Shown: positions 1 through 64,000 of the stretch, piece by piece | Layout: every line of letters begins with the position of its first letter | Numbering within the stretch: the stretch's first letter is position 1 | Assembly (NCBI GenBank): GCA_031277315.1 | Contig: JAITMP010000040.1 | Coordinates: 1 to 64,000, forward strand | Reading direction: 5' to 3' | DNA from: Zoogloeaceae bacterium | GTDB lineage: Bacteria; Pseudomonadota; Gammaproteobacteria; Burkholderiales; Rhodocyclaceae | Length of the DNA stretch: 64,000 bases | Program-made: the position numbers and the translations under genes | The notes under the pieces: generated by a model | What the model saw: the letters and a program-made list of their open reading frames with translations, nothing else | Databases searched by the model: none | What the model was told of the DNA's origin: nothing

Positions 1-2102
1 GCGTGGATTGAAACTTGTGCCGTCACCGTGGTTTCAGCGATTCGTTTAGGTCGCGTCCTTGCGGGGACGCGTGGATTGAAACTTTACTACGAGAAGGGGT
101 CAGAGCAGGATGATTGAGAGTCGCGTCCTTGCGGGGACGCGTGGATTGAAACGGTAAGCCTTTTTTTATGTCTACACAAGGTCTTGTCGCGTCCTTGCGG
201 GGACGCGTGGATTGAAACTCGGAGGTGGTTCTACCCCTATTTCGATATCGCCGTCGCGTCCTTGCGGGGACGCGTGGATTGAAACCAATAGCGCCAATCC
301 TGTGTGCCCATTATGCCGAGTCGCGTCCTTGCGGGGACGCGTGGATTGAAACTGGCCTGGGTGAATGCGCGGGTGGCGCAAGCGCCGGTCGCGTCCTTGC
401 GGGGACGCGTGGATTGAAACACAATCTCGCCCAGCGTAAGGCCGGAAAGCGTTGTCGCGTCCTTGCGGGGACGCGTGGATTGAAACATGGCGCGCCCTGT
501 GGTAAATGGCGGCAAATAGATAGGGTCGCGTCCTTGCGGGGACGCGTGGATTGAAACATCACGAAAAAACACACGCCGTCCGATGACAGGGTCGCGTCCT
601 TGCGGGGACGCGTGGATTGAAACTTCAATGACAGCGCGAACACGACGAGCAATGTCGTCGCGTCCTTGCGGGGACGCGTGGATTGAAACACGAGGAGATG
701 ACTCAAGTATGCAAGTTGCCTCGGTCGCGTCCTTGCGGGGACGCGTGGATTGAAACACGACCAAGTCGGCGAACATCACGCTGACGCTGTGGTCGCGTCC
801 TTGCGGGGACGCGTGGATTGAAACATGGGTATTCACATGGGCTTGTGCCGTGGCCCGAGTCGCGTCCTTGCGGGGACGCGTGGATTGAAACAGCCTCGGG
901 TTACAGATTGTTTTGTGCGCGCTCTTGTCGCGTCCTTGCGGGGACGCGTGGATTGAAACTACCTGCGCGCCGAACGCCTCGACATCCCAGCATGGTCGCG
1001 TCCTTGCGGGGACGCGTGGATTGAAACGGAAAATCCATCGTGGAGTCGTTCGCGGCGCTAGAGGTCGCGTCCTTGCGGGGACGCGTGGATTGAAACACCA
1101 GCGTCGAACCGCAGAACGCGCCCGTGCCGATGTCGCGTCCTTGCGGGGACGCGTGGATTGAAACGCGTTTAAAGATCGCAACACAACGCCGTTGATGGAG
1201 TCGCGTCCTTGCGGGGACGCGTGGATTGAAACTTTTTTTCAGATAGCACCAAGATCATTTAACCGGTCGCGTCCTTGCGGGGACGCGTGGATTGAAACAC
1301 TCGGTGAAGCGTCTGATGCGTTTGATCAGGCCGTCGCGTCCTTGCGGGGACGCGTGGATTGAAACGCTTACAGTCGAGCGTCGTATTTATCGCGCTCACG
1401 TCGCGTCCTTGCGGGGACGCGTGGATTGAAACGAAATCTCGCGCTACTCTCATCCGCTTGCCTGATGTCGCGTCCTTGCGGGGACGCGTGGATTGAAACT
1501 TGTTTTGTCGCCCCTTGTCATATCCGGGCCTTCGTCGCGTCCTTGCGGGGACGCGTGGATTGAAACGTAGCAAAGCACCATGCCGCGTTTGACTGTTTCG
1601 AGTCGCGTCCTTGCGGGGACGCGTGGATTGAAACTTTCAGCACCGCTACATGCACTTCGCTCATTTGCCGGTCGCGTCCTTGCGGGGACGCGTGGATTGA
1701 AACTCCAGCGCGGCGATGGCGCCGAGCAGCTTGCAGGTCGCGTCCTTGCGGGGACGCGTGGATTGAAACGCTTACAGTCGAGCGTCGTATTTATCGCGCT
1801 CACGGTCGCGTCCTTGCGGGGACGCGTGGATTGAAACAGCATATCCAGCCGGCGCAAGCCGTCGCGTCCGCGTCGCGTCCTTGCGGGGACGCGTGGATTG
1901 AAACGCCAGCGGTGATCAGATGCTCGACACGCTGCTGAAGTCGCGCCTTCACAGGCGCGTGGATTGAAACTCCTCGTGAAGTTAAAGATGATCGATCTTG
2001 TGACTGTCGCGCCCTCACGGGCGCGTGGATTGAAACAGCCGGCACCTCCCGACCTTCAGTGATCAGCGCGAGTCGCACCCTCACGGGCGCGTGGATTGTA
2101 GC
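1..2102 (+). CRISPR. CRISPR array, type I-C-like, 32 repeats and 31 spacers (left end outside window)
   Basis: Thirty-two repeats at 66-70 base intervals. The first is cut by the window edge (only its last 14 bases, 1-14). Twenty-eight complete copies of a 33-base repeat begin at 50, 120, 186 and so on to 1872, and three 31-base variants begin at 1940, 2006 and 2072. Each repeat begins GTCGCG and ends GTGGATTGAAAC, with a 7-bp stem CGCGTCC/GGACGCG; this is the look of type I-C repeats. Spacers are 33-38 nt. The last repeat (2072-2102) has a decayed 3' end (ATTGTAGC), which marks the trailer, so the array is read left to right and the leader and cas genes should lie left of position 1. Spacers 1366-1399 and 1770-1804 are the same sequence apart from one extra base. 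Type assignment rests on the repeat alone. Confidence 0.98.
1940..2102 (+). repeat. Variant 31-nt CRISPR repeats at the trailer end
   Basis: The three leader-distal repeats (1940-1970, 2006-2036, 2072-2102) are two bases shorter than the other copies and have a 4-base loop (TCAC) in place of 6 (TTGCGG). Stem position 7 is C-G here but T-A in the 33-mers, and the 1940 copy also swaps C-G to T-A at stem position 9, so base pairing is kept. The 2072 copy has one mispair and a mutated 3' end. The spacers between them are 35 nt. Confidence 0.95.
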
Positions 2103-2143
2103 AATCCGGGGTGAGAGAGGGAGCTACAACTACCCCGCCGCCA

Positions 2144-2614
2144 TTAGTGAGCCAGCGGCCGCCAGCCAGGGTGGTTGAAATACTGGCCGTACTGAGCGAG
2201 CGCCCGCACGATCTTCTCCGCGCCTCGATCGCGATCGGATGCTCCCTTCATTTCATCGACGCCATCGTTTATCTGCGCCAGCACGAGGTGCAGTTGCTGA
2301 TCGGCCTCCTCGGGCAGTTTGCAGTTGCCGACCATATAGACAACTTGTTTCTCGACGCGCGCGGCCAGCGCGCCGTACTGAGCCGGCGTGAATGTTTTCT
2401 TGTGAATGGGGGGAAGCGACTTCGCCATCGCAGCACGGATTTCACCCATGCCACGACGCAGGGGAGCATCCGTCTGCCATTTCTTGCCGTGGTCAAGCTG
2501 AAGCTCAATCACACCGGCATCGCCATGCGCATGCGGCTCGGCGGCAAATGCCGGCAGGCCCAAGACCAGGCCAGACATGATTGCAACCGGTACGAACCAT
2601 TTATTGACGGACAT
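2144..2614 (-). CDS. Secreted periplasmic protein of unknown function
   Basis: 156 residues. A short basic N-terminus (MSVNKWFVPV), a hydrophobic core and an AFA-AEP cleavage site indicate a Sec signal peptide of about 25 residues. The mature part starts with a His-rich stretch (EPHAHGDAG) and holds a conserved-looking block around LQLDHGKKWQTDAPLR, then a mainly helical region with a single Cys (GNCKLPEEADQQLH). I recall similar His-rich periplasmic proteins in betaproteobacteria but know no function; the leading histidines could bind metal (inference). ATG at 2614 has a weak AAGG about 10 bases upstream. The gene ends 41 bases from the last CRISPR repeat and is read toward the array. Confidence 0.8.
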   Translation of the reverse strand: MSVNKWFVPVAIMSGLVLGLPAFAAEPHAHGDAGVIELQLDHGKKWQTDAPLRRGMGEIRAAMAKSLPPIHKKTFTPAQYGALAARVEKQVVYMVGNCKLPEEADQQLHLVLAQINDGVDEMKGASDRDRGAEKIVRALAQYGQYFNHPGWRPLAH

Positions 2615-2705
2615 GATCGAAGCCTTTCTTCAAATTGTCATGAGTGGGCAAAGGAAGCTCTTCGCGCAAGGAGCCATCGCCATCCATCCGCTGGAACCCC
2701 GCCTC

Positions 2706-2816
2706 TCACTCCACCGCCACGCTCTTCGCCAGATTCCTCGGCTTGTCCACGTCCGTCCGGCGCGCGCAGGCCGTATGATACGTCAGCAACTGCAGCGGCA
2801 CCACGTGCAGCACGGT
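2706..2816 (-). pseudogene. glmS: glmS 3'-end relic (attTn7-type sequence)
   Basis: About 37 codons in one frame, ending at a TGA at 2706-2708, match the C-terminus of glucosamine-6-phosphate synthase: [20 protein letters not shown], then [13 protein letters not shown]. The E. coli protein ends [15 protein letters not shown]. There is no start codon, and the reading frame runs upstream into a dispersed repeat at about 2815, so the remaining roughly 570 codons are missing. In functional glmS genes this stretch is what TnsD of Tn7-type transposons recognises. The intact gene is presumably elsewhere in the genome. Confidence 0.85.
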
Positions 2817-2836
2817 AGGTTGGGCAAGTTTGTTTT

Positions 2837-2918
2837 GTAGGTTGGCACTGAGCGTAGCGAAGCCCAACGATTGTGATTCATCCAAATGTTGGGCATCACT
2901 TCGTTCAGCCCAACCTAC
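2837..2918. repeat. Dispersed palindromic repeat, family A (two inverted copies)
   Basis: 2837-2868 (starts GTAGGTTGGC, ends GAAGCCCAAC) and 2888-2918 (starts GTTGGGC, ends CAGCCCAACCTAC) are opposite-strand copies of one element, each able to fold on itself. The element recurs at 24697-24728, within 25828-25962, at 40895-40926, 53516-53546 and 53642-53672. This pair lies between the glmS relic and a histidine kinase gene and may act as a transcript end. Confidence 0.85.
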
Positions 2919-2935
2919 CGGGCTGGCTTCGGACT

Positions 2936-4315
2936 TCAGGGACGTGAGCGATCCAGCAGTTTTCCGGGAAAGGTAATTCGGATGCGGGTGCCGCCGGTCG
3001 GTGGCGCTTCGAGGGTTACTGTTGCGCCGTGGGCGCGGGCGATTTCGTGGACGATGGCGAGGCCGAGCCCGGAGCCGGCGCCGGGGCTGCCCGGCGGGCG
3101 GTAGAAGCGGGCGAAGACTGCTTCGCGTTCGGTTTCGGGGATGCCGGGGCCGTCGTCTTCGACGGTCAGCGCCGGGCATGCGCCGCCTTCGACGCCCAGC
3201 GTGATGTGGCCGTCCTTGCGGCCATAGGCGAGCGCGTTGTCGAGCAGATTGCGCGTCAGTTCGCCGAGGAGCAGGGCGTCGCCCCGCACCATGACGGGAG
3301 CATCGCCGCCGGCGAATCCCAAATCGGCGCCTTGTTGCAGGGCGCGCAGCACGTAGGCGGAGCCGATCTCGAAGGCGAGTGCGCGCAGGTCGAGCGGTTC
3401 GAAGCGAATCTGGCTCTCGGCGCCGGGTTCGGCGCGCGCCAGGGTGAGCAATTGGTTTGCCAGCCGCGTCAGGCGGTCGACCAGGCGGCGCATTTGTTCG
3501 AGCGCCTCGCCGTTTTCGGTTGACCGGCTTTCCCGCAGCGTGCGTTCGATCTGCACCTTGAGCGCCGCCAGCGGCGTGCGCAATTGATGGGCGGCGTTGG
3601 CGACAAAGCGTTGCTGCACGCCGAGCGCGGCTTCCAGACGTTGAAGCAGATCGTTCACCTCGCGGGTCAGCGGACGCACTTCGGCCGGCACTTCGGCATC
3701 CGGCAGCGGCGAAAGATCGGCCTGTCCGCGCGCGCGCAGCGCGCCCTTGATCCGCTCCAGCGGTTTCAGGCCAGTGCGAAGACCGCTGCGCACCGACAGG
3801 ATCAGGAGCAGCAGCAACAACATCTGCGGCAGCAGAACGGTGACGGCGATGTCCCGCGCCAAGGCCCGGCGCTTGCGGTCGGTTTCCGCCACTTGCACGA
3901 CAACGGTGTCGCCGGTGGCGTCGCGCAACTGGATGGCGACGCCGTACAGGGTATGCTCCTCGCCAAAGCGGCGCGAGAAATAGAGCGGCTGGTTCTCTGT
4001 CACGAACAGCGGCGGCGGCATGTCGGCATCACCGGCGAGCAGTCCGTGGCGGCGGGAAGAAATTTGAATCTGGACGGTATCGACTTCGTCGGCGCGCAGC
4101 ATGTCTTCGGTGGCGCGCGGCAGATCGATATGCGCCCGGCCATCGACGATGCGCAACTGATTCGCCAAGCCGCGCGCCGTTTGATAGAGGCTGCGGTCGT
4201 AGCTTTGCCGCGCGAAACGCACGCCGACCTGATAGCTCAGATAGCCGCTCAGCAGCACCACTACCAGCATCGGCAAGAGCATCTCCGTCAGGAGATGGCT
4301 GCGCAGGCTACGCAA
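2936..4315 (-). CDS. Sensor histidine kinase, TctE/QseC-like
   Basis: 459 residues. It has a membrane segment near residues 12-32, a periplasmic domain of about 120 residues, a second membrane segment near 156-176, a HAMP-like stretch, the phospho-acceptor H-box ([12 protein letters not shown], His243) and a C-terminal ATPase domain with N box ([13 protein letters not shown]), G1 (EDDGPGIP) and G2 ([11 protein letters not shown]). The start is TTG at 4315, overlapping the regulator gene by 8 bases, with GGAGG upstream; an in-frame ATG lies 11 codons later. It follows a symporter and its response regulator in the same operon, so it probably senses the transported carboxylate or the cell's need for it (inference). 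Confidence 0.92.
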
Positions 4316-4985
4316 GCCGGGCCGCCTCCAGCAAGTAGCCGAAGCCGCGCAGCGTGCGCAGGTCGACCGGGCAGCCTTCGATCCTGCGCCGCACGCGATG
4401 CACCAGCGTTTCGATGGCGCCGGCGCTCATCTCCTCGCCCGGCGCGCACAGGCGCTCGGAGATCTGCGACTTGCTCACCACTTGCCCCGCGCTCAGCATG
4501 AGCAGTTCCAGCAGGGCGTATTCACGCGCCGTCAGTTCCAGCGCAACGCCGTTGGCGGAAACGCAGCGGGCTGCCGGATCGAGCGTCACGCCGCCGATTT
4601 CGACATGCGCGCTTCTGGCCTGACTGCGGCGCAGAAGCGCGCGTGCCCGCGCTTCCAGTTCATCCAGCTCAAAAGGCTTGGTCAGATAATCATCGGCACC
4701 CAGATCCAGACCGCGCACGCGATCCGACAATTCATCCCGGGCGGAGAGAATCAGGACCGGCGTCGCGCATTTGCGCCCGCGCAAGGCGCTCAATACCTCC
4801 AGGCCGCCTTTTCCCGGCAGGCTGAGATCCAGAATCACCAGATCAAACGCCTGCTCGCGCAAAACGCGATCCGCCTCGTCGCCGTTGACCGCCCAATCAA
4901 CGGCATAGCCTGTCTGACGCAGCGAGGACGTAAGTCCTTGCGCAAGATCGACATCATCTTCCGCAAGGAACAAACGCGCGTTCAA
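4308..4985 (-). CDS. OmpR-family response regulator, TctD-like
   Basis: 225 residues: a receiver domain with the acidic pair near residues 10-11, phospho-acceptor Asp53 (ILDLSLPG) and Lys in LTKPFEL, then a winged-helix DNA-binding domain (LTAREYALLELL, ETLVHRVRRRI). The start is TTG (4985-4983), which overlaps the TGA of the symporter gene as TTGA. This suggests translational coupling and keeps regulator production tied to the transporter. The end overlaps the kinase gene by 8 bases. The likely target is the promoter of its own operon near 7264. Confidence 0.93.
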   Translation of the reverse strand: MNARLFLAEDDVDLAQGLTSSLRQTGYAVDWAVNGDEADRVLREQAFDLVILDLSLPGKGGLEVLSALRGRKCATPVLILSARDELSDRVRGLDLGADDYLTKPFELDELEARARALLRRSQARSAHVEIGGVTLDPAARCVSANGVALELTAREYALLELLMLSAGQVVSKSQISERLCAPGEEMSAGAIETLVHRVRRRIEGCPVDLRTLRGFGYLLEAARLA

Positions 4986-6883
4986 TGCTGCGTGGCCCGA
5001 GCGGCGAGAATGCCCGTGTTCTGGCGCACGTAAAACTCATCCCACATCTCCTCCGCCCGTTTGTCGCGGTAGAGGAGCGAGCCCAGAATCACCGCCAGGA
5101 AGCCGAGCGGAATCGAGATCAGGCCGGGGTTTCTCAATTCAAAGAGCGGTTTCTCCAAACCAACCATGGAGGTTTCCTGATCCTTGAATTTCTCCAGATC
5201 GCCCTTCGCCTTGGCCACCGCCTTGTCCAGCGCGGCTTGCGCCTGCTTCGCCTTGTCCGCCCTGGCTGCATCGCCCGAAGCGAGATCGGCGTCGATGACC
5301 GCCTGTTTGGCGATCGCGCCGTCGAGCGCGGTTTGCGCCGCCGCCTTGATGGCCTTCGGATAGGTCATGTTCGGCGACACCAGCACGAGGCCGATCGCGG
5401 CCAGCGTGCCGACGAGCATGCCGGCAACGATGCCGCCGGTATTGCAGCGCTTCCAGTAGAGCGTCATCAGGATGCAGGGGAAGTTGGCCGACGACGCCAC
5501 CGCGAAGGCGAGCGCGACAAGGTGGGCGACGTTCTGCCCCTGCGCGGCGATGCCGATGATAATGGCGACGGCGCCGACGAACACGGTGGCGATGCGGGCG
5601 GCGCGCACCTGTTCGGTTTGCGTGGCGTGCTCGCCGCGCACGACGCCGACATACAGGTCATGCGCGATGGCCGAAGCCGCCGCCAGCACCAAGCCGGCCA
5701 CCACCGCGACGATGGTGGCGAAGGCGACTGCGGCGACGAAAGCCAACATGAAGTTGCCGAGCAGGCTGTCCGGGCCGCCGCCCAGCGCCTGCGCCAGCAA
5801 CGGCGCCGCCATGTTGCCACCGGCGTCGACCGCCATGATGCCGGGCGCGCCGACTTTCATGGCCGCGCCCATGCCGAGGAACAGCGTCAGCAGGTAGAAG
5901 CCGCCGATGATGCCCATCGCCCAGAGCACCGATTTGCGCGCTTCCTGCGCTGTCGGCACGGTGAAGAAACGCATCAGGATGTGCGGCAGGCCGGCGGTGC
6001 CGAACACCAGCGCCATGCCGAGCGAAATCTGGTCGATCGGCGCCTTGAACAACAGCCCCGGTTCGAGGAAGCGCTGGCCGAGTTCCTGCCCGCTCATGTT
6101 CTTGGCGGCGTCGCCGAGTATCTGCGCCACGCGCCCCTGCACCTGCGCGTCGCCGATCACGTTGGCGAGGAAGTCGCCGAAGAAGCCGTACTGCGCCCAG
6201 ACCAGAATCACCAGCACGATAGAGGCCGTGACCAGCAGCACCGCCTTGATGATCTGCACCCAGGTGGTGGCGACCATGCCGCCGAACAGCACGTAGCCGA
6301 GCATCAGTATGCCGACAACGACGACCGACACCACGTAGTCGATGCCGATCAGCGTCTTCACCAGCACCCCGCCGCCGACCATCTGCGCGGTGAGGTAGAA
6401 AATGGAGACGGTGATGACCGAGAGCGCGCCGACGATGCGCGTCGCTTTCGGGTTGTTGCGGTAGGCGAGAATGTCGGCCAGGGTGTACTTGCCGATGTTG
6501 CGGCACGGCTCGGCGATCACCAGCAGCACCGTGATGTAGGCCACCAGCCAGCCGACCGAATACATGAAGCCGTCGTAGCCCCAGATCGAGATCAGTCCGG
6601 CGATGCCGAGAAACGAAGCCGCCGAAAGATAATCCCCGGCAATCGCCCAGCCGTTCTGCATGCCCGTCACGCCGCCGCCGGCGGTGTAGAAATCGGACGC
6701 CGAGCGCACGCGCCGCGCCGCGATATAGGTCACGAACAGCGTCATGGCGATGATCACGCCGAAGACGAGGAAGGTCAGCCAGCGCCATTGTTCCGCCACC
6801 GCGCCCTGGGCGAAAACCGGCAGGGAAACCAGAAACGGCAACGCGGCCACCGCCGCCAGAATCGTTTTGCTGTGTTGTTTCAT
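4982..6883 (-). CDS. Sodium:solute symporter, VC_2705/ActP-like large subunit
   Basis: 633 residues with a signal-like N-terminus and about 13 hydrophobic segments of the SSS fold. The core carries GGVTGMQNGWAIAGDYLSAA and AEPCRNIGKYTLADILAYR, typical of ActP-like acetate and short-chain carboxylate carriers. A hydrophilic Ala/Lys/Asp-rich insert of about 80 residues (near 505-585, with ADKAKQAQAALDKAVAKAKG) probably forms a coiled coil between the last two membrane segments. It starts with ATG at 6883, overlapping the DUF4212 gene as ATGA; symporters of this subfamily are regularly encoded with that small partner. The substrate is not decided by the sequence; acetate or a similar acid is the best guess. 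Confidence 0.92.
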   Translation of the reverse strand: MKQHSKTILAAVAALPFLVSLPVFAQGAVAEQWRWLTFLVFGVIIAMTLFVTYIAARRVRSASDFYTAGGGVTGMQNGWAIAGDYLSAASFLGIAGLISIWGYDGFMYSVGWLVAYITVLLVIAEPCRNIGKYTLADILAYRNNPKATRIVGALSVITVSIFYLTAQMVGGGVLVKTLIGIDYVVSVVVVGILMLGYVLFGGMVATTWVQIIKAVLLVTASIVLVILVWAQYGFFGDFLANVIGDAQVQGRVAQILGDAAKNMSGQELGQRFLEPGLLFKAPIDQISLGMALVFGTAGLPHILMRFFTVPTAQEARKSVLWAMGIIGGFYLLTLFLGMGAAMKVGAPGIMAVDAGGNMAAPLLAQALGGGPDSLLGNFMLAFVAAVAFATIVAVVAGLVLAAASAIAHDLYVGVVRGEHATQTEQVRAARIATVFVGAVAIIIGIAAQGQNVAHLVALAFAVASSANFPCILMTLYWKRCNTGGIVAGMLVGTLAAIGLVLVSPNMTYPKAIKAAAQTALDGAIAKQAVIDADLASGDAARADKAKQAQAALDKAVAKAKGDLEKFKDQETSMVGLEKPLFELRNPGLISIPLGFLAVILGSLLYRDKRAEEMWDEFYVRQNTGILAARATQH

Positions 6884-7203
6884 GACTGCCTCCCGATTTT
6901 CTCCGCGTCGCGGATCAGCGCTTGCGCCATCTCATCGAATTGTTTCGCCCGAACGGAATAATAGAACGCGACGCCCCAGGCCACGATGAACTCGGAGAGG
7001 GCAAACAGCAGGCCGACGTTCACCGGCCCCGCCACCTTGATCTTGAAGATGTCAGTAAAGTAAGCGGCGCCGATCGGCAGCAGAAAGTAATAGCCGATCG
7101 CAATCACCATCAGCATCAGCAGAAAGCGGGTTTTTTTCTTGTGCAGATTCTGGAAACGCGGGTCGGCGTTGATCGCCTCCCAGTTGATGTTGGCTGCTGT
7201 CAT
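6880..7203 (-). CDS. DUF4212 small subunit of sodium:solute symporter
   Basis: 107 residues with two hydrophobic segments (LLMLMVIAIGYYFLLPIGAAYF and NVGLLFALSEFIVAWGVAFYYS, quoted in part) and a charged C-terminus. ATG at 7203 is chosen over an upstream GTG at 7224 because AGGGAGG sits at the right distance before it. DUF4212 proteins are encoded directly ahead of VC_2705-type symporters and are taken to be their small subunit. The stop overlaps the symporter start as ATGA. Confidence 0.9.
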   Translation of the reverse strand: MTAANINWEAINADPRFQNLHKKKTRFLLMLMVIAIGYYFLLPIGAAYFTDIFKIKVAGPVNVGLLFALSEFIVAWGVAFYYSVRAKQFDEMAQALIRDAEKIGRQS

Positions 7204-7263
7204 CACACCCTCCCTGTTCAACACAACATGAAGCCGCCGGGGAAATCCGGCGGCGTGGAAATG

Positions 7264-7269
7264 ATTATA
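7264..7269 (-). promoter_or_regulatory. Candidate -10 box for the symporter/two-component operon
   Basis: A perfect TATAAT on the minus strand, about 60 bases ahead of the DUF4212 ATG and overlapping the last codons of the kinase-USP gene. No good -35 box is present, which would fit an activator-dependent promoter. A GC-rich hairpin (CCGCCGG/CCGGCGG, 7233-7252) lies in the leader. Confidence 0.45.
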
Positions 7270-8707
7270 CTGCGCCGCCGCCGGGCGTATCGGCTTGCGG
7301 CGATCCCGCCGTGATTCCGGGCGCGCGCACCACGGTCACCGTGCAGGGCGCTTCGGCCACGACCCGCGTGGCAACGGTCGAGATGACGCGCGAACCGGGC
7401 ATGTCGGGCGGCGGCGCGCCGATGACGATGGTATTCACGTGGTTCACAATCGCGTAATCCACCAGCGCCTCCGCCGTGTCGGCCGCTTCGAGAACGTGAA
7501 AGGATACCCGCTCCTGCGACAGCCGCAGCGGTTCCGCCCAGTGGCGCAGCTGTACCTGATGGCGCAGATGGATCGCCGAGGCGCTCTCCTCCTCCGTCGC
7601 GCCGCCCATCACGGACAGCGGGCGGATCACCGTGACGCAGGCAAGGCGCGTTTCTTCCTCCAGCGCCAGCGCCTGCCGCACGGCGGCGCGCAGGGCGCTG
7701 AACTGGGCTTCGTTGGTGTGGCGCGTGGCGACGGCAACCAGCACGATCGGCGCCTGCGCCAGTTGCGTTGTCGGCGGCGGGCAAGGCCCCGGCTCCCAGC
7801 CGGCGGCGCGCAGCCAGCGCTTGAACCGCTTGCTGAAACCCAGCGTGCGTGTGCGGCGGCCGCGCTCGGTGATCGTCACCTGTTCGGGATGCGTCAGATC
7901 GAAGGCCAGATGCGCGGCGGACGGATAGCGCCTGACCGGATCCACCTCGATGCAGCGCAGGATGATTTCCTGCAACCATTCCGGCAAGGCCGGCGTCAGC
8001 GCGCGCGGCGGCACGGGATCGGCCCAGAGCCGGCGCCGCATGCCAGCCAGCGTTTCGGGTGCGCCGAAAGGCAGCTTGCCCGTCGCCAGTTCGTAGAGCG
8101 CGACGCCGATGGAAAAAATATCGCTGCGCGGATCGCAGCGCACACCCACCACCTGCTCCGGCGCGAGATACGGCGGCGATCCGATCGGGCGGCGCATTTC
8201 CTCCGCCAGCAGATCGGGAAAATGCGCGTGATGGGACAAACCGAAATCCACCAGCACCGCCTCGCCGCCCGGACGGATCATGACGTTGAGCGGCTTGATG
8301 TCGAGGTGAATGGCTTCCTGCAAATGCAGGCTGTGCGCCGCCGTCGCCAGCGCCGCGCCCAGGCGGGCCAGTTCATTCGCCGGCACCGGGCCGTCGCCGC
8401 TCCATTCCGCCAGACAGCGGCCATCGACCCATTCCATGACAATGTGCGGGTCGTCGATCAGGTCGCCGGCCTCGACGAAGCGCGGCACGTGCGGCCCTTT
8501 CAGGGCGGCGAGAATCATCTGCTCGACCTCGAAGCCGACGATGCTCTCCGTCGCTTCGCCGTGACCGAAGCGGGGCACTTTCATCAGCAGCGGAAAACCG
8601 GCGTCCGGCCCCGAGACGCGGTACAGCATCGCCATGCTGCCAGCATGGGCGCAGGATTCGATGCGATAGTTGCCGACCCGAGCGCCGGGTTCCAGCGGAC
8701 GCGCCAT
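7265..8707 (-). CDS. Serine/threonine protein kinase fused to a universal stress protein domain
   Basis: 480 residues, soluble. Residues 10-290 are a Hanks-type kinase: a weak Gly loop (AHAGSMAMLY), Lys43, the catalytic loop HLDIKPLNVM with Asp136 and Asn141, DFG at 154-156, and the activation segment ending SPPYLAPEQ. Residues of about 318-465 form a UspA-like domain (APIVLVAVATRHTNEAQ at its start, VNTIVIGAPPPDMPGSRV and VAEAPCTVTVVR at its end). The first glycine of the P-loop is replaced, so activity should be confirmed. ATG at 8707 has AAGGGGGAA upstream and is 3 bases after a metallophosphoesterase gene; the pair is probably one transcript and could add and remove phosphate (inference). 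Confidence 0.9.
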   Translation of the reverse strand: MARPLEPGARVGNYRIESCAHAGSMAMLYRVSGPDAGFPLLMKVPRFGHGEATESIVGFEVEQMILAALKGPHVPRFVEAGDLIDDPHIVMEWVDGRCLAEWSGDGPVPANELARLGAALATAAHSLHLQEAIHLDIKPLNVMIRPGGEAVLVDFGLSHHAHFPDLLAEEMRRPIGSPPYLAPEQVVGVRCDPRSDIFSIGVALYELATGKLPFGAPETLAGMRRRLWADPVPPRALTPALPEWLQEIILRCIEVDPVRRYPSAAHLAFDLTHPEQVTITERGRRTRTLGFSKRFKRWLRAAGWEPGPCPPPTTQLAQAPIVLVAVATRHTNEAQFSALRAAVRQALALEEETRLACVTVIRPLSVMGGATEEESASAIHLRHQVQLRHWAEPLRLSQERVSFHVLEAADTAEALVDYAIVNHVNTIVIGAPPPDMPGSRVISTVATRVVAEAPCTVTVVRAPGITAGSPQADTPGGGAV

Positions 8708-8710
8708 GGT

Positions 8711-9454
8711 TTATTCCCCCTTTTCCAGCCGCTGCGCCAAAAACTCCGGCAAGCCGGCGGCGCGAATCTTGGCGGCGGCGGCGCGGTAATCGTAAGGCAC
8801 CCGATGGAAGGTCAGCATCGCCCGCGCCGAATCGAAAACGGCATAGCAGGCCGCCGTGTTGCCGTCGCGGGGCTGGCCGGCGGAGCCGACAATCGCCAGC
8901 CAGCGGCGGTGCCTCGCCACCGGAATCGGTATGCCGGCAACCGGAGAGAAACGCATCATGCGCATCCCGGCGCCGCAATAATAAAGCGCCTGTCCATGCA
9001 CGTGGCCGGAGAAGGTGTAGATCGCATCCGTCGCCTCGACGGAACGGCTGGCGCCGCCGGTGTCGAGAATATACGTCCAGCGTTCCGGCGCGGCGGCGCT
9101 GGCATGCACGAAGCAGATTGATTCTTGCTGCGCCAGCAGGGGCAGGCCGGCCAGCCAGTCGCGCTGGTCCTGCGTCAGTTGATCGCGCGTCCAGTCGACC
9201 GCCGCCTCGGCGATGGCGTTCATTTCTTCCGAGCGGTCGCCCGCCGCCGCCGTGTCGTGGTTGCCGCGCACCACCGGCGCGCCCGCGGCGGCGAAAGCGG
9301 CGACCCGCTCCACCACGGCCACCGGATCGGCGCCGTAGCCAACCAGATCGCCGAGAAAAGCATGGCCGTCGACGCCATACGCGGCGGCATGTTCCAGACA
9401 GGCTTCGAGCGCCTCGATATTGCCGTGGATGTCAGACAGCAGAGCCAGTTTCAT
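8711..9454 (-). CDS. Calcineurin-like metallophosphoesterase
   Basis: 247 residues carrying the full metal-binding motif set in order: DIHGN (8-12), GDLVGYG (35-41), GNHD (64-67) and GHVHG near 157. The Asp-rich sites coordinate two metals in this superfamily. The family covers protein phosphatases and phosphodiesterases; the closest arrangement I recall is the PrpE/YfcE-like group. It is co-transcribed with the kinase-USP gene 3 bases downstream, which favours protein dephosphorylation, but a cyclic nucleotide or nucleotide substrate is possible. Confidence 0.88.
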   Translation of the reverse strand: MKLALLSDIHGNIEALEACLEHAAAYGVDGHAFLGDLVGYGADPVAVVERVAAFAAAGAPVVRGNHDTAAAGDRSEEMNAIAEAAVDWTRDQLTQDQRDWLAGLPLLAQQESICFVHASAAAPERWTYILDTGGASRSVEATDAIYTFSGHVHGQALYYCGAGMRMMRFSPVAGIPIPVARHRRWLAIVGSAGQPRDGNTAACYAVFDSARAMLTFHRVPYDYRAAAAKIRAAGLPEFLAQRLEKGE

Positions 9455-9524
9455 GAAAAGTCAGGGTTAAGCGAAAGCGTTCGCAACAATCGCGGCGCGG
9501 GTTCGTATGGTAATCCTTTATTCA

Positions 9525-9557
9525 GAAAAAACCCCCTGCGCCGAGCGGCGCAGGGGG
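9525..9557 (-). terminator. Rho-independent terminator of the MHS transporter gene
   Basis: A 10-bp perfect stem (CCCCCTGCGC with GCGCAGGGGG) and a 6-base loop, followed on the minus strand by seven U. It lies 33 bases past the transporter stop codon. Confidence 0.92.
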
Positions 9558-9589
9558 TCGGGCAGATCAATCGACGCCCTGAAGCAGGG

Positions 9590-11251
9590 TCAGTCGATGG
9601 AACGATCCTTCGTCTCCGGCAGGAAGAACGTGCCGATCACCGCCGTCATGGCGGCAATCACGATCGGATACCAAAGACCGTAGTAGATGTCGCCGGTAGC
9701 CGCCACCATGGCGAAGGCGGTCGTCGGCAGGAAGCCGCCGAACCAGCCGTTGCCGATGTGGTAGGGCAGCGACATCGAGGTGTAGCGGATGCGTGCCGGG
9801 AACAACTCCACCAGCCAGGCGGCAATCGGGCCGTACACCATGGTGACGTAAATCACCAGAATGGTCAGCATCAGCAGCGTCATCGGATAGTTGACCTGGC
9901 TCATGTCGGCCTTGGTCGGATAGCCGTGCTCCTTGATGGCCTCGCCCGCCGCCTTGTTGAACTCGGCGGTCTTGGCGGCGAATTCCTCCTTCGACAAACC
10001 GGCGCCTTCAAAGCTGCTCAGCACCGAATCGCCGATCTTGATCTGGGCGACAGTGCCGGGAGGCGCGGCTTCATTGGAATAGTTCACCGAACTGCGCGCC
10101 AGGAAGGACTTGGCGATGTCGCAGGAATTGACGAACTTCGAAGTGCCGACCGGGTTGAACTGGAAGGAGCAGGTCTTCTCGTCGGCGATCACCGTCACCG
10201 GCGACTCCAGCACCGCTTTTTCCAGCGCCGGGTTGGCGTAGTGGGTCAGCGCCTTGAAGATCGGGAAGTAGGTGAACACCGCCAGCACGCAGCCGAGCAT
10301 GATGATGGGTTTCCTGCCGATCTTGTCGGAGAGCGAACCGAAGAAGATGAAGAACGGCGTGCCGATCACCAGCGCGCCGGCGATCAGCAGGTTGGCCGCC
10401 TGCGCTTCGAGCTTCAGCGTTTGCAGCAGGAAGAACAGGGCGTAGAACTGGCCCGTGTACCACACCACCGCCTGTCCGGCCGTGCCGCCGAGCAGAATCA
10501 GGATGACCATCTTCAGGTTGCCCCAGCGCAGGAAGGATTCGGTCAGCGGCGCCTTCGAGGCTTTGCCCTCCGCCTTCATCTTCTGGAAGATCGGCGACTC
10601 GTTCAACTGCATGCGGATCCACACCGAGACGGCGAGTAGGAGAATGGAGAGCAGGAACGGAATCCGCCAGCCCCAGGTATCAAACTCCGGCCCGAGCAAA
10701 ATGCGGCAGCCGAGAATGACGAGCAGGGAAAGGAACAAGCCCAGCGTTGCCGTGGTCTGGATCCAGCTCGTGAAGAAGCCGCGCTTGCCAGCGGGCGCAT
10801 GCTCGCAGACATACGTCGCCGCGCCGCCGTATTCGCCGCCCAGCGCCAGACCTTGCAGCAGGCGCAGGCAGATCAGGATGATCGGCGCCGCCACGCCGAT
10901 GGAGGCGTAGTTGGGCAGACAGCCGACGATGAAGGTCGACAAGCCCATGATCAGGATCGTGACGAGGAAGGTGTACTTGCGGCCGATCATGTCGCCCAAG
11001 CGGCCAAAGAAGATGGCGCCGAAAGGCCGGATCGCGAAGCCAGCGGCGAAAGCGAGCAGCGCGAAAATGAATGCTGCGGTTTCGTTGACGCCGGCGAAGA
11101 ACTGCTTGGAAATGATCGCCGCCAGCGAGCCGTAAAGATAAAAGTCATACCATTCAAATACAGTGCCGAGCGAAGAGGCGAAGATGACCTTCCTTTCCTC
11201 TTTGCTGATTCCGGACCGGGTAGCCGGAGCAGTAGCGCTATTGCTAGCCAT
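9590..11251 (-). CDS. MFS transporter, metabolite:H+ symporter (MHS) type
   Basis: 553 residues, about 12 membrane segments. The N-terminus VFEWYDFYLYGSLA, the motif GRLGDMIGRKYTFL and the sequence FGSLSDKIGRKPII mark the MHS branch of the major facilitator family (ProP, ShiA and KgtP relatives). A non-membrane insert of about 110 residues (near 375-485) containing two Cys (KTCSFQF and NSCDIAK) sits in a late loop and is probably periplasmic. ATG at 11251 is chosen because of GGGAGAAAG just upstream; an in-frame start 24 codons earlier has none. The gene lies directly downstream of a two-component system and has response-regulator-like repeats in its promoter. Substrate unknown, probably an organic acid. 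Confidence 0.9.
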   Translation of the reverse strand: MASNSATAPATRSGISKEERKVIFASSLGTVFEWYDFYLYGSLAAIISKQFFAGVNETAAFIFALLAFAAGFAIRPFGAIFFGRLGDMIGRKYTFLVTILIMGLSTFIVGCLPNYASIGVAAPIILICLRLLQGLALGGEYGGAATYVCEHAPAGKRGFFTSWIQTTATLGLFLSLLVILGCRILLGPEFDTWGWRIPFLLSILLLAVSVWIRMQLNESPIFQKMKAEGKASKAPLTESFLRWGNLKMVILILLGGTAGQAVVWYTGQFYALFFLLQTLKLEAQAANLLIAGALVIGTPFFIFFGSLSDKIGRKPIIMLGCVLAVFTYFPIFKALTHYANPALEKAVLESPVTVIADEKTCSFQFNPVGTSKFVNSCDIAKSFLARSSVNYSNEAAPPGTVAQIKIGDSVLSSFEGAGLSKEEFAAKTAEFNKAAGEAIKEHGYPTKADMSQVNYPMTLLMLTILVIYVTMVYGPIAAWLVELFPARIRYTSMSLPYHIGNGWFGGFLPTTAFAMVAATGDIYYGLWYPIVIAAMTAVIGTFFLPETKDRSID

Positions 11252-11369
11252 AAGTCTTTCTCCCTTTGGTTGGATTTTGCTGCCGCATTCAAACCAATGC
11301 TCCGGTGCGAACGCGACGCTCAAACCTCATCAGGCATGCCGGTGGGCACAACCCTGCGAAGTAGTCCGG

Positions 11370-11424
11370 ACTATAAAAGGATGGTGCTTACGTCCCGCTT
11401 ACGCCAACCTCACGCAAACCTTAC
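11370..11424 (-). promoter_or_regulatory. Promoter of the MHS transporter with three 11-bp direct repeats
   Basis: On the minus strand 11424-11392 reads as three tandem 11-mers: GTAAGGTTTGC, GTGAGGTTGGC, GTAAGCGGGAC. Sixteen bases on is a -10 box TATAGT (11375-11370), so the last repeat covers the -35 position. Direct repeats with an 11-bp period overlapping -35 are the usual binding pattern of OmpR/PmrA-family activators. The regulator encoded at 12365-13039 is the obvious candidate. A perfect 10-bp palindrome AGTCCGGACT overlaps the -10 box. Confidence 0.6.
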
Positions 11425-11435
11425 AAGGTAGATTT

Positions 11436-12364
11436 CTACGTTTCGGCGGGGAGCGAAGCCGGCGCGGCATGGCGCGGAAATACGGCTTGCGCCACCGTGC
11501 CTGTTTCGTTGGCGCTATGTTGCAACCGCACATCGGCCCGGTGCAGTTGCGCGATCTCGCGCACGATGGCGAGGCCGAGGCCGCTGCCCGGCGCTTCGTT
11601 GCCGAGGACGCGGTAAAACCGCTCGAAGACGAGGCCGCGCTCCTTGTCCGGGATGCCCGGCCCGTTGTCTTCCACTTCGACGATGGCGCGTTCGCCGGCG
11701 CGCGCGCGCACCGTCACGTGACCGCCTCGCGGCGTGTACTTGATCGCGTTGTCGATCAGATTATTCAGCATCTCGCTCAGCAAAAGCGGATTGCCGTCGA
11801 TGTACAGCGGCCAGCCCGCGCCCTCGAAGCCGAGATCAATCTGCCGGGCGACGGCGCTTGGCATCCACTCCCGCGTGATGTTCCGCGCCAGCGATTCCAG
11901 ATCCACGACCTCGACGGCATGGGTTTGCCGGCAACTCGCTTCCGCCCGCGCCAGCGACAGCAACTGATTGATGAGATGCGCGGCGCGATCCGTGCTTTCG
12001 GCGATCTGCTGCAACAGGATGCGCATGTTTTCAGGATCGCTCTCGCTCAAGGCCAACTCGGCCTGCATCTTCAAGCCGGTGAGCGGCGTACGCAGTTGGT
12101 GCGCGGCGTTGCCGATGAAATGCTGCTGCGCATGCTGACTGCGCTCCAGCCGCGCCAGCAAATCGTTGCAGGCGGCGATAAGCGGCTCGGCATCCGCCGC
12201 CATCCCCTGAGCCGGGATCGGCGACACGTCCGACGCCGAACGGCGGCGCAGCGCGCGGTCAAGCTGTTTAAGCGGGCGCAGGCCGATCCGCCGACCGGCC
12301 CGGAAGCCAATCCCGAAGCCGATCCCCGCCAGCAGCGCGGCGAGAAGAATCGCGACGGGCAACG

Positions 12365-12368
<4 letters not shown>
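11436..12368 (-). CDS. Histidine kinase lacking the periplasmic sensor domain
   Basis: 310 residues against about 460 for its relative at 2936-4315. It starts directly with a membrane segment (residues 3-22), then a HAMP-like linker, the H-box [12 protein letters not shown] (His90) and the ATPase domain with LIDNAIKYTPRGG, EDNGPGIP and [12 protein letters not shown]. The first membrane segment and periplasmic domain expected in this family are absent. The start is GTG at 12368, overlapping the regulator stop as GTGA. It could sense through the membrane or a partner such as the adjacent transporter, or be a deletion product that still signals (inference). Confidence 0.9.
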
Positions 12369-13039
<671 letters not shown>

Positions 13040-13226
13040 GGCGGCGGAATGTGTGAGCCGGTGGTTGACGACATGGGTCGGAATCAAACCGTGGTTGGCA
13101 AAATCTTGCGGCAAGCGTGGAAATTCTAGCATGGCTACTTTCCTGCTTTTCAGGGGATAGTCCACACGTCATCGCCATCTGTTGCCAGATCAATTTACCG
13201 CGATAGAAATTATGATAAAAAGAAAA

Positions 13227-13267
13227 GAATGTATATGTATTTCCAATCGTATATCAACCATACATTC
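13227..13267. promoter_or_regulatory. AT-rich upstream region with an 8-bp inverted repeat
   Basis: GAATGTAT at 13227-13234 and ATACATTC at 13260-13267 are perfect inverted copies 25 bases apart, inside the most AT-rich stretch nearby. It sits just ahead of the small gene starting at 13291 and between it and the divergently read regulator gene, so it may be an operator or a hairpin. No known binding site recognised. Confidence 0.35.
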
Positions 13268-13290
13268 TTCCGAAGAAAGAACCATCTGCC

Positions 13291-13623
13291 ATGGACGAAA
13301 TTGCACCGGACGCGGAGAAAGTCTCCCAGCGCGAAAAGCTGCGGCGCGCCGCCGCAACTTTATCGGCTTTATCCTCCGCTCCTCCGCCTCCGCCCACTTA
13401 CAAAACGCACAATCAGTTACGGGAAATCCAGACGTTCTTTAACGAAACGATTCGGGAGACGCTGGGGCTGCGCGGCTTCGCGCTGCAACTCAAGGTGGAA
13501 AAAGCCGGCACGCTGGAAGACTTTCGCGCCCTGCGGACGCCTTACGTCGAAGCCGTCCGCAACCGGAAAGGCGACTTGATCGCCGAGGCCTTGGCTGAAC
13601 GGCTGGATGCCTTGCTGTCGTAA
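13291..13623 (+). CDS. Small protein of unknown function
   Basis: 110 residues, soluble and charged. It opens with a helical acidic-basic segment (DEIAPDAEKVSQREKLRRAA), has a proline run (SSAPPPPPTYK) near residue 32, and ends with a predicted helical domain (NETIRETLGLRGFALQLKVE to AERLDALLS). I do not recognise a family. ATG at 13291 has a weak purine stretch (GAAGAAAGA) upstream. A clear terminator follows at 13638, so it looks like a one-gene transcript. Confidence 0.65.
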   Translation: MDEIAPDAEKVSQREKLRRAAATLSALSSAPPPPPTYKTHNQLREIQTFFNETIRETLGLRGFALQLKVEKAGTLEDFRALRTPYVEAVRNRKGDLIAEALAERLDALLS

Positions 13624-13637
13624 CCGGAACCCGCCAT

Positions 13638-13664
13638 GAAAAACCCCGCCGAAGCGGGGTTTTT
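13638..13664. terminator. Bidirectional terminator
   Basis: Stem CCCCGC/GCGGGG with loop CGAA, flanked by five A on the left and six T on the right, so it can end transcripts from both the small gene (plus) and groESL (minus). Confidence 0.9.
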
Positions 13665-13744
13665 CTGGTGGTTCTGGTGGTTCTGGACAGGCGGCGGAGA
13701 AATCTTCCGGCTTCCCCGCGCCTGAATGCAATCGGCGGCGCCGA

Positions 13745-15406
<1,662 letters not shown>

Positions 15407-15411
15407 CTACG

Positions 15412-15705
15412 TTATTTGCCTTCAACGACACCCATGATGTCTTCTTCGCGCATGACGAGCAGTTCCTCGCCCTGCACCTTGACAGCCTGACCGGAATATT
15501 TGCCGAACAGCACCTTGTCGCCGACCTTGACGTCGGGGGCGATGTGTTTGCCGTTCTCGTCGCGCTTGCCGGGGCCGACGGCGATCACCTCGCCCTGATC
15601 GGGCTTCTCGGTGGCGGTGTCGGGAATCACGATGCCGGAGGCCGTCTTGCGCTCCTCCTCAAGCCGCCGCACGATCACGCGATCATGCAAAGGACGAATT
15701 TTCAT
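15412..15705 (-). CDS. groES: Co-chaperonin GroES
   Basis: 97 residues, [20 protein letters not shown] at the start, with the mobile loop ([15 protein letters not shown]) and roof loop in place. It is the lid of the GroEL ring. ATG at 15705 has GAGGAG nine bases upstream; the open frame extends further but without a ribosome site. First gene of the HrcA/CIRCE-controlled operon. Confidence 0.98.
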
Positions 15706-15743
15706 AGAGTTATCTCCTCTGTACAGTTCAAAATCGACTAAAA

Positions 15744-15759
15744 GTGAGCGGTCGCTCAC
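15744..15759. promoter_or_regulatory. Short hairpin in the groES leader
   Basis: GTGAGCG-GT-CGCTCAC, a 7-bp perfect inverted repeat 39 bases before the groES start. It would lie in the mRNA leader if transcription starts near the CIRCE element; role unknown. Confidence 0.4.
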
Positions 15760-15792
15760 ATACGGATGCTACGGGTTATCTGAATGAATGCG

Positions 15793-15819
15793 CTGGCACT
15801 CATCGCTAACGAGTGCTAA
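15793..15819 (-). promoter_or_regulatory. CIRCE operator (HrcA binding site) of groESL
   Basis: On the minus strand TTAGCACTC, nine bases, GAGTGCCAG. The left half matches the CIRCE consensus exactly and the right half has two changes; the 9-base spacer is canonical. It is 88 bases upstream of groES, so HrcA repression relieved on heat shock is expected. Confidence 0.93.
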
Positions 15820-15929
15820 TAATAGGGATGTTTGGCTGGATATTCAAGAGGGGGGCGCCAAATTTGGCGCTAATTTGAGATTATCCGCGCCGGTCAGGAC
15901 CCGCCCGCAATCGCTACAATAGCGGCGTG

Positions 15930-17399
15930 ATGCCATTATTTCCCCTGCTCCGTTTGCCGCTTTTTCGCCGCTTCTCCTCCCCCATCCTGCTGCTGGCAGC
16001 GCTGCTGATCTTCCCCGCCATGGCGCACGCGCAGGCCGACAGCCTGCCGCCGCCGGTCGCCCGCGCCCTGCAAACGGCGGGCGTGCCGGCATTCGCCGTG
16101 GCGATATTCGTACAGGAAGTCGATGCGCGCGCGCCGCGCTTAAGCGTCAACGCCGCCGCGCCGATGAACCCGGCCTCGGTGATGAAACTGCTCACCACCT
16201 ACGCCGGACTGGAACTGCTCGGCCCCGCCTACACCTGGCGGACGGAAGTCTACGCCGCCGGGCCGATCCGGGACGGCGTGCTGACGGGCGATCTGGTGCT
16301 GAAAGGCTACGGCGATCCGAAACTCGGTCTGGAACAATTCTGGCTGCTGCTGCGCCAGTTGCGCGCCAAGGGCCTGCGCGAGATTCGCGGCGACCTCGTG
16401 CTCGACCGCGCTTATTTCGCCGCCCAGCCGCACGACCCGGCGCGCTTCGACAACGAACCGCTGCGGCCCTACAACGTCGGCCCCGACGCGCTGCTGCTCA
16501 ACTACAAGTCGATCCGCCTCGATTTCGCGCTGGACGCGGCGGACGGATCGGTAACCGTCTCCGCCGAACCGGCGCTGGCGCAACTTGAACTGGTCAACCT
16601 CGTCAAGCCCGGCAAGGGCGCCTGCGGCAGCGCCTGGTATGACGACATCGGCATGGAGTTCATCCCCGCCGGCGCGTCGGCGCGGCTGATCCTGAGCGGC
16701 AGCTACTCCGTTGCCTGCGGCGAAAAAAGCCGCCATGTCGCCGTCTTCGATCATCCGCAGTTCATCGCCGGCGTCTTCCGTCCGCTCTGGAGCGAACTCG
16801 GCGGCCGCTTCGAAGGCGTGGTGCGCGAAGGCGGCGCGCCCGCCGGCGCCCGTCTGCTGGCGCGAGCGGAATCGCCCGCGCTGGCCGAAGTGGTGCGCGA
16901 AATCAACAAATTCAGCAATAACGTGATGGCGCGCCAGCTTTATCTGACGCTCGGCGCCGAAACCGGCAAGCCGCCGGCGCGCAACGCCGAGGCCAACGCC
17001 GCGCTGCGCGCCTGGCTGGAACGGAAAGGGCTGCGCATACCGGAATTGTCGATCGAGAACGGCGCCGGTCTGTCGCGCAGCGACCGCATCAGCGCCGACA
17101 GTCTGGCGCGTCTGCTGGCCGCCGCCTGGGCCAGCCCGGTGATGCCGGAGTTCATCGCCTCGCTGCCGCTGGCCGGCGTCGACGGCACGATGCGCAAACG
17201 CCTCGCCGGCGACGCCATCGCCGGGCAAACCCACGTCAAGACGGGTTATCTGGAAGGCGTGCGGGCGCTGGCCGGCTATGTGCTCGACAAGAACGGCAAG
17301 CGCGTCATCGTCGTCTTCCTCGCCAACCATCCAAACGCCACCGCCGCCAAAGCAGCGCAGGACGCGCTGCTGAGTTGCGTGTACGACGCAAGCTGCTGA
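15930..17399 (+). CDS. dacB: D-alanyl-D-alanine carboxypeptidase/endopeptidase, PBP4 (DacB)
   Basis: 489 residues with a signal peptide (hydrophobic run near 18-33, cleavage around AHAQA). The three penicillin-binding motifs are present: SVMK with nucleophile Ser83, SNN (NKFSNNVM) and KTG (THVKTGYL). The large insert between the first two motifs is typical of class C low-mass PBPs. It trims cell-wall peptides in the periplasm. ATG at 15930 directly follows an in-frame GTG at 15927; a TACAAT at 15915-15920 would start transcription within a few bases of the start codon, so the message may be nearly leaderless. Single gene, read away from groESL. Confidence 0.95.
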
Positions 17400-17415
17400 T
17401 GCCGACAAGCCAAAT

Positions 17416-17430
17416 TACCAAATTTTGGTA
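17416..17430. promoter_or_regulatory. Palindromic operator of the parDE pair
   Basis: TACCAAA-T-TTTGGTA, a perfect 15-base palindrome 43 bases upstream of the parD start. ParD-type ribbon-helix-helix antitoxins repress their own operon by binding such sites. Confidence 0.65.
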
Positions 17431-17472
17431 TTATTGGAAGTGAAGCGTCGTATCAGCACGGAGACATGGCAC

Positions 17473-17706
17473 ATGAAAAATACATCATTCAGCGTCGGGG
17501 ATCACTTTCAGGGATTCATCAACGGACAGATAACGCAGGGGCGCTACCGCTCGGCCAGTGATGTTGTCCGGGCAGCTTTGCGTCTACTGGAAGAAAAGGA
17601 AACCCGCTTGGCGGCGCTGCGAACCGCTCTGATCGAAGGCGAGAGCAGCGGCGCATCAACACCCTTCGACTTCGATGCCTTCATTGCGCGCAAACGGAGC
17701 AAATGA
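17473..17706 (+). CDS. parD: Antitoxin ParD, ribbon-helix-helix
   Basis: 77 residues: N-terminal ribbon-helix-helix ([38 protein letters not shown]), then a C-terminal tail that wraps the toxin in this family. ATG at 17473 matches the family start; the frame is open 16 codons further up. It overlaps parE as ATGA. It neutralises ParE and represses the operon. Confidence 0.9.
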
Positions 17707-18005
17707 ACGCCCGTGCCGTGAAGTGCATCCTCTCGCCCCTCGCACAGGCGGATCTGGACGAGATTTGGAATTACACCGTCACGCATTGGGGCGTAGATCA
17801 GGCCGAACGGTATCTTCGGGACATTCAGGCGGCAACTGAAACATTGGCCGGCAACCCTTGGCACGGTCAAGCCTGCGAGGATATCCGGCCCGGCTACCGA
17901 AAAATACCGGTTGGCTCACATATCATTTTCTATCGGCTGACCAATCAGGGCGTCGACATCGTACGGGTTTTACATCAGCGCATGGATGCCGATAGCCACC
18001 TTTGA
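17703..18005 (+). CDS. parE: Toxin ParE
   Basis: 100 residues of the RelE/ParE fold: [20 protein letters not shown] at the start, [24 protein letters not shown] beta strands and the terminal HQRMD. ParE proteins poison DNA gyrase. Overlap with parD couples their translation. The gene ends 31 bases before a convergent membrane protein gene. Confidence 0.9.
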
Positions 18006-18036
18006 AGGCGGCGCAAGACGCCTGCCGGAATCCCGC

Positions 18037-18444
18037 TCACAACGGCATGGGCTTTTCCGAGACGAGCCGCAGCCAGCCGGCCACGATGCGGTAGAGCACC
18101 CAGAGGCCGGCGCCGACCGCCACGGCATACGCCAGCGGCAGGCCGATCACCGTCATCATCAGCAGAATCGCCAGCGCAAGCCATTGCAAGGCAAACCAGA
18201 ACGTGCGGATCTGCCAGCGGAAATGCGATTCGAGCCAGGTGCCGTAAGTCTCGCCGCGCTTGATGTAGTTGAGGACGACGGCGATGATCGACGGCCAGCC
18301 GGTCAGAAAAGCAGTGACGACAAACGCCGCGCTGACCAGGCCGGTGACGGCGCTGAAGGCATGCAGGCCGTAAATCACGTGGGCCAGCATCATCAGTCCT
18401 TGCGGCGGGCGGGCCAGCCCGGTGGCGTGATCGATTTCGTTCAT
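18037..18444 (-). CDS. DUF4870-like inner-membrane protein
   Basis: 135 residues with four hydrophobic segments and the pattern GLMMLAHVIYGLHAFSAVTG, then YIKRGETYGTWLESHFRWQIRTFW. This matches COG3671/DUF4870-type small membrane proteins of unknown role. ATG at 18444 is preferred over an open extension of 25 codons with no membrane features. It ends the ubiD transcript direction (46 bases past ubiD stop). Confidence 0.85.
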   Translation of the reverse strand: MNEIDHATGLARPPQGLMMLAHVIYGLHAFSAVTGLVSAAFVVTAFLTGWPSIIAVVLNYIKRGETYGTWLESHFRWQIRTFWFALQWLALAILLMMTVIGLPLAYAVAVGAGLWVLYRIVAGWLRLVSEKPMPL

Positions 18445-18490
18445 TCTGTCCTCGATAAAAATTGCGCGCCGTCGACGAAAAATCTTGAAC

Positions 18491-20017
18491 TCATAAACCC
18501 AGCGTCTGCCACAGATCATCCACCCGCCGCTTCACCGCCGCGTCCATGGCAATCACGCGGCCCCATTCGCGGACCGTCTCGCCCGGCCATTTGTGGGTGG
18601 CGTCAATGCCCATCTTGGCGCCCAACCCGGCCACCGGCGAAGCGAAATCGAGATAATCAATCGGCGTATTCTGCGCGATGAGCGTATCGCGCGCGGCATC
18701 CACGCGGGTGGTCAGCGCCCACACCACTTCCTTCCAGTCGCGCGTGTCGATGTCGTCATCCACGACGATGATGAATTTGGTGTACATGAACTGGCGCAGA
18801 AAACTCCAGATGCCGAACATCACGCGCCGGGCGTGGCCGGGGTATTGCTTTTTCATGCTCACCACCGCCAGCCGGTAGGAACAGCCCTCCGGCGGCAGAT
18901 AAAAATCGACGATCTCGGGAAACTGCTTCTGCAACAACGGCACGAAAACTTCATTCAGCGCCAGACCGAGCATGGCCGGTTCGTCGGGCGGCTTGCCGGT
19001 GTACGTGCTGTGATAGATCGGCTCGCGGCGCAGGGTGATCCGCGAAAGCGTAAACACCGGGAATTCGGCCTGCTCGTTGTAATAACCGGTATGGTCGCCG
19101 TAAGGCCCTTCGCGCGCGGTTTCGCCCGGATGAATGGCCCCTTCCAGAACGATCTCGGCGGCGGCCGGCACCTGCAAATCGGAATCGAGGCATTTGACGA
19201 CTTCCGTCCTCGCGCCGCGCAGCAAACCAGCGAACTGATATTCGGACAGCGTATCCGGCACCGGCGTCACCGCGCTGAGGAGCATGGCCGGATCGGCGCC
19301 GAGCGCCACTGCGACGGGGAACGGCTGACCGGGATGCTTCAGCGCATGATCGCGGTAATCGAGCGCGCCGCCCCGGTGCGCCAGCCAGCGCATGATGACC
19401 TTGTTCGGCGCGATCACTTGTTGACGATAAATGCCGATGTTCTGACGGCGCTGCGACGGCCCGCGCGTGACGGTCAGGCCCCAGGTGATGAGCGGCGCGG
19501 CGTCGTCCGGCCAGCAGGTCTGGATCGGCAGGCGCGAGAGGTCAATGTCCTTGCCTTCCCACACCACTTCCTGACAAGGCGCGGACGCGACTTCCTTCGG
19601 CGCCATGTCGAGCACTTTCTTGACCAGCGGCAGCGCCTCCCAGGCATCCTTGATGCCGCGCGGCGGCTCCGGCTCTTTCAGCGCGGCGAGCAGCCGGCCG
19701 ACTTCGCGCAGCGACGTTCTCCAGCCGTCCGCGCCACCATTGCCGCCGCCGCCACCATCGCCACCATCGCCACCATCGCCGCCAGTTTCAATGCCAATGC
19801 CCAGCGCCACGCGGCGCGGCGTGCCGAACAGATTCGCCAGCACCGGCATCGCATGCCCCTTCGGTTTTTCAAACAACAGCGCCGGGCCGCCCGCGCGCAG
19901 CACGCGGTCGCAGACCTCGGTCATTTCCAGCTTCGGATCAACCTCGGCGGCGATGCGCTTGAGTTCGCCGAGGCTTTCGAGTTGCGCGATAAATCCGCGC
20001 AGGTCGCGGTATTTCAT
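18491..20017 (-). CDS. ubiD: 4-hydroxy-3-polyprenylbenzoate decarboxylase UbiD
   Basis: 508 residues. UbiD uses prenylated FMN to remove the carboxyl group in ubiquinone synthesis. The start [20 protein letters not shown], the flavin-binding core ([21 protein letters not shown] region read as [20 protein letters not shown]) and the C-terminal [15 protein letters not shown] end ([12 protein letters not shown]) fit the family; E. coli UbiD is 497 residues. Residues 78-97 are a Gly/Asp insert coded by a 9-base tandem repeat (see 19734-19785). The prFMN synthase gene ubiX is not in the window. Confidence 0.96.
19734..19785. repeat. In-frame 9-base tandem repeat inside ubiD
   Basis: On the plus strand the unit CCACCATCG/CCACCATCGC repeats three times with flanking GCC runs. 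It codes for [17 protein letters not shown] on the minus strand, in a surface loop after the first beta-strand block. Similar short repeats occur in other housekeeping genes of this window. Confidence 0.85.
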
Positions 20018-20060
20018 GGAGCGGCGGAGCGGTCGTTGGGCTGCGAACGATTATAGGCTT

Positions 20061-22160
20061 TCAACGATCCCCGCGCGACCGCATCGGCGACTGCTGCGGG
20101 CGCGACGATTCGGAGCGCGATCCTTGCGGCCGCGATTCAAAATCGGAACGCGGCGGCGGCGCGGGACGGCTTTGCGGCATCGGCTGGCTTGGCGGCGCGG
20201 AACGCATGGCCGGGCTTTGCGCCGCCGGCGCCTGGCGCGGCGGCGGCATTTGCAAACCCTGCGGACGCTGCGGATTTTGCGAACGCGGCGCTTCGATGCG
20301 CGGCGTTTCCCTCGGCTGCATATCGGGGCCAGAGCGCGGCGGCGGACTTTGCGGAGCGGAACGCATCGCGGGTGCCGTATCGTTCCTCGGCGCAGGCGGC
20401 ATGCCGCGCGGTTGTGGCTGTGCTTGCGGCTGTACTTGCGGCGGCATGGGCGCGTTTTGCGGACGCGGCATCGTGTCACGCGGCATCGTGTCACGCGGCG
20501 TTCCCCCCGGCTGCGGCATGTCGGCATTGGAGCGCGGCGCGGGACGTTCCGGCGGCTCCTGCCGATCGGGACGCATCGCGGGCGCCTCATCGTTCCGCAA
20601 CGCGGGCGGCGCGCCGCGTGATGGCCCCTGCGGCTGCATTTGTGAATTCTGCGGATTCTGCGGACGCTGCATCTCGTCACGCGCCGGGCCACGCGGCGGC
20701 ATGGCGTCGCCGGGGCGCGGCGCGTTGCGGTTTTCGGTACGGCCTTCAGTACGGTTCTGCGGCGCGGATTCGGCATTGCGCAATGCGCCGGAGGACGGGA
20801 AACCAGCATCGCCGCGTGGCGCGCCAACGCGGGACTGCGGACGCGGCGGCATGGCATCGCGGCGCGGCGGCTGCGCCGGCGTGTAACGAACCGGCAGTTC
20901 GCCCCGCACCGGACGGCGCGCATCGGCGGGCACGGAGAAACTCGATCCGCGCACGGTGCGACGGCCAAAGTCCGCCTCCCGCACCGAGATGATTGCCCTG
21001 TTCACTCTCGTATTCCGGTAGATGTACGTGTTCTGCTGATACACCACGCGCGGGCCGCTCCAGCCGCCCCACCAGACCGCGCCGCGAAAACCCGGCCGGC
21101 CCCACCAGGGCAGCAGCGGCTCGCCCCAGCCGAGCGCCACCCAGCTCATGCCGCCGCCGCCTTCAAAGAACGCGACCAAAGCCGGCGCATAGACAAGGCG
21201 GGCGCGGCCCGGCCCGGGCGCCCAGGCCCACGATCCGCCGACGTGCACCCAGCGCCCGTAATGCGTGGTCGCCCAGCCCCAAGGCGCGACATCGACCCAG
21301 GTCCAGCCGTAATAGGCATCGGAATACCAGCGGCCGCTGCTGTACGGCGTCCAGCCGGCGGCAACGGACGGCACCCAGACCGAACCGTAGGTGTTGTCTT
21401 CGCGCCAGTTGCCGTAGCGGTCGAGATCGGCCGCGCCATACACATCGGGCGAGACGTAGCGGGCACTGGTCGAGGCGGCGTAATACTCCGAGCGGGCATC
21501 GTTCCAGCCATCCCAGGCATCCGGCGCCGGCGCGGCATGGCTATCGACGCGCGCGCCATTTTCGATCACGACTTCCTCGCCGGAAACGATGTCGCGGCTG
21601 CGGCCATCGGCCAGCGTGATGGCGGCGCGGCCATTATTGCGCACGACGATGCGCGTCTCGCCCGGACGCACCTGAATCCGGTAATAGCCCAGACCGGCGA
21701 TGGCGATGTTGACGCGCTCGGTGTCGATGCGCACCCGCTGTCCGGCGCCGCCGCCGCGCAGATCGAAAGAAACCGCGCCGGCCGCCAGACGAAATTGCAG
21801 CGCCTCCGGCTCGGTGTTTTCCAGAATCAGCCAGCTATCGGCCATCATGCGCACGAAATCGGCGCGGCCCACTTGCAGTTCGACAGTGGCGTCGCCGCCG
21901 GCGTTAATCGCGTCGCCTTCGGCGAGCGCCATGTTGATCTGCGCCGGCTCCCAACCGGCGGCGCCGGGCCGCCAGAACTGCACATCGCCCTCGGCAACGG
22001 CCAGACGCGGCGGCGTCGCCATGTCCGACGGCGCTTCAGCGTAGGTTTGCGCCAGCGCCGGAACACAGGCAAACATCGCCGCCAAAACCAACCACCCCCC
22101 CAGCCAGCCAGCCAGCCATTCCCGCCATTCCGTTGTCTTCGCGGTCACTTTCGTCGTCAT
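20061..22160 (-). CDS. FecR/DUF6600-domain exported protein with long Pro/Arg/Met-rich tail
   Basis: 699 residues. After a signal peptide (hydrophobic run WLAGWLGGWLVLAAMF, cleavage after PALAQ) comes a FecR-like domain (residues of about 50-180, LAVAEGDVQFWRPGAAGWEP to GEEVVIENGA), then a Trp/Tyr-rich DUF6600 part (YGNWREDNTYGSVWVPSVA, GRWVHVGGSWAWAPGPG). The last 270 residues are low complexity: Pro, Arg, Gln and Met in loose repeats. ATG at 22160 has AGGAGG at the right spacing. Function unknown; DUF6600 proteins are probably cell-surface or periplasmic. The signal-peptide codons contain a short tetranucleotide repeat (22095-22117). Confidence 0.88.
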   Translation of the reverse strand: MTTKVTAKTTEWREWLAGWLGGWLVLAAMFACVPALAQTYAEAPSDMATPPRLAVAEGDVQFWRPGAAGWEPAQINMALAEGDAINAGGDATVELQVGRADFVRMMADSWLILENTEPEALQFRLAAGAVSFDLRGGGAGQRVRIDTERVNIAIAGLGYYRIQVRPGETRIVVRNNGRAAITLADGRSRDIVSGEEVVIENGARVDSHAAPAPDAWDGWNDARSEYYAASTSARYVSPDVYGAADLDRYGNWREDNTYGSVWVPSVAAGWTPYSSGRWYSDAYYGWTWVDVAPWGWATTHYGRWVHVGGSWAWAPGPGRARLVYAPALVAFFEGGGGMSWVALGWGEPLLPWWGRPGFRGAVWWGGWSGPRVVYQQNTYIYRNTRVNRAIISVREADFGRRTVRGSSFSVPADARRPVRGELPVRYTPAQPPRRDAMPPRPQSRVGAPRGDAGFPSSGALRNAESAPQNRTEGRTENRNAPRPGDAMPPRGPARDEMQRPQNPQNSQMQPQGPSRGAPPALRNDEAPAMRPDRQEPPERPAPRSNADMPQPGGTPRDTMPRDTMPRPQNAPMPPQVQPQAQPQPRGMPPAPRNDTAPAMRSAPQSPPPRSGPDMQPRETPRIEAPRSQNPQRPQGLQMPPPRQAPAAQSPAMRSAPPSQPMPQSRPAPPPRSDFESRPQGSRSESSRPQQSPMRSRGDR
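22095..22117. repeat. C7 run and (AGCC)4 inside the signal-peptide codons
   Basis: CCCCCCC (22095-22101) followed by four AGCC units (22102-22117), within codons 15-22 of the DUF6600 gene. A gain or loss of one unit would shift the frame just after the start codon. Confidence 0.8.
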
Positions 22161-22519
22161 GATGATGCCTCCTGTTCTTCCCGCAACGCGGGTTCGCGCC
22201 CTGGCGCATTCCGTCGCCAGCATAGTGCGCTTCTTGCGGGGCGCGCTGCTGTTTTTATGTGTTTCCATATGTTTCCGGTGAAACACGGGCGCAGCCCCGA
22301 AAGAATCATGCGCCGGCTCTCAAGTCGACAGTTTATTCCTGAAGTTTATTCCGGCCGCCGCCGCAAACCTGTTACACTGCGCGCCGCGTTGGCCTTCCAT
22401 CAGTCTGTCTGCCGCGCGCCGCGTAATTCCGATTCAGTTCCGATTCGCGTTTTCATCCCCCGACGAGATCCCGCCAGACTGATCGCCGCCCGCGCGAGGC
22501 CGATCCAGGTATTGCATTC
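22161..22519. other. Intergenic region between DUF6600 gene and rhlE
   Basis: No gene seen. TGTTTC-CGGT-GAAACA (22269-22284) is a 6-bp inverted repeat preceded by another TGTTTCC. A TACACT at about 22372 could be the rhlE -10 box, which would give rhlE a leader of some 140 bases. No known RNA element recognised. Confidence 0.4.
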
Positions 22520-23953
22520 ATGAGCTTTTCCGCACTCGGCCTGCGTGCCGAGATTCTTCGCGCCATCGCCGCAGAAGGTTACACCGCGCCGACGCCGATT
22601 CAGGCGCAGGCGATTCCCCTCGTTCTGCAAGGCCGCGACCTGATGGCCGCCGCCCAGACCGGCACCGGCAAGACTGCCGCTTTTACTTTGCCCCTGCTCC
22701 AGTTGCTCGGCTCGCGCCCGGCGCGGGCGCGCGGCAAGCCGCGCGCGCTGGTGCTGACGCCGACGCGCGAACTGGCCGCCCAGGTCGAGGAAAGCGTGCG
22801 CGTCTACGGCCATTATCTGCCGCTCAAAACGGCGCTGGTTTTCGGCGGCGTCGGCATGGCGCCGCAGATAAAGGCGCTCAAGGCCGGCGTCGACGTTCTG
22901 GTCGCCACGCCGGGCCGCCTGCTCGATCACGTGGGCCAGAAAACAGCCGATCTGTCGGCGGTCGAAATCCTGGTGCTCGACGAAGCCGACCGCATGCTCG
23001 ACATGGGCTTCATCCATGACATCCGCAAGATTCTGGCGCTGCTGCCGAAGCAAAAGCAAAGCCTGCTGTTTTCCGCCACCTTCTCCGACGACATCCGGGC
23101 GCTGGCCGCCGGCCTGCTCAACGACCCGCAAAGCGTCGAAGTAGCGCCGCGCAACGCCGCCGCCGATCAGGTGCGGCAGCGCGTCTATCCGGTCGACAAG
23201 GCGCGCAAGCGCGATCTGCTGATCCAGTTGATCGGCGATCATCAATGGCATCAGGTGCTGGTATTCACGCGCACCAAGCACGGCGCCAACACGCTCGCCG
23301 AAAAACTCGACAAGGCCGGCATCTCCGCCGCCGCCATTCACGGCAACAAGAGCCAGAGCGCGCGCACGCGGGCGCTGGCCGACTTCAAGCGCCTGAAGCT
23401 GAACGTGCTGGTCGCCACCGACATCGCCGCCCGCGGCCTCGACATCGACCAGTTGCCGCACGTGGTGAACTTTGAACTGCCCAACGTGCCGGAAGATTAC
23501 GTGCACCGCATCGGCCGCACCGGCCGCGCCGGCGCGAGCGGGGACGCCGTCTCGCTGGTCTGCGTGGATGAGCACGGCTTGCTGCGCGACATCGAGCGCC
23601 TGCTCAAGCGCCCGATCGAAAAGATCGTGCTGCCGGGTTTCGAGCCTGACCCGCGCATCCGGCCCGAGCCAATCGAAAACGGCAAGCGTTCACAAGGGCG
23701 CGGGCAAAGACCGGCGCAGGAATACGGCAAGGGACACGCCAAGGGACACGGGAGACACAACAAGGGGCATTCACAAGGACACACGCAAGGACACGCGCAA
23801 GGACAGCATCCCGGCAGGAAAACGGCCAAGGCCGCGCCGCCGCGTCCGGGCGGGCCGTCCCGGCGCGGCGCCGACGGGCGCGGGCATTCCGGCAACGCCG
23901 CCGGCAATCCCGGCAATCCCGCCCGGCATCATTCCGGCACGCGGCACCGCTGA
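22520..23953 (+). CDS. rhlE: DEAD-box RNA helicase, RhlE-like
   Basis: 477 residues. Helicase motifs in order: Q motif ([10 protein letters not shown]), motif I AQTGTGKT (45-52), Ia [14 protein letters not shown] ([12 protein letters not shown]), [20 protein letters not shown] and [12 protein letters not shown]. From about residue 385 the tail is a basic Gly/His/Gln stretch with short repeats ([13 protein letters not shown]), as in RhlE tails that hold on to RNA. It unwinds RNA with ATP and probably helps ribosome assembly or mRNA decay. Confidence 0.95.
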
Positions 23954-24014
23954 AAAGCGCCGCGCCTTCCCATCGGCATCAAAACGTCCTAGAGTGCGGG
24001 CTGACGACCGGATA

Positions 24015-24638
24015 ATGGAACACATGGAAGTCGCCGCCCCGCCCGCCACCATCCGCATCCTCGACGCCAGCGAGCGCGAGAGGATCGAAACCTTTTTCCT
24101 CGAAGAACTCGACGACGTCGCGCTCTACTGGCGTTTCTTCCGCACCATGACGCCCCTGACCGTGCGCGCCTACGTCACGCAGATGCGCTTCGGCGACGGC
24201 TGCGTCGTCTTCGGCGCCTTCGACGGCGAGCGGCTCATCGGCGTGGCCGAACTCTCCGCCATTCCCAACAGCGAAGCGTGCGCCGAAAACTGCCCCGCCG
24301 CATCGGCCTGCGCCGAACTCGGCGTCGCCGTATCCAACCAATTGCGCCACAAGGGTCTGGGCCGCGCGCTGCTCGACTACCTGCTGCGCCACGGCTGGAC
24401 GCACGGACTGACGCGCATCCAGCTCTCCACCCTGCGCGACAACGGCCCCATGCTCGCCCTCGCCAAACGGCTCGGCTTCGAGGAAGTGCGCCAGGAGCCG
24501 GATGAAATCGTCATGCACATCCTGCGCCCCGCCGACTGGCCCGTGCCGATCCCCCTGCGCCCGCGAACCGCGATGGCCATCCCGCCCGACCGCCCCATCG
24601 CCTGCACCGCCATAGTCACCAATATCCGCTGCAAGTAA
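24015..24638 (+). CDS. GNAT family N-acetyltransferase
   Basis: 207 residues. The acetyl-CoA site of the GNAT fold is visible as ELGVAVSNQLRHKGLGRALL (Q/R-x-x-G-x-G pattern) followed by IQLSTLRDNGPMLALAKRLG and the family's final strand GFEEV. Three Cys lie just before it (ACAENCPAASACAE). The substrate cannot be told. ATG at 24015 lacks a strong ribosome site and a second Met lies three codons on. It starts 61 bases after rhlE and may share its transcript. Confidence 0.85.
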   Translation: MEHMEVAAPPATIRILDASERERIETFFLEELDDVALYWRFFRTMTPLTVRAYVTQMRFGDGCVVFGAFDGERLIGVAELSAIPNSEACAENCPAASACAELGVAVSNQLRHKGLGRALLDYLLRHGWTHGLTRIQLSTLRDNGPMLALAKRLGFEEVRQEPDEIVMHILRPADWPVPIPLRPRTAMAIPPDRPIACTAIVTNIRCK

Positions 24639-24654
24639 TCGACTTGCAGATAAA

Positions 24655-24817
24655 CGCTGGGATTCCACTTCGTTCCATCCCAGCCTACGTCGCTCGGTAG
24701 GTTGGCGCTGAGCGAAGCGAAGCCCAACACCCGGAGCCGTTGTCATTCCGCGCGAAGTCGCGGAATCCATATGGCGGTGGATTCTGCGACTCCGCTTCGC
24801 TCCGTGCAGAATGACAA
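24655..24817. repeat. Composite of dispersed repeats, families A and C
   Basis: 24655-24688 is an A-like unit (GCTGGGATTCCACTTCG...), 24697-24728 a family A copy, 24740-24768 and 24780-24817 two family C palindromes (TGTCATTCC... and ...CAGAATGACAA). The whole 427-base gap 24639-25065 holds no gene; from 24818 to 25040 I see nothing distinctive. Confidence 0.8.
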
Positions 24818-25065
24818 TCTCGCTCGCTTGCGGGAGAGCGCCCCCGATCGGGTCGAGGGCAGGCTCTGCCCCCGGCTTCATCGGGGGGCCGGGGGAGAGG
24901 GCAAGCCGGGCGTTGCCTGCACGCAACGTTAACCTGCCGCGCCACGACAAAAAAACATGACAAATCCTGTCAGTTGGATTATCTTGCCGAAGTCCCGCTT
25001 TTTCCCGCGCAACAGAAAAGAAATAGCGCGGCTTTTCAACACCATTGAAGCAAGAGGAGAAACGC

Positions 25066-25122
25066 ATGAAACGCTTTTGTAATCAAGCAGTTAGTCCCCC
25101 CTCCCCCCCCCGCATGATCTAA
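25066..25122 (+). other. Leader ORF with strong ribosome site and poly-C tract (out-of-frame start of the outer-membrane protein)
   Basis: AAGAGGAGA lies 5 bases before ATG at 25066. The frame reads MKRFCNQAVSPPSPPRMI and stops at 25120-25122. Bases 25096-25111 are C6-T-C9. The frame of the downstream barrel protein is open from 25095 through this tract, so one extra C (or two fewer) would join this start to the protein and give about 238 residues. Confidence 0.75.
25096..25111 (+). repeat. C6-T-C9 homopolymer tract
   Basis: Six C, one T and nine C between a strong ATG and the signal peptide of an outer-membrane protein. Tracts of this length are prone to slipped-strand change. Confidence 0.9.
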
Positions 25123-25160
25123 GCCCTTGTAATCATTCCGCTTTTCCGCTTCTCCGGCGC

Positions 25161-25781
25161 GTGTTGCCGGTCGCAAGCGCGTTGCTTGTCTTCTCCCTCG
25201 TTTCCCCCGCAAATGCCGCCGATGTCGGCGACTGGACCGGTTTGCATGTCGGCGGCAACATCGGCTATGGCTGGGGCGATTATTCCGATTCCGTGTTACA
25301 GGCATCGGATGTGGATGGCAGTTTGGCCGGCGCGCAGATCGGTTACGACTGGCAGCTCGGACAAAACCACAACATCGTGCTCGGCGTCGAGGCCGATTTC
25401 AATTGGAGCGATATGCAGGACACTCTCAAGTCTCGGTACCCCCAGTACGATCTATTCGCCATCGGCGGTAACGGTGCTTTAGTGTCAATAAACGACACGT
25501 CCATTGATCTCGATTGGCTCAGCACAGTACGTTTGCGCGCGGGCGTTCTGCCCCGGCCCGACTGGTTGATCTATGCTACCGGTGGGTTTGCCTTCGGTAA
25601 CGTTAAGTATGCCAACTTCGGGTCGAGCAGAGGTGCGGGCTGGACGCTCGGCACTGGCACGGAATGGAAGTTCGCCCCCCAGTGGAGCGCCAAGGCCGAA
25701 TACCTGTATTTCGATCTCGGTAACACGGGGATTGACTTCGACGGGCATATTCTGCGCGTGGGCGTGAATTACCACTTCTAG
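25161..25781 (+). CDS. Outer-membrane beta-barrel protein, Omp25/31-like; probably phase variable
   Basis: 206 residues from the first in-frame GTG. Residues 1-20 are a hydrophobic signal core ending SPANA-AD. The mature part has alternating-residue strands of an 8-stranded barrel: WTGLHVGGNIGYGWGDY at the start, LAGAQIGYDWQLGQN, LRAGVLPRPDWLIYATGG, WSAKAEYLYFDLG and the terminal LRVGVNYHF with its final Phe, the signal for barrel insertion. GTG at 25161 has no ribosome site, and a signal peptide from it would lack positive charge; the upstream in-frame codons supply Arg-Arg (PLLRR). Translation therefore probably begins at 25066 after a frame change in the poly-C tract. Confidence 0.8.
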   Translation: MLPVASALLVFSLVSPANAADVGDWTGLHVGGNIGYGWGDYSDSVLQASDVDGSLAGAQIGYDWQLGQNHNIVLGVEADFNWSDMQDTLKSRYPQYDLFAIGGNGALVSINDTSIDLDWLSTVRLRAGVLPRPDWLIYATGGFAFGNVKYANFGSSRGAGWTLGTGTEWKFAPQWSAKAEYLYFDLGNTGIDFDGHILRVGVNYHF

Positions 25782-25827
25782 ACGCGGCATCCCATCCCAA
25801 ACCCGCCCGGTGCCGGCTTTGCACAGC

Positions 25828-25962
25828 GAGTAGGCTGGGTTGAGCGCAGCGAAACCCAGCTTCGGCATGCTGGGATTCCACTTCGTTCTATCCCAGCCTA
25901 CGCCCTTCGTTCCATCCCAGCCTACGTCGCTCGATAGCTTGGCGCTGAGCGGCGAAGCCCAA
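25828..25962. repeat. Composite of dispersed family A repeats
   Basis: Three to four A-type units in a row: AGGCTGGGTTGAGCGCAGCG..., GCTGGGATTCCACTTCGTTC..., a shortened unit, and ATAGCTTGGCGCTGAGCGG...CCCAAC. They sit between the barrel gene and the end of ubiA, which are convergent, and may end both transcripts. Confidence 0.85.
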
Positions 25963-25985
25963 CAACAACGTTCGACTTCCACGCC

Positions 25986-26879
25986 TCAAAAAACCGGCCA
26001 GCGGCCCGAGCGCAGGGCGTAGTCGGCGAAGAGGCCGGCGAAGATCACCGCGCCGACCCAGTTGTTGTCCATGAAGGCGCGAAAGCACGGCATGCGTTCG
26101 CGGTGGCGGATCCAGAAGTAGTGGCGCAGCATCATGCCGCCCGCCGCCGCCAGGCCGGCGTAGAAGAAAATTCCGCGCCCCGCCTGCGCGCCGACCCAGG
26201 CGAGGATGGCCAGCATCATGGCGTAGCAGAACATCACCGCCGCGACATCGAAGCGGCCAAAGGTGATGGCGGAGGTCTTGATGCCGATTTTCAGATCGTC
26301 GTCGCGGTCTACCATCGCGTAGCAGGTGTCGTAGCCGATGGCCCAGAAAATATTCGCCGCCAGCATCACCCAAGCCAGCGGCGGCACGGTGTGGACTTGC
26401 GCCGCGAAAGCCATCGGGATGCCGAAGCCGAAGGCGACGCCGAGATAAGCCTGCGGGATGGCGAGAAAGCGTTTCGTGAGGGGATAGGTCAGCGCCAGAA
26501 ACACCGCCACCAGCGAGAGCAGCCAGACCAGTTTGTGCAGCGGCAGGATGAGCAGAAACGCGCCCAGCGTGACGCCGGCGGCGAGCAGCAGCGATTCGCG
26601 TTCCGAGACGATGCCGGCGGCGAGCGGCCGCTCCCGCGTGCGCTCGACGTGCGGGTCGAAGTTGCGGTCGGCATAGTCGTTCATCACCACGCCGGCCGAG
26701 CGCATCAGCAATGAGCCGAAGGCGAAGATCCAGACCATGAACAGGCTCGGCTGCCCTTCCGCCGCGACCCACAGCGCCCACATCGTCGGCCACAGCAAAA
26801 GCAGTGTGCCGATCGGCTTGTCGAGCCGCATCAGGCGTTCGTAGGCGTCAATGCGCTGGCGCAGGGTGAGTCCGGGCAT
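25986..26879 (-). CDS. ubiA: 4-hydroxybenzoate octaprenyltransferase UbiA
   Basis: 297 residues, about eight membrane segments. The two Asp-rich prenyl-diphosphate sites are [15 protein letters not shown] and [19 protein letters not shown]. It joins the polyprenyl chain to 4-hydroxybenzoate in the inner membrane, the step before UbiD. ATG at 26879; the gene starts 10 bases after the recG stop and may be translated with it. Confidence 0.97.
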
Positions 26880-26888
26880 GGGGGGATT

Positions 26889-28946
26889 TTATACCTTCAA
26901 CAGCTCGCGCCGGCTGCCCAGCCAGCGCGCGACGTGGCGCTCGGCGGCGTCAGGAAACGCCCGCAGCATGCGCTCGGCGGTTTCGCGGGCGGCGTCGAGC
27001 AGATCGGCGTCCGCTTCCAGATCAGCGAAGCGCAGCAGCGGCACGCCGCTTTGGCGGCTGCCGAGAAATTCGCCGGGGCCGCGCAGGCGCAAATCCTCGC
27101 GCGCAATCTCGAAGCCGTCGGCGCTTTCGTAGATGATTTTCAGGCGCGCCCGCGCCGCCTCGCCGAGCGGAGCGGCGTAGAGCAGGATGCACACCGAATC
27201 GTCGGCGCCGCGACCGACGCGGCCGCGCAACTGGTGCAGTTGCGAGAGGCCGAAACGCTCAGCGCATTCGATCACCATCAGCGAGGCATTCGGCACGTCG
27301 ACGCCGACCTCGATCACCGTGGTGGCGACGAGAAGCTGAATGTCACCGGCGACGAAGCCGTCCATCACCCGCGCTTTCTCGTCGGCTTTCAGGCGGCCAT
27401 GCACCAGACCGATGTTCAATTCCGGCAGGGCGGCGCGCAGCCGCTCGAAGGTGTCCGTCGCCGCCTGCAATTGCAGTTTCTGGCCGCCCCCGCCGGCGCC
27501 GGTTTCCTCGATCAGCGGACATACCCAATACGCCTGACGGCCCTGCGCGCAGGCATCGCGGATGCGGGCGATCACCTCGTCGCGGCGCGCTTCCGCCACC
27601 AGCTTGGTCAGCACCGGCTTGCGGCCCGGCGGCAGCGCGTCGATCACCGATACGTCGAGATCGGCGTAGTAGCTCATCGCCAGCGTGCGCGGAATCGGCG
27701 TCGCCGACATCATAAGCTGATGCGGATTGGCGCCCTTCTCGCGCAAGGTCAGCCGCTGGCGGACGCCAAAACGGTGCTGCTCGTCGATGATCGCCAGCCC
27801 GAGACAGTGAAAATCCACCGTTTCCTCGATCAGCGCGTGCGTGCCGATGGCGAGCGGCAAGCGGCCGCAGGCGACCGCTTCCGCCATCGCCGCTTTCTCT
27901 CTTTTCTTCAGGCTGCCGGAGAACCAGCCGATCTCCAGCCCCAGCGGCGCCAGCCACTGCGAGAGCTTGCGCCAATGCTGCTCGGCGAGAATTTCCGTCG
28001 GCGCCATCAGCGTCGCCTGATAGCCGTTCTCCACCGCTTGCAGCATGGCGAGGGCGGCGACAATGGTTTTGCCGCTGCCGACATCGCCCTGCAACAGACG
28101 CTGCATCGGATACGGCTGGCCCAGGTCGCGCCCGATTTCTCCCCACACCCGCCGTTGCGCGGCGGTGAGTTGAAAGGGCAGCGCGGCGAGCAGTTTTTTC
28201 GTCAGCGCGCCGCGCGCCGGCAGCGGCGGCGCCGTCTTGGCGCGGCGCGCTTCATGGGCGCGGCGCAGCGAAATCTGCTGGGCCAGCAACTCGTCAAACT
28301 TGATGCGCCGCCAGGCCGGATGCGCGCGATCCACCAGATCGGCGAGCGCAATATCCGGCGTCGGGTGATGCAGCAGCCGCACGCTGTCGGCGAAGGGCGC
28401 CAGCTTGAGCTGTTTACGCAGCGGCTCGGGCAGGGTTTCACTCAGATCGGCCTGTTCCAGCGCGAGGCCGATGCACTTGCGCAAGGCGAGTTGCGACAAG
28501 CCGGCCGTGGCCGGATAGACCGGCGTCATGGCCTGCGCCAGCGTCTCGCCCGCACCGACCAGACGGTAGCGCGGATGCACCATCTCATCGCCGAGAAAAC
28601 CGCCGCGCGGCTCGCCGAAAATCCGCAAGCAGACGCCGGGCGCAAGCTGCTTCAACTGACTGCCGTAGAAGTTGAGAAAGCGCAACGCCAGTTCGCCGCT
28701 GGCGTCGCGCACACGCGCCACCAGTTGGCGGCGCGGACGGTACTGCACGGAAGCCTCGACCACCCGCGCCTCGATCTGCGCCGGCACGCCGGGCCGCAGA
28801 TCGGCGATGGCGGTCAGGCGCGTCTCGTCCTCGTAGCGCAGCGGCAGATGCAGCGCCAGATCGTCCAGCGTGCGCAGCCCGATCCGGGCCAGCTTCGCCG
28901 CCGTGGCCGGCGTCGCCAGCGTGGTCAGCGCCGGCGCCGCGCTCAC
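26889..28946 (-). CDS. recG: ATP-dependent DNA helicase RecG
   Basis: 685 residues. An N-terminal wedge/OB domain (residues of about 50-150) is followed by the superfamily 2 helicase motor: GDVGSGKT (287-294), [19 protein letters not shown], and the C-terminal QLRGRVGRG with the TRG-type end. RecG remodels stalled forks and branched DNA. The start is GTG, overlapping the ridA stop as GTGA. A ridA-recG-ubiA transcript is likely. Confidence 0.97.
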
Positions 28947-29326
28947 GCCAGCACGAGCACCGCGTCGATCTCGACCAGCGCGCCGCGCGGCAGCGCCGCC
29001 ACCTGCACCGTGGCGCGGGCCGGATAAGGCGGGCTGAAAACCTGCGCCATCGCGTCATTCACCTTGGCGAAGTGGGCGAGATCGGTGAGATAGATGTTTA
29101 CCTTCACGGCATCGGCGAGCGCGCCGCCCGCCGCCGCCGCGACAGCCTTCAGATTGTCGAAAACGCGCGCGATCTGCGCGTCGATCCCCTCCGCCATCTG
29201 CATGGTGGCCGGATCAAGACCGATCTGGCCGGAAAGATAAACCGCGCTGCCGCTCCGCACGGCCTGCGAATAAGGGCCGATGGCGGCAGGCGCGTCGGCG
29301 CTGGCAATGATGGTCTTCTTGCTCAT
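28943..29326 (-). CDS. ridA: Enamine/imine deaminase RidA
   Basis: 127 residues of the YjgF/YER057c/UK114 family: [20 protein letters not shown] at the start and [20 protein letters not shown] with the catalytic Arg near residue 105. RidA trimers clear reactive 2-aminoacrylate. ATG at 29326 is chosen over an open 15-codon extension because the family starts here. Confidence 0.96.
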
Positions 29327-29366
29327 GGGCGGCTCCCGGTTTCCGTTACGGATTCCATTATGCCAG

Positions 29367-29413
29367 CCCATCCCCGTCCCGGCCTTCCCGCCGCGCTTTC
29401 GCGGCGATGAACG
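29367..29413. repeat. Dispersed repeat, family D
   Basis: CCCATCCCCGTCCCGGCCTT followed by CCGCGCTTTCGCGGCGATG, with a GCG-CTTT-CGC fold. The opposite-strand copy is at 40069-40098. It lies between ridA and the thiolase gene. Confidence 0.7.
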
Positions 29414-29450
29414 CTTGATGTTGTCGGGCGTCGCCGCGTTTAGCGCCGAC

Positions 29451-30653
29451 CTACGCCACCGACTCGAACAGCGCCGCTGCGCCCATGCCGGTGCCGACGC
29501 ACATGGTTACCATGCCGTACTTTGCTTCGCCACGCTGCATGGCGGCCATGATGGTGGCGGTGCGGATGGCGCCGGTGGCGCCGAGCGGATGGCCGAGGGC
29601 GATGGCGCCGCCGAGCGGGTTTACTTTTTGCGGGTCGAGCGCGAGCGAGCGCGTGACGGCGAGCGCCTGAGCGGCGAAGGCTTCGTTGAGTTCGATCCAG
29701 TCCACTTCGTTCTGCCGCACGCCGGCCTGTTTCAGCACGCGCGGGATGGCTTCAATCGGGCCGATGCCCATGATCTGCGGCGGCACGCCGGCGACGGCGT
29801 AGCCGCGAAAGCGGGCGATCGGTTTGAGGTTGAATTGCGTGAGGATTTTTTCCGAAACCAGCAGCACGGCGCTGGCGCCGTCGGACATCTGCGAGGCGTT
29901 GCCGGCGGTGACGGTTCCTTTGGCGGCGAACACCGGCCGCAGTTTGGCGAGGCGCTCGGGCGTGCTGTCGCGGCGCGGCCCTTCGTCGTTTTCGATCACG
30001 CGCTCGACGATTTTGACGGCGCCGCTGCCGAAATCGGGCAGGTGGTCATGCGCCGTGTAGGGGGAAATCTCGGCGCGGAACTTGCCTGCGGCGATGGCGG
30101 CGGCGGCCTTGCTGTGGCTGGCGGCGGCGAAGGCGTCCTGATCCTCGCGGCTAACATGCCATTCGGCTGCGACCTTTTCGGCGGTGAGGCCCATGCCGTA
30201 GGCGATGCCGACATTTTCGTCGCGCGCGAAAATCGCCGGATTGAGGGAAACCTTGTTGCCCATCATCTGCGGCATGCAGCTCATGCTCTCGACGCCGGCA
30301 GCGAGCATGACATCGGCTTCGCCGAGACGGATGCGGTCGGCGGCAAGCGCCACGGCCTGTACGCCGGAGGCGCAAAAGCGGTTGATGGTCATGCCCGGCA
30401 CGCTGTCGGGCAGGCCGGCCAGCAGCAGGCCGATGCGGGCGACGTTCATGCCCTGCTCGGCTTCCGGCATGGCGCAGCCGGCGATGACGTCGCCGATCAG
30501 CCGGGGATCGAGGCCGGGCGCGCGCGCCATGACGTTTCGGATGACATGCGCCAGCATGTCGTCGGGACGCACGGCGCGCAGCGCGCCATGAATCTTGCCG
30601 ACCGGGGTGCGGGTGGCGGCGACGATGTAGGCATCCTGCGCTTGTTTGCTCAC
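29451..30653 (-). CDS. Acetyl-CoA acyltransferase (thiolase), FadA-like
   Basis: 400 residues. Nucleophile Cys91 (NRFCASG), the acyl-binding [10 protein letters not shown] block and the C-terminal GHPLGATGA with CVGTGMGAA holding the second Cys. It cleaves 3-ketoacyl-CoA to acetyl-CoA and a shortened acyl-CoA. GTG start with AAGGAGAG upstream. It is the last gene of the beta-oxidation operon, 15 bases after the FadN-like gene, with which it would form a complete cycle. Confidence 0.95.
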
Positions 30654-30667
30654 GTTCGCTCTCCTTC

Positions 30668-33049
30668 TCAGTTGCGCAGCGGCTTGCCGGTCGCCAGCAT
30701 GTGGGCGATGCGCTGTTGCGTTTTTTCGGTCTTCAGCAGCGTCATGAATTCATGGCGCTCGACGGCGAGCAGCCAGGCTTCGTCGACCCGCGCGCCGGTG
30801 TCGACATCGCCGCCGCAGAGGGCGACGGCGGCGCCTTTGGCGACGCTGTAGTCGTGGGCGGAAATCATGCCGCCTTCCTTCATGTTCACCAGCATCATCT
30901 CCAGCGTGGCGATGCCGTTGCGGCCCGCCGCCTTGATCGCGCGCGCCGGCGGTTTGGGCCGCCAGCCGGCTTCGCGCAAGGCGCGCGCCGTCTGTCGGGC
31001 GACGTGCAGCGCTTCGTCCGGGTTGAAGACGACGGCGTCGGCTTCGCGCAGAAAACCCAGTTCACGCGCTTGCGGCGCGCTCTTCGATACCGTTGCCATG
31101 GCGATGGTCTGAAACGCGGATTGCAGGAAAAGAAAAACGTCGCCGCCGGCGATGCGCGCCGCGCCTTCGTGCGCGCGCAGGGCGAATTCCTTGCAGCCGC
31201 CGCCGGCCGGAATCAAACCGACGCCGGCTTCGACCAGACCGAGATACGATTCCAGTCCCGCCACGACGCGGCTGGCGTGCATGACGACTTCGCAGCCGCC
31301 GCCGAGCGCCATGCCGTTCACTGCCGCCACCACCGGCACTTGCGCCTGTTTGAGCGTTTGCGTCATGTGCTGAAAGCGGGCGACCGCCTTTTCCAGCGCG
31401 GCGAAATCGCCGGCTTCGATGGCCGGCGCCAGCGCCGCCAGATTGGCGCCGGCGGAAAACGGCGGCTTCGGCTGCCAGATCACCAGGCCCTGGTAATCGC
31501 ATTCGGCGCGCGCCACCGCTTCGAGAATGCCCTCGACCACATCCGGGCCGAGCGTGTTCAGCTTGCTCTTGAATGACAGCACGGCGATGTCGGCGTCGCC
31601 CGGCGCGGTCCACATCCGCACGGCATCGTTCTCGAACACCGTCTTGCCGTCTTCCGCGGCCTCGCCCAGCACACGCTCGGGGAATATCTGGCGCGCATAC
31701 ACCGGCAGTGCCGCGCGCGGCTGATCGGCCTTGGCGCGGGGCGACCAGGAACCGCGCGGATTGTGCACGCCGGCGCGGCCGTCGAACACCCAGCCCGGCA
31801 GCGGCGCGGCGCTCATGGTGTGGCCGGTTGCAATGTCGGCTTGAATGGCCTCGGCAATCGCTTGCCAGCCGGCGGCCTGCCAGGTTTCAAAAGGACCTTC
31901 CCGCCAGCCGAAGCCCCAGCGCATGGCGAGATCAACATCGCGCGCGTTGCCGGCGATGGTTTCGAGATGAACGGCACAATAGTGAAACACGTCGCGGAAA
32001 ATTGCCCATAGAAATTGCGCCTGCGGCGAGGCATGGGCGCGCAGCCGCGCGAATTTTTCCGCCGGCTGTTTGAGCTTCAGCATCGCCGCGACTTCGGCGT
32101 CAACCTCACCGGCGGCGGGACGGTAATCCCGCGCCGCCGGATCGAGCACGCTGATGAGTTTGCCCTCTTTGCGATAGATGCCGATTTTCGTTTTCTGGCC
32201 GAGCGCGCCTTGTTCGATCAGCGCCGCCAGCCAGGGCGGCACGGCGTAATGCGGATGCCAGGGGTCCGCCGGCAGCGCGTTCCGCATGGTGCCGATGACG
32301 TGCGCCAGCGTGTCGAGGCCGACCACATCGGCGGTGCGGAACGTGGCGCTTTTCGGACGGCCGATGGCGGGGCCGGTGAGCGCATCCACCACGTCGAAGC
32401 CGAGGCCGAGGCGGTCGGCGTGATGCATCACCGCCAGCATGGAAAACACGCCGACGCGGTTGGCGATGAAGTTCGGCGTGTCGGCGGCGCGCACGACGCC
32501 CTTGCCGAGCGTCGTGGTGAGAAAAGTTTCCAGATCGTCGAGCATGCCAAGCGCGCTCGCCCGGCAGGGAATGATCTCGACCAGCCGCATGTAGCGTGGC
32601 GGGTTGAAAAAGTGGATGCCGCAGAAGCGGCGGCGCAAGGCTTCCGGCAGCGCCCCGGCCAGCGCCTCGATCGACAGGCCGGAGGTGTTGCTGGCGAAAA
32701 TCGCGTTCCCGGCGATATAGGGTGCCACCTTGGCGTAGAGGTCGCGCTTCCATTCCATTTTCTCGGCGATGGCCTCGATGACGAGATCGCAGCCGCGCAA
32801 GGCTTCGAGGCCGGCGTCATAGTGGGCAGCGTCGATGTAATCGGCGCAGTCTTTGGCGGCGAGCGGCGCCGGTTCCAGCCGCTTGAGGCCGTCGATGGCT
32901 TTGCGGACAATGCCATTGGGATCGCCCTCCGGCGCCGGCAGATCGAACAGCGCCACCGGCACGTCGGCGTTCGCGCAATGAGCGGCGATCTGCGCCCCCA
33001 TCACGCCGGCACCGAGCACAGCGACTTTGCGTATCATGAAATTGCGCAT
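30668..33049 (-). CDS. fadN: 3-hydroxyacyl-CoA dehydrogenase/enoyl-CoA hydratase, FadN-like
   Basis: 793 residues, dehydrogenase first and hydratase last. The NAD site GAGVMGAQIAAHCANADVP is at the N-terminus; FASNTSGLSIEALAGAL and GIHFFNPPRYMRLVEIIP follow; the C-terminal third is a crotonase domain (SAGANLAALAPAIEAGD, NGMALGGGCEVVMHASRVV). This order is the reverse of FadJ/FadB and matches FadN (B. subtilis). It performs the hydration and oxidation steps of beta-oxidation. ATG at 33049 with AGGAGA upstream. Confidence 0.95.
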   Translation of the reverse strand: MRNFMIRKVAVLGAGVMGAQIAAHCANADVPVALFDLPAPEGDPNGIVRKAIDGLKRLEPAPLAAKDCADYIDAAHYDAGLEALRGCDLVIEAIAEKMEWKRDLYAKVAPYIAGNAIFASNTSGLSIEALAGALPEALRRRFCGIHFFNPPRYMRLVEIIPCRASALGMLDDLETFLTTTLGKGVVRAADTPNFIANRVGVFSMLAVMHHADRLGLGFDVVDALTGPAIGRPKSATFRTADVVGLDTLAHVIGTMRNALPADPWHPHYAVPPWLAALIEQGALGQKTKIGIYRKEGKLISVLDPAARDYRPAAGEVDAEVAAMLKLKQPAEKFARLRAHASPQAQFLWAIFRDVFHYCAVHLETIAGNARDVDLAMRWGFGWREGPFETWQAAGWQAIAEAIQADIATGHTMSAAPLPGWVFDGRAGVHNPRGSWSPRAKADQPRAALPVYARQIFPERVLGEAAEDGKTVFENDAVRMWTAPGDADIAVLSFKSKLNTLGPDVVEGILEAVARAECDYQGLVIWQPKPPFSAGANLAALAPAIEAGDFAALEKAVARFQHMTQTLKQAQVPVVAAVNGMALGGGCEVVMHASRVVAGLESYLGLVEAGVGLIPAGGGCKEFALRAHEGAARIAGGDVFLFLQSAFQTIAMATVSKSAPQARELGFLREADAVVFNPDEALHVARQTARALREAGWRPKPPARAIKAAGRNGIATLEMMLVNMKEGGMISAHDYSVAKGAAVALCGGDVDTGARVDEAWLLAVERHEFMTLLKTEKTQQRIAHMLATGKPLRN

Positions 33050-33072
33050 CGGTTTCTCCTGATCTTTATGAC

Positions 33073-33110
33073 TCCATCCCCACCCAGCCCTCCCCTTGAA
33101 GGTGAGGGCT
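33073..33110. repeat. Dispersed repeat, family B
   Basis: CCCACCCAGCCCTCCCCTTG followed by AAGGTGAGGGCT, with AGCCCTC/GAGGGCT ends that can pair. The opposite-strand copy is at 40000-40033. It fills the only gap inside the fad operon and runs into the stop codon of the thioesterase gene. Confidence 0.75.
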
Positions 33111-33507
33111 ATTTATCTTCCGGTGGCACTTCGCGCTTGCCGCCGCTGGCGTCGAGGGCGACGTAGGTCAGTTGCGCTTCCGTCACCTTCACCGTCAGCG
33201 GACGGGCCGGATTGCGTTCGGCATACACCTCGACCTTGACCCGCAGCGACGTGCGGCCGACATCGACCACCTCGGCGTAGAACGACAACAAATCGCCCAC
33301 CGCCACCGGCTGCTTGAACAAAAACTGGTTCACCGCGATGGTGGCGACGCGGCCGCGCGCGCGGCGCACGGCGGCGATGCTGCCGGCAACGTCGACATTC
33401 GCCATGATGTAGCCGCCGAACAGATCGCCGGCGTGGTTGGCGTCGGCCGGCATCGGCAGCAGGCGCAGGGCCGGCTGTTTGTCCGGCAAGCGGGACGGCG
33501 CGTTCAT
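33109..33507 (-). CDS. Acyl-CoA thioesterase, YciA-type hotdog protein
   Basis: 132 residues. ADANHAGDLFGGYIMANVDV is the conserved helix start of YciA/BACH thioesterases, followed by the hotdog strands (VNQFLFKQPVAVGDLLSFYA, RTSLRVKVEVYAER). It hydrolyses acyl-CoA to free CoA, relieving CoA trapping during beta-oxidation. Its start overlaps the fadJ stop as ATGA. Confidence 0.93.
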   Translation of the reverse strand: MNAPSRLPDKQPALRLLPMPADANHAGDLFGGYIMANVDVAGSIAAVRRARGRVATIAVNQFLFKQPVAVGDLLSFYAEVVDVGRTSLRVKVEVYAERNPARPLTVKVTEAQLTYVALDASGGKREVPPEDK

Positions 33508-35450
33508 GCCGTCCCCTTGCCGCGTTCCTGTTCATAGTGCAGCGGCCCGCCGCGGAAGGGCGCGAAGCCGGTGCCGAAGATCACGCCAGCATCGGCCAGA
33601 TCGGCGTCGGCGACGACGCCTTGCTCGACGCAGCGCCGCGCCGCGTCTAGGAAGGGTCGCAGCAGCCGTTCGGCGAGGCCGTCCGGCGCGGGGCCGGAGG
33701 CGTTCTTTTGCGGCTTGCCTTTGTCATAGACGTAAAAGCCGCGCCCGGTCTTGCGGCCAAGCTGTCCGGCGGCGACCCGCTCCATCAGCTTCGCCGGCGG
33801 CGCGGCGGCGTTCGCCAGTTGCTGTCCGGCGGCGACGACGACATCGAGGCCGACGGTGTCCGCCAGTTCGATCGGCCCGAGCGGCATGCCGAAAGCCAGC
33901 GCCGCTTCGTCCACCGTTTCCGGCGCCATGCCTTCGTCGAGGCAGCGCATCGCTTCCTGCATGTAAGGCGCCAGCACGGCGTTGACCAGAAAGCCGGGCG
34001 CGCTTTTCACCGGCAGCGGCAGCTTGTCGATGGCGCGCACGAATGCCAGTCCTTTTTTCAGCATCGCCGGATCGGAATCCGCGCCTTCGACCACTTCGAC
34101 CAGCGGCATCTTCGCCACCGGGTTGAAGAAGTGAATACCGATCAGGCGCGAGGGATTTTTCAGCGCCAGGGCGATGTCTTCCAGCCGCAGGCTCGACGTG
34201 TTGGTGGCGAGCACGGCATCGGGCCGGGCGATGGCTTCGATGCCGGCGAACAGCGCGCGCTTCGTTTCCAGATCCTCGAAGATGGCTTCGATCACCAGAT
34301 CGGCCCGCCGCGCGCCCTGTCCGGCCGGATCGGGGATCAGGCGGTCGAGCGCGAAGCGCACCTGCGCGTCGTCGCGCAGCTTCTTCTTGAACGCCGCCGC
34401 CGCGCGCCGGATGGCGGGCGCGATGCGCTCGATGCTCTGGTCTTGCAGCGTCACGGTGAGGCCGCGCAGCACGCCCCAGGCGGCGATGTCGCCGCCCATC
34501 ACGCCGGCGCCGATGACGTGCAGATGCTTCGGCATGAAATGCTCAATATTGTTTTCGGGTTTGCCGAAGCCGCGCAGCCGCTCGCGCAAGTAATACACGC
34601 GCACCAGATTTTGCGTCGTCGGCGAAGCGGCGATGGCGTCGAGCGAAGTCGGCTTGCCGTCCGGCACGGCCAGCGCGTTGCCACCGTGGTTCGCCCACAT
34701 GTCGAGAATCGCGTAGGGCGCCGGATAGTGTTCGGGACGGGCGCGTTTGACGACCTGCTTGCGCGCCTGCGCGGCGACGAGTCCCTTCAGTGGCCCGTTC
34801 AGTATTTTTTGCAGAAAAGGCAAGGCGCGGGGCGGCGCGCCCGAGCGCACTTTCATGCGCGCCGCGTTTTCCATCACGCGCGGCGGCACGCATTCGTCGG
34901 CGAAGCCGGTTTGCCGCGCGCGGCGGGCGCTCAAGGGGCGGCCCGTCAGCATCATGTCGAACGCGGCGGCCGGCCCGATCGTTCGCGGCAGCCGCAGCAT
35001 GCCGCCCCAGCCCGGCACGATGCCGAGCATGACTTCCGGCAGGGCGATGCGCGTGCCCGGCTCGTCCACCACGATGCGGTAGCGGCAGGCCAGCGCCAGT
35101 TCGGTGCCGCCGCCCATGCAATGGCCGCGAATCAGCGCCAGCGTCGGATAGCGCACGGCGGCAAGGCGGTTGAAAAGCGTCCAGCCGCGCTCCACCAGCG
35201 CCTTGGCGTCCGCCGCCGAAGCGAGTTGCGTGAATTCGCCGATGTCGGCGCCGGCGATGAAACCGGCGCTTTTGCCGGAGCGGATCACCAACCCCTTGGG
35301 CGGATCGCGCTCGAATTCGTCGAGCGCCAGCGCCAGTTCGCGCATCGCCTCGGCGGACAGCGTGTTGGCGGATTCGCCCGCCTTGTCGAACACCAGCCAG
35401 GCCAGCCCGTCCGCTTCGCGCTCGATGCGCCAATGTTTCATGTCGCTCAT
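33504..35450 (-). CDS. fadJ: Enoyl-CoA hydratase/3-hydroxyacyl-CoA dehydrogenase, FadJ-like
   Basis: 648 residues, hydratase first: KSAGFIAGADIGEFTQLASA and HCMGGGTELALACRYRI form the crotonase oxyanion hole, then the NAD site HVIGAGVMGGDIAAWGVLRG near residue 310, ATNTSSLRLEDIALAL and GIHFFNPVAKMPLVEVVEG. E. coli FadJ is about 714 residues. ATG at 35450 is preferred, with GGAG upstream, over GTG two codons earlier. With the fadI gene it forms the trifunctional pair. Confidence 0.94.
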   Translation of the reverse strand: MSDMKHWRIEREADGLAWLVFDKAGESANTLSAEAMRELALALDEFERDPPKGLVIRSGKSAGFIAGADIGEFTQLASAADAKALVERGWTLFNRLAAVRYPTLALIRGHCMGGGTELALACRYRIVVDEPGTRIALPEVMLGIVPGWGGMLRLPRTIGPAAAFDMMLTGRPLSARRARQTGFADECVPPRVMENAARMKVRSGAPPRALPFLQKILNGPLKGLVAAQARKQVVKRARPEHYPAPYAILDMWANHGGNALAVPDGKPTSLDAIAASPTTQNLVRVYYLRERLRGFGKPENNIEHFMPKHLHVIGAGVMGGDIAAWGVLRGLTVTLQDQSIERIAPAIRRAAAAFKKKLRDDAQVRFALDRLIPDPAGQGARRADLVIEAIFEDLETKRALFAGIEAIARPDAVLATNTSSLRLEDIALALKNPSRLIGIHFFNPVAKMPLVEVVEGADSDPAMLKKGLAFVRAIDKLPLPVKSAPGFLVNAVLAPYMQEAMRCLDEGMAPETVDEAALAFGMPLGPIELADTVGLDVVVAAGQQLANAAAPPAKLMERVAAGQLGRKTGRGFYVYDKGKPQKNASGPAPDGLAERLLRPFLDAARRCVEQGVVADADLADAGVIFGTGFAPFRGGPLHYEQERGKGTA

Positions 35451-35462
35451 ATTCACTCCGAA

Positions 35463-36749
35463 TCAGACTGTTTCCACCAGCATCGCGCCGCCCTGACCGC
35501 CGCCGATGCAGATCGTCGCCATGCCGCGTTTGCCGCCGTTGCGCCGCAGCACATGCAGCAGGTGCAGGACGATGCGCGCGCCGGAAGCGCCGACCGGATG
35601 GCCGAGCGCGATGGCGCCGCCGTCGACGTTGAGCTTTTCCTCGTCGAGCACGCCCAGCGGCGCGTCGAGGCCGAGTTGCTCGCGGCACCAGTCGGCGTCT
35701 TTCCAGGCTTCAATGCAGCCGAGCACCTGCGCGGCGAACGCTTCGTTGATCTCCCAGGCATCGAGATCGTTCAGGCCCAATCCGTGACGGCGCAGGATCG
35801 GCGTCGCCGCATGCACCGGCCCCAGCCCCATCTGCGCCGGATCGAGGCCGGCCCACTGCACATCGGCGATGCGGCCGATCGGCTGCAAGCGATGGCGCGC
35901 AACGGCTTCTTCGGAAGCGAGAATCAGCCAGACGCTGCCGTCGGTGATCTGCGAACTGTTGCCGGGCGTGACCTTGCCGTATTTCTTGTCGAAAAACGGT
36001 TTCAGTTTCGCCAGGCCCGCCATCGACGAATCGCGCCGCACGCCGTCGTCGGCGGCGTACACCGCGCCGTCGCGGTCGATCAGCGGCATCACTTCGTCAT
36101 AATGACCGGCATCCTGGGCGGCGACGGCGCGCTGATGGCTGCGCACCGAAAAAGCGTCCATCTGCTCGCGTGTGATGCCGAAACGCCAGGCGAGATTTTC
36201 CGCCGTCTGCCCCATCAGCAGACCGACCACCGGATCGGTGAGGCCCTTCAAGATGCCGATCACCGGCGAGAGCAGCGCGCCCGGTTTCAGCTTGGCGAAC
36301 AGCGCCGCTTTCTGGCCGAGGGTTTTCGCCTGCGCCATTTTGGCGAACCACAGCACCATCGCGCGCGAATACAGCAGCGGCGCGCGCGACAAGGCGTCGA
36401 CGCCGCCGGCCAGCGCCAGTTGCGAGCGGCCCGTGTGGATGTTGGCGATGGCCGAGTCGAGCGCCTGCATGCCGGAGGCGCAGTTGCGCATCACCGTCCA
36501 GCCCGGCACGCCATGACCGCAGCCGATGCGCAAGGCGGCGACGCGGCCGATGTTGACTTCGTCCGGCGAGGGCGAAGCGCAGCCGAGAATGACTTCATCG
36601 AGTTCTTCGGCGGCGAAAGGCTGACGCGCCAGCAGCGCGCGGCCGGCGGCGGCGGCCAGATCACCGGCGGAGAACGGGCCGGGCGCGTTGCGCGCTTTCA
36701 GAAACGGCGTGCGCGCGCCGTCGATGATGTACACGGGTTTGAAGCTCAT
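35463..36749 (-). CDS. fadI: Acetyl-CoA C-acyltransferase (thiolase), FadI-like
   Basis: 428 residues. Nucleophile Cys in MRNCASGMQALDSA, INEAFAAQVLGCIEAW, and the C-terminal GHPVGASGA with CIGGGQGGAM. Larger than the 29451 thiolase and closer to the FadI type, which binds FadJ. The start ATG is taken at 36749, six bases after AAAGG; another in-frame ATG lies at 36755. Twelve bases separate it from fadJ. Confidence 0.94.
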   Translation of the reverse strand: MSFKPVYIIDGARTPFLKARNAPGPFSAGDLAAAAGRALLARQPFAAEELDEVILGCASPSPDEVNIGRVAALRIGCGHGVPGWTVMRNCASGMQALDSAIANIHTGRSQLALAGGVDALSRAPLLYSRAMVLWFAKMAQAKTLGQKAALFAKLKPGALLSPVIGILKGLTDPVVGLLMGQTAENLAWRFGITREQMDAFSVRSHQRAVAAQDAGHYDEVMPLIDRDGAVYAADDGVRRDSSMAGLAKLKPFFDKKYGKVTPGNSSQITDGSVWLILASEEAVARHRLQPIGRIADVQWAGLDPAQMGLGPVHAATPILRRHGLGLNDLDAWEINEAFAAQVLGCIEAWKDADWCREQLGLDAPLGVLDEEKLNVDGGAIALGHPVGASGARIVLHLLHVLRRNGGKRGMATICIGGGQGGAMLVETV

Positions 36750-36773
36750 GGCCATCCTTTCATTGATTCCGCA

Positions 36774-39113
36774 TTACGCCACCTTGCGCTGCGGCGCCGG
36801 TTCCGGTTCGCTGCGGCGCAGGCCGAGATCGAAGGGGAAGTCGTCGACCTTGATGACTTCATCCGTCAGCGCGCGCGCTTGCGCCAGCAGCGCATGCTCG
36901 GCGCTGGTAATGATGCCATGCGCCAGCGCCTGATTTTCCAGTTCTTCCGCGCCGCCGTCCGTTAGTTGACCCCGCTTGCGGGCGGCGCGCAGCCTGGCGC
37001 GCACCTCCTCGGCTTGCAGCGTCGCTTCCAGCGCCAGTTCGATGACGCCGACCGGGTCTTGCGCGTCGCGCGGCAGATACATGCCGGCGGTGAGACGCTC
37101 CCGCGTGGCGGAAGGCGCGATGAGCAGTTCCGCCACATCGCCGCCCAACTGATCCGGCGCCGCCGCGCAGGGCCGGCCAAGCGGAAAGATCACGCCGCGC
37201 AGCAAGGCAGCGACGAAGCGGACGGGGAAGTTCGCCATCACGCCGTCAAACGCGCTTTGCGCCTTGAACAGCGTGTCCTGCATCGTCCAGTGCAGCAGCG
37301 GCGCGTCCGCCTGCTGGCGGCCTTCGCTCTCGTAGCGTTTCAACACCGCCGAGGCGAGATACAGCAGCGACAAAATGTCGGCCATGCGCGCAGAAAGTTT
37401 CTCCTTGCGCTTCAAGCTGCCGCCCAGCGTCAGCATCGAAACATCGGCGAGCAGCGCGAAGGCGGCGGAAAAGCGCGACAACTGCCGATAGTAGCGGCGC
37501 GCTTCGGGCGCGGCTTCCGCCGGCGCGGCGGCGAAGCGCGCGCCGGTGAGTCCGGCGGTCAATGCGCGCCAGCCGTTGCCGAGCACATGGCCGATGTGGG
37601 CGAAAAGGGCGCGGTCGAACGCAACCAGATCGTCCCGCTGCGCCGCCTCCATTTCGGCCATCACATACGGATGGCAGCGGATGGCGCCCTGACCGAAAAT
37701 GATCAGGCTGCGCGTCAGGATGTTCGCGCCTTCGACGGTGATCGCCACCGGCACTTGCTGATAAGCGCGGCCAAGAAAATTGGAGGGGCCGAGGCAGATG
37801 CCCTTGCCGCCGAGAATATCCATGCCGTCGTTCATCGCCTGGCGCGCCCGCTCGGTGATGTGACACTTGACGATGGCGGACACCACCGACGGTTTCTCGC
37901 CCAGATCAATCGCGCCGACGGTCATGACGCGGGCGGCGTCGCACAGATACAGATTGCCGCCCATGCGCGCCAGCGGTTCCTGAATGCCCTCGAAACGGCC
38001 GATCGCCGTCTTGAACTGGTTGCGCACGCGGGCATAGCCGCCGACGGCGCGCACGGCCAGCTTCTGCATGCCGGTGTTGGACGCCGGCAGCGAAATGGCG
38101 CGGCCGGCGGCGAGGCATTCCATCAGCATGCGCCAGCCCTGACCGGCCATCTGCGGCCCGCCGACGATGAAATCGAGCGGCATGAACACATCCTTGCCGC
38201 GCGTCGGGCCGTTATGCCACGCGGCATTGAGCGGAAAGTGGCGGCGGCCGATCTCGACGCCGGGGTGGTTGGCCGGCACCAGCGCGCAGGTGATGCCGAG
38301 ATCGCCTTCCGCGTTCGCGGCGTCGCCGAGTAGACGCTCGGGGTCGAACAAACGGAAGGCCAGGCCGACCACCGTGGCGACCGGCGCCAGCGTGATGTAA
38401 CGCTTGTCCCATGTCAAACGCATGCCGATGATTTCCCTGCCCTGCCACACGCCCTTGCAGACAACGCCCCGGTCGGGGATCGAGGCCGCGTCGGAGCCGG
38501 CCCACGGACTGGTCAGCGCGAAGCAGGGAATGTCGACGCCCTTCGCCAGACGCGGCAGATAGTGGTTCTTCTGCTCCTCGGTGCCGTAGTGCAGCAGCAA
38601 TTCAGCCGGGCCGAGGGAATTCGGCACCATCACCGACACCGCGCTGGCGGCGCAGCGGGTGGCGAGTTTCGTCACCACCTGCGAATGCGCGTAAGCGGAA
38701 AAACCGACGCCGCCGTATTGCTTCGGAATAATCATGCCGAGAAAGCCCTTCTCCTTCATGCAGCGCCAGGCTTCCGGCGACAGATCGTGATCGTAGTGCG
38801 AGGAAACCCAGTCGTCCGACAAACGGCACAACTCCTCCGTTTCGTTGTCGAGGAAGGATTGCTCCTCGGCGGTCAGCCGGGGCGACGGATAAGCCAGCAG
38901 TTTCCGCCAGTCGGGACGGCCGCTGAACAACTCGCCCTCCCACCACACGCTGCCAGCTTCAAGCGCCTCTTTCTCCGTCTGCGACACCTGCGGCAGCATC
39001 TTGCGGTAAGCGGCGAACAGCGTCCGCGTCACCGCCGCACGGCGCAAGGGCGGAATGGCGAACAGCGCCGCCAAGGCCACCAACAGCAAAATAATCCACA
39101 TCATCCAGGTCAT
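36774..39113 (-). CDS. fadE: Acyl-CoA dehydrogenase FadE
   Basis: 779 residues, near the 814 of E. coli FadE. An N-terminal membrane anchor (WIILLLVALAALFAIP) is followed by the acyl-CoA dehydrogenase fold: FLGMIIPKQYGGVGFSAYAH, CFALTSPWAGSDAASIPD and the FAD-binding MNDGMDILGGKGICLGPSNF, then the extra C-terminal domain of this long type. It makes the first double bond in the fatty acyl chain. ATG at 39113 follows GGAGG by 7 bases; an ATG five codons before has no site. Confidence 0.95.
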   Translation of the reverse strand: MTWMMWIILLLVALAALFAIPPLRRAAVTRTLFAAYRKMLPQVSQTEKEALEAGSVWWEGELFSGRPDWRKLLAYPSPRLTAEEQSFLDNETEELCRLSDDWVSSHYDHDLSPEAWRCMKEKGFLGMIIPKQYGGVGFSAYAHSQVVTKLATRCAASAVSVMVPNSLGPAELLLHYGTEEQKNHYLPRLAKGVDIPCFALTSPWAGSDAASIPDRGVVCKGVWQGREIIGMRLTWDKRYITLAPVATVVGLAFRLFDPERLLGDAANAEGDLGITCALVPANHPGVEIGRRHFPLNAAWHNGPTRGKDVFMPLDFIVGGPQMAGQGWRMLMECLAAGRAISLPASNTGMQKLAVRAVGGYARVRNQFKTAIGRFEGIQEPLARMGGNLYLCDAARVMTVGAIDLGEKPSVVSAIVKCHITERARQAMNDGMDILGGKGICLGPSNFLGRAYQQVPVAITVEGANILTRSLIIFGQGAIRCHPYVMAEMEAAQRDDLVAFDRALFAHIGHVLGNGWRALTAGLTGARFAAAPAEAAPEARRYYRQLSRFSAAFALLADVSMLTLGGSLKRKEKLSARMADILSLLYLASAVLKRYESEGRQQADAPLLHWTMQDTLFKAQSAFDGVMANFPVRFVAALLRGVIFPLGRPCAAAPDQLGGDVAELLIAPSATRERLTAGMYLPRDAQDPVGVIELALEATLQAEEVRARLRAARKRGQLTDGGAEELENQALAHGIITSAEHALLAQARALTDEVIKVDDFPFDLGLRRSEPEPAPQRKVA

Positions 39114-39192
39114 GCCTTTTTCCTCCATGCAACGCCAACTGCAACATCAACCATTTATCGAACGCGGTAAAACCCAGCGCATTCCGCCCTGC

Positions 39193-39903
39193 TCACGCCG
39201 CCTTGCGCGGCGTCTTCTTTTCCGCCTTGCCCGCCGTCTGCTCCGTCTGCCCGGCCAGCGGCGCCCGCAAGCCGCCGAGCAGAAACGGCATCAGGCGGCG
39301 CGCCAGCGCGCCCGGATCCTTTTCGTCCATCTCGTAGCCGGCCACCAGTTGCAGGGCATCGACGCCGGCGATGGCATACGACATGGCGCCGAGCATGAAA
39401 TGAAAGCGCCAGAGAATTTCCTCCGGCGGCACATCGGGCAAGGCGCGGAACAACGCCTGCTTGAAGCGCGGCACCACGGCGGCATATTCGTCGGCGAGAA
39501 ACTGGCGCACGAAAGTCGCCGGCTCGGTGTACGTGCGGCCCAGCAGACGCATGAAGGTATGCCCGCCATGCTCGGTATCCGCCGCCACGCGCAGCGGCAC
39601 GCCGAAGAACGCATCAATGATCTGGCGCGGCTTGAGCGGCGCGCCCTTGGCCTCCGCCTCCAGTTCATCGAGCGCCGCCAGACGCGCCTCGTTGAGCCAG
39701 GTCAGGCGGCGGCGGAAAACATCCTGAATCAGCGCCTCCTTGCTGCCGAAGTGATAATTCACCGAGGCCAGATTCACCTTGGCGCGGCTGGTAATCATGC
39801 GCAGGGTCGTCGCCTCGAAACCATGCTCGACAAACAACAACTCCGCCGCGTCGAGAATCCGCGCGCGGGTATCCGGCGTGTGCCGGGGATCAAAAGACGG
39901 CAT
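39193..39903 (-). CDS. TetR-family regulator of the fad operon
   Basis: 236 residues: N-terminal helix-turn-helix (TRARILDAAELLFVEHGFEA, VNLASVNYHFGSKEALI) and a larger helical ligand domain (FMRLLGRTYTEPATFVRQFL), ending in a Lys/Ala tail. ATG at 39903; a GTG three codons earlier is possible. Being first in the fad operon with a CAAAC-N4-GTTTG palindrome just before it, it is probably a PsrA-like repressor that responds to acyl-CoA (inference). Confidence 0.92.
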   Translation of the reverse strand: MPSFDPRHTPDTRARILDAAELLFVEHGFEATTLRMITSRAKVNLASVNYHFGSKEALIQDVFRRRLTWLNEARLAALDELEAEAKGAPLKPRQIIDAFFGVPLRVAADTEHGGHTFMRLLGRTYTEPATFVRQFLADEYAAVVPRFKQALFRALPDVPPEEILWRFHFMLGAMSYAIAGVDALQLVAGYEMDEKDPGALARRLMPFLLGGLRAPLAGQTEQTAGKAEKKTPRKAA

Positions 39904-39916
39904 GAAAAACACTCAT

Positions 39917-39934
39917 TTCAAACAAACGTTTGAA
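39917..39934. promoter_or_regulatory. PsrA-like operator upstream of the fad operon
   Basis: TTCAAAC-AAAC-GTTTGAA, a perfect 7-bp inverted repeat 14 bases from the regulator's ATG. It contains both CAAAC-N4-GTTTG, the PsrA box form, and the palindrome CAAACGTTTG. Position fits autorepression. Confidence 0.7.
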
Positions 39935-39999
39935 TAATACGGCTCCATCCGCCGAAGTCAAGCTGCGCCGTAACAACCGTTGAGAACCGGTCGCACAAA

Positions 40000-40098
40000 G
40001 CCCTCCACTTTAAGGGGAGGGTTGGGTGGGGAGAGGTTTTCTCCTTTCCCTTCAAGCGCCTGTCCCCGCGAAAGCGTGGGGGGAAGGCCGGAATGGGA
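40000..40098. repeat. Dispersed repeats of family B (40000-40033) and D (40069-40098)
   Basis: Opposite-strand copies of the elements at 33073-33110 and 29367-29413. They lie between the fad regulator and the divergent TPR gene. No gene is visible in 39935-40194. Confidence 0.75.
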
Positions 40099-40194
40099 TA
40101 GGTTCACGCCAAAGGCCCGCGATGGATGGCGGTCGACATCTTTGTTGGTAAGGTATGAGATGATCGCATCGGAATACGCTAACCCGTGACAACC

Positions 40195-40818
40195 ATGACA
40201 GACGCTACATCCACCCCTCCCGCGCCCGCCCGCAAACGCCCGCTCTGGTTGATCGTGATTCTGGCGTTCGTGGTTTGCCTCGCCTTGGCCGGCGGCGTTT
40301 ATCTGGCACTCGGCGATAGCGCGGAACCCGCGTCGGAATCAACGCCAGCGCCCCATTCCCTGACGCCGCAAGACACCGAAGAAATGGCGGCGGGCCTTGC
40401 CGAACGGCTGGCGAAAAATCCCGCTGACCCGGAAGGCTGGGACAGTCTGGCGCGTACTTACGCCAGCCTGGGGCAATTCGCCGAGGCCGCTGAAGCGTAC
40501 GAAAATCTGGAACGCCTGATGCCCGAAGACCCCCAAGTGCTGGCCGACTGGGCCGATGTGCTGGCGATGGCGCAGGGACGCAACTTCGACGGCAAGCCGG
40601 AGGCGCTCGTCCGCCGTGCTTTGGCGGCCGATCCCGATTACCCCAAGGCGCTGGCGCTGGCCGGCAATATCGCCTTCGCCCGGCAGGATTACGCCGCCGC
40701 GCTCGGCCACTGGGATCGCATGCTGGCAAAACTGCCGGCGGATTCCTCCCTCGCCCGCGCCCTCGCCGCCGACATCGCCGAAGCGCGAAAGCTGGCAACC
40801 ACTCCTGCGCGAAACTGA
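40195..40818 (+). CDS. Membrane-anchored TPR protein, CcmI/CycH-like
   Basis: 207 residues: an N-terminal membrane anchor (LWLIVILAFVVCLALAGGVYL), a low-complexity linker (EPASESTPAPHS), then about four TPR motifs (WDSLARTYASLGQFAEAAEA, AYENLERLMPEDPQVLADWA, ALAADPDYPKALALAGNIAF). This is the layout of the CcmI domain that holds apocytochrome c for heme attachment; it lacks the first two-helix part of full CcmI. ccmA and ccmB lie 3.5 kb further on. ATG at 40195 follows an in-frame GTG at 40186. Confidence 0.8.
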   Translation: MTDATSTPPAPARKRPLWLIVILAFVVCLALAGGVYLALGDSAEPASESTPAPHSLTPQDTEEMAAGLAERLAKNPADPEGWDSLARTYASLGQFAEAAEAYENLERLMPEDPQVLADWADVLAMAQGRNFDGKPEALVRRALAADPDYPKALALAGNIAFARQDYAAALGHWDRMLAKLPADSSLARALAADIAEARKLATTPARN

Positions 40819-40894
40819 GCTTGATGCGCGTGCGGGAAAGAGGCCGGGAGAGAGGGCATGCGGCGGAGCCGTCTTGCGACGACAAATCCTTAAT

Positions 40895-40926
40895 GTTGGG
40901 CTTCGCTGCGCTCAGCGCCAACCTAC
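40895..40926. repeat. Dispersed repeat, family A
   Basis: GTTGGGCTTCGCTGCGCTCA followed by GCGCCAACCTAC; 76 bases after the TPR gene. The rest of the gap up to 41055 holds a 10-bp-spaced direct repeat AAGGTGT (near 41010-41025), a possible operator of the toxin-antitoxin pair. Confidence 0.85.
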
Positions 40927-41055
40927 AAAATCCGCGCGCTCCCCTCGCCCGCTTGTGGGATAGAGGTTAAGTGTCTCTTTTCTCGCATGGCAGGAGACAA
41001 TCACGCCCAAGGTGTGATAAGGTGTTACTTATAATTACTTGAAACCGTGAAACCC

Positions 41056-41352
41056 ATGCGAACACAAGAAACTACCGGCAAAACCCTGTCCGTGAAACTG
41101 GACAATGCGATGCGCGACCGCATCAAGAATTTGGCCGATATTCAGCAACGCACCACGCATTGGGTGATGCGTCAGGCCATCACGCAATATGTCGAGCGGG
41201 AGGAAAAGCGCGAGGCATTCCGGCAAGCCACGCTTGCTGCATGGCAGGAGTACCAGGAAACCGGCCTGCATGTGACCGGGGACGAAGCGGACAACTGGCT
41301 TGCCGAGCTGGGTGAAGGACAGGATGTAGCGCCGCCGCAATGGCATCGGTAA
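41056..41352 (+). CDS. Ribbon-helix-helix antitoxin (CopG/RelB-like)
   Basis: 98 residues. KTLSVKLDNAMRDRIKNLAD and RTTHWVMRQAITQYVEREEK form the ribbon-helix-helix DNA-binding part, then a toxin-binding tail. It overlaps the following ParE/RelE-type toxin gene by 13 bases. ATG at 41056 is taken; GTG three codons earlier is also open. Confidence 0.88.
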   Translation: MRTQETTGKTLSVKLDNAMRDRIKNLADIQQRTTHWVMRQAITQYVEREEKREAFRQATLAAWQEYQETGLHVTGDEADNWLAELGEGQDVAPPQWHR

Positions 41353-41630
41353 AGTGGTCTGCCGCCGCGCTGCGCGATGTGCAGCGTCTGTATCGTTTCC
41401 TTGCGCCAAAGAATCCGGATGCCGCCAGACGGGCGGTAAAAGCTATCCGGCAAGGCGTCCATACGCTTACGCTTCAGGCGGGCATAGGCCGTCCGGTCGA
41501 AGGCATGCCCGAGCAATTCAGGGAATGGCTGATCGACTTTGGAGACAGCGGCTATGTGGCGCGTTATCACATTGACGGCAACAGCATTACGGTGCTGACT
41601 GTCTGGCACCAGAAAGAAGCCGGCTACTAA
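41340..41630 (+). CDS. RelE/ParE-family toxin
   Basis: 96 residues: VKWSAAALRDVQRLYRFLAP, then GIGRPVEGMPEQFREWLIDF, GYVARYHIDGNSITVLTVWH and the terminal HQKEAGY. The fold is that of ParE/RelE toxins. Whether it acts on gyrase or on mRNA is not clear; the lack of typical RelE catalytic basics near the C-terminus favours the ParE side. Second such pair in the window. Confidence 0.88.
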   Translation: MASVKWSAAALRDVQRLYRFLAPKNPDAARRAVKAIRQGVHTLTLQAGIGRPVEGMPEQFREWLIDFGDSGYVARYHIDGNSITVLTVWHQKEAGY

Positions 41631-41700
41631 TCCGGTTTATCATCGGGAGGTCTATGGTAAAGTGTGTCCATCCGGTCGCTTGCCTTGGCCGGTTCCGAGT

Positions 41701-41740
41701 CAGCCATAGTTAGTCATAGTCAGCCGTGGTCAGCCATGTT
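41701..41740 (+). repeat. Four 10-bp tandem units ending at the ubiU start
   Basis: CAGCCATAGT, TAGTCATAGT, CAGCCGTGGT, CAGCCATGTT. The ATG of ubiU (41736) lies in the last unit. No ribosome site is visible between them. Confidence 0.8.
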
Positions 41741-42749
41741 CGCCAATAAATCTTTTCAGCTCGTCTGCCCGGCCGGCGCCTTGCCGGCCTTGAAAGCCGC
41801 CGTGGATAACGGCGCCGATTGCGTTTATACCGGCCTCAAGGACGATACCAACGCGCGCAATTTCACCGGCCTGAACTTTGATGACGCACAACTGCGCGAG
41901 GGCGTCCGCTACGCCCACGGGCGCGGCGTCAAGGTGCTGCTGGCCTTGAATACGTATCCGCAGACGGCCACCTGGCGCCGCTGGACGGCGGCGGTCGACA
42001 AGGCCGCCGATTTCGGCGTCGATGCCATCATCCTGGCCGATCCGGGCCTGATGGAATACGCCAGAACAAAGCATCCGCAATTGCGCCTGCATCTTTCCGT
42101 GCAAGGCTCGGCCACCAACCACGAGGCGATCAATTTCTACCACCAGCAGTTTGGCATTCAGCGCGCCGTGCTGCCGCGGGTGCTGGCGATGGCGCAGGTG
42201 GAGGATGTCGTCAGGAACACGCCGGTGGAGATCGAGGTGTTCGGCTTCGGCGGTCTTTGCGTCATGGTGGAAGGGCGCTGCGCGCTGTCCGCCTATGTCA
42301 CCGGCGACTCGCCCAACACTGTCGGCGTCTGCTCGCCGGGCAAGGCCGTGCGCTACGAACAGACGCCGCAGGGCATGGAAACGCGCCTGAACGGCGTGCT
42401 CATCGACCGCTTCGCGCAAGGCGAGAAAACCGGCTATCCGACGCTGTGCAAGGGCCGCTTTGAAGTCGCCGACGAAACCTATTACGCCATCGAGGAGCCG
42501 GCCAGCCTGAACACGCTGGAACTGCTGCCGAAGCTGATGGAGGTCGGCGTCAAGGCCATCAAGATCGAGGGCCGTCAGCGCAGCCCGGCGTATGTCGCGC
42601 AGGTGACGAAAGTCTGGCGCGACGCCATTGACGCGGCGCTGCGCGACCGTCAGGCGTTTTCGGTGCGCGATGCCTGGATGGCGGAACTAAACAAGGTTTC
42701 CGAGGGCAATATGCACACGCTCGGCGCGTATTACCGTCCCTGGAAATAA
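41736..42749 (+). CDS. ubiU: O2-independent ubiquinone hydroxylase subunit UbiU
   Basis: 337 residues of the peptidase U32-like family. Four Cys in the iron-sulfur pattern: FGGLCVMVEGRCALSAYV, VGVCSPGKA and YPTLCKGRF. UbiU and UbiV form a complex that hydroxylates the quinone ring without oxygen, in anaerobic ubiquinone synthesis; UbiT is the lipid-binding partner, and all three are encoded together here. ATG at 41736 starts FANKSFQLVCPAGALPALKA. Implies a facultatively anaerobic, ubiquinone-using host. Confidence 0.95.
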   Translation: MFANKSFQLVCPAGALPALKAAVDNGADCVYTGLKDDTNARNFTGLNFDDAQLREGVRYAHGRGVKVLLALNTYPQTATWRRWTAAVDKAADFGVDAIILADPGLMEYARTKHPQLRLHLSVQGSATNHEAINFYHQQFGIQRAVLPRVLAMAQVEDVVRNTPVEIEVFGFGGLCVMVEGRCALSAYVTGDSPNTVGVCSPGKAVRYEQTPQGMETRLNGVLIDRFAQGEKTGYPTLCKGRFEVADETYYAIEEPASLNTLELLPKLMEVGVKAIKIEGRQRSPAYVAQVTKVWRDAIDAALRDRQAFSVRDAWMAELNKVSEGNMHTLGAYYRPWK

Positions 42750-42759
42750 AACCCGCGCA

Positions 42760-42805
42760 ATGAAGTTCGCCCAATGAAACTTGCCCAATGAAGCTCGTCC
42801 AATGA
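42760..42805 (+). promoter_or_regulatory. Three tandem five-codon mini-ORFs leading into ubiV
   Basis: A 14-bp unit is repeated so that ATGs fall at 42760, 42774, 42788 and 42802. The first three open MKFAQ-stop (42760-42777), MKLAQ-stop (42774-42791) and MKLVQ-stop (42788-42805); each TGA overlaps the next ATG as ATGA. The fourth ATG is ubiV. No ribosome site is seen before ubiV, so ribosomes ending on ubiU (TAA 42747-42749) may reinitiate stepwise. Confidence 0.8.
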
Positions 42806-43701
42806 AGCTCGCGCTGGGGCCGCCCCTCTACTACTGGCCGCGCGCGGAGGTTTTCGCTTTCTATGAAGCGATTGCGCGCGCGCCGGTGGACATCGTCTAT
42901 CTCGGCGAAACGGTCTGCTCGCGCCGGCACGAACTGCGCGTGCATGACTGGATCGACATCGCCGGTCTGATCGCCGCCGCCGGCAAGCAAGCCGTTCTCG
43001 GCACCCAGACCTTGATCGAGTCCGAATCGGACTTGAAAACCCTGCGCAAGATCGTCGACGAAAAAGCCTTTCTCACCGAAGCCAACGACATGGGCGCGGT
43101 GCGCCTGCTCACGGCGGGCGGGCGTCCCTTCGTCGCCGGCCCGTTCCTGAATGTTTTCAACAGCGCCACGCTGGCCCTGCTCGCCCGTCTCGGCGCGCAA
43201 CGCTGGGTGATGCCGGTGGAAATGTCGGCGGAGGCGCTGCGCGAATTGCAGGCGGATCGTCCCGCCGGAATGGAAACCGAGGTGTTCGCCTATGGCCGCT
43301 TGCCGCTCGCCTTCTCGGCGCGCTGCTTCACGGCGCGTCATTTCAATTTGCAGAAAGACGACTGCCAGTTCAAGTGTCTGGAATTTTCCGACGGTCTGGT
43401 GATCCGGACGCGGGAAAAACAGGCATTCCTCAACCTGAACGGCATCCAGACCCAGTCGGACAAGGTCTACAACCTAATCGGCGAAGTGGAGGCCGCGCGC
43501 GAACTGGGCGTCGACATCCTGCGCATCAGCCCGCAGTCGCGGCACACGCCGGAACTGATCGGCATTTTCCGCGCCCGTCTCGACGGCGCGCTCGACACCG
43601 CGACGGCGCGCAGCCGGATGGACGGGCTGGAGCTTTCCGCCGCCTGCAACGGCTTCTGGTACGGCAAGCCGGGGCTGGATCAAATTGCCGGAGAGACGTA
43701 A
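42802..43701 (+). CDS. ubiV: O2-independent ubiquinone hydroxylase subunit UbiV
   Basis: 299 residues of the U32-like family. MKLALGPPLYYWPRAEVFAF opens it; iron-sulfur Cys are ETVCSRRHEL, SARCFTARHF, KDDCQFKC. It pairs with UbiU. The start at 42802 is the fourth of four tandem ATGs (see 42760-42805). The gene is 10 bases ahead of ubiT. Confidence 0.95.
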   Translation: MKLALGPPLYYWPRAEVFAFYEAIARAPVDIVYLGETVCSRRHELRVHDWIDIAGLIAAAGKQAVLGTQTLIESESDLKTLRKIVDEKAFLTEANDMGAVRLLTAGGRPFVAGPFLNVFNSATLALLARLGAQRWVMPVEMSAEALRELQADRPAGMETEVFAYGRLPLAFSARCFTARHFNLQKDDCQFKCLEFSDGLVIRTREKQAFLNLNGIQTQSDKVYNLIGEVEAARELGVDILRISPQSRHTPELIGIFRARLDGALDTATARSRMDGLELSAACNGFWYGKPGLDQIAGET

Positions 43702-43711
43702 ACTACCGGGC

Positions 43712-44251
43712 ATGGATCTCATCGACACTCTGCGCCGCGCCCGCATTCCGCAATTCACGCTGCCCCGCATCGTCGGCGCCGTGCACGAGCGCCTGCCACA
43801 ACTGCCGCCCACGCTGGCGCTGGTCACCGCGCTCAACCTCGCCCTTGGCCGCATTCTGCCGCGCGAGGCGCTGCAACCCCTGACCGGCAAACGGGTCTGC
43901 CTGCGCGTCACCGACGGCGGTTTGAATCTGCTGTTCACCCTCACCGAACAAGGGTTCCGCCCGGCAGCCGGCGGCAATAGCGGCAATGGCGGCAACAGCG
44001 ACGATGGCGCGAAGCCGGATCTGATGATCTCCGCCAAGTCGCGGGATTTTCTCGCCCTTGCCCTGCGCGAGGAAGACCCGGACACCCTGTTCTTCAGCCG
44101 GCGTCTGCTGATGGAAGGCGACACCGATCTCGGCCTGCTGGTGAAGAACACGCTCGACGCCATCGACTGGCCGCGCCTCGACCCCGCGGCGCTGCATCCT
44201 TTCCGCCTGCTCGCCGCCCTCAGACTGCGGCTCGGCCCATCGAACAGGTAA
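43712..44251 (+). CDS. ubiT: SCP2-domain ubiquinone accessory protein UbiT
   Basis: 179 residues with a sterol-carrier-like lipid-binding domain (GKRVCLRVTDGGLNLLFTLT, DTLFFSRRLLMEGDTDLGLL). The RRLLMEGDTDLGL block is highly conserved in UbiT. Residues of about 96-108 are a Gly/Asn/Ser/Asp insert (GGNSGNGGNSDDG) coded by a 9-base tandem repeat. ATG at 43712 starts MDLIDTLRRARIP. Confidence 0.92.
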   Translation: MDLIDTLRRARIPQFTLPRIVGAVHERLPQLPPTLALVTALNLALGRILPREALQPLTGKRVCLRVTDGGLNLLFTLTEQGFRPAAGGNSGNGGNSDDGAKPDLMISAKSRDFLALALREEDPDTLFFSRRLLMEGDTDLGLLVKNTLDAIDWPRLDPAALHPFRLLAALRLRLGPSNR

Positions 44252-44307
44252 AATTCCCCTTCCATTTTCCAAGCCCGGCGCGCCGGGGCTAAAAACGGTG
44301 CGGCACG

Positions 44308-44928
44308 ATGCTTGAAGCCAGCAATCTGGAATGCATGCGCGGAGACAAGACCCTGTTTCGCGGCCTGTCGTTCCGGCTCGATGCCGGCGTCTGCCTGATG
44401 GTGCAGGGCGCCAACGGCAGCGGCAAAACCAGCTTGTTGCGCATGCTCTGCGGCTTGTCGTCGCCGGCCGGCGGAGAGATTCGCTGGAACGGCGCGCCGA
44501 TCCGGAAACTGGCCGAAGACTATCGCGGCGAACTGCTGTATTGCGGCCATGCCGGCGCGGTGAAAGACGAGTTGACCGCGCTTGAAAACGCGCGCATCTC
44601 GGCCACGCTGGCCGGCGCGCCGGCCAATGAAGTCGACGACGCGGCGGCGCTGCGGGCGTTGCGACAATTGGGACTGAAAGGGCGCGAGCACCTGCCGGCG
44701 CGGGCGCTCTCCGCCGGCCAGAAACGGCGCGTCGCGCTCACCCGCCTGCTGCTGGAAAAACGCAGGCTGTGGGTGCTCGACGAGCCGCTCACGGCGCTCG
44801 ACAAGGCGGCGGTCACGAATCTGTGCGGCCTCATCGACGCCCATCTGGCGGAAGGCGGCATGGCGGTGCTGACCAGCCATCAAGACCTGCCGCTGGCCGG
44901 GCGGGTTGACCATCTGCGGCTCGACTGA
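44308..44928 (+). CDS. ccmA: Heme exporter ATP-binding protein CcmA
   Basis: 206 residues. ABC motifs: Walker A GANGSGKTSLLR, the signature LSAGQKRRVALTRLLL and Walker B LWVLDEPLTALD. CcmA powers release of holo-CcmE in cytochrome c maturation. Overlaps ccmB by one base (TGATG). Confidence 0.96.
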   Translation: MLEASNLECMRGDKTLFRGLSFRLDAGVCLMVQGANGSGKTSLLRMLCGLSSPAGGEIRWNGAPIRKLAEDYRGELLYCGHAGAVKDELTALENARISATLAGAPANEVDDAAALRALRQLGLKGREHLPARALSAGQKRRVALTRLLLEKRRLWVLDEPLTALDKAAVTNLCGLIDAHLAEGGMAVLTSHQDLPLAGRVDHLRLD

Positions 44929-45623
44929 TGGCTACCACCAGCCCCGTCGCCAGTCTCACCGCCACGCTTGCCGCCGTCATACGGCGCGACCTGCTGCTCG
45001 CCATGCGGCGCAAGTCCGACGTGCTCACCTCGCTGTTTTTCTTCGTCATCGTCGTCAGCCTGTTCCCGCTCGGCATCGGGCCGGAAATGGCGACGCTGCG
45101 GCTGATCGCCCCCGGCGTGCTGTGGGTGGCGGCATTGCTGGCGACCATGCTCTCGCTGCCGCGCCTGTTCGCGATGGATCACGCCGACGGCACGCTGGAA
45201 CAAATGGCGCTCTCCGCCGTGCCGCTCGGCGTGCTGGTAACAGGCAAGATCATCGCCCACTGGCTGCTCTCCGGCCTGCCGCTGGCGCTGCTGGCGCCGG
45301 TGCTCGGCGTGCAGTTCGACTTGCCCGCCGGGGCGCTGGCCGTGCTGGTCGCCGCGCTGCTGATCGGCACCCCCGTGCTCTCGCTGATCGGCGCTGTCGG
45401 CGCGGGACTGACGCTGGGCGTGCGCGGCGGCGGCGTGCTGGTGTCGCTGCTGGTGCTGCCGCTCTACGTGCCGGTGCTGATCTTCGGCGCCGGCGCGGTC
45501 GAAGCCCACATCAGCGGGCTGGGCGCCGCCGCCCACCTGTCCCTCCTGGCCGCCTGCTTCGCGCTGGCCGTTTTTTTCGCGCCTTGGGCGACCACGGTCG
45601 CCCTGCGCATCGCCCTCGAATAA
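44928..45623 (+). CDS. ccmB: Heme exporter membrane protein CcmB
   Basis: 231 residues, six membrane segments, RRDLLLAMRRKSDVLTSLFF and FPLGIGPEMATLRLIAPGVL, the latter a CcmB signature. It is the membrane half of the CcmAB transporter. The expected ccmC-ccmI genes do not follow; the next gene is an orphan HigA. Confidence 0.95.
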   Translation: MATTSPVASLTATLAAVIRRDLLLAMRRKSDVLTSLFFFVIVVSLFPLGIGPEMATLRLIAPGVLWVAALLATMLSLPRLFAMDHADGTLEQMALSAVPLGVLVTGKIIAHWLLSGLPLALLAPVLGVQFDLPAGALAVLVAALLIGTPVLSLIGAVGAGLTLGVRGGGVLVSLLVLPLYVPVLIFGAGAVEAHISGLGAAAHLSLLAACFALAVFFAPWATTVALRIALE

Positions 45624-45667
45624 CGTCGCTTCAATTTCCCGGCATAACTCTTACTGAAAGCGCGAAC

Positions 45668-45964
45668 ATGATCCGCACTCATCTGCATCCGGGCGCCATT
45701 CTCAGGGAAATGGTTACCGAACCGCCCAGCCTGTCGGTCGCCAAAGCCGCCAATCAACTGGCGGTTCCGCGCACCACCCTGTCGCGCATACTGAACGGCA
45801 AAGGGAGCATCAACGCCGATTTCGCGCTGCGGCTCGAACAAGCCGGCGTCGGCAGCGCCCGCTTCTGGATCAACCTGCAAGCCAATCACGACCTGTGGCA
45901 AGCCCTGCAACATCAACCTCCCCGCCCGCAATCAGCCCCGCCGGGCCGGCATGGCCGCGAATAG
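45668..45964 (+). CDS. HigA-family antitoxin without a HigB partner
   Basis: 98 residues, helix-turn-helix (LSVAKAANQLAVPRTTLSRI) followed by LNGKGSINADFALRLEQAG and ARFWINLQANHDLWQALQ, all typical of HigA. A HigB toxin gene should lie directly upstream, but only 44 bases separate it from ccmB. An orphan regulator or a relic of a toxin-antitoxin pair. ATG at 45668. Confidence 0.85.
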   Translation: MIRTHLHPGAILREMVTEPPSLSVAKAANQLAVPRTTLSRILNGKGSINADFALRLEQAGVGSARFWINLQANHDLWQALQHQPPRPQSAPPGRHGRE

Positions 45965-46048
45965 GGAAATTCGGGAAATTCAAATAACGGTAACGTAAAA
46001 CCGCGTCAGCCCTCAGTCCCCAGCCCTGGAGCGCCTGCAAGCGGAGGG

Positions 46049-48672
<2,624 letters not shown>

Positions 48673-48678
48673 GCGGAG

Positions 48679-49176
48679 ATGAGCGTGCGCGCATTGATTT
48701 CCATCCTGTTGGCCCTGCTGACCTTGCTGGTTGCGGCCTGCGGCTTCCAGTTGCGCGGCGCGCAGCCGCTGCCGTTCTCCAGCTTGTACATTCCGGCCGA
48801 AAGCTGGGAGATGGGCGCCCTGCTGAAACGCAATATCCGCGCCCTCGGCAGCACGCAGGTGGTCGACACGCCGCAGGAAGCGCAAGCCGTGTTCGCGCTG
48901 ATCGGCGAAGCGCGCGAGAAAAGCATCCTCAGCCTTTCCGGCACCGGCCGCGTGCGCGAATACCAGTTGCGCTACCGCCTCGCTTTCCGCGTGCACGACC
49001 AGCAAGGCAAGGAACTCATCGCGCCGACGGAAATCACGCTGGTGCGCGACATCAGTTTCAGCGACGACCGCGTGCTGGCCAAGGAACAGGAAGAAAGCCT
49101 GCTCTACCGCGACATGCAGGAAGACATGGCGCAGCAGTTGATGCGCCGCATGGCCGCCGCAAAAATTCCCGGCTGA
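48679..49176 (+). CDS. lptE: LPS-assembly lipoprotein LptE
   Basis: 165 residues. Signal peptide with lipobox LVAAC (Cys near residue 17), then GFQLRGAQPLPFSSLYIPAE. LptE plugs the LptD barrel that inserts LPS into the outer membrane. Six bases after leuS, eleven before holA, the usual order in proteobacteria. Confidence 0.94.
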   Translation: MSVRALISILLALLTLLVAACGFQLRGAQPLPFSSLYIPAESWEMGALLKRNIRALGSTQVVDTPQEAQAVFALIGEAREKSILSLSGTGRVREYQLRYRLAFRVHDQQGKELIAPTEITLVRDISFSDDRVLAKEQEESLLYRDMQEDMAQQLMRRMAAAKIPG

Positions 49177-49186
49177 GTTTTCCGCC

Positions 49187-50200
49187 ATGCAGTTGCGCCC
49201 CGACCAGTTGGCCTCGCATCTTGCCGGGACGCTGGCGCCGCTCTACGTGTTGCACGGTGACGAGCCGCTGCTGGTGATCGAAGCCGGCGACGCCCTCCGC
49301 GCCGCGGCGCGGGAGAAAGGCTACACCGAGCGCGAAGTGCTGGTCGCCGCGTCCGGCTTCAAGTGGGACAGCCTGATGCTGGCGGCGGGCAACCTGTCGC
49401 TGTTCGGCGGCAACAAGCTGGTAGACCTGCGCATTCCCAACGGCAAGCCGGGCCGCGACGGCGGCGAGGCTTTGCAACGCTATTGCGAACGCCTCTCCGC
49501 CGACGTGATGACGCTGGTCACCTTGCCCCAACTCGATTGGGCGGCGAAGAAAACATCGTGGTTCAACGCGCTGGCGCAAGCCGGCATCGTCATCGAACTG
49601 AACGCACCCGCGCTGGCCGATCTGCCGGACTGGATCGCCCGCCGGCTGGCGCGGCAGAACCAGTCCGCCGAACGCGCCGCGCTCGACTTCATCGCCGCCC
49701 ACGTCGAAGGCAATCTGCTCGCCGCGCATCAGGAAATCCAGAAGCTCGGCCTGCTGCATCCGCCCGGCAGTCTGACGCTGGCGCAGGTCGAAGATGCGGT
49801 GCTGAATGTGGCGCGTTATGATGTCGACAAGCTGCGCGCCGCCCTGCTCGACGGCGACGCCGCCCGCTGCGCCCGCCTGCTTGACGGCTTGCGCGGCGAA
49901 GACGTGGCGCCGCCGTTGTTGCTGTGGGCCTTCGCCAGCGAGATTCGCGCGCTGGCCGCGCTGCGGGCGGCGCAGGATGAAGGCCGTCCGCTCGCCGCCG
50001 CGCTGCGCGCCGAGCGCGTTTTCGACGACCGCCGCGCCGCCGCCTTGCAGCGGGCGCTGCCGCGCTTGCGCCAGCCGCAGTTGCGGGCGGCGCTGCTTGC
50101 CGCGGCGCGCATCGACCGCATGATTAAAGGGCTGGCGCGCGGCGATATCTGGGATGAATTTCTCCAGCTGGCGTTGCGGCTGGCGAGGAAACCGGCATGA
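49187..50200 (+). CDS. holA: DNA polymerase III delta subunit HolA
   Basis: 337 residues: [20 protein letters not shown] at the start, the clamp-loader domain with [20 protein letters not shown] and the C-terminal collar [20 protein letters not shown]. Delta opens the beta clamp ring. Stop overlaps proA as ATGA. Confidence 0.96.
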
Positions 50201-51489
50201 AGAACGAATCGCTGAACGTGAAAGAGTACATGCAGGCGCTGGGCCGTCAGGCGCGCGAGGCTTCGCGCGACATGGCGCGGGCGCCGACCGCCGCCAAGAA
50301 CCGCGCCCTGCTGGCGATGGCCGCCGCCATCCGCCGCGATCAGGCGGCGCTGCTGGCGGCCAACGTCGAGGACGTCGACGCCGCCCGCGCCGCCGGCCTC
50401 GACGCGGCGATGCTCGACCGGCTCGCGCTTTCCGACAAATCGGTGGCGACGATGGCCGAGGGTCTGGAGCAGATCGCCGCGCTGCCCGATCCGATCGGCG
50501 AAGTCAGCGATCTCAAGTTCCGCCCCTCCGGCATTCAGGTCGGCCACATGCGCGTGCCGCTCGGCGTCATCGGCATCATCTACGAAGCGCGCCCCAACGT
50601 CACCGTCGACGCCGCCGGGCTGTGCCTGAAGGCTGGCAATGCCGCCATCCTGCGCGGCGGCTCGGAGGCGATCCGCTGCAACCGGGCGCTCGCCGCGCTG
50701 GTGCGCGAAGGCTTGCGCGAAGCCGGCCTGCCGACCGCCGCCGTGCAGGTGGTGGATACCACCGATCGCGCCGCCGTCGGCGAACTGGTGACGATGAAGG
50801 ATTATGTCGATGCCATCGTGCCGCGCGGCGGCAAGGGGCTGATCGCGCGCATCTCGGAAGAAGCGCGGATTCCGGTCATCAAGCATCTCGACGGCAACTG
50901 CCACGTGTATGTCGACGACACTGCGGACGCCGACAAGGCGCTGCGCATCGTCGAAAACGCCAAGACGCAGCGCCTCGGCACTTGCAACACCGCCGAATCG
51001 CTGCTGGTGGCGCGCGGCGTTGCCGCCGCGCTGCTGCCGCGCTTGGGCGTCATGCTGGCCGGCAAGGGCGTCGAACTGCGCGGCTGCGCCGAATCGCTGG
51101 CGCTGCTGCGCGCTGCCGGCATCGAGGCGGCGAAGCTGAAGGCGGCAACGGAACAGGATTGGCACGAGGAATATCTCGCCGCCATCATCGCCGTGAAAGT
51201 GGTGGCAGATGTGGACGAGGCGATCGCGCACATCAACCATTATTCCTCCCAGCACACCGACGCCATCGTCACCGAGGATTACACCCGCGCCCTGCGCTTT
51301 CTGCGCGAAGTCGACTCGGCCTCGGTGATGGTGAATGCGTCGACGCGCTTCGCCGACGGTTTTGAATACGGTCTCGGCGCCGAGATCGGCATTTCCACCG
51401 ACAAGCTCCACGCGCGCGGGCCGGTCGGTCTGGAAGGCTTGACGAGCCAGAAATGGATCGTGCTCGGCAACGGAGAAGTGCGGCGGTAA
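50197..51489 (+). CDS. proA: Gamma-glutamyl phosphate reductase ProA
   Basis: 430 residues. [32 protein letters not shown] and the catalytic Cys region [13 protein letters not shown]. It makes glutamate semialdehyde for proline. ATGA overlap with holA suggests co-translation. Confidence 0.98.
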
Positions 51490-51501
51490 AGGGAGAAAAT
51501 C

Positions 51502-51987
51502 ATGAATACAGCCACGAACACGACGCCTTTCGATGCCGTCCTGCGCGCGCCTTTCGGCGCGCTTGGCGTGCGCATCGAAGGCGAAGCCATCACTGAGATC
51601 CGCTTCCTGCCGCCCGGCACCGGCGCGATCGAACCGAAAACCGCGCTGGCGCGGCGCGCGCGCGATCAACTCGCCGCGTATCTCGCCGATCCCGGCGCCG
51701 GTTTCGATCTGCCGCTGCAAACCGCCGGCACGGATTTCCAGCGCCGCGTCTGGCGCGCCATCGCCGCCATCCCCAAAGGCAAGACATTGACATATGGCGA
51801 GATCGCCCGCCGTCTGCAAAGCGCGCCGCGCGCGGTCGGTCAGGCGTGCGGCCGCAACCCGTATCCGGTGGTGGTGCCTTGTCATCGCGTCATCGCCGCC
51901 GACGGCGGTCTGGGCGGTTTCGCCAGCGCCCGCGGCGGCTATCTGCTCGACACCAAGCGCTGGCTGCTGGCGCATGAACGAGGCTGA
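51502..51987 (+). CDS. ogt: O6-methylguanine-DNA methyltransferase (Ogt-type)
   Basis: 161 residues. Active site PCHRVIAADGGLGGFA with acceptor Cys, DNA-binding TYGEIARRLQSAPRAVGQAC. It takes the methyl group from O6-methylguanine once and is then spent. Starts 12 bases after proA and overlaps xerD by 14 bases. Confidence 0.95.
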   Translation: MNTATNTTPFDAVLRAPFGALGVRIEGEAITEIRFLPPGTGAIEPKTALARRARDQLAAYLADPGAGFDLPLQTAGTDFQRRVWRAIAAIPKGKTLTYGEIARRLQSAPRAVGQACGRNPYPVVVPCHRVIAADGGLGGFASARGGYLLDTKRWLLAHERG

Positions 51988-52870
51988 TGCCAGGCGGCTC
52001 GACGCCTTCGCCGACGCGCTCTGGCTGGAGGCCGGTCTTTCCAGAAACACGCTGGCGGGTTATCGCGCCGATCTCGCGCAGTTCGCCGACTGGCTGGCGG
52101 CGCGCGGCAAAACGCTGGATGGCGTCGCGCCGGCCGACCTCGAAGACTATCTGCGCGGTTTCAGCCGCCGCGCCAAACCGGCCAGCCAGCGCCGCCTGAT
52201 CGCCTCGCTGCGGCGCTTCTATCAACACCTGCTCGCCGCCGGCGAGATACACACCGATCCGCTGCTGAACATCGCGCAGCCGCCACCGCCCGAGCGGTTT
52301 CCGAAAACGCTTTCAGAAGCGCAGGTCGAAGCCCTGCTCGCCGCGCCGGACGCCGCCGCGCCGCTCGGCCTGCGCGACCGCGCCATGCTGGAACTCCTGT
52401 ATGCCACTGGCTTGCGCGTGTCCGAACTGGTGGCGCTGAAGCTGCTGGAGATCGGCCTCAACGAAGGCGTCGTGCGCGTCTTCGGCAAAGGCGCAAAAGA
52501 ACGGCTGGTGCCGCTCGGCCAGGTGGCGCAGGAATGGCTTGAGCGTTATCTGAAACAATCGCGGCCCGCGCTGCTCGCTGGCCGCGATTGCGACACGGCG
52601 TTCGTCACCCGGCGCGGCGCGGGCCTGACGCGGCAGGCGTTCTGGCATCTCATCAAGCGCCATGCGCTGCGCGCCGGCATCGACCCCGCCCGCCTGTCGC
52701 CGCACACCCTGCGCCACGCCTTCGCCACTCATCTCGTCAACCACGGCGCCGACCTGCGCGTGGTGCAATTGCTGCTCGGCCACGCCGATATCTCGACGAC
52801 GCAAATCTACACCCACGTGGCGCGTGAGCGGCTCAAGCAATTGCACGCCATGCACCATCCGCGCGGCTGA
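51974..52870 (+). CDS. xerD: Tyrosine recombinase XerD
   Basis: 298 residues, the normal length. N-terminal SAM-like domain (SRNTLAGYRADLAQFADWLA), catalytic Arg in ATGLRVSELVAL, Lys in GKGAKERLVPLG, HTLRHAFATHL (H-x-x-R), and LLGHADISTTQIYTH with the nucleophile Tyr. With XerC it resolves chromosome dimers at dif. The start ATG lies inside the ogt end. Confidence 0.97.
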   Translation: MNEADARRLDAFADALWLEAGLSRNTLAGYRADLAQFADWLAARGKTLDGVAPADLEDYLRGFSRRAKPASQRRLIASLRRFYQHLLAAGEIHTDPLLNIAQPPPPERFPKTLSEAQVEALLAAPDAAAPLGLRDRAMLELLYATGLRVSELVALKLLEIGLNEGVVRVFGKGAKERLVPLGQVAQEWLERYLKQSRPALLAGRDCDTAFVTRRGAGLTRQAFWHLIKRHALRAGIDPARLSPHTLRHAFATHLVNHGADLRVVQLLLGHADISTTQIYTHVARERLKQLHAMHHPRG

Positions 52871-52892
52871 CGCCATTGCCGTTTCAAAACGA

Positions 52893-52923
52893 CATCGTCA
52901 TTCCAGCTTGCGCGGAAATGACG
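52893..52923. repeat. Dispersed repeat, family C
   Basis: CGTCATTCCAGCTTGCGCGG followed by AAATGACG, able to fold. Between xerD and ybaK. Confidence 0.65.
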
Positions 52924-52983
52924 AATTTCAAGGGGATTTTTATTGTTTTGAATGAGGCATGGAATGACTTGTAAAATACGCTG

Positions 52984-53487
52984 ATGAAACATGAAACCCA
53001 TGCCCCGGAAACGCCGGCCACGGTTTTTCTCCGCCAGCACCATGTCGCCCATTCCAATCACCGCTACGCCTACGAAGAGCATGGCGGCACGCATGTTTCC
53101 GCGCGCGAGTTGAACGTCGCCGAACATGCCGTGGTGAAAACGCTGGTGATGGAAGACGACACCGGCAAGCCGCTGATCGTGCTGATGCACGGCGACCGCA
53201 AGGTGTCGACGCGGAATCTGGCGCGGCAGATCGGCGTCAAGAGCGTCGCGCCCTGCAAGCCGGACGCGGCGCAACGCCATACCGGCTATCTGGTCGGCGG
53301 CACCTCGCCCTTCGGCACCCGGAAGAAACTGCCGGTCTACATCGAAAAAACCATCCTCGACCTGCCGCTCATCTACATCAACGGCGGCCGCCGCGGCTTC
53401 CTCGTCGGCGTGCAACCGCATGAAATCGTCCGCGTGCTGGCGCCGGTGCAGGTCGAGTGCGCGCTATCAGACGAACAAACCAAATAA
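52984..53487 (+). CDS. ybaK: Cys-tRNA(Pro)/Cys-tRNA(Cys) deacylase, YbaK/EbsC type
   Basis: 167 residues. ELNVAEHAVVKTLVMEDD with the conserved Lys, LMHGDRKVSTRNLARQIG, HTGYLVGGTSPFGTRKKLPV and YINGGRRGFLVGVQPHEIV are signature blocks of YbaK. It removes mischarged Cys from tRNA-Pro. ATG at 52984. Confidence 0.95.
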   Translation: MKHETHAPETPATVFLRQHHVAHSNHRYAYEEHGGTHVSARELNVAEHAVVKTLVMEDDTGKPLIVLMHGDRKVSTRNLARQIGVKSVAPCKPDAAQRHTGYLVGGTSPFGTRKKLPVYIEKTILDLPLIYINGGRRGFLVGVQPHEIVRVLAPVQVECALSDEQTK

Positions 53488-53515
53488 TGCCGGCCCGGAC
53501 CGGCGCCCTTCAGGT

Positions 53516-53672
53516 GTAGCTTGGGCTGAGCGCAGCGAAGCCCAACGCTGGCGGTGACGATAAAAGTTCCACCTCATATGTTGAGCTTCAATTACGTCAT
53601 TCCGCGACTACGCTTCGCTCTGCGCAGAATGACAAGATCATGTTGGGCTTCGCTGCGCTCAGCCCAACCTAC
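53516..53672. repeat. Dispersed repeats: family A (53516-53546), C (53596-53633), A (53642-53672)
   Basis: Two A copies in opposite orientation bracket a C palindrome. They lie between ybaK and the first attC site, at the edge of the cassette cluster. Confidence 0.85.
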
Positions 53673-53694
53673 CGGGCTGACACTCCTTTCTTAA

Positions 53695-53755
53695 GCCTAA
53701 CGGGTTTGAGTTAAGCGGCCCGCGTCAGCGGGTCCGCTTGAACGAAGGGTTAGGC
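53695..53755 (-). other. attC site 1 (integron cassette recombination site)
   Basis: 61 bases. On the minus strand it runs from GCCTAAC (R'') through arms TTCAAGCGG and CCGCTTAACTC to GTTAGGC (R'), with an unpaired C in the left arm as in known attC sites. The stop codon of the minus-strand gene at 53750 lies inside the R'' box, as is usual for cassettes. Compared with attC site 2 the arms change in pairs (A-T to G-C), showing the fold is what is conserved. Confidence 0.9.
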
Positions 53756-54112
53756 GCTATACTCCGTCTCGAATTCCTCACGGGAATGATCCATATAGTA
53801 GTACGCCGCATCTGCTGCCGCCGACGTTCCGACAACGATTTTCTCAATGTGCGCCCCTCTACCAGAGAATAGCCCTAAGAATCCTCTCTTTTTTTCTGCA
53901 ATGATATCCGACCAGATCATGTACTGGGACTTTCCAACTGGCCGTATTTCCACAAAGTCGTCCTCGTTACGGCAGAAACCAACCCCGAAGTATTCTTCCT
54001 GCGGCAGGGACAAAGAAGATTCCGCCTTCTCTATCAGAGCCAGAACGCCGCTCTTCTCAATTTCACCAAGCTCAATAATGCGACCGTCGTCGTAAGTCAG
54101 GTATGCGTTCAC
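53750..54112 (-). CDS. Cassette-borne protein of unknown function
   Basis: 120 residues, acidic, no signal or membrane segment. It opens MNAYLTYDDGRIIELGEIEK, contains EEYFGVGFCRNEDDFVEIRP and KRGFLGLFSGRGAHIEKIV and ends MDHSREEFETEYSA. I do not recognise a family; the look is of a small alpha/beta protein. GTG start with GAGGAG five bases before. Its TAA lies in attC site 1 and attC site 2 is 50 bases upstream, so gene plus site form one integron cassette. Less GC-rich than its neighbours. Confidence 0.8.
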   Translation of the reverse strand: MNAYLTYDDGRIIELGEIEKSGVLALIEKAESSLSLPQEEYFGVGFCRNEDDFVEIRPVGKSQYMIWSDIIAEKKRGFLGLFSGRGAHIEKIVVGTSAAADAAYYYMDHSREEFETEYSA

Positions 54113-54161
54113 ACTAACTCCTCTTAGCTTGACCGATTACATGTGACGTTTGATTTCTTAA

Positions 54162-54222
54162 GCCTAACGGGTATGAGTTGAGCGGCGCGCGTCAGCGCGT
54201 CCGCTCGAACGAAGGGTTAGGC
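54162..54222 (-). other. attC site 2
   Basis: 61 bases, minus strand GCCTAAC to GTTAGGC, arms TTCGAGCGG and CCGCTCAACTC, loop stem GCGCGC/GCGCGC around TGA. Same length and orientation as attC site 1, differing mainly by compensating changes. It ends the cassette holding the 54285-54500 gene. Confidence 0.9.
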
Positions 54223-54284
54223 GGCGTGATGCGAAGACCGCGACGTTAAACGAAGAAATCATATCCAACTGTTAGATCAATATT

Positions 54285-54500
54285 TCAGACTGATTGCCTT
54301 TTTGAAATTCTGTGCAAACAAATAATCGCCACAAATTCAAGAACAATAAATGCAACAAATATCAACACGTAACTTAGCTCCGCCTTACCTTCCTGCTCCT
54401 CTGTTGGAAACATCTCGAATGACCCATGCAGAAATGCCGCGCCACTCCAAAGCAGCAGAGGGAGCAAGAGAACGATCACACACCAGAGGAAAATCTTCAA
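54285..54500 (-). CDS. Cassette-borne small membrane protein
   Basis: 71 residues from TTG at 54500 (MKIFLWCVIVLLLPLLLWSG), two membrane segments with a short acidic loop (MFPTEEQEGKAELS) and a basic end (LHRISKRQSV). The open frame reaches 54539, but its extra 13 codons cross the GTTAGGC half-site at 54515, so the shorter form is the likely cassette gene. Family unknown. Confidence 0.6.
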   Translation of the reverse strand: MKIFLWCVIVLLLPLLLWSGAAFLHGSFEMFPTEEQEGKAELSYVLIFVAFIVLEFVAIICLHRISKRQSV

Positions 54501-54514
54501 CGCATCTCTCCGAT

Positions 54515-54532
54515 GCCTAACTACAATTAGGC
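54515..54532. other. Symmetric pair of attC/attI-type half-sites
   Basis: GCCTAACTACAATTAGGC. Read on the minus strand it is GCCTAATTGTAGTTAGGC, which resembles the L/R simple site of attI (CCTAA, spacer, GTTAGGC). It marks the start of the minus-strand cassettes; a gene runs away on the plus side as well. No integrase gene is next to it. Confidence 0.4.
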
Positions 54533-54566
54533 TAAGCAATTCATCAACCGATAGGAAAGATCAAAA

Positions 54567-54905
54567 ATGAAATCAGTCTTTGCATTATTCGCCGCTGCTT
54601 TGATATGCTCGTCTGCATTAGCAGTGGAACCCTTTGACAACGAAGAGGTTTCCATGCTGGCAATGGCTGTCGCACTACAAAATTCCTGCACAAAAATAGA
54701 CCCCGCTCAAGAAAAGCGATACACCGGCCTCCTTGAAATGATAAGAAAAGATGTTAGTACAGAAAAAAGAGAGCAAATTGATAATGCAATGAAATCTAAA
54801 AATTTTGACTCTTTGGTCAAAAATTTCCAGGTGAATTTTGAACAGATGGAACGTGCCAGACTCATGGAGCAATGCGAAGGAATTCCTCGGCCAAAAGAGC
54901 AATAG
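54567..54905 (+). CDS. Small exported protein of unknown function
   Basis: 112 residues with a clear signal peptide (MKSVFALFAAALICSSALA, cleaved before VEPF). The mature part is helical and charged with two Cys (QNSCTKIDPAQ, LMEQCEGIPRPKEQ). ATG at 54567 follows TAGGAAAG. Distinctly AT-rich, and followed by a degraded attC-like hairpin at 54915-54989 in the same orientation, so it may be a cassette inserted the other way round from its two neighbours. Confidence 0.75.
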   Translation: MKSVFALFAAALICSSALAVEPFDNEEVSMLAMAVALQNSCTKIDPAQEKRYTGLLEMIRKDVSTEKREQIDNAMKSKNFDSLVKNFQVNFEQMERARLMEQCEGIPRPKEQ

Positions 54906-54914
54906 CCGTTTTAT

Positions 54915-54989
54915 GCCCAACATTGCGTAAAGCCCTTGTCCTAATATGCGCTTCAACCCGGACGGCTTCGCCGCCGGTTAAGCTGGGGC
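54915..54989 (+). other. Degenerate attC-like site
   Basis: GCCCAAC (54915-54921), a 23-base insert flanked by TGCG (54928-54950), then the hairpin CTTCAACCCGGACGGC-TTC-GCCGCCGGTTAAG (54951-54982, written in two parts) with two unpaired C in its left arm as in attC sites, and CTGGGGC, close to the complement of GCCCAAC. Without the insert it would be a short attC for the 54567-54905 gene. Confidence 0.4.
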
Positions 54990-55067
54990 AGTAGACATAC
55001 AAATCAGCGCATATTTTCTGCGAACAATACACCCGGCATTCAAATTCACAAACGCTTCAGGACAAGG
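54934..55067. repeat. Split inverted repeat copying the folB 3' end
   Basis: CCTTGTCCT-AATATGCGCT (54934-54952) matches, on the other strand, AGGACAAGG (55059-55067, last codons of folB) and AGCGCATATT (55006-55015). In the folB copy 43 bases separate the two halves; in the 54934 copy they are joined. Confidence 0.8.
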
Positions 55068-55410
55068 TCCCGCGCTCGATCGCCACGCCGACCCGCTTCA
55101 CGCCGCGGGCGACGCCGGTTTTGGCGATGGAGATTTTTACCCAGGGCGCGCCGAAGTCTTCGGTGAGGAGCGCGACGACGTATTCGCCCAGCGTTTCCAG
55201 CAGGTTGAAGTGGCGCTCGCCGAGTTCGCGTCGGATGCGCGCGATGACTTCGGCGTAGTCGATGGTGTTGGCGATGTCGTCGTGCTGGGCGGCGGCGTCG
55301 GGCACGCCAAATTCGAGGCTGATCTCGATGGTCTGGCGCGCCGCCCGCTCGCGGGCGTAGATGCCGACCCAGGCTTCGACGCGCAAGGCGTCGATGAAGA
55401 TGCGATCCAT
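55057..55410 (-). CDS. folB: Dihydroneopterin aldolase FolB
   Basis: 117 residues: MDRIFIDALRVEAWVGIYAR, TIDYAEVIARIRRELGERHF, LLETLGEYVVALL and KTGVARGVKRVGVAIERG. It cleaves dihydroneopterin in folate synthesis. Divergent from plsY, a common arrangement. Confidence 0.95.
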   Translation of the reverse strand: MDRIFIDALRVEAWVGIYARERAARQTIEISLEFGVPDAAAQHDDIANTIDYAEVIARIRRELGERHFNLLETLGEYVVALLTEDFGAPWVKISIAKTGVARGVKRVGVAIERGTLS

Positions 55411-55454
55411 GTGGGAATCTCGATTAGAATGCCGCGAATTCTAGGGGATATGTG

Positions 55455-56069
55455 ATGACTACGCTCGGTTTTGCCATTCTGGCCTATCTGCTCGGCTCGA
55501 TCCCCTTCGCGGTGGTGACGAGCCGGCTTTTCGGCTTGGCCGATCCGCGCAGCTACGGCTCGGGCAATCCCGGCGCCACGAATGTGCTGCGCAGCGGCAA
55601 CACGCTGGCGGCGCTGCTGACCTTGCTTGGCGACGCGGCGAAGGGCTGGCTGGCGGTATTTCTCGCGCAGCAGTTCGGCCCGGCTTACGGCGCTCAGCCG
55701 CAGGATATCGCCATCGCCGGTTTTGCCGCTTTCTTCGGCCATCTGCATCCGGTTTTTCTGCGTTTCCGTGGCGGTAAGGGCGTCGCCACCGCCGCCGGGG
55801 TGCTGTTCGGCTTCAACCTGTGGCTGGGTCTTGCCGTGCTGGCGGTGTGGGGCGGCATGGTCTGGTTTTTCCGCTATTCGTCGCTCGGCGCCATCGCCGC
55901 CGCCGTCGTCGCGCCGGTCATCGCCTTGGTTCTGCTCGATTCGGGCGATAAGGTGACGGCGGTGTTCTGCATCGCCTTGCTGCTGTTCTGGCGGCACAGC
56001 GAGAACCTGCAACGCATCCGCGCCGGCACCGAGCCGAAGATCGGCGCGAAGAAGAACGCCGCGCCCTGA
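55455..56069 (+). CDS. plsY: Acyl-phosphate glycerol-3-phosphate acyltransferase PlsY
   Basis: 204 residues, five or more membrane segments. LLGSIPFAVVTSRLFGLADP, RSYGSGNPGATNVLR and FRGGKGVATAAGVLF are the three conserved cytoplasmic loops. It makes lysophosphatidate. ATG at 55455, just after an in-frame GTG; GGGGA seven bases before. Convergent with tsaD, six bases apart. Confidence 0.97.
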   Translation: MTTLGFAILAYLLGSIPFAVVTSRLFGLADPRSYGSGNPGATNVLRSGNTLAALLTLLGDAAKGWLAVFLAQQFGPAYGAQPQDIAIAGFAAFFGHLHPVFLRFRGGKGVATAAGVLFGFNLWLGLAVLAVWGGMVWFFRYSSLGAIAAAVVAPVIALVLLDSGDKVTAVFCIALLLFWRHSENLQRIRAGTEPKIGAKKNAAP

Positions 56070-56075
56070 GAACCG

Positions 56076-57095
56076 TTACACCTCCGTCAAGGCCCAGCGC
56101 GGCTTGACGCCGAAGCGGCCGGCGGGTTGTCTTGCCGTCACCGCCGCCGTCAGCCGCTGCGCGCCGGCGAAAGCGATCATCGCGCCGTTGTCGGTGCACA
56201 AGGCCATTTCCGGGTAGAACACTTCCGCGCCGATCGCGCCCGCGCCGGCATCCAGCGCGGCGCGCAGCGCTTGGTTGGCGCTGACGCCGCCGGCGACCAC
56301 CAGTTGCTTGAGGCCGGTCGCCTTCAGCGCCGCCAGCGCCTTGGCGGTCAGCACGTCGACGATGGCGGCCTGCGTGCTGGCAGCCAAATCCGCGCGCGCC
56401 TGCTCGCAGACGTTGGGGCCGAGCTTGCGCGCCTGCGTCAGCACCGCCGTTTTCAGACCGGCAAAAGAAAAATTCAGATCGCCGCTGCGCAGCAACGGGC
56501 GCGGCAGCGGGTAGGCCGTGGCATCGCCAAATTCGGCCATCCGCGCCAGCGCCGGCCCGCCGGGATAGCCGAGGCCGAGCAGCTTGGCAGTTTTGTCGAA
56601 CGCCTCGCCGGCGGCGTCGTCCAGCGTCTCGCCCAGCAGCGCGTAGTGACCGGCGCCGGAGACGCGCATCAACTGGGTATGGCCACCCGAAACCAGCAGG
56701 GCGACGAAGGGAAAGCGCGGCGGCGCGGCGGAAAGCAGGGGCGACAGCAGATGGCCTTCAAGATGATGCACCGGCACCGCCGGCACTTTGAGCGCCAGCG
56801 CCAGCGCCTCGGCGAAACCGGCGCCAGCCAGCAGTGCGCCGGCCAAGCCCGGCCCGGCGGTGTAGGCGACGGCGCCGATGTCCTTCATGGCGGCGCCGGC
56901 TTCCGCCAGCACGCCGCGCAGCAGCGGCACGATGCGGCGGATGTGGTCGCGCGAGGCCAGTTCCGGCACGACGCCGCCATAGGCTTCGTGCAGATCGGTC
57001 TGGGAATGCACGGCGTGCGCCAGCAAACCGCGCGCCGTGTCGTAGAGGGCGAGGCCGGTTTCGTCGCAGGAGGATTCGATGCCGAGCACGAGCAT
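56076..57095 (-). CDS. tsaD: tRNA N6-threonylcarbamoyladenosine transferase TsaD
   Basis: 339 residues: [19 protein letters not shown], metal ligands in [41 protein letters not shown] and the C-terminal [12 protein letters not shown]. It adds t6A to tRNAs that read ANN codons. Divergent from rpsU. Confidence 0.97.
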
Positions 57096-57126
57096 GGGAG
57101 CATTCTACCGGGCTGTGGAGGCGCTG

Positions 57127-57155
57127 TTGGACTTTCCGCGAAACACGGCTATAAT
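57127..57155 (+). promoter_or_regulatory. Sigma-70 promoter of rpsU
   Basis: TTGGAC (57127-57132), 17 bases, TATAAT (57150-57155), 36 bases before the rpsU start. Close to the consensus, as expected for a ribosomal protein gene. Confidence 0.85.
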
Positions 57156-57190
57156 GCGCGGCTTTCCCAATCAGAGCAGGGTTAATCCGC

Positions 57191-57403
57191 ATGCCTGGCA
57201 TCCGCGTCAAGGAAAACGAGCCGTTTGAAGTGGCCATCCGCCGTTTCAAGCGCGCCATCGAGAAAACCGGTCTTTTGACCGAACTGCGCTCGCGCGAGTT
57301 CTACGAAAAACCCACCGCCGAGCGCAAGCGCAAGCTCTCCGCTGCGGTAAAGCGCCATCACAAGCGCGTCCGCAGCCAGATGCTGCCGCCGAAGATGTAC
57401 TGA
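57191..57403 (+). CDS. rpsU: 30S ribosomal protein S21
   Basis: 70 residues, [20 protein letters not shown] and the basic tail of S21. First gene of the macromolecular synthesis group (rpsU-yqeY-dnaG-rpoD). Confidence 0.98.
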
Positions 57404-57438
57404 GCGGCTCGCGCCGCCCGCCCGCATCGTCATCAGCC

Positions 57439-57470
57439 AGCCTCGGACTGCGAAGTGCCGGGGCTTTTTG
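57439..57470 (+). terminator. Terminator after rpsU
   Basis: AGCCTCGG pairs with CCGGGGCT (one G-U), 11-base loop, then five T. It would let rpsU be made in excess of the genes behind it. Confidence 0.75.
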
Positions 57471-57501
57471 CTTTGTGTTCCCTGAATTTATCGTCCGCAC
57501 C

Positions 57502-57966
57502 ATGTCACTCAAAGCCCGGATCAACGAAGACATGAAAACCGCCATGAAGGCGCGCGAAACCGCGCGTCTGGGCGCCATCCGCCTGCTGCTGGCGGCCATC
57601 AAGCAGCGCGAGGTGGATGAGCGGATCGAACTCGACGATGCCGCCGTGCTGGCCGTCATCGACAAGATGCTCAAGCAGCGCCGCGATTCCATCACCCAGT
57701 ACGAGCAGGCGGGCCGGCAGGATTTGGCCGACGCCGAGAAATTCGAGTCCCGGGTGCTGTCTGCCTATCTGCCGCAGCCGTTCTCGGCGGAGGAAATCCA
57801 GGCCGCCGTCGCCGAGGCGATTGCCACCGTTGCCACCGTTGCCGCCAGCGGCGCCGCCGGCCCGCAGGACATGGGCAAGGTGATGGCGGCGCTGAAGCCG
57901 AAGCTGGCCGGCCGCGCCGACATGAGCCAGGTGTCCGGGCTGGTCAAGGCGGCCTTGTCGAAATAA
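57502..57966 (+). CDS. yqeY: GatB/YqeY domain protein
   Basis: 154 residues: SLKARINEDMKTAMKARETA, RRDSITQYEQAGRQDLADAE, FESRVLSAYLPQPFSAEEIQ and GPQDMGKVMAALKPKLAGRA. The helical domain resembles the tail of GatB, which binds tRNA; exact function unknown. A short insert (ATVATVAASGAAG, near 110-122) is coded by a 9-base repeat. ATG at 57502. Located between rpsU and dnaG as in many betaproteobacteria. Confidence 0.94.
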   Translation: MSLKARINEDMKTAMKARETARLGAIRLLLAAIKQREVDERIELDDAAVLAVIDKMLKQRRDSITQYEQAGRQDLADAEKFESRVLSAYLPQPFSAEEIQAAVAEAIATVATVAASGAAGPQDMGKVMAALKPKLAGRADMSQVSGLVKAALSK

Positions 57967-57999
57967 AGTAAATTTGCCGGAAAAACCGGCAGCCTTTCC

Positions 58000-58038
58000 T
58001 ATAATGATTTGAGGGCCGCGACGGGCGCGGCCCTTTTT
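58000..58038 (+). terminator. TATAAT followed by a strong hairpin and U-run ahead of dnaG
   Basis: GGGCCGCG (58013-58020) pairs perfectly with CGCGGCCC (58026-58033) and is followed by five T, so it can end yqeY transcripts. A TATAAT at 58000-58005 lies just before it; a transcript started there would begin with this hairpin. Confidence 0.75.
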
Positions 58039-58069
58039 GCTTTCTTCCGCTGTCTTCTGAGCGTTGCGC

Positions 58070-59848
58070 GTGATCCCCGAATCCTTCATCCAGGAACTCC
58101 TTGCGCGGATAGACATCATCGACGTCGTCGAGCGTTACCTGCCCCTGAAAAAAGCCGGCGCGAATTACGTTGCCTGTTGCCCTTTTCACAGCGAAAAGAC
58201 GCCTTCGTTCTCGGTCAGCCCGAGCAAGCAGTTCTATCACTGCTTCGGCTGCGGCGCGCATGGCAGCGCGATCGGTTTCGTCATGGAATACGCGGGCCTC
58301 GGCTTCGTCGAGGCGGTGCAGGATCTGGCCGCGCAAGCCGGTTTGCAGGTGCCGCAGCAGCGTCCCGACGCGCCCCGGCCAAAGGCAGGCGAAGCCGCAT
58401 CGCTGACGGAAACCATGGCGTGCGCGGCCCGGTATTACAAGGAGCAACTCAAGGCCAGCCCGAAAGCCATCGACTACCTGAAAGGGCGCGGGCTGACGGG
58501 CGAAATCGCCGCCCGTTTCGGCCTCGGTTACGCGCCGGATGGCTGGCAGAACCTCGCCGCCGCCTTTCCCGATTACCAGCACAAGGCGCTCGCCGAGTGC
58601 GGGCTGGTCATCGAGGGCGAGGCCGGCAAGCGTTACGACCGCTTCCGCGACCGCATCATGTTTCCCATTCTCGACGCCCGCGGCAACGTCATCGGCTTCG
58701 GCGGACGCATCATCGGTCAGGGCGAGCCGAAATACATGAACTCGCCGGAGACGCCGCTGTTCGAGAAAGGGCGGGAGCTGTACGGCCTGACGCAGGCGCG
58801 GGCCGCCATCCGCGACGGGGACGAGGTGATCGTCGTCGAAGGCTACATGGATGCGGTCGCGCTGGCCCAGCACGGCATCGGCAACGCGGTGGCGACGCTC
58901 GGCACCGCCACCACGCCGACGCATGTGCACAAGCTGCTGCGTCAGGCCGGCCGCGTCATCTTCTGTTTCGACGGCGATGCCGCCGGCCGCAAGGCGGCGG
59001 CGCGGGCGCTGGAGGCCAGTCTGGAACAGCTTGCCGACGACAAGATCGTCGGCTTCCTGTTCCTGCCGCCGGAGGACGACCCGGACAGCTACGTCCGCGC
59101 CCAGGGCGCCGACGCCTTCCGCCAACGGGCGCGGCAAGCCATGCCGCTGACCGATTTCCTGATGCAGGAATTGAAAGCCGGCAAGGATCTCGCCAGCGCC
59201 GAGGGCCGCTCGCAACTGGCGCATGCCGCCAAGCCGCTGCTGGGCCGGTTGCGCGCGCCGCTTTTGCGCCTGCAACTCGTCAAGCTGCTGGCGCAGGCGA
59301 GCGGCTTTTCCCAGTCCGAGATCGAGGCGCTCTGCGAACTGCCGCCAGTAGCGCGCAAGCCGCCGCCGCGCGCGCCCCGCAGCGCCTCGTCGCCGAAAGC
59401 GCGCAAGCTGCTGCGGATGATCGTCCAGCAGCCCGGTCTCGCGGCGCGTCTGCCGGAGGAACTTATTCCGGCCGGCCATGCCGAAACGGACGCGCTGCAT
59501 GCGCTGGTGAGCGCGGTTGCACAGGGTAGCTTTGGTAGTTTCGGCAGTTCCGGCAGCCCCGGCGCGGACGGCTTCGGCAAGGTGCTGGAGTATTTTCGCG
59601 GCACCGCGCACGAGCCGCTGATCTCCCGGATTCTCGGCGAACTGCTCGACGTGCAGGAATTCGATGACGAGTCGATCGAGGCGGTGTTTTCCCACACGGT
59701 CGACCGCTTGCGCGAGGACGAAATGAACCGGGCGGTCGCCGAACTCAACGCCAAGGCGCAGGCCGGAGGATTGACGCACGAGGAACAACTCCGGCGGGCG
59801 CAACTTCTCGCGCAGAAACAATCAGTTAAACCGGCATCATCGGCTTGA
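58070..59848 (+). CDS. dnaG: DNA primase DnaG
   Basis: 592 residues. Zinc-binding CHC2 domain (VACCPFHSEKTPSFSVSPS, FYHCFGCGAHGS), TOPRIM domain with VIVVEGYMDAVALAQHG and FDGDAAGRKAA, and the C-terminal helicase-binding domain. GTG at 58070 is taken as start (IPESFIQELLARIDIIDVVE). A Ser/Gly/Phe repeat (GSFGSFGSSGSPG) lies in the linker before the last domain. It lays RNA primers at the replication fork. Confidence 0.97.
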   Translation: MIPESFIQELLARIDIIDVVERYLPLKKAGANYVACCPFHSEKTPSFSVSPSKQFYHCFGCGAHGSAIGFVMEYAGLGFVEAVQDLAAQAGLQVPQQRPDAPRPKAGEAASLTETMACAARYYKEQLKASPKAIDYLKGRGLTGEIAARFGLGYAPDGWQNLAAAFPDYQHKALAECGLVIEGEAGKRYDRFRDRIMFPILDARGNVIGFGGRIIGQGEPKYMNSPETPLFEKGRELYGLTQARAAIRDGDEVIVVEGYMDAVALAQHGIGNAVATLGTATTPTHVHKLLRQAGRVIFCFDGDAAGRKAAARALEASLEQLADDKIVGFLFLPPEDDPDSYVRAQGADAFRQRARQAMPLTDFLMQELKAGKDLASAEGRSQLAHAAKPLLGRLRAPLLRLQLVKLLAQASGFSQSEIEALCELPPVARKPPPRAPRSASSPKARKLLRMIVQQPGLAARLPEELIPAGHAETDALHALVSAVAQGSFGSFGSSGSPGADGFGKVLEYFRGTAHEPLISRILGELLDVQEFDDESIEAVFSHTVDRLREDEMNRAVAELNAKAQAGGLTHEEQLRRAQLLAQKQSVKPASSA

Positions 59849-59913
59849 TTTTTTGATACAATCAACGGTTTTCCCCAAATAACGCCTTTACTGAGAAAGT
59901 ATTGAGGAACGAC

Positions 59914-62193
<2,280 letters not shown>

Positions 62194-62200
62194 GCAGAAA

Positions 62201-62227
62201 AAACGGCAGCCGAGGCTGCCGTTTCAG
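62201..62227 (+). terminator. Terminator of rpoD
   Basis: AAACGGCAGCC and GGCTGCCGTTT form an 11-bp perfect stem with a GA loop, 8 bases after the rpoD stop; the U-run is short. Confidence 0.8.
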
Positions 62228-62241
62228 TATCATCCCTCCGG

Positions 62242-62317
<76 letters not shown>

Positions 62318-62318
62318 T

Positions 62319-63353
62319 TCAATCGGCGTTTTCTTGCAGGCGCTCAATCGCGGCGATGATTTGCGACGGGCGGATAAAATATTTCCACAAGTTTTCTCCC
62401 GGCAGGGAAAGAACAGGACAGATGACGATGCCGGGCGCCCAGTCCGGGCGCCAGTGGAAGCGGGGATTTCTTTTGCGGTAAATGGTGACGACCGGAATCC
62501 CGAGAAACGACGCCAGATGACCGTTCCCGGAATCGTTGGCGACGACAACGCCCGATTCGTATAAATAAGCGGCGAGCGCGCCGATGTCGTCGAAGCGCGG
62601 GACATCGAATGCGTCGCCGGCCATTTGTTTCCAGGCTGCGTGGTTGTTCGGCGCGACGACGATCACAGGCGCATGCCCGCGCGCTTTCAGGCGACGGCAG
62701 AGCGCGAGGAAAGATGCCGGCCGCCAATTCTTTTTCTCCGGCCCTGCCGAATCAGGACTAACGACGATTCTGTTTTTGTGCCGGCGGCGCGCCAACCCGT
62801 CCGGCGCGACGATGGGCGGCTGTTTGCTGACACGCGCAAGGCGCATCCGTTCCCGCATGTATTCCAAAGTCATCTCAACGACGCTGGCGCCGGCTGACGG
62901 GCGGAACCGGATCGAGCTGCCGCTGCCGAGCAGCTTTTCGAGTTGCCGGAACGTGTCCGGGCTGCTGGCACGCCTGATTCTTTCGGTGTGATCGAAATGC
63001 CAGCTTTTCGGCGACTTCTGGCAGATCAGCAACCATTGCTCCCGCAGCCGCGCGGTGGCGGTTTCGTCCATGGCGGCGCGGATGAAACCGGGCGGACTCA
63101 CGATCGCCAGATCGTATGCCGCCAGTTCGGCTTCGATCCGTTCAGCGGGCGGATACGGTTTGATGTTGAGCGTCGGCAGCCATGCCCGCATCTGGTCAGC
63201 GATGTTGCCGTAACAAGTGACGTCGAAACCGTTCCTTTGCAGATTGTCGGCGATCATCAGATAGATCAAGCCATCGCCCAGCGAATCGAAGGAAACCAGC
63301 CCGATTCTGGCTTTGGCGGCGGTTTCCGGATCGGCGGGAAAATGATTTGACAT
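62319..63353 (-). CDS. Glycosyltransferase family 9-like protein (heptosyltransferase type)
   Basis: 344 residues, two Rossmann halves. ARIGLVSFDSLGDGLIYLMI matches the N-terminal GT9 block, and RIVVSPDSAGPEKKNWRPAS, VVVANDSGNGHLASFLGIPV and TIYRKRNPRFHWRP the sugar-nucleotide half. It probably moves a heptose or similar sugar to LPS or another surface glycan; the exact acceptor is unknown. Its stop codon is one base from the tRNA gene end, on the opposite strand. Confidence 0.85.
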   Translation of the reverse strand: MSNHFPADPETAAKARIGLVSFDSLGDGLIYLMIADNLQRNGFDVTCYGNIADQMRAWLPTLNIKPYPPAERIEAELAAYDLAIVSPPGFIRAAMDETATARLREQWLLICQKSPKSWHFDHTERIRRASSPDTFRQLEKLLGSGSSIRFRPSAGASVVEMTLEYMRERMRLARVSKQPPIVAPDGLARRRHKNRIVVSPDSAGPEKKNWRPASFLALCRRLKARGHAPVIVVAPNNHAAWKQMAGDAFDVPRFDDIGALAAYLYESGVVVANDSGNGHLASFLGIPVVTIYRKRNPRFHWRPDWAPGIVICPVLSLPGENLWKYFIRPSQIIAAIERLQENAD

Positions 63354-63390
63354 GACGGGTTTTTCAGGGCGCTCCCCTTATGCCATCCCT

Positions 63391-63780
63391 TTACGCCGTC
63401 CCCTTCTGGATCAACTCGACCTTGTAGCCGTCCGGATCCTGCACGAAGGCGATGATTGCGCTGCCGTGCTGCATCGGGCCGGCTTCGCGCGTCACCGTGC
63501 CGCCACGGCGCTTGATTTCGGCGCAGGCGGCATGGGCGTCGTCCACCTCCAGCGCAAGGTGGCCGTAGCCAGTGCCGATGTCGTACTTGTCCGTGCCCCA
63601 ATTGAACGTCAGTTCCAGCACCGCGCCGTGCTTTTCCTCCTGATAGCCGACGAAGGCCAGCGTGAATTTGCCTTCCGGGTAGTCCATGCGCCGCAGCAGG
63701 CGCATGCCGAGAATTTCAGTATAGAACCGGATCGAGCGGTCGAGATCGCCGACCCGCAGCATGGTATGCAGAATGCGCAT
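63391..63780 (-). CDS. gloA: Lactoylglutathione lyase (glyoxalase I)
   Basis: 129 residues: [20 protein letters not shown] with metal ligand His5, [20 protein letters not shown] with Glu and His ligands, and [14 protein letters not shown] with the final Glu. It converts the methylglyoxal-glutathione adduct to S-lactoylglutathione. ATG at 63780 has AAGGAG upstream. Confidence 0.96.
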
Positions 63781-63797
63781 CGCGTGGTTCTCCTTTT

Positions 63798-64000
63798 CTA
63801 TAGTCGCGGACAGGTTACGGCCAGCCGCCGCAGTTCGCCGCGGGCGGCCTGGTAATCGGGGAAAAGCCGCTCGACGACTTTCCAGAAGCGCGGCGAATGG
63901 TTCATTTCGACGAGGTGCGCCAACTCGTGCGCGACGACGTAGTCGATCAGGCGCAGCGGCGCATGAATCAATCGCCATGACAAACGGATTCCGGTTTTTT
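63798..64000 (-). CDS. YgjP/DUF45-type metallopeptidase, cut by the window end
   Basis: C-terminal 66 or so residues, open to the right edge. [20 protein letters not shown] then [20 protein letters not shown] carry the zinc motif HELAHL with the third ligand His in MNHS, the pattern of YgjP (SprT-like). It is 17 bases upstream of gloA on the same strand. Activity of the family is not well settled (peptidase or nucleotide hydrolase). Confidence 0.88.

Follow-up and report, generated by a model that had tools for sequence, protein, structure and literature searches.

Most known cases of phase variation through homopolymer runs come from host-adapted bacteria. The closest described systems are found in Neisseria, where pilC is described as carrying poly-C tracts within its reading frame (PMC5953494), opa as carrying CTCTT repeats in the region coding for the leader peptide (PMC3960869), and opc as carrying poly-C in its promoter (PMC3960869). 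A polycytidine tract is also described in the regulator gene mga of Group A Streptococcus (PMC10330708).

The gene described here lies at positions 25066-25781 of a 64,000-nucleotide stretch of DNA, referred to as the window throughout. It resembles pilC in that the length of a C run in the 5' portion of a gene for an envelope protein would set the frame, a likeness of mechanism only (PMC5953494), and it differs from pilC in that its type of leader DNA is common to unrelated genes and in that a Pfam search with its barrel frame returned nothing besides PF13505 (OMP_b-brl). With opa it shares a repeat placed between the start codon and a mature small barrel, again as a matter of mechanism only (PMC3960869), and the occurrence of several copies per genome, which we observed in genome G481 and, for the leader, in genome G908; the opa repeats are pentamers in one gene family, whereas here a single-base run stands in front of differing genes. 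The likeness to opc is poly-C control of an outer-membrane barrel, and OpcA (1k24) is among the fold matches of our model (TM 0.44 by query), but the promoter tract of opc tunes transcription, whereas the window tract lies behind the ATG. The locus would have poly-C slippage inside a gene in common with mga (PMC10330708), but mga is a regulator gene in a Gram-positive and comes with no barrel and no shared leader. Porin-family and outer membrane immunogenic proteins of the OMP_b-brl type have the same family match, eight strands and C-terminal Phe as the window protein; a long N-terminal extension was present only in the homologue P0003 among the 16 homologue sequences compared. In a literature search that scarcely covered subscription journals, we found no publications on a poly-C leader common to unrelated genes of different genera, none on phase variation in Rhodocyclaceae, and none joining phase variation with metagenome-assembled genomes, simple sequence repeats or homopolymers.

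Results

As assembled, the predicted barrel gene lies out of frame with its start codon

An earlier note on this DNA had placed a ribosome site and an ATG ahead of a poly-C tract, with a barrel protein out of frame behind it. Both statements are borne out: a Shine-Dalgarno-like AGGAG (25055-25059) is present six bases 5' of the ATG at 25066, and the frame opened by this ATG (25066-25122) runs as assembled for 18 codons across the tract to a TAA at 25120-25122, while the barrel is in another register. All features are on the plus strand. Ahead of the tract lies the block TTTGTAATCAAGCAGTTA (25076-25093), which is common to the poly-C leaders of another genus, g231 (16/18 bases), and to contig C28 of G481. 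The tract itself, our proposed switch, is C6-T-C9 at 25096-25111 (C6 at 25096-25101, T at 25102, C9 at 25103-25111). It is followed by a stretch (25112-25160) that would form the n-region of a long signal sequence in the barrel frame, by a predicted hydrophobic core of a signal peptide (25161-25217) ending in SPANA and then AD, and by a predicted eight-stranded outer-membrane beta-barrel including its stop codon (25218-25781), as judged from PF13505, a structural model and fold matches.

The barrel frame is without a stop from 25095 to 25778, in agreement with what the earlier note had read; a TAG sits just 5' of it at 25092-25094, and its own stop is at 25779-25781. Both wrong registers run into stops within the first 11 post-tract bases (TGA at 25115, TAA at 25120), and the numbers of open codons behind the tract are, by register, 1, 222 and 2, so that a single register reaches the barrel domain. 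The homopolymer run sits between the start codon and the barrel domain, as expected of a simple-sequence contingency gene. As a separate observation, a 47-base direct repeat flanks the barrel gene on both sides (upstream copy 24668-24714, downstream copy 25905-25951, 96% identical, both plus strand), and its core occurs in the window solely around this gene.

The barrel frame matched PF13505 with 75.9 bits (cut-off 28.7) over profile positions 2-175 of 175, and the model, for which 44 proteins picked among 120 of the 306 matches were aligned, has eight predicted strands and a mean pLDDT of 88.0, with the lowest confidence over the N-terminal 20 residues (the signal peptide). The C-terminal residue is Phe, and the best solved-fold matches are OmpA-type and other small barrels, including NspA and OmpX. 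Barrel matches were found in 3 of the 60 genomes searched, namely the window's own and two of its genus (40% and 35% identity); genus-wide, distant matches were present in 2 of the 15 other members. This rarity, together with a G+C content of 57.8% in the barrel frame vs 64.2% in the window, would suit a recently acquired copy that is permanently broken and decaying. Against decay, which we consider extremely improbable, stand the 222 codons that are still open behind the tract and the strong family match; that the gene is a recent arrival may nevertheless be the case.

A homologue reads in frame from the upstream ATG

The two nearest proteins, P0002 (C28) and P0003 (C47), were deposited as Methylobacillus sp. 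MAG proteins and are both encoded in one genome, G481. P0003 (284 aa) has its start at the ATG that corresponds to 25066, likewise preceded by AGGAG, and reads in frame into the barrel, carrying C5-T-C3 where the window carries C6-T-C9. Its extension before the hydrophobic core is CNHSAFPLARR, compared with CNHSAFPLLRR in the window's barrel frame, and the Arg-Arg that the earlier note had seen ahead of the core is indeed there in the sequence. In P0002 the tract is a pure C11, and GCATGATCTAA comes after it as in the window; the gene is shifted against its ATG by the same offset as the window gene, and the gene caller placed its start after the tract. The tract thus differs among the three homologues (C6-T-C9, C11, C5-T-C3), but since the species differ this is divergence and not polymorphism. 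Because P0003 reads the same extension in frame from its ATG, comparison of the sequences indicates that the DNA between tract and barrel most likely codes for protein and that the upstream ATG is most likely the real start. When the extension was sought in other proteins (35 candidates), only P0003 itself was recovered, and matches to P0003 in the order were found in 12 of 399 genomes including the window's own, at 27-39% identity apart from its own genome.

Automatic gene calling had taken the GTG at 25161 as the start of the window gene. Translation from this GTG or from the TTG at 25164, with the upstream ATG frame acting as a leader peptide, would agree with the choice of such starts by gene callers for P0001 and P0002 and with the conservation of both codons in G481:C28. 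We nonetheless regard it as very unlikely: there is nothing Shine-Dalgarno-like in the 25 bases 5' of the GTG, as had been noticed before, the Arg-Arg would be lost, and the in-frame P0003 has GCG at this place and starts at the upstream ATG.

Two further observations concern the G481 genes. The signal sequence of P0003 (L074, residues 25-47), with its long n-region and ARRALLTGAALALF, looks Tat-like, which we take to be odd for an outer-membrane barrel. The C11 homologue lies between 64-base inverted repeats (84%; L114 7-70 and 1044-1107), which may bear on how this gene moves.

The DNA just behind the tract is conserved beyond the protein

DNA identity between the window and G481:C28 was 46% upstream, 82% from the ATG to the tract and 82% in the signal core; behind the tract it reached 96% (47/49), as against 72% (394/549) in the mature barrel. 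Among multi-codon positions with the same residue in both, the codons were identical at 15/15 post-tract positions vs 87/131 elsewhere (Fisher p = 0.006). The same comparison between the window and C47 (P0003) gave 9/11 vs 65/116, which was not significant (p = 0.12). The 47/49 identity and the 15/15 identical codons suggest, as far as sequence comparison goes, that the post-tract DNA itself is under constraint or was recently exchanged; 23 bases of it, sought in viral contigs, were not found there.

Conservation of post-tract DNA beyond the protein between the window and G481:C28 would also be expected if slippage were programmed, that is, if the ribosome or RNA polymerase slipped at the C run at a fixed rate and produced some full protein from unchanged DNA. 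The C run would permit such a slip with full re-pairing. We return to this reading below, with the frames of the other leaders, and we consider it distinctly improbable.

The composite tract, not the C9 run, is unusual

A C9 run alone is unremarkable, with 0.40 expected in the window and one present in 30 of 100 shuffles, so we rejected the notion that C9 is rare in itself; the composite C6-T-C9, with at most one mismatch allowed, occurred in 0 of 100 shuffles. On both strands of the window we counted one C7, no C8 and one C9. In the whole genome (2.41 Mb in 50 contigs, 98.4% complete), seven places have runs of exactly eight Cs and three have runs of at least nine: the barrel tract, a C12 where a GntR-type gene begins, and a run of 52 at a contig end. 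The 52-C run (contig C18) was rejected as a third switch, and is probably an artefact, because it stands at the very end of its contig.

The C12 (G000:C46:45685-45696; L010 2186-2197) lies at the 5' end of the frame for a GntR/UTRA regulator and is in frame from an ATG at L010:2152. Because homologues align solely behind the C12 and the gene caller also starts there, it may be a second switch or may lie within an untranslated leader. It was not counted with the leaders described below, as it has 9/18 of the block bases, and no relatives of the gene were found in the 15 other members of the genus at E 1e-40. We also noted CRISPR-like direct repeats, CGGTTCATCCCCGCTCGCGCGGGGAACG, adjoining a C8 run in the same genome (L032, G000:C46:81376-84385).

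The pre-tract block recurs at poly-C loci of another genus

We searched 161 bases of the leader against 395 genomes of the window's family and obtained matches in 20 of them. Retained were the window's own locus and four loci of g231 (two in G908, one each in G773 and G792), which align over the tract side; the other matches (19-45 bases, elsewhere in the query) were taken as chance. At the four g231 loci, TTTGTAATCAATGAGTTA or a near form of it stands directly before the C run. The pattern AATCAAnnAGTTA followed by up to two bases and five Cs was present in 4 of the 395 family genomes, and its reversed control in 0 of 395. A looser motif found five leaders in 80 contigs (516 kb) of G908, where reversed, complemented and 20 shuffled motifs found none. 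We compared 49 distinct loci with at least eight Cs: 11, the window and G481:C28 among them, agree with the block at 15-18 of its 18 positions (offsets of up to six bases allowed), and the other 38 at 10 or fewer. Since the g231 members were found by the block, independent support comes from G481:C28, to which the barrel had led us, and from the specificity of the AATCAAnnAGTTA pattern.

In leaders of the g231 type, the TTTGTAATCAAnnAGTTA block or a near form of it lies within two bases (once four) of the C run; the window has it two bases from its tract and matches the g231 form at 16/18 positions, and G481:C28 matches at 15/18. The start codon precedes the block by 18 bases in 10 of 12 g231 leaders, in which the block is read as F-V-I-N-E-L or similar. 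Neither this spacing nor this peptide was found in the window or in G481:C28, where the distance from ATG to block is 10 and 11, respectively, and the block is in another frame. Because the block is read in differing frames, the common element is, on this sequence evidence, the DNA block and not a leader peptide.

Three more C runs in G908 (of 9, 14 and 13 bases) are without the block (L144 1205; L154, minus strand, 1114; L161, minus strand, 2250). Ten loci were searched for known RNA families, with four matches at E values no higher than 0.5, none of which identifies the leader as such a family: a 6S RNA in L100 (35-216) is away from the tract, and the three others are below their cut-offs. 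One of these three, a CsrB match on the other strand of L127 (22.2 bits vs a cut-off of 71), overlaps a leader and was taken as chance.

Different genes stand behind the leaders, in different frames

Behind eight of the 14 leaders compared for frame, one register has more than 200 open codons. Four of these are in frame: a second barrel-like protein behind C11 in G908:C174 (PF13505 at 27.8 bits, narrowly missing the cut-off of 28.7), a protein behind C9 in G773:C73 that has Big_2 domains and matches DUF6273 below threshold, an FkbM methyltransferase behind a short run in G908:C252b (L130 5170-6243, minus strand), and a protein of no family behind a short or interrupted tract in G908:C260. The other four are out of frame: the window gene, G481:C28, a DUF3617 protein in G908:C147, and a protein of no family in G908:C97, for which the OFF call is unsure because a downstream ATG of its own could be its start. 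We omitted C252a from this count because the start of its gene seems to lie further on, and C248, C250, C218, C220 and G792:C37, which have shorter frames or reach a contig end. Where the tract has at least nine uninterrupted Cs and a long frame behind it (n = 6), two are in and four are out of frame, close to the two thirds that random lengths would put out of frame. Where a long frame follows a short or interrupted tract (G908:C252b, C260 and P0003), it is in frame in every case.

All four out-of-frame loci have one common offset. This counts against slippage in the DNA, as stutter in sequencing or assembly, or a programmed slip, would also give it. If the homopolymer had been miscounted, the assembled tract length would be wrong and the cells would carry an open gene; stutter biased uniformly in one direction would produce such a single offset. 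Homopolymer artefacts do occur in the window's genome, as at its 52-C contig end, and a contig ends within 100 bases behind the tract in 2 of the 14 leaders (G792:C37 and G908:C220), so assemblies handle such tracts badly. However, C9 is short for a miscount of this kind in short reads, the same offset recurs across different genomes with tracts of 9 to 15 Cs, and tracts about as long are in frame in G773:C73 (C9) and G908:C174 (C11). We therefore think a miscount unlikely. The latter two long in-frame tracts also speak against programmed slippage, for which the common offset of 4/4 would otherwise be an argument, and a fixed slippage site would not need such varied tract lengths and interruptions.

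Discussion

We conclude that the gene at 25066-25781 quite probably encodes a phase-variable outer-membrane protein, whose expression would be switched by slippage in its C run and which the assembly would have captured in an OFF register. This was also the reading of the earlier note, and it has gained support from the in-frame homologue P0003, from the homologue with C11, and from the pre-tract DNA shared with other poly-C loci. In the proposed mechanism, the run would gain or lose Cs through slipped-strand mispairing at replication. In one register the ribosome would pass the tract into the signal peptide and the barrel (ON), while in the other two translation would halt at once behind the tract (OFF), and the assembled sequence of the window would represent one of the latter. 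The structural pieces are present in the DNA, and from them we infer that the number of Cs would change during growth; the occurrence of the pre-tract DNA at poly-C loci in another genus agrees with past variation in tract length.

The leader, consisting of the ATG, the pre-tract block and the C run, could be a module of common descent that was later joined to different genes. More tentatively, we suggest as a possibility that it is portable: a leader of ribosome site, start codon, TTTGTAATCAAnnAGTTA block and poly-C might have been duplicated, moved between species and joined in differing frames to unrelated envelope genes, the elastic C run serving as a joint that matches any frame, so that a gene would become switchable by acquiring the leader.

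Beyond the earlier note, the analysis adds the G481 homologues, the 47/49 identity behind the tract, and a leader shared with unrelated genes. Gene callers may start behind the tract, as they did for the window gene and for P0002, and may therefore miss the switch; searching further assemblies for the shared block could bring such genes to light. The locus is a likely case of phase variation in a Burkholderiales-type genome, with its closest homologues in the assembly of a methylotroph, and its switch region resembles a module that unrelated genes from two families have in common. If this is true, phase variability could be acquired by leader exchange and would not need to evolve gene by gene.
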